NCBI GenBank assembly: GCA_948760655.1
Contig: CAQBKK010000023.1
Coordinates: 1 to 16,877 of the forward strand
Direction of reading: 5' to 3'
From: an uncultured Bacilli bacterium
Lineage (GTDB): Bacteria; Bacillota_I; Bacilli_A; RF39; UBA660
DNA length: 16,877 bases
Shown piece by piece: positions 1 through 16,877 of the stretch. Position numbers and translations under genes: made by a program. Position 1 is the first letter of the stretch. Each line of letters opens with the position of its first letter. The notes under the pieces were generated by a model, which was given only the letters and a program-made list of their open reading frames with translations, was not told the origin of the DNA and ran no database searches.

Positions 1-107
1 ATACGTGCGTAATACACCCCTTCATGATTTTCTAAATAATATAAACCTACTCCACAACAAAACAAAAATAGTAAAACTCCTATAACAATACCAACTTTTT
101 CTCTCAT
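1..107 (-). CDS. N-terminus of a small membrane-anchored protein (truncated by window edge)
   Basis: Thirty-five codons are visible from an ATG at 107, preceded by a strong AAAGGAG site at the usual spacing. The protein starts with a short basic segment (MREK), followed by one hydrophobic helix over about residues 5-25 that includes a CC pair. After it comes a short extracellular-looking stretch ending VYYARI-like at the window edge. The arrangement of signal anchor plus an early YY(A/V)xI strand resembles the small YxeA/DUF1093 exported proteins, but too little is present to decide. The gene runs off the left edge, so its length and function are unknown. It lies 96 bases downstream of the 294-residue gene on the same strand, and a 14-bp palindrome sits in the gap. 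Confidence 0.6.
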   Translation of the reverse strand, partial: MREKVGIVIGVLLFLFCCGVGLYYLENHEGVYYAR

Positions 108-176
108 CTTTTTCTCCTTTCCAATTCATGATAGAGAAAAAAATAGGATTTGTCGCAAGTTTAAAATGACTAAATA

Positions 177-190
177 TTACAAATTTGTAA
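177..190. repeat. 14-bp perfect palindrome TTACAAATTTGTAA
   Basis: A perfect dyad lies in the gap between the end of the 294-residue gene and the start of the truncated gene at the left edge. Its TACA-N4-TGTA half-sites look like a small repressor operator. It is too short and lacks a U-tract for a convincing terminator. No good -35/-10 pair is visible beside it, so an operator role is only an inference. Confidence 0.3.
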
Positions 191-203
191 ATTAACTAAG
201 TCT

Positions 204-1088
204 TTATTGTAAATACTCTTTTATTTCGTCTTCGGTTAAACGGTTAAATTCACTTAAAGTATATGTCTCATCACTATTTTTTTGAAAGACATATTTGTAG
301 TTTGTTACAGAATCTTTGTGTTGACTTAATAAATTTTTATTTTCTTTGGATACCATTAAAATATTTATATCATTTTCACTAAGAGACTGAATTAATTTTT
401 TATCTTTTGCATTATTGTATATTCCAACAGCTTCATTATTTTTTTCTACATAACGTATATATAAACTTTCTTCTATTAGAATGATTTTACTATCTGTTTC
501 ATAAGCAAAAACTAAGTCACTTATAATCTTCTCTTCCAAACCACATCCTGACTCAAAACGTAATGCTAGTTTTTTAGTTTCTTTATCATAGTAATAACCT
601 TCACAATGAATTGCACCTGTATAATCTTCAAGATTGTACTCTATGGCATTTCCCCATAACTCTTGGACTTTTCTAGAAAAATCATCCATATCGTATTCAT
701 AAATTGTTTCATAATCGTTTAAATTTTCTGCAAATACTTTCTTTTCTGTACGATTTACTTCATTTTCTAACGTAAGCGTTATAATAGAATCATTCGTAAA
801 TTTTTCATTTTTGTAATAATCTGGAACTTCTTGAATTTCATCACGAATGCGTGTTTTATTATATAAATCTTGTACATTGCTAGAGGAGACATCTAATATT
901 CTATAATTGGTATCTAAACCATTGTTCTCCTCTTCTAAATCATCCGTAGTATTTTTTCCTGGTTCTTTTTCTTCCACTTTTTGATTTTCTAAAAAGGCAT
1001 TCTTTCTTCTATTAGCAAAATAAATTGTAAAACCTATAACACCTGCGATGAGTATAAGCATGAAAATAGCTAAAATTTTTCTTTTCAT
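204..1088 (-). CDS. Single-pass membrane-anchored surface protein, unrecognised family
   Basis: This 294-residue protein has an N-terminal basic cap and one hydrophobic helix (about residues 5-25). An acidic Glu/Asn/Asp-rich linker follows (about 35-60), then a hydrophilic globular region that should face outward. There is no lipobox Cys, so it is predicted to be an uncleaved or signal-peptidase-I anchored protein. The globular part contains ordered alpha/beta-like stretches (about residues 70-290) but no catalytic motif that I recognise. The start is supported by AAAGGAG nine bases upstream of the ATG. An extended -10 (TGGTATAAT) lies 53 bases upstream of the ATG, so the gene probably has its own promoter. 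A possible 8-residue leader ORF overlaps its start codon. I assign no function; similar anchored proteins of unknown role are common in gut Bacillota. Confidence 0.8.
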   Translation of the reverse strand: MKRKILAIFMLILIAGVIGFTIYFANRRKNAFLENQKVEEKEPGKNTTDDLEEENNGLDTNYRILDVSSSNVQDLYNKTRIRDEIQEVPDYYKNEKFTNDSIITLTLENEVNRTEKKVFAENLNDYETIYEYDMDDFSRKVQELWGNAIEYNLEDYTGAIHCEGYYYDKETKKLALRFESGCGLEEKIISDLVFAYETDSKIILIEESLYIRYVEKNNEAVGIYNNAKDKKLIQSLSENDINILMVSKENKNLLSQHKDSVTNYKYVFQKNSDETYTLSEFNRLTEDEIKEYLQ

Positions 1089-1111
1089 TTTTGTTCAACT
1101 CCTTTTTTCAT
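1085..1111 (-). CDS. Possible 8-residue leader peptide overlapping the next start
   Basis: An ATG at 1111 preceded by AAGGG opens the mini-ORF MKKGVEQK. Its TGA overlaps the ATG of the 294-residue gene (ATGA). The Shine-Dalgarno of the large gene lies inside the mini-ORF. It could support coupled translation or be a chance reading frame; it is too short to judge from composition. Confidence 0.2.
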   Translation of the reverse strand: MKKGVEQK

Positions 1112-1140
1112 AATCCCTTGTATCACTCCTAGTTTTTCTT

Positions 1141-1149
1141 ATTATACCA
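1141..1149 (-). promoter_or_regulatory. Extended -10 promoter element for the 294-residue gene
   Basis: On the minus strand the sequence reads TGGTATAAT, a perfect -10 hexamer with the TGn extension. No good -35 is present, as expected for extended -10 promoters. Transcription would start near 1134, giving an untranslated leader of about 46 bases. The element sits just past the restored stop codon of the CmpB-type gene. Confidence 0.55.
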
Positions 1150-1167
1150 TTTCTTTCCCTTCTATTG

Positions 1168-1828
1168 TTATTTTTCTTTTTTTCTAATGTAATATATTTT
1201 AAATTTAGGGAAAGCCACTTTAATATGACGATACAAAAAAGAGTTGTTTTTTAGCCAATCTAGTACTTTTTTACGAATAAGTTCTGTATTGTCTTCTTTC
1301 TGATTTTTGATTTCTTTTTTGATTTTATTCATGACATTAAAAGAAATTAGATTGTCTAAAAGATAGAAAAAGAAGAAAAAAAAATGCTAGTATGATTTGG
1401 ATAGTTGGATTTATAGAAGATACTATTTTTTTAACAAGAGGATGCAACAGAAAAATAACAAAGCAACCAAGGAGACCAAAAGGTACCATCGTTTCTAAAC
1501 AAATACGCCCATTAATATTGTATTTTCTTTGGGAATAATCCCACCATCTTGCTTTAAACAATTTTTCCATAATATAGGAAGTAAAGTATTCTAATAAGGA
1601 ACAAACCAACATTGATTTTAAAAAAACTGCTACTAAGTCTGTTGTATTTTTTCCAATGAGAAAAATAATTCCTAAGACACCATATCCATAAATTGGACAG
1701 ATGGGGCCAATTAAAAATCCACGATTCACTATTTTTTTTAATTCAAAGAGTTTACAAATAACTTCTAGAAGCCAACCTAAAAAAGCATAAAGAATAAAAT
1801 ATAAAAAATAAGTACAAATAATTTCCAT
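1168..1828 (-). CDS. CmpB-type (PF06541, putative ABC-transporter type IV) membrane protein, frameshifted at a T9 run
   Basis: The 5' part (1337-1828) encodes 163 residues with a typical PF06541 core: an FLGWLLEV segment near residues 17-24, then NRGFLIGPICPIYGYG at about 35-50, with four to five membrane helices. In the as-read frame it stops at 1337, shortly after a run of nine T (minus strand; A at 1376-1384). Removing one T lets the frame continue through LLDNLISFNVMNKIKK into a basic tail containing RKKVLDWLKN and HIKVAFPKFK, stopping at 1168. The result is 219 residues with the charged C-terminal tail that full-length members of this family carry. So the gene is either truly frameshifted, phase-variable or slippage-expressed at the homopolymer, or the base is a sequencing error. 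Start: ATG at 1828, with only a weak AAGAG-type ribosome site. The family is membrane-embedded and of unclear function despite its Pfam name. Confidence 0.75.
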
Positions 1829-1860
1829 AACTTTCTTTCACTCTTTTCTTTTTACAAAAA

Positions 1861-1883
1861 GAGCATCCCTAGAAAAGATGCTC
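1861..1883 (-). terminator. Rho-independent terminator after the YtxH-like gene
   Basis: A perfect 7-bp stem, GAGCATC/GATGCTC, with a 9-base loop is followed on the minus strand by TTTTTGT. It lies eight bases past the stop of the YtxH-like gene, between it and the CmpB-type gene. The stem is preceded by an A-rich tract, so weaker activity from the plus side is possible. Confidence 0.8.
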
Positions 1884-1890
1884 ATTTCTT

Positions 1891-2295
1891 TTATTTTGTA
1901 TTTTCTAATTTTTCTACAACAGATTTTGATACTTCTAAGGCTTTTTTTCTTACTTCTTTTGCTGCTACTTCAAGAGCTTCACTTCCGCGTTCTATTGCTG
2001 CTTTTACTAAATCATCGGCTTTTTCTTTGATACTGCTTGCTTTTTCTTTGGCTATTTTTAGTACTTTTTCTTTATCTAACTCTTTGATTTCTCGTTCTAA
2101 GGCTTTTATTTTTTTATCAAATTCATTTTTTATTCTTTTAGCTTTTAATTCTTTTGCTTTCTCTAAGAGTTCATCCATTTTTATTTTTAATTCTTGTCTT
2201 GTTTCTTTTCCACTTTTGGGTGCTAATAGAATTCCTACTCCCACTCCAATAAGTGCTCCTGCTGCAATTTTCCCTAAATCACTTTTTTTACTCAT
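1891..2295 (-). CDS. YtxH-like (PF12732) membrane-associated protein
   Basis: The protein has 134 residues from the ATG at 2295, which is preceded by GTAGGGAAAAT. An upstream in-frame ATG at 2346 would add 17 residues with no ribosome site and would run into the promoter region. Residues 8-25 form a glycine-rich hydrophobic helix (GKIAAGALIGVGVGILLAPK) ending in the LLAPKSG motif typical of the YtxH/gas-vesicle-like family. The rest is a long Lys/Glu amphipathic helix with coiled-coil character and alanine-rich turns near the end. Members are small general-stress or envelope-associated proteins of unclear biochemical function. An AT-rich promoter (TAAAAT -10) may precede it. It ends in a good terminator and so looks monocistronic. 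Confidence 0.85.
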   Translation of the reverse strand: MSKKSDLGKIAAGALIGVGVGILLAPKSGKETRQELKIKMDELLEKAKELKAKRIKNEFDKKIKALEREIKELDKEKVLKIAKEKASSIKEKADDLVKAAIERGSEALEVAAKEVRKKALEVSKSVVEKLENTK

Positions 2296-2377
2296 ATTTT
2301 CCCTACTTTCTTTTTTTATTTTATAAGAAGGACAAGAAAAATACAACCAACAAAAAAAGGATAACTGTCTATTTCTG

Positions 2378-2683
2378 TTATTTTTTTATTTTTCTTGGCA
2401 AATCTTTACATGTTTCCATAATAAATTCTTTTAGTTTTTCTTGGTCTTCTATGTCTTCCATAAAATACATGGGTTTTGCACCTTCATAGGGAATTTGTTC
2501 TTCTAAATCAAATTTTTTATTTGTTTCTACTCTTTTTATTAGCAAGCGATTGTTATAGATTCCTCCAAATAAAATGTTATCATAATATAATAAGTATTCT
2601 CCCATCATAGGTCGACACATAATATTTTCTAACACACTTAGCCTTTCTAAAACATATTCTTTATAATCTTTGGTTGTTTTCAT
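2378..2683 (-). CDS. TfoX N-terminal domain protein
   Basis: The 101-residue protein matches the stand-alone TfoX-N domain (PF04993). It has an N-terminal helix, the RPMMGEYLLYYDNILFGGI segment at about residues 24-42 and the NRLLIKRV strand, followed by a short acidic helix near the end. I chose the ATG at 2683 because AAGGAG lies just upstream; an ATG six codons further upstream lacks a site. TfoX-N proteins are named after a competence regulator of gammaproteobacteria. Short stand-alone versions in Bacillota have no established role, and there is no competence gene nearby. The start overlaps the end of the F420-ligase-like gene by 23 bases, indicating co-transcription and coupled translation. 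Confidence 0.85.
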   Translation of the reverse strand: MKTTKDYKEYVLERLSVLENIMCRPMMGEYLLYYDNILFGGIYNNRLLIKRVETNKKFDLEEQIPYEGAKPMYFMEDIEDQEKLKEFIMETCKDLPRKIKK

Positions 2684-3416
2684 ATTTTCTCCTTTTTTCA
2701 ATCATATCATAATTTAGGTTCTTTTTTCTTACTAAAATAAAAGGAGTTTGTTCTTTTTGTTGACCTGCTGGATTGTCTTTTATTATGGCTCTTAACATTT
2801 TATTCGAAAGTTTTATATCTTTTGATTTTCCTAATATTACTCTACCAAAGTCATTCGCGTCCATTATGACACAAGATATTCCTAGTTTTTCTTTTATTTC
2901 GTTACATACTTGATTGCTATGTATTGGTATTTCTATTCCAATGTCTTTGTATTCTTCCCATGCTCCATCGTAAAAACCATCTAATCCACTTACTTCTCTT
3001 CCTACAATTTTGTAAAATACACCTTTGATTCCTAGGCATTTTGTTATTCCCCCTAAGATACTTGCAATCAATACTTTTCCTACTCCGACTTTATTAATCG
3101 CATATTGCATATTGATAGGCATTCCAACACCATAGCCTCCTCTGTTTTTATGACTGGCAAATTTCGATAAAAATCGTGCCCACATTCCAATTTTTATATC
3201 TTCTCTTTTCACAATACGATTTTGACATAGACTAATTACTTTCTCACAGATGAATAAAATGTCTTTTTCTTGGTAAACGGGAGTTACGTATTTGTCTATT
3301 ACTTTTATATAGTCTTCTCTTACATTTATAAACTCTGTTTGAATACCATACCGAAGGTAAATTGTCTCCTTTACTAACATCTCCAACTTTTTTCCTTCAT
3401 TTACTACTAACTTCAT
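2661..3416 (-). CDS. F420-0:gamma-glutamyl ligase-like protein (PF01996 family)
   Basis: This 251-residue protein starts at the ATG at 3416, which has an excellent AAGGAGG site; an ATG nine codons earlier does not. Family-like features are the YVTPVYQEKDILFICEKV segment (about 43-60), a basic stretch around residue 90, and a Gly-rich region at about 93-100 (RGGYGVGMP). Further on come LGGITKCLGIKG at about 121-132, the acidic GLDGFYDGAW at 144-153, and IMDANDFGR at about 184-192. CofE enzymes join glutamate to F420-0 using GTP, but nothing else for F420 synthesis is visible, and most low-GC gut Bacillota lack the cofactor. A related amide-ligase reaction on another substrate is therefore more likely. 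It is the first gene of a two-gene unit with the TfoX-N gene. Confidence 0.75.
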   Translation of the reverse strand: MKLVVNEGKKLEMLVKETIYLRYGIQTEFINVREDYIKVIDKYVTPVYQEKDILFICEKVISLCQNRIVKREDIKIGMWARFLSKFASHKNRGGYGVGMPINMQYAINKVGVGKVLIASILGGITKCLGIKGVFYKIVGREVSGLDGFYDGAWEEYKDIGIEIPIHSNQVCNEIKEKLGISCVIMDANDFGRVILGKSKDIKLSNKMLRAIIKDNPAGQQKEQTPFILVRKKNLNYDMIEKRRKYENNQRL

Positions 3417-3478
3417 TTTTCCTCCTTGTTTCTTTTTTATCATAGAAACTTTAGAAGTTATTTTCTTTAAAAAAGGAT

Positions 3479-3507
3479 TAAAAAAATCTTAATTTTTCGT
3501 TAAGATT
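3479..3507 (-). terminator. Terminator after the DUF2130 gene, copy 1 of a 29-bp repeat
   Basis: The perfect 8-bp stem AATCTTAA/TTAAGATT has a 7-base loop and is followed on the minus strand by seven T. It lies 26 bases past the DUF2130 stop. All 29 bases are identical to 4941-4969, and the flanks also share a CTTTAAAAA block. Confidence 0.8.
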
Positions 3508-3532
3508 CGTTTTTTTTACTATTATTTTTCTT

Positions 3533-4834
3533 TTATACTTCTTGTTTTTCTTTTTTATTGTTTTCTAAATCTTCAAACATTTTGGCCATAGTTTCACTAT
3601 TACTTGTTAATTTTTTTATTGTTAAATCCTCTGCTTTATTATTGGCAAGGCGCAAATTGTTTTCACTAGAAAGAAGAGCCTCTTTTGTTTTTTGCAAATG
3701 ATCAATTGTTTTATCAATTTCTTCTATTGCCTTTTTAAATTTATCACTAGCAATTCGATAATTTCTTCCAAATCCTTCTTTAAAAGCATTCACATTTTCT
3801 TCAAAATGAGCAATATCAATATTTTGATTTCTTACTACTTGTAGTTCTTTTTTATATTCTAGTGAATTTAAGGCAATCCCACGAATTAATGTGATAATGG
3901 GAATAAAAAATTGAGGTCTTATGATATACATTTTTGGATATTTGTAAGAGACATCTACAATCCCATTGTTGTAGTATTCATTATCTATTTCTAACAGAGA
4001 AACTAAAACCGCATATTCACAATTTTTTTCTTTTCTGTCTTTATCTAGTTCTTTTAAGAAGTCTTCATTTTTATGTTTTGTAGAAGTTTCTTCTGCTTCA
4101 TTTTTCATTTCAAACATAATGGATGTAATTTCTGTTTCTTCTTCATCAAAATCTCGAAATATAAAATCTCCTTTAGATCCCGTTTTGGCATCATTGTCTT
4201 TTTCAAAATATGCATTTTTAAATAAAGGTCTTAATTTATTAAATTCTGTACTACAATGCACTTCTAAAGATTCTCCAATCATTTTTGTTGATTGTCTAGC
4301 TTTGAAGTCTTTATAATAAGCAAGTTGTTCTTCTTTGTTTTTTAATTTTTCTTCATAGCTTTCTTTGATATTTTTTTCTTTTAATAAAAATTCTGTACTT
4401 TTTAGTTGTAGTTCATTATTTAAGTCCTTTATTTTTTGTTCACTTTCAGAAATGGTATTTTTGATAGCAAGTTTGGTATCGTTTTCTTTTCGTTCTAACT
4501 GGTGTTTTAATTCTGTAATCTCTTCTTTTTTCTTATTTAACTCTTCATTATAACTTTTTTCTAATTGATTTTTAGTTTGTTCTTCTTTTCTTTGTAAGTC
4601 ATTTTTTAAAACCATGATTTCTTGCTCTTTTTGGTGTAATTCCTCTATTCTTTGTTTTTCTAAAGATGCTTTTGTAAGTTCAATGGCATTTTTTTCTTCA
4701 TTTTTAAATTGTTCTTTTTGCCTTTCCATTTCACGCGTAAATTCTTTATCTCGAACTTGTTTAGCAATAGATTCGTAATCTGTTTCGTTGATTTGAAAGA
4801 TACATCCACATTTTGGACATTTTAATTCGTTCAT
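3533..4834 (-). CDS. DUF2130 family coiled-coil protein with PD-(D/E)XK-like core
   Basis: The protein has 433 residues and starts with a Cys motif (LKCPKCGCIF, Cys6, Cys9, Cys11) that could bind zinc. A long Lys/Glu/Gln coiled coil follows (about residues 20-175), then the conserved DUF2130 (PF09903) domain (about 175-330) and a second helical tail. In the conserved domain GSKGDFIF (Asp223) is followed 18 residues later by FEMK (Glu242, Lys244). This spacing is that of a PD-(D/E)XK nuclease-fold active site, and the family has been linked to that superfamily. The substrate is unknown. The start ATG has AGAGGTG upstream and a TATAAT -10 about 20 bases before the ATG. It ends in a terminator, so it looks like a single-gene unit. 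DNA binding through the coiled coil and zinc motif is inference. Confidence 0.85.
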   Translation of the reverse strand: MNELKCPKCGCIFQINETDYESIAKQVRDKEFTREMERQKEQFKNEEKNAIELTKASLEKQRIEELHQKEQEIMVLKNDLQRKEEQTKNQLEKSYNEELNKKKEEITELKHQLERKENDTKLAIKNTISESEQKIKDLNNELQLKSTEFLLKEKNIKESYEEKLKNKEEQLAYYKDFKARQSTKMIGESLEVHCSTEFNKLRPLFKNAYFEKDNDAKTGSKGDFIFRDFDEEETEITSIMFEMKNEAEETSTKHKNEDFLKELDKDRKEKNCEYAVLVSLLEIDNEYYNNGIVDVSYKYPKMYIIRPQFFIPIITLIRGIALNSLEYKKELQVVRNQNIDIAHFEENVNAFKEGFGRNYRIASDKFKKAIEEIDKTIDHLQKTKEALLSSENNLRLANNKAEDLTIKKLTSNSETMAKMFEDLENNKKEKQEV

Positions 4835-4852
4835 ACTTCACCTCTTAAAGTT

Positions 4853-4858
4853 ATTATA
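4853..4858 (-). promoter_or_regulatory. -10 element for the DUF2130 gene
   Basis: TATAAT on the minus strand lies 18 bases upstream of the DUF2130 start, inside TATAGTATAATAA. No strong -35 is visible at 17 bp. The leader would be very short, ending with the AGAGGTG ribosome site. Confidence 0.4.
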
Positions 4859-4940
4859 CTATAGATTTGTTTTGGTTCGTTATCTTTTCGTAATACTTTT
4901 ATTCTATCTTTTAAAAATCATGTTTCTTCTTTAAAAAGCA

Positions 4941-4969
4941 TAAAAAAATCTTAATTTTTCGTTAAGATT
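4941..4969 (-). terminator. Terminator after the 105-residue gene, copy 2 of a 29-bp repeat
   Basis: The same 8-bp stem, loop and T-tract as at 3479-3507, identical over 29 bases. It begins three bases past the stop codon of the 105-residue gene. Confidence 0.8.
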
Positions 4970-4972
4970 ATT

Positions 4973-5290
4973 TTAGTTTAAATTTATTTTATACATTTTT
5001 TCTAATTCTTCTTTTTCTTCAATAACGCTATAAGACGCATGAAGTACAATATCTCTTACATTTTTCCAATCTTTTTTTAAGCAAATACCATCTATAGTTT
5101 TGGCATTATAAAGTTCATCAAGACTAGAAAATTTAGTTATTGTACTTTGAGGACTACATTTACCCCAAATAATAAAATCCGTTTGTTTCACAATCATATA
5201 TACATCAAAACTATCTTTTAAATAAAATTCAATTTCTGTTCCAATTTCTAAGAGAGCAAATAGATTTTTAAATTGTTCGTAATTTATCAT
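4973..5290 (-). CDS. Hypothetical 105-residue soluble protein
   Basis: A small soluble protein with no signal peptide or membrane helix. It has alternating strands and helices (EIEFYLKDSFDVYMIVKQ near residues 19-36, a WGKC segment at about 42-45, and a C-terminal Glu/Lys helix). I recognise no family. The ribosome site is weak (AAGAAAAGTTGAT), so translation may depend on the preceding gene, whose stop lies 42 bases upstream. A terminator follows immediately. Its size and pairing with another orphan gene would fit an immunity or accessory protein, but nothing in the sequence demonstrates this. Confidence 0.65.
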   Translation of the reverse strand: MINYEQFKNLFALLEIGTEIEFYLKDSFDVYMIVKQTDFIIWGKCSPQSTITKFSSLDELYNAKTIDGICLKKDWKNVRDIVLHASYSVIEEKEELEKMYKINLN

Positions 5291-5332
5291 ATTATCAACT
5301 TTTCTTAACTTTCTTATTTTTTAGCGTTGTCA

Positions 5333-5959
5333 TTAATAAATATTTTTTGTGTATTTATATGTGACATTTTGTATTGGGCCTTGTTGGTTTTCTTTTTCTA
5401 ATTTTAAAACACGTAATAAAGTTTCAGCACTTTCTTTCATATCCATATTTATTGCTTCACATTCTATCATTTTATTATGATTATTTAATGTAATTTCTAA
5501 ATATTTGTCTTCTTTTTCATCCTCTTCTGAAGAAGATAACGTAATATCTCCTTTTTCTAAAAACCAAAAATAGTCTTTCCAAATCATCTCTAATGACCAT
5601 AAAAAGGATTCTTGATACGAAACTTTTTTATTGTTTGGAATTTCACTGGGATAAATTGCATTAGTAATGGTTCCTAGTATTTGCTCTATATAAGCAAAGG
5701 GATTCCAAATTTCTGGATGTTTTATTTCTGTATTGGTTAATTCACAATATATTTCACCCATGCAAACTAAAGCCATATTATATAGTTCTATTCGTTTCTT
5801 GTTGTAAGGAAAACTTGCATATATATCAGTATATCTTGTTAATTTCTCTAATTGATAAAAATCCAAATTCACTTCTATAAAACTTTCACCTAATTTATTA
5901 AACTCTTTTCTAAAAATCATTTGAAAATAATTCAAATGTACTTTTTCTTTTGCTTCCAT
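5333..5959 (-). CDS. Hypothetical 208-residue protein
   Basis: This soluble, largely helical protein is rich in Trp and Tyr (for example WNPFAYIEQILG around residue 88 and the WSLEMIWKDYFWFLEKG region around 125-141). A very acidic loop follows (SSSEEDEKEDK). I recognise no domain. I prefer the ATG at 5959, which has a GAAAGAGAG site upstream; a GTG three codons earlier is possible but less well placed. A strong promoter (TTGCTT, 17 bp, TATAAT) precedes it, so it leads a two-gene transcript with the 105-residue gene, closed by the repeat terminator. The function is unknown. Confidence 0.7.
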   Translation of the reverse strand: MEAKEKVHLNYFQMIFRKEFNKLGESFIEVNLDFYQLEKLTRYTDIYASFPYNKKRIELYNMALVCMGEIYCELTNTEIKHPEIWNPFAYIEQILGTITNAIYPSEIPNNKKVSYQESFLWSLEMIWKDYFWFLEKGDITLSSSEEDEKEDKYLEITLNNHNKMIECEAINMDMKESAETLLRVLKLEKENQQGPIQNVTYKYTKNIY

Positions 5960-5987
5960 TTCACACACTCTCTTTCAAATTTGCTTT

Positions 5988-6016
5988 ATTATACACAATA
6001 ACTTTCTTTTAAGCAA
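5988..6016 (-). promoter_or_regulatory. Sigma-A promoter for the 208- and 105-residue genes
   Basis: On the minus strand -35 TTGCTT (6011-6016) and a perfect -10 TATAAT (5988-5993) are separated by 17 bases. The -35 overlaps the last codons of the second permease gene of the exporter operon. Transcription would start near 5981. Confidence 0.7.
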
Positions 6017-7157
6017 TTTTTCTTTTTTTACTCGAAATCCTATTGGTAAGAAGAATAAATCCTAGAGAGAACAAGAGAATGATTCCGATATTTATAAAGA
6101 TTGGATTTAAAGTGCTTTGGTTCCATACTTCACTATTTTTTACTAGTTCATTTGTTTTTATAAAATAATAGGATGGTAAAATATGAGCAAATTTTAAGAC
6201 AATATCAGGTAAGAATTCCATAGGAACAAAGGCACCACATAAGAAACTTGATCCTAAAGCGATTACATTGACTATGCCATTCACTGCATTTTTATTTATA
6301 CCCAAATTTCCTAATAAGAAAGCAATCGTTAGCGTACAGAAAGTAAAAACAAAGGAATTTAAAATTAGTAGCAATCCATGAGTGGTAAACATAATTTTTC
6401 CTACTAGAATAAAACTTAATAATACGTAAAATAACCAAAGTGTAAAAGCAAATACACTATTGGATAGTAATAGTTTACGATTGTATTCACTACTTTTCAT
6501 ACTACTTATGATGGTTCTTTTTCTTATGTGTTCACTTTTAAAACTAGATAAGATTAAGCAAATGACATAGATACTTCCTGCAAGTAAGCAATAATTGGTA
6601 AAGTTGTAAAATGTACTTGCTTTTTCTAGACTAGTTGTATCTAGTTTTGTAGTCATTGCAACTTCTAGTGTGTCTTCTAATGTGTTATTGATTTCTTTTA
6701 GTATTTCTTCTTCCTTCATTCCTAGTTCATTATAGATATTAGCAACTTTATAATATCTTTCTACTAGCATCTGTGCAAGGCTTGCCATATAGTCTTTTGT
6801 ACTTTTTACTTCTATTTTAGGATTTTTATGGTTTAAGAAGTCTTCTCTAAAGTTTTTAGGAATGTAAATTACGTAGTTGACATCACGATAGAATATGGCG
6901 TCATTAATGGCACTTTCTGTTTGTTCTATTTCTTTTACATTACTTTTTGCCTCTAAATATTCTATGAAGTTTTGGGTAATTCCTTTTTCTTCGTCTTCAT
7001 TTATGATGATAATATCTGGTTTGGTTGCCGTAAAATTTGTTTCTTTATCACTTGTTGTCATGTTAAATCCACCAAAGAAGATTAGGAAAATCGTATATAT
7101 TAAAATGGGAGTTTTGCTTTTGTTTAAGACTTTTAAAAATGTTTTAAATACTATCAT
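6009..7157 (-). CDS. ABC-2 type transporter permease (second permease)
   Basis: The protein has 382 residues with the ABC2_membrane_3 (PF12698) layout: one N-terminal membrane helix (about 15-32), a large extracytoplasmic domain (about 35-185), and then five to six helices ending near residue 372. The segment FLCGAFVPMEFLPD followed by FAHILPSYYF (about 305-333) is characteristic of drug- and peptide-exporting ABC-2 permeases. The C-terminus is a basic tail (ISSKKRKIA). The start is an ATG with GGAGG at good spacing, and it overlaps the end of the first permease by 14 bases. It should form a heterodimer with that permease, energised by the ATPase encoded upstream. The substrate cannot be told from sequence. 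It is the last gene of the operon; I see no strong terminator directly after it. Confidence 0.9.
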   Translation of the reverse strand: MIVFKTFLKVLNKSKTPILIYTIFLIFFGGFNMTTSDKETNFTATKPDIIIINEDEEKGITQNFIEYLEAKSNVKEIEQTESAINDAIFYRDVNYVIYIPKNFREDFLNHKNPKIEVKSTKDYMASLAQMLVERYYKVANIYNELGMKEEEILKEINNTLEDTLEVAMTTKLDTTSLEKASTFYNFTNYCLLAGSIYVICLILSSFKSEHIRKRTIISSMKSSEYNRKLLLSNSVFAFTLWLFYVLLSFILVGKIMFTTHGLLLILNSFVFTFCTLTIAFLLGNLGINKNAVNGIVNVIALGSSFLCGAFVPMEFLPDIVLKFAHILPSYYFIKTNELVKNSEVWNQSTLNPIFINIGIILLFSLGFILLTNRISSKKRKIA

Positions 7158-8349
7158 ATTTTTGCCTCCTTAAATGAAGATAGGAAATGCCAAATAAAAG
7201 AACAGAAAATAGAAGTAAGCTCGTTATATTTAGTAGGTATCTACTTAGGGTGTCATAATAATATAAGGAATAAAAACCATCCGTGATCATGTTCGCGGGA
7301 TTGATTTTATTTAATAATGGCATGTTTTTATCAATAATATATTTCATAGTAATTCCCATCATTCCTGCTAAGAAACAGCCTGCCATTGTAACCGAGATGA
7401 CCACTCCTGTTTTGGTGTTTTCATTTGCTTTTAGAGAGGATGCAATAAAAACTCCTAAAGCTAATCCTGCGAGACTTCCAACAATTGCTAGAAGAATGAT
7501 TAAAGGAACATGGTTGCCATACTCTACTTTTAAAACCACTATGGTGTATAAAAATAGAAGAGAAAGTCCTATTAGTTGCGTTAAAAAAGCTGCAAAAATA
7601 CTTGAAAGAAGAAGTTTTCCTTTTTTCGTAGGACTTATAGAAATTCTTTTTCCTGTGTTCGACATATTCGCAAGATTTTGGTTAATGGCTACCATACCAA
7701 GAATTCCACCATATAAACAAGTCATAGCAATTAGTGTATAATATTCAATCATCGTGTAACTTAAGTTGTTACTGGAAATATCTTTGATACTTTCTGGAGT
7801 TTTTTCTAATAACGTAGCAATTTCTGTATAGATATTTTGGTAGAATTTTTCCTCTAAGAAATAACTTGGCGGTATAGTTTGCCCCTCTTGTGCTTCTAGT
7901 AGACTTTCTATTTTCTTTTTAGCAATATTTTCCCCTAACTCTTGATTTTCTATAATTTCTTCTGTTACATATTTTATAATGGTTTCATTAATTCCAGAGG
8001 CTCGGATTACAATTTTTGGTGTTTCTTCAAATAGAATGTAGCCATCTATTTCTTCTTTTTCTAGTAATTTTTGGGCCTCATCTTGGTCGGTGTAGCTAAT
8101 GGTAAACAATTGGTCTTTGTTTTCTTCACTTCCCAAAGTTTCAAATACAGATATTGCAATTTCGTTATTGTTAAATGCTTCATTTTCTATGATGGCTATA
8201 GGAATAATGCTTAGTTTTTCGTTTTCTTCGATACTCGAAAATGCCATAGAAAAAAAGGTTCCTAAAATGATTGGAAAAGCAAATGTCCAAAAGATTAACA
8301 TTTTATTTTGGAATAGAATCTTTAAAGCATATTTAAAATTGTGCATCAT
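7144..8349 (-). CDS. ABC-2 type transporter permease (first permease)
   Basis: The 401-residue protein has the same PF12698 architecture as the next gene. There is one membrane helix at residues 18-36, an extracytoplasmic domain (about 40-205), and a bundle of about five helices. The cytoplasmic loop SNTGKRISISPTKKGKLL (about 230-247) matches the coupling-helix region of this family. LAGMMGIT and NPANMITDGFYSLYYYD near residues 325-370 are typical of the NatB/YhaP-like and DrrB-like export group. Its ATG overlaps the ATPase stop codon (TAATG), so translation is coupled. A second ATG follows directly and could also serve as start. It pairs with the downstream permease in an exporter of unknown substrate, probably a toxic amphiphile or peptide given the TetR-type regulator. 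Confidence 0.9.
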   Translation of the reverse strand: MMHNFKYALKILFQNKMLIFWTFAFPIILGTFFSMAFSSIEENEKLSIIPIAIIENEAFNNNEIAISVFETLGSEENKDQLFTISYTDQDEAQKLLEKEEIDGYILFEETPKIVIRASGINETIIKYVTEEIIENQELGENIAKKKIESLLEAQEGQTIPPSYFLEEKFYQNIYTEIATLLEKTPESIKDISSNNLSYTMIEYYTLIAMTCLYGGILGMVAINQNLANMSNTGKRISISPTKKGKLLLSSIFAAFLTQLIGLSLLFLYTIVVLKVEYGNHVPLIILLAIVGSLAGLALGVFIASSLKANENTKTGVVISVTMAGCFLAGMMGITMKYIIDKNMPLLNKINPANMITDGFYSLYYYDTLSRYLLNITSLLLFSVLLFGISYLHLRRQKYDSI

Positions 8350-9293
8350 TAGTCTCTTAGTTCCTTTCCCGTTAGTTCTAAGAACACATCGTTTAGGGTT
8401 GGACGTTCAGAGAATATTTTGGTGTATTTGATACGATTCTCTTTTAGATAGTCTAGTAATTGTACCAAATTGTTTTTGCCTTTTTTATACGTAATAACGA
8501 GTAAGCCATTGTTGTAAGAGATTTCTTCTACGTTTTTCAGAGTTTTTATTTTTTCGATATATTTTGGGTTTAAGTCAGAGATTTCAATGGTTACTTTTTC
8601 TTCGATATTGGCTAAATTTTTTAATTCATCGGTCGTTCCACTTGCCAGTAAGCGTCCTTTGTCTAAAATGATTACTCTATCGCAAAGAATTTCTACTTCT
8701 TCCATGTAATGAGTAGTATACACAATGGTAGCTCCCAAATCTCTTAATTTTTTGATACCATCTAAAATATTGTTTCTACTTTGAGGATCAACAGCAACCG
8801 TTGGTTCGTCTAGAAAAATCAGTTTGGGTTTGTGGGCTATTCCGCAGGCGATATTGAGTCTTCTTAAAAGTCCTCCCGAAAGTTGTTTGGGGTAAAACTT
8901 TTTGTAGTTTTCTAATCCTACTAGTTTTATAGCGTCTTCAATGTATTCTTTTCTTTTTGCTTTTTCTTTTATATACAAACCACAGAAATAATCGATGTTA
9001 TCGTAGACATTTAGTTCTTCAAATACAGCGACTTCTTGAAAAACGACTCCTATATTTTTTTTAATTTCGTAAGCATCTGGAGACATCTTTTTTCCAAAAA
9101 TATTAATCTTTCCTTTTTGGTATTTTAAAAGAGATAAAATACAATTGATGGTTGTTGATTTCCCACTCCCATTTGGTCCTAGAAGACCTAGTATTTCTCC
9201 TTCTTGTACTTCAAATGTCAAATCATCGACGGCTTTTACATTTTTGTATTCTTTGGTTAAATTTTGTATTTCAATTACTTTTTTCAAATTCAT
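8349..9293 (-). CDS. ABC transporter ATP-binding protein (exporter type)
   Basis: This 314-residue ATPase is complete. Walker A is GPNGSGKST (39-47), the Q-loop Gln is at about 86, and the signature LSGGLLRRL is at 138-146. Walker B IFLDEPT (159-165) is followed by the D-loop, and the switch His is His195 in TTHYMEE. A C-terminal extension of about 95 residues, ending with PTLNDVFLELTGKELRD, is the DUF4162-like tail of drug and antibiotic exporters such as DrrA and CcmA-like proteins. It is cytoplasmic and powers the two permeases that follow. Its first 23 bases overlap the tetR end. AGAGGA abuts the ATG without spacing, whereas TTG two codons later (9287) sits at the ideal distance, so the true start may be the TTG. 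Confidence 0.93.
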   Translation of the reverse strand: MNLKKVIEIQNLTKEYKNVKAVDDLTFEVQEGEILGLLGPNGSGKSTTINCILSLLKYQKGKINIFGKKMSPDAYEIKKNIGVVFQEVAVFEELNVYDNIDYFCGLYIKEKAKRKEYIEDAIKLVGLENYKKFYPKQLSGGLLRRLNIACGIAHKPKLIFLDEPTVAVDPQSRNNILDGIKKLRDLGATIVYTTHYMEEVEILCDRVIILDKGRLLASGTTDELKNLANIEEKVTIEISDLNPKYIEKIKTLKNVEEISYNNGLLVITYKKGKNNLVQLLDYLKENRIKYTKIFSERPTLNDVFLELTGKELRD

Positions 9294-9858
9294 TCCTCTT
9301 TTCTATTTTATATCCTAGTAGCATTTGTCTTACTGTATTTGCTAGTAACGCACTAATTTCTTCTTCACTAAATTGGATGGTTTTTGTTGCAACTAAACAG
9401 GCAATACCATGGGTAAATATCCAAACACGTACATGAAACTTTTTTTGTTCTTCGTAAGGAAGCTTTGTTAGGGTTTGGCCTTTTTTTATTATTTCGTCTC
9501 CTAGACTATCCGCCATAATAAAGTCAACAGCTTCCAAATCGGTTTGTTGCATAAATAAGATTTTAAAAAACTCAGGAAAGTCACTCGCAAATTGGATATA
9601 GGATAATCCTAATTGTTTATAGACGTTTTCTTGGTTCTCTTGCACTTGCATATACTCTTGGTATTTTTGGTAAATTTTTTTATATACTTCTTTGTTTAGT
9701 TCTTCCATACTTGTAAAGTTATGGAAGATGGGTTGGACAGAACAACCCAATTCGTGTGCAATTTTTCTAGCATTTACTTCTTTAAATCCTTTTTCTTTTA
9801 CTATTTCATACGTTCTATTTATAATATCTTCTTTACTAAATTTTCTTATTGGTGGCAT
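9271..9858 (-). CDS. TetR/AcrR family transcriptional regulator of the exporter operon
   Basis: The protein has 195 residues. The N-terminal TetR helix-turn-helix covers about residues 8-52 (DIINRTYEIVKEKGFKEVNA, then RKIAHELGCSVQPIFHNFTS). A helical ligand-binding and dimerisation domain follows, with several aromatic residues around 68-105 and an alpha-helical end. The start ATG has AGAGGAGAG upstream. It is the first gene of the exporter operon and overlaps the ATPase gene by 23 bases. A 28-bp imperfect palindrome lies between its -10 and its start codon, so the standard model applies: the dimer represses its own operon and releases DNA when it binds a molecule the pump exports. The inducer is unknown. 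Confidence 0.9.
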   Translation of the reverse strand: MPPIRKFSKEDIINRTYEIVKEKGFKEVNARKIAHELGCSVQPIFHNFTSMEELNKEVYKKIYQKYQEYMQVQENQENVYKQLGLSYIQFASDFPEFFKILFMQQTDLEAVDFIMADSLGDEIIKKGQTLTKLPYEEQKKFHVRVWIFTHGIACLVATKTIQFSEEEISALLANTVRQMLLGYKIEKRNEFEKSN

Positions 9859-9877
9859 ACTCTCCTCTTCTTTTTGT

Positions 9878-9905
9878 ATAACGGCTGTTATATATCAGTT
9901 GTTAT
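9878..9905. promoter_or_regulatory. Probable TetR-type operator, 28-bp imperfect palindrome
   Basis: The half-sites ATAACGGCTG (9878-9887) and CAGTTGTTAT (9896-9905) are symmetric except at two positions and flank an 8-base TA-rich centre. The left half alone contains a shorter perfect dyad (TATAAC-GGCT-GTTATA, 9877-9892). It starts immediately downstream of the -10 and covers the predicted transcription start, which is the expected place for autorepression. Confidence 0.6.
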
Positions 9906-9906
9906 T

Positions 9907-9935
9907 ATTTTAATATAAAAAGAATTCCTTGTAAA
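9907..9935 (-). promoter_or_regulatory. Sigma-A promoter of the tetR-ABC exporter operon
   Basis: Minus strand -35 TTTACA (9930-9935), 17-base spacer, -10 TAAAAT (9907-9912). The -35 lies within the terminator hairpin of the preceding 725-residue gene, and the palindromic operator begins one base after the -10. Confidence 0.7.
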
Positions 9936-9941
9936 GGAATT
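9923..9941 (-). terminator. Terminator of the 725-residue gene, overlapping the tetR promoter
   Basis: The perfect 8-bp stem AATTCCTT/AAGGAATT has a 3-base loop and is followed on the minus strand by CTTTTT. It starts 20 bases past the stop codon at 9961. Its loop-side arm supplies the -35 hexamer of the tetR promoter. Confidence 0.7.
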
Positions 9942-9960
9942 TGAGTTTCATTTTTGTATA

Positions 9961-12138
9961 TTATGAAAATTTCATCTTACTTAAAATACGCTCCAAGGTA
10001 TAAATTTCGTCTTCTATAGGATTTTCGTTTTCCACTCTAGAGCTTTCAGACATTGGCCTTCCGTAACGATTCCCACCTGGTACAATTTTTATATTATAAA
10101 GATCCGTTCCACTCCATCTAAATTCTAAAAAAGATTGGCAGATACCTTCGTCTCCTAAGTAAAACATTAAAGTGGTGGCAAGTTCAGCTAATTCATATCT
10201 TGTATCTAAACGCCTTTGCTGTACTAATGTGTAATATATCTTATCTTTATAGGCAGCAAATTGTGATTTTATTGACACCTGATTATAAGGATTGGTTCCA
10301 TGTTTTCTTACATAGACAGGATTAGTAGTACGATTGTATACTACATTTCCTACCCAATAGTAATCTTCAAAACGAAAATCTCCTTCTCCACCAACTACTG
10401 CAAACACTTCAACTAACTCTTCCATCGAATTAACAATACGATTATTTACAATCTTCTCTTGCATTTCATCTAGTACTTTATTTACTAAATATTTCATTCT
10501 TTGTTGTTTTTCGGTTACATTTTTTCTTTTCATATAATATGTGTTTAGATATTCTTCAAAATCTGTTTCAAAAAGTTCGAAAATAAAATCAAATTTTTGT
10601 CCTGGAGTATACTCACTAAGCATATTCCATATCGCGTCTAGTTTTACATTGTCATCGTAATCACTTAGAGTAAGTAAATAAGCTGCTTTTTCTTGAATAG
10701 TTGCTACATTAAAATTTGCGTTGTATTCTGTTACGTATTCTAAAAGTTTTTCTTGGCTTATCGTTTCTTGTTTTGAAAGTGTGTTAAAAATCACTTTAAA
10801 AGGAACCATATCTGCATTTATTATAGCTTTTACAGTTTGTTCTTCTGCTGTGCCTTCTAACTTCAATAAGTCATCCATTATCTTTTCAGACGATACATCG
10901 GGTATCAATAAGGAATATACAACTTTTTGTTCTATAGAAAAGTCTGGATTTTTAGTAATAAATGCCAATTTTTCTTCATAGGTAGCTATTTTTGAGCGAG
11001 TTATGTATTCCATTGCTTCGTATTTTTTTAGTCCACACTCAGTTAAAACATAGTGAAATATTTCTTGATTACTTGCTATTCCCGAATTTATAATACAATT
11101 CATTTTGGTATCTCTATTTATCGTTTTCATTCCTAATACGTAATCAAATAGATTGTTAGGACTCGTAATCCCCGAATGCATTATTTCGTTTATTGTTTGG
11201 TTAATGGATAGTTTTGTGTATATTCTAGGTTCTTCTAAACAATAGTCAAATATATTTTGATAACTTGTTAAGCCAGAATGAATAATTTTATTTAGCTTGG
11301 TTTCTAATGACATTCCTTCTTGGTCTAGAATCTTACTAAATTCTTCTCTATAAATATTTTCATAAGAAACTTCTGCTGTCTCTTCTCTGAAAATAGATTT
11401 TTTTATTTCTCTAAAGTAATTTTCAGCAGTATTTAATTTGTCTTCTAAAAACTCTTCTATTTCTTCTATGATGACAGATTCATAGGTAGTTGTTCTTTCT
11501 TCTATATTCTTTATTGCCTCTGTTCCACCCATACTTAAAAAGATTTGTATGGCAAAAGTTACAGAAGAAGAAATCAATCCAAATTTTTCAAAAACAGGAT
11601 TGTTCCAAATAGAAGTTTCAAATTCTGCTTTTCTATTGAATTCTTTTATTTGATTTAGTGTTTTAATACGATTTGTTTCTAATTCTTTTGCAATTAATTC
11701 TTCCCCTAGTGCAATGGTATTTAAAAGGTATTGTTCCAAGTCTTGGTATGGCACTATTTCCATTTTTTCAAATTTTAGAAGAAATTCTCTAATTTTTCCT
11801 TCTAAAATATCTGCTACCCAATTATTAATGATATTGCATTCTGGTTTTTGGGGAGTACCATATATTTGTATTGTATTTTCTATTTTCTCTTTTGCAGGAG
11901 AAACGATTCTTTCTGCTTCTTTGATTATTTCTGTTTTGGTTTTCTTATAGGCTTCTTCATCGAAATTTAGGTTATTTTCTTTTTTAGATTTTTTGTCTTT
12001 ATTTAGTTCTACATATTGTTTTGTTAATTTATCTAAAGCTGGCCCATAAATACTTCCAATTACATAAAAAGCATAAATTACAGCAGATACTACTTCTTTT
12101 GCTTTACTTTCCATTACACTATTACTTTGTTTACGCAT
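9961..12138 (-). CDS. Unrecognised 725-residue helical-repeat protein
   Basis: The start is the ATG at 12138, with an AGGGGG site; the reading frame is open further upstream, but that part is occupied by the promoter. There is no clear signal peptide. A weakly hydrophobic helix lies at about 15-31 and another at 188-203, separated by a charged helical region. From about residue 283 the protein has tandem helical repeats with a 30-34-residue period. Their consensus is roughly II-x-SGI-x-S-x3-IF-x-YVL, at about 283, 317, 347, 377, 407 and 437, as in HEAT- or TPR-like solenoids. The C-terminal 140 residues look like a separate mixed domain rich in Tyr and Arg (YYWVGNVVYNRTTNPVYVRK at 593-612; FRWSGTDLYNIKIVPGG near 673-689). 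I recognise no family. It is a single-gene unit with its own promoter and terminator. A scaffold or protein-binding role is an inference from the repeats alone. Confidence 0.8.
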   Translation of the reverse strand: MRKQSNSVMESKAKEVVSAVIYAFYVIGSIYGPALDKLTKQYVELNKDKKSKKENNLNFDEEAYKKTKTEIIKEAERIVSPAKEKIENTIQIYGTPQKPECNIINNWVADILEGKIREFLLKFEKMEIVPYQDLEQYLLNTIALGEELIAKELETNRIKTLNQIKEFNRKAEFETSIWNNPVFEKFGLISSSVTFAIQIFLSMGGTEAIKNIEERTTTYESVIIEEIEEFLEDKLNTAENYFREIKKSIFREETAEVSYENIYREEFSKILDQEGMSLETKLNKIIHSGLTSYQNIFDYCLEEPRIYTKLSINQTINEIMHSGITSPNNLFDYVLGMKTINRDTKMNCIINSGIASNQEIFHYVLTECGLKKYEAMEYITRSKIATYEEKLAFITKNPDFSIEQKVVYSLLIPDVSSEKIMDDLLKLEGTAEEQTVKAIINADMVPFKVIFNTLSKQETISQEKLLEYVTEYNANFNVATIQEKAAYLLTLSDYDDNVKLDAIWNMLSEYTPGQKFDFIFELFETDFEEYLNTYYMKRKNVTEKQQRMKYLVNKVLDEMQEKIVNNRIVNSMEELVEVFAVVGGEGDFRFEDYYWVGNVVYNRTTNPVYVRKHGTNPYNQVSIKSQFAAYKDKIYYTLVQQRRLDTRYELAELATTLMFYLGDEGICQSFLEFRWSGTDLYNIKIVPGGNRYGRPMSESSRVENENPIEDEIYTLERILSKMKFS

Positions 12139-12175
12139 AGAGTTTTCCCCCTTCTTTAAAAAAAACGCCTTTGCC

Positions 12176-12204
12176 ATTGTACAATAATTTAAAAGAAAAG
12201 TCAA
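12176..12204 (-). promoter_or_regulatory. Strong sigma-A promoter for the 725-residue gene
   Basis: Minus strand -35 TTGACT (12199-12204), 17-base spacer, -10 TACAAT (12176-12181); 10 of 12 consensus positions match. Transcription would start near 12169, leaving about 30 bases before the ATG at 12138. Confidence 0.8.
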
Positions 12205-12227
12205 TTTCAGTGAAAGTTTTTTTCGTT

Positions 12228-12953
12228 TTATTTTTGTAGGTGTTTCAACCCTTTTTTGGCTTGAGAATATTCGTCATGGTGTTTTATTTTATAAAGTTTT
12301 CCATCTTTTTTAAAATTAGATCCAGTTTGGTGAAAATCAAAACGAACATTATAATTGTCACAAGTTTCTTTGATATGTTTCACCCAAGCAAAATCACAGA
12401 TTCGTGCATTATCGTAAGATTCTCCCCCAACAGAAATCATTTCTATTTTTCCAGTTTTTAAATACTTACTAAAATCTATATCTTCTAAAATTGGGGAGGC
12501 AAAGATATATCGGTGTCTTATTTTGCATTCTAAAAATAAGGGGATACGTTCATCCGTCTTTTCTTGGTTTTCGCAGGTTACTGCAATTGAAACATTTTCG
12601 TATCCATCCTCCCAATCATTTGGGATACAACTTTCAAATCTTTCAATTCTCTTGGTAGGAATTAAAAAAGTTATGTCTTTTCTTTCTTTTATTATTTTCC
12701 ATGCCTCTTTTCTCCAGACATCTGCTTCTTCTAGAAAAAAATCGGAGGTAAAACAGGTTGCGAGTTCTGTACCTTTCGGAATTTTATAGTTCCCTTGTTT
12801 ATCTTTTTTTATCGGCAAATTAAAATTGGTTTTGGATTTTGTTATGCTACTTGCATCTTTCTCTCGTAATTTATCCAAATAGTAAACATAACAGTTTTTA
12901 CATCCTGGACTAATTTTTCGACATCCATGCCATGGGTTCCATTGGTACTTCAT
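12228..12953 (-). CDS. DUF5131 / phage Gp37-Gp68 family protein (PF07505)
   Basis: This 241-residue protein is close to the usual family length. Diagnostic elements are the N-terminal WNPWHGC followed by SPGCKNCY (Cys11, Cys18, Cys21; C-x6-C-x2-C), FTSDFF (about 68-73), LIPTKR (about 96-101), VTCENQEKTDERI near 129-141, SVGGES (about 174-179) and DFHQTGS near the end. Family members resemble radical-SAM-like or iron-sulfur proteins with a Cys cluster and occur often in phages and mobile elements; their reaction is not established. Its ATG overlaps the stop of the metallopeptidase gene (ATGA), so the two are co-translated and probably work together. Ribosome binding upstream is weak, which fits coupling. 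No integrase or phage structural gene adjoins it, so a phage origin is not shown. Confidence 0.85.
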   Translation of the reverse strand: MKYQWNPWHGCRKISPGCKNCYVYYLDKLREKDASSITKSKTNFNLPIKKDKQGNYKIPKGTELATCFTSDFFLEEADVWRKEAWKIIKERKDITFLIPTKRIERFESCIPNDWEDGYENVSIAVTCENQEKTDERIPLFLECKIRHRYIFASPILEDIDFSKYLKTGKIEMISVGGESYDNARICDFAWVKHIKETCDNYNVRFDFHQTGSNFKKDGKLYKIKHHDEYSQAKKGLKHLQK

Positions 12954-13591
12954 AAAACACGTTCTTTCTTTTTTATATATTCTTTAGTTTCTTTATACAA
13001 TCTAGGCGTTTCTTTTTCTTGTAAGGTAAAATTATTTAATAGTTTCCATATATAATTTTTTCCATAGGTTTGATAAACATATAAAAACATGGTATAAAAT
13101 TCTCTATAATCTGTATTTTTTCTTTTTTTCATTTCTTCTAATGTCGCAGTAAAAAAATTTGTTTCTTTGTATTGGCTTGAAAGAAATGTTGCTAGTCCTT
13201 CCCAGAGCCATATATAACTTTTTGTTGTTGTATACCTGAAGTGACAAACATGGACAAATTCATGAAGTAATAGATGAGCAAAGTCTTTGATTGTTGTATT
13301 TTCATAATATTTTATTTTCTTTACTTCTTTTAAAGAAACGACTTCAATTACTGTAGTTTCATTTATTTTTTGAATTGAACCAATTCTATTTTGATTTTCT
13401 ATAGCAAATACGTTTCTATATTTTTCTAAATCCAGCCATAATCTTAGTGTTACTTTGGGAACAAATTTTGTAAATGCAAAAAAGTCTAAAATGGGCTTTA
13501 TTTCATTTTTTAAGATAGCAATTGCTTCTTCTATGTAAGGTAAGTCACAGGTATTATATTCGATTATTATTTCTTCTAGTTCTTTTTTCAT
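12950..13591 (-). CDS. Small HEXXH zinc metallopeptidase-like protein
   Basis: The protein has 213 residues and no signal peptide. LLLHEFVHVCH gives the HEXXH zinc site (His110, Glu111, His114), and WEGLATFLSS supplies the third ligand Glu131, 17 residues after His114, as in gluzincins of the MA clan. This resembles the compact peptidase-MA-like domains (PF13485 type). The remaining parts are an N-terminal helical/strand region and a basic helical tail (EYIKKKERVL). It should be cytoplasmic. The start ATG has AAAGGATT upstream and an extended -10 (TGTTATAAT) 23 bases further up. It is the first gene of a two-gene unit with the DUF5131 gene. The substrate is unknown. Confidence 0.75.
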   Translation of the reverse strand: MKKELEEIIIEYNTCDLPYIEEAIAILKNEIKPILDFFAFTKFVPKVTLRLWLDLEKYRNVFAIENQNRIGSIQKINETTVIEVVSLKEVKKIKYYENTTIKDFAHLLLHEFVHVCHFRYTTTKSYIWLWEGLATFLSSQYKETNFFTATLEEMKKRKNTDYREFYTMFLYVYQTYGKNYIWKLLNNFTLQEKETPRLYKETKEYIKKKERVL

Positions 13592-13613
13592 TTGTAATCC
13601 TTTCTAACTACTT

Positions 13614-13622
13614 ATTATAACA
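13614..13622 (-). promoter_or_regulatory. Extended -10 promoter for the metallopeptidase-DUF5131 unit
   Basis: On the minus strand TGTTATAAT is a perfect -10 with the TGn extension; no consensus -35 is present. It lies in the 85-base gap between the divergent metallopeptidase and ZIP genes. I could not place a convincing promoter for the ZIP gene in the same gap. Confidence 0.55.
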
Positions 13623-13676
13623 CGCCCACTCCATCTATGTACTAGAGGAATAGTCTATATAGTAAGGGAGGAAATT

Positions 13677-14480
13677 ATGATAGAACAGATATTATCAATG
13701 CATCCAATTGTACAAGCAGGACTTGCTACCCTATTTACTTGGAGCGTTACGGCGATTGGGGCATCTTTGGTCTATTTTTTTAAACGTATCAACAAAAATT
13801 TAATGGATGGAATGCTTGGATTTGCGGCTGGTGTTATGATTGCAGCGTCTTTCTTTTCTTTGATTGCACCTGCGATCGATATGGCCGAAAATCTAAATTT
13901 AATTCCATGGCTAATTGCCTTTTTAGGTTTCTTTGGCGGAGGTTTATTACTTTTTATAGGGGATAAGATTTATGATGTTTATGAAAAGAGGCATCCTTTA
14001 AAAGAAGGCATGACTAGTTATAAGCGAGTTGTTATGCTTATCAGTTCCATAACACTTCATAATATTCCAGAAGGAATGGCTGTTGGAGTAGCTTTTGGTT
14101 CTGTTATTTATGGGCTGGATGGCGCAACCCTTGCTGCTGCTTGGACTTTGGCACTTGGAATCGGACTTCAAAATTTTCCAGAGGGAACTGCTGTATCTAT
14201 GCCACTTCGGCGTGAGGGAATGAGCAGAAATAAGTCTTTCTTTTTAGGACAAATGAGTGGTATTGTTGAACCAATTGCTGGAATACTAGGAGCTTTACTC
14301 GTTATAAAAATGCGTATTCTACTACCTTTTTTATTAGCTTTTGCAGCGGGAGCGATGATTTATGTGGTTGTGGAAGAATTAATCCCAGAGAGTCAAACCA
14401 ACAAAAAAAAGGATTTAATGGCATTATTTACACTTATCGGTTTTTCCGTTATGATGATTTTGGATATTGCATTAGGTTGA
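13677..14480 (+). CDS. ZIP family metal transporter (GufA/ZupT-like)
   Basis: This 267-residue polytopic membrane protein has about eight helices. The ZIP metal-site motifs are complete: HNIPEG (128-133) in helix IV, QNFPEG (165-170) in helix V, Glu199 in GIVEPIAG, and VVEELIPES (231-239) in the following helix. The length and the paired H/NxPEG motifs match GufA- and ZupT-type importers of Zn2+, Fe2+ or Mn2+; the ion cannot be fixed from sequence. The start has an excellent GGGAGGAA site. It is the only protein gene on the plus strand, divergent from the metallopeptidase gene and closed by its own terminator, so it is an independent unit. The cytoplasmic loop after helix III is short and lacks the His-rich stretch of many ZIPs. 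Confidence 0.93.
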   Translation: MIEQILSMHPIVQAGLATLFTWSVTAIGASLVYFFKRINKNLMDGMLGFAAGVMIAASFFSLIAPAIDMAENLNLIPWLIAFLGFFGGGLLLFIGDKIYDVYEKRHPLKEGMTSYKRVVMLISSITLHNIPEGMAVGVAFGSVIYGLDGATLAAAWTLALGIGLQNFPEGTAVSMPLRREGMSRNKSFFLGQMSGIVEPIAGILGALLVIKMRILLPFLLAFAAGAMIYVVVEELIPESQTNKKKDLMALFTLIGFSVMMILDIALG

Positions 14481-14509
14481 AAAAACTTGCTTTTTACGGC
14501 AAGTTTTTT
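14480..14509 (+). terminator. Terminator of the ZIP transporter gene
   Basis: The 11-bp stem AAAAAACTTGC/GCAAGTTTTTT has an 8-base loop, with its T-tract forming the 3' arm. It begins at the last base of the ZIP stop codon. Confidence 0.85.
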
Positions 14510-14519
14510 ATTTAGCCTA

Positions 14520-14989
14520 TTAAAAACCTAGATTGACCCCCTCTATCAAATAGATAAAAAGATAAAATACTTCGTCCTGACTTATTACTACAAAACACTT
14601 ATCACTAGAAACATTTTTTAGCAAATATCCTATTATTCTATCCACTTAATTATTTGCACTAACTAACTCAGACTTTAATCTAAAAATTACATATTGTCAA
14701 TTATCAATTCCAGAATCAAATGCACTTAATAAAAATTTATCTGATTCATATACATTGCTTTCACTCATTAAATCTATTTGACTTTCCTACCGTCTCCATT
14801 CTCTTGAAGAACCTTTCGCACCAGCACATACATATTATTTGCTTCTAAATTCACAACAAGAAAATATAGTTTGATAAAAATGCATATGATTATCAAAAGC
14901 TGGTTTTACATACTCATTTAATACTTGAGATAAAATTGTTTGCTTCTTTTACTATTATAATATTCTTCTGTTGTTAAGGTATCATTCAT
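14520..14989 (-). pseudogene. Decayed gene remnant (surface or virion-like protein)
   Basis: No intact frame is present, but coherent protein-like sequence can be read on the minus strand. An ATG at 14989 opens MNDTLTTEEYYNSKRSKQ. A frameshift then leads into TILSQVLNEYVKPAFDNHMH, and the frame continues past stops of all three kinds through YVCAGAKGSSREW, LMSESNVYESDKFLLSAFDS, VIFRLKSELVSANN and CFVVISQDE to a terminal GVNLGF near 14523. At least four in-frame stops and one frameshift show real decay rather than recoding. The layout (a start resembling TILN(E/Q)xVxPAxxN and an end resembling GVRPxF) reminds me of a family of repeat-rich structural or surface proteins of gut Bacillota. That family assignment is from memory and uncertain. 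Confidence 0.5.
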
Positions 14990-15092
14990 TTATAACATAA
15001 AATAATTATTTTTCCCAAAAAACTTAGCAACAAAATAGAGTTTACTAGAAAATTTTAAAAGTTAAACAAAAAAAGAATGACAATAGTCAATC

Positions 15093-15419
15093 TTAAAATA
15101 ATAATTTATTTTTTCTTAATTCAAAATCCAAAGATTTTTTACTAGTTGTATCATTAATTGCTTTATTAACAGAAACACCTGCTTTTAATACAACAATAGG
15201 ACGAATTCCAAAACTAGTTGTACTATTATGCCAACCCTTTCATTTTTATAAACTTCACCAAATCCATATAATAACTCACCAGTTACACTTACATTCCGAC
15301 CATAACAATATAACCACCCATAATGACAACGTAAATATGCACATGAGACTAACCAATACTCAACTGGAGTTTCACTTTAAAACCTCTTGTCTACCATCCC
15401 CAAACTTGATTTTAATAAA
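15093..15419 (-). pseudogene. Decayed C-terminal fragment of a DUF6273-like surface protein
   Basis: Minus-strand translation gives IKFGDGRQEVLK, a frameshift, then SETPVEYWLVSCAYLRCHYG and YCYGRNVSVTGELLYGFGEV. A second frameshift leads to GHNSTTSFGIRPIVVLKAGV, then SVNKAINDTTSKKSLDFEL, stopping at 15093. The order YWL(A/V)S ... FG(I/V)RP(I/V)V(V/S)LK is the C-terminal signature of large DUF6273-type secreted or cell-surface proteins common in gut Bacillota. The N-terminal part is missing and the frame is broken twice, so this is a remnant. Confidence 0.6.
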
Positions 15420-15445
15420 AAAATTACTTTATATAATCATAATTT

Positions 15446-15499
15446 GAATAACATTAAAAAATTAGTATTCAATGTTATTCCTTCTAAATACTAATTTTT
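15446..15499. repeat. Interlocked perfect inverted repeats (10 bp and 13 bp)
   Basis: GAATAACATT (15446-15455) pairs with AATGTTATTC (15471-15480). AAAAATTAGTATT (15457-15469) pairs with AATACTAATTTTT (15487-15499). The arms alternate A-B-A'-B', so the two hairpins cannot form fully at the same time. The 13-bp hairpin ends in a T-tract on both strands and could terminate transcription in either direction; the 10-bp one is placed as a competing fold. Confidence 0.6.
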
Positions 15500-15544
15500 A
15501 TATGGTTGCCCTAACATTATATTTAACATTTAAAAAAAGCTTTC

Positions 15545-15560
15545 GTCGAACCATGTCGAA
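15545..15560 (+). promoter_or_regulatory. Tandem GTCGAA boxes upstream of the small-RNA promoter
   Basis: GTCGAA occurs at 15545-15550 and again at 15555-15560, exactly 10 bp apart, so both face the same side of the helix. They sit immediately upstream of the -35 at 15565. The second box is preceded by T and matches the core TGTCGAA of Spo0A boxes. Tandem direct repeats at this distance are typical of response-regulator activator sites. No regulator gene is nearby, so the binding protein is inferred only. Confidence 0.4.
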
Positions 15561-15564
15561 TCGC

Positions 15565-15592
15565 TTGCAAAAGAATAAAAACACATTATAAT
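15565..15592 (+). promoter_or_regulatory. Plus-strand promoter for the predicted small RNA
   Basis: -35 TTGCAA (15565-15570), 16-base spacer, perfect -10 TATAAT (15587-15592). Transcription would begin at about 15599-15601, exactly at the first base of the long stem that opens the predicted RNA. No protein gene follows on this strand. Confidence 0.65.
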
Positions 15593-15599
15593 ACGAACT

Positions 15600-15738
15600 C
15601 GTGTTACTTAGTTCACCAACAAACCAAATTCAGGGGGTTTTTGATTCAACTAATTTTAAAATAAAACTAAGTAACACAATCTACATTTTTAAAGTAAAAG
15701 AACTATACATTCCTCCCCGTACAGTTCTTTTATTTTTT
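15600..15738 (+). ncRNA. Predicted structured small RNA, about 139 nt
   Basis: The predicted transcript begins with GTGTTACTTAGTT (15601-15613), which pairs perfectly with AACTAAGTAACAC (15665-15677). This 13-bp stem closes a 77-nt domain that holds a smaller AAACC/GGTTT hairpin. A short AT-rich linker leads to a terminator (15695-15738) whose loop is ATTCCTCCCC. A promoter is correctly positioned upstream and there is a clear 3' end. No plausible ORF with a ribosome site lies inside. C-rich loops of this kind pair with Shine-Dalgarno sites in several regulatory RNAs of Bacillota, for example the staphylococcal Rsa RNAs. It does not look like tmRNA, 6S, SRP RNA, RNase P RNA or a riboswitch known to me. 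The 3' end converges on sufU. Confidence 0.55.
15695..15738 (+). terminator. Terminator of the small RNA, probably shared with sufU on the other strand
   Basis: A 10-bp stem, TAAAAGAACT/AGTTCTTTTA, has one A-C mismatch and three further pairs above it, a 10-base C-rich loop, and then TTTTTT (15733-15738). On the minus strand the same hairpin starts at the sufU stop codon and is followed by a broken T-tract, so it may work in both directions. Confidence 0.75.
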
Positions 15739-16155
15739 ATAAATATCCAATGCTTTTCTTACACCTTTATAAGGAAGCAAAGCACAAGTCTTTCTATTTC
15801 CTTGCTTATAAATCGTATTATAAACAATTCCCTCTCCTAACACTTCTTCATTATATTCACACTCGTTTACCATAGATTCAAAATGAGAAATATAAGATTC
15901 TGCCTCTTCTATCGTTTTTCCAAGCAAATTTATAATCATAATAGAAGTCGAAGAAGTAGAAATAGCACACGCTTCTCCTTGAAACTTAATATCCTTAATA
16001 ACACCATCTTCTACTAAAAGATACAAATCTATGTTATCAATGCAAGATTCATTATTGGTATTTACTTTTATATAACGTTCATCTTGAACGCTCTCTTTAT
16101 TTTTAGGATTTTGATAATGATCTAAAATAATAGCACGTCTTAAATTTTCATCCAT
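15730..16155 (-). CDS. sufU: SufU, iron-sulfur assembly protein (IscU-fold, zinc-dependent sulfurtransferase)
   Basis: The 141-residue protein is the usual SufU length. The conserved zinc and sulfur-acceptor residues are in place: Cys38 and Asp40 in ESCIDN, Cys63 in GEACAISTSST and Cys124 in RKTCALLPYKG. The insert between the second and third Cys that separates SufU from IscU is present (about 80-112). SufU accepts persulfide from the cysteine desulfurase SufS and passes it to the SufBCD scaffold in the cytoplasm. The first motif reads SCID instead of the commoner TCGD. AAGGAG precedes the ATG, which overlaps the sufS stop codon (TAATG). No sufB follows; the next element downstream is the convergent small RNA, so sufBCD must lie outside the window. 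Confidence 0.93.
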   Translation of the reverse strand: MDENLRRAIILDHYQNPKNKESVQDERYIKVNTNNESCIDNIDLYLLVEDGVIKDIKFQGEACAISTSSTSIMIINLLGKTIEEAESYISHFESMVNECEYNEEVLGEGIVYNTIYKQGNRKTCALLPYKGVRKALDIYKK

Positions 16156-16877
16156 TATAACATCTCCTTCAAAATTTTTTCTTTATCACTTAAAAGTTCC
16201 ACTAATGCATCAATTTCTTCAAATGTATTATAAAAATACAAACTAACACGAATCGTATTATTAACTCCTACTTCTTTTTTTAAAATTTTTGCACAATGAT
16301 TCCCTGCTCTCACACAAATATTATATTTATTTAAGTAGTACGCTACATCTTGACTAAAAATATCTGCAACATTAAAAGAAACTATACCACTATCACTCTC
16401 AATATTAATAATATCTAAATGAGGTATTAAAATCAATTTATCAATCAAATACTGCCGCAAAGTTTTTTCATAATCTGCAATTTGTTCCATTCTGGTACGA
16501 TTTAAATAACGAATAGCTTCTCCAAAAGCAATAACTCCTGCAATATTCGGTGTCCCTGGCTCTAATCTTGTAGGCAAACCTTTTAAAAATACGGAAGATT
16601 CATTATCAAAAGATTCATTCATTCCTCCCCCTAAAATAAGTGGTTCGACATTTTCTAAAAGTTCTTTTTTTCCATACAAGACACCAACACCTGTAGGTCC
16701 ACACATCTTATGAGCAGAAAAAGACATAAAATCAATATCTAAATCTTGGACATCTGTTTTTATATGACCAATACTTTGTGCGGCATCTAAAACAACAAAA
16801 ATATTATGTTGATGAGCAAATTATGTAATTTCCTTGATAGGACGAATATCTCCAATAACATTAGTAATATAAGCAAG
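16155..16877 (-). pseudogene. sufS: SufS cysteine desulfurase, 3' part, interrupted by an in-frame TAA
   Basis: The frame is continuous with SufS from the window edge. The first part reads AYITNVIGDIRPIKEIT, then TAA (16821-16823), then FAHQHNIFVVLDAAQSIGH with the cofactor-binding Asp, and SFSAHKMCGPTGVGVLYG with the PLP Lys. The catalytic loop RAGNHCAK carries the active-site Cys, and the normal C-terminus follows. Apart from the nonsense codon, most likely a changed GAA Glu codon, the protein looks fully functional. The longest remaining ATG-started frame (16155-16727) lacks the PLP Asp and should be inactive alone. Either the gene is a very recent pseudogene or the base is a sequencing or assembly error; the good conservation of sufU favours error or very recent loss. 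The N-terminal half is beyond the right edge. The stop overlaps the sufU start. Confidence 0.85.

What the first reader, a model, noticed from the sequence alone, without database searches (positions are those of the whole stretch)
15600..15738. Candidate new small regulatory RNA with a C-rich anti-Shine-Dalgarno loop
Promoter (TTGCAA-16-TATAAT), start point, a perfect 13-bp stem closing a 77-nt domain, and a terminator line up end to end with no coding potential. The terminator loop ATTCCTCCCC is the type of C-rich single-stranded seed used by sRNAs that block translation. I recognise no known RNA family. It converges on the sufSU genes, so its 3' end overlaps the end of the sufU gene in antisense.
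Basis: partly seen in the sequence, partly recalled or inferred. Interest (0 to 1): 0.75.

Follow-up and report, generated by a model that had tools for sequence, protein, structure and literature searches.

The report
Possible Spo0A-controlled RNA beside sufSU
A stretch read as a new small regulatory RNA looks like the shared end-signal of two iron-sulfur genes plus an unproven short transcript, lying next to what appears to be a real binding site for a sporulation master regulator.

Summary
The anatomy is there: TTGCAA-16-TATAAT, a perfect 13-bp stem (15601-15613/15665-15677), a terminator hairpin with loop ATTCCTCCCC, and a 9-nt antisense overlap with sufU. The parts carry unequal weight. 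Promoter-like sites are no commoner than chance (13 found, 12.8 expected). The stem is modest: one or more such stems in 1.2% of regional and 11% of whole-window shuffles. The terminator is strong, but 34 of 79 relatives have a terminator hairpin at the sufU stop (91 of 800 random positions), and none of the 34 has CCTCC in its antisense loop. So it is most simply the sufSU terminator, usable in both directions. No homologue was found, so covariation is untestable; the closest genome lacks this junction.

One new fact favours an RNA: a perfect tandem GTCGAA-N4-GTCGAA (15545-15560) ends 4 bp before the -35 and looks like paired Spo0A boxes. The motif is real in this clade: 115 of 291 genomes have it, against 7 reversed-control matches. 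With a 22-bp spacer it precedes spo0A itself. Here it could serve either strand. Verdict: plausible, lineage-specific, unproven; the anti-Shine-Dalgarno mechanism is unsupported.

The parts
15545..15560 (+). Perfect tandem GTCGAA-N4-GTCGAA, read as two Spo0A (0A) boxes 10 bp apart (first box CGTCGAA, second TGTCGAA)
   Evidence: only match in the window with up to 2 mismatches. Clade support: 115 of 291 genomes, reversed control 7 matches. Core 0A box TGTCGAA: passages of PMC3485338.
15565..15592 (+). Candidate sigma-A-type promoter TTGCAA-16-TATAAT, 4 bp downstream of the box pair
   Evidence: such sites are at chance frequency in this region (13 vs 12.8).
15516..15550 (-). Alternative minus-strand promoter: TTCGAC (15550-15545), 23-nt spacer, TATAAT (15521-15516)
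   Evidence: The clade's established spacer is 22 (14 of 17 distinct sites) or 21 (2 of 17); none has 23.
15601..15677 (+). 77-nt domain closed by a perfect 13-bp stem (arms 15601-15613 and 15665-15677)
   Evidence: fold z -3.3; 1.2% of regional shuffles have such a stem. No homologue to test it.
15691..15736 (.). Hairpin with T-rich tails on both strands: terminator of sufSU (-) and of any + transcript; + strand loop ATTCCTCCCC
   Evidence: found by the same scan on the sufU strand; 34 of 79 relatives have a terminator hairpin there, 91 of 800 random positions.
15730..16155 (-). sufU (Fe-S cluster scaffold-type protein, NifU_N domain), convergent neighbour
   Evidence: ORF; PF01592 E 1.2e-18.
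16155..16877 (-). sufS (class V aminotransferase), runs off the window; in-frame TAA at 16821-16823
   Evidence: PF00266 E 1.3e-57 for the open part; translation with the stop.
15096..15352 (-). Broken remnant of the end of a protein gene, in two overlapping frames
   Evidence: family not identified.

Best explanation
A short, lineage-specific non-coding transcript of about 130-140 nt, started at a promoter that carries paired Spo0A boxes and ended at the bidirectional terminator hairpin that belongs to the convergent sufSU operon. Shown by sequence: the box pair, the promoter match, the stem and the hairpin. Supported by relatives: that the box pair is a real regulatory motif in this clade and that a terminator at the sufU stop is common there. 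Inferred: that the boxes act on the + strand, that the RNA is made, and that it is tied to the starvation/sporulation switch. Its likeliest effect, if any, is local (convergent transcription and 3'-end overlap with sufSU) and not base-pairing to many mRNAs.
For: Perfect tandem GTCGAA-N4-GTCGAA 4 bp upstream of the -35, placing it at about -55 to -39 from the presumed start. The motif occurs in 115 of 291 genomes of the clade (about 230 matches by my addition of the table) against 7 matches of the reversed control. Spo0A (PF08769) is encoded in 20 of 21 close genomes. On the opposite strand of the motif, with a 21-22 bp spacer to TATAMT, it precedes Spo0A, AgrB, a sensor kinase, a cold-shock protein and an HTH regulator. 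In the + orientation, 11 of 17 distinct places (after collapsing six near-identical copies of one genome) have TATAAT 25-32 bp from the pair, window 26 (P 0.003, chosen after seeing the data). Domain z -3.3, terminator z -8.72. Neither strand beside the boxes holds a convincing gene.
Against: No transcript data. Promoter hexamers at chance level. The clade's proven architecture of this motif points to the minus strand, where a TATAAT lies at 23 bp. The total of 22 + orientation matches is not far above the roughly 14 that I would expect by chance from about 230 box pairs. No homologue in 18 genomes by blastn or in 305 genomes by covariance model. Spo0A itself was not shown in the window's own genome, which is not held.
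Confidence: 0.4

Rival explanations
1. No separate RNA. The hairpin is simply the sufSU terminator, the 13-bp stem and the promoter hexamers are chance in an A+T-rich, decaying junction, and the Spo0A boxes belong to a minus-strand promoter (TTCGAC-23-TATAAT) whose gene has been lost.
For: Terminator hairpins at the sufU stop in 34 of 79 relatives, 91 of 800 random places. Promoter sites at chance level. 11% of whole-window shuffles hold a 13-bp stem. The junction is absent from the closest genome, where about 18 kb lie between sufU and the ZIP gene. Gene remnant in two frames on the minus strand at 15096-15352. Minus orientation is the clade's proven one.
Against: Spacer 23 is seen in none of the 17 distinct clade sites. 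The + strand stem, promoter and boxes line up closely. The stem is rare in regional shuffles (1.2%).
Confidence: 0.42
2. One reading: a trans-acting small RNA whose terminator loop CCUCCCC blocks Shine-Dalgarno sites.
For: C-rich (UCCC) motifs in loops, the terminator loop included, mediate target binding of Listeria LhrC (passages of PMC4132741). The loop matches sufS mRNA perfectly over 11 nt, duplex -22.8 kcal/mol.
Against: The loop is the reverse complement of a terminator used by sufSU; 0 of 34 relatives' hairpins there have CCTCC in that loop. The sufS match lies in codons of a GGGMN motif, deep in the gene; exact GGGGAGGAATG is in 0 of the 17 loci (of 80 searched) where my pattern found the motif, GGAGG in 7 of 17. 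The loop can be masked by the RNA's own AGGGGG (-9.0 kcal/mol). No homologues.
Confidence: 0.1
3. A shortened relic of a structured small-peptide (type I toxin-like) unit of the kind present in several copies in genome G116: box pair, 31-bp spacer, TATAAT, then an RNA whose 5' end pairs with its far 3' end around a small ORF.
For: Same order (boxes, TATAAT, stem at the very 5' end) and a shared AGGGGGTTTT.
Against: No ORF in the window's RNA; the 10-mer also occurs once in an unrelated locus (L028); shared 10-mers are expected by chance in comparisons of this size. The G116 units match no Rfam family and were not shown to be toxins.
Confidence: 0.05

Closest known systems
Spo0A-box promoters (0A box TGTCGAA; B. 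subtilis/C. difficile Spo0A regulon)
   Same: Tandem core boxes 10 bp apart beside a promoter; the clade encodes Spo0A and has the box pair in front of spo0A itself.
   Different: Here no protein gene follows on either strand; first box has C for T at its first position; spacers (26 on +, 23 on -) are not the clade's usual 22.
C-rich-loop small RNAs of low-GC bacteria (LhrC, RsaE/RoxS, FsrA, IsrR)
   Same: C-rich loop on an intrinsic terminator, size, no ORF.
   Different: No homologue, no conserved seed, the loop belongs to a terminator shared with sufSU, no target at a ribosome-binding site shown.
Bidirectional intrinsic terminators between convergent genes
   Same: A/T-flanked hairpin spanning the sufU stop codon, T-rich tails on both strands; hairpin at the same place in 34 of 79 relatives.
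   Different: The opposing unit here would be non-coding.

Membership tests
Rfam RNA families (4227 models) | Score at or above a family's gathering cut-off | tested here: not met
   0 matches in the window; best weak hits at E up to 10 are far below cut-off.
Spo0A-regulated promoter | 0A boxes near TGTCGAA, in tandem | tested here: met
   Perfect GTCGAA-N4-GTCGAA at 15545-15560; full 7-mer in one of two boxes.
Spo0A-regulated promoter | Clade encodes Spo0A and uses the motif | tested here: met
   20 of 21 close genomes encode Spo0A_C; 115 of 291 genomes have the pair, reversed control 7 matches. Not testable for the window's own genome.
Spo0A-regulated promoter | Clade spacer of 21-22 bp from box to -10 | tested here: not met
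   Window: 23 on the minus strand; 16 of 17 distinct clade sites have 21-22.
Spo0A-regulated promoter | Spo0A binds and controls it | not testable with these tools
   Needs binding or expression data.
Trans-acting C-rich-loop sRNA | Stand-alone transcript | not testable with these tools
   No RNA data held.
Trans-acting C-rich-loop sRNA | Seed conserved in relatives | tested here: not met
   No homologue; 0 of 34 hairpins at this place have CCTCC in the loop.
Structured RNA with a 13-bp stem | Compensatory changes in homologues | tested here: inconclusive
   No homologue to align.
sufSU intrinsic terminator | Hairpin plus T-run at the sufU stop in relatives | tested here: met
   34 of 79 relatives, 91 of 800 random positions; window hit by the same scan. 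45 of 79 relatives fail the scan.

The most novel reading that the evidence does not exclude
A Spo0A-controlled small RNA that converges on sufSU and, through its 3' overlap and its 11-nt perfect complementarity to sufS mRNA, lowers Fe-S cluster assembly when cells of this uncultured gut Bacilli clade enter the starvation/sporulation programme.
Probability: 0.1. Interest if true: 0.6.

Novelty: new member of a known kind. Interest (0 to 1): 0.3.

Why it matters
If the transcript exists it would be a lineage-specific small RNA wired to Spo0A in an uncultured, small-genome Bacilli clade, next to the Fe-S assembly genes. More solid is the by-product: a clade-wide promoter architecture, TTCGAC-N4-TTCGAC-N22-TATAAT, in front of spo0A, agrB, sensor kinase and regulator genes, which lets the Spo0A regulon of these uncultured bacteria be read from sequence. 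As a small-RNA claim alone the finding is ordinary until RNA data exist.

Tried and rejected
Known RNA families: Rfam at gathering and at E up to 10, nothing. tRNA/tmRNA: none. Phage and plasmid copies: only short A+T-rich matches with E 0.2-0.7, none covering 80% of the query. An exact 13-bp-stem pattern in viral contigs: 0; SufU relatives in viral contigs: none.

Homologues: blastn in 18 genomes gave only short matches (best 20 nt, E 8.4e-4). In a simulation with substitutions only, copies 25% diverged were found in 44-50 of 50 and 35% diverged in 12-34 of 50 (not the same program settings). A single-sequence covariance model found nothing convincing in 21 genomes (lenient filters) or 291 genomes (stricter filters), 305 different genomes in all: best 24.8 bits against 179.7 for the window itself, below the window's own opposite strand (29.9). 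I looked at alignments or sequence of 25 of the 34 listed hits and judged them by eye.

CtsR operator (GTCAAA-type direct repeats) was my first idea for the box pair; rejected because the GTCGAA form predominates and precedes spo0A. tRNA remnant and LexA box: considered, no match by eye. 6S-like RNA: considered, shape does not fit; no Rfam match.

11-nt match to sufS: kept as a lead, not as evidence.

Full report
What is there. The window is low-GC DNA whose SufU protein is up to 82% identical to database proteins other than a 99% one and 79% or less identical to those in genome records titled uncultured Bacilli, Tenericutes, Bacillota and Erysipelotrichaceae, many from rabbit and ruminant guts (80 loci kept of 270). 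That this is the order RF39 or a close one is my inference; no call names it. The window's own genome is not held. Split up, most of that is the terminator (z -8.72); the stem domain has z -3.3 and its interior none.

Chance. Promoter-like sites in 14800-16877 number 13, with 12.8 expected, so the hexamers are no evidence. A 13-bp perfect inverted repeat with a loop up to 80 nt occurs in 11% of whole-window shuffles and 1.2% of shuffles of the A+T-rich stretch 14481-15730; the window has two, the other at 15457/15487.

The terminator belongs to sufSU. The hairpin 15691-15736 spans the sufU stop codon. Scanning from 30 nt before to 70 nt after the sufU stop in 79 of the 80 relatives (one contig ends too soon) found a terminator hairpin in 34, against 91 of 800 random places; the window is positive in the same scan. 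45 of 79 fail it, so the feature is common, not universal. None of the 34 hairpins has CCTCC in its antisense loop, so the C-rich loop is not a kept feature.

No homologues. blastn in 18 close genomes and a single-sequence covariance model in 21 and 291 genomes, 305 different ones, gave nothing above noise: best 24.8 bits, the window itself 179.7, its own opposite strand 29.9. Rfam, phages, plasmids and viral contigs are negative. A copy diverged by up to about 25% would probably have been seen (simulation); a more diverged one might not. In the relatives whose flank I printed (21 loci) the sequence downstream of sufU varies; several have what I read as the infC leader. In the closest genome, G008 (80% nucleotide identity over sufSU, ZIP protein 88%), about 18 kb lie between sufU and the ZIP gene, against 1.25 kb here. 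The region is thus a recent junction in this lineage, with a broken gene remnant on the minus strand at 15096-15352.

The Spo0A boxes. A perfect GTCGAA-N4-GTCGAA lies at 15545-15560, ending 4 bp before the -35. The core 0A box is TGTCGAA (passages of PMC3485338; the 10-bp tandem spacing is recalled). In 291 genomes of the clade the exact pair is found in 115, about 230 matches by my addition, with 7 matches of the reversed control. 20 of 21 close genomes encode Spo0A. [quoted passage not shown] Read on the other strand and followed by TATAMT, the pair occurs at 17 places in 14 of 291 genomes with no control match; the spacer is 22 in 14, 21 in 2 and 26 in 1 (in which two sites are shown twice). 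Five of the genes behind them were checked by Pfam: Spo0A itself, AgrB, a histidine kinase, a cold-shock protein and an HTH protein. A 22-bp spacer is what I recall for B. subtilis spoIIG; one search was run to find it in print and I opened none of its five papers. This is a real promoter type of the clade.

Which strand here? On the minus strand the window has TATAAT at 23 bp, a spacer seen in none of the 17. On the plus strand it has TATAAT at 26 bp. In the plus orientation 22 matches in 16 of 291 genomes were found, control 0; I would expect roughly 14 by chance, so the total is weak. Their spacers cluster at 25-32 in 11 of 17 distinct places, a window chosen after seeing the data. So the boxes are probably real, but whether they drive the candidate RNA, a lost minus-strand gene, or both is open. 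No convincing gene follows on either strand.

Mechanism. A C-rich loop on a terminator can be a seed, as in Listeria LhrC (passages of PMC4132741). Here the loop is the complement of a sufSU terminator, is not seen in relatives, and could pair with the RNA's own AGGGGG (-9.0 kcal/mol). Its perfect 11-nt match to sufS mRNA (16620-16630; -22.8 kcal/mol) lies far inside the coding sequence in codons for a GGGMN motif; by length alone about 0.2 such matches are expected (my estimate). I therefore give the trans-acting reading 0.1, a Spo0A-linked local transcript 0.4, and no separate RNA 0.42.

Literature. Searches for small RNAs with RF39/Spo0A (none of the 8 listed of 18 papers holds the term RF39) and for 0A boxes with noncoding RNA (none of the 10 listed of 15 holds the term 0A box) did not show this RNA; I saw listings and abstract starts only. 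Small RNAs acting on sporulation are known (for example the listings PMC10267692 and PMC9147052), so the kind is not new.

Noticed in passing
L244-L260 (genomes of the clade); window 15516-15560: Clade-wide promoter architecture TTCGAC-N4-TTCGAC-N22-TATAMT in front of spo0A, agrB, sensor kinase, cold-shock and HTH genes; in close genomes similar pairs precede small HTH genes.
   Followed up: partly
L265, L277, L279, L280 (genome G116): Multi-copy units: Spo0A-box pair, 31 bp, TATAAT, then an RNA whose 5' GAGCGTTAGGA can pair with a far 3' TCCTAACGCTC around a small hydrophobic ORF; reminiscent of type I toxin mRNAs; no Rfam match.
   Followed up: partly
window 16821-16823, minus strand: sufS carries an in-frame TAA stop in this contig: either a disrupted gene or an assembly error.
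   Followed up: no
window 15096-15352, minus strand: Remnant of a protein's C-terminal part split over two frames (ends ...GIRPIVVLKAGVSV...), upstream of the candidate RNA.
   Followed up: partly
window 15454-15504: A second A+T-rich hairpin (18-nt arms, 89% complementary) between the gene remnant and the box pair; it would be the first structure in a minus-strand transcript from the boxes.
   Followed up: no
window 9961-12204, 12950-13591, 204-1088, 5333-5968: Four predicted proteins without a Pfam match, the first 747 aa long.
   Followed up: no
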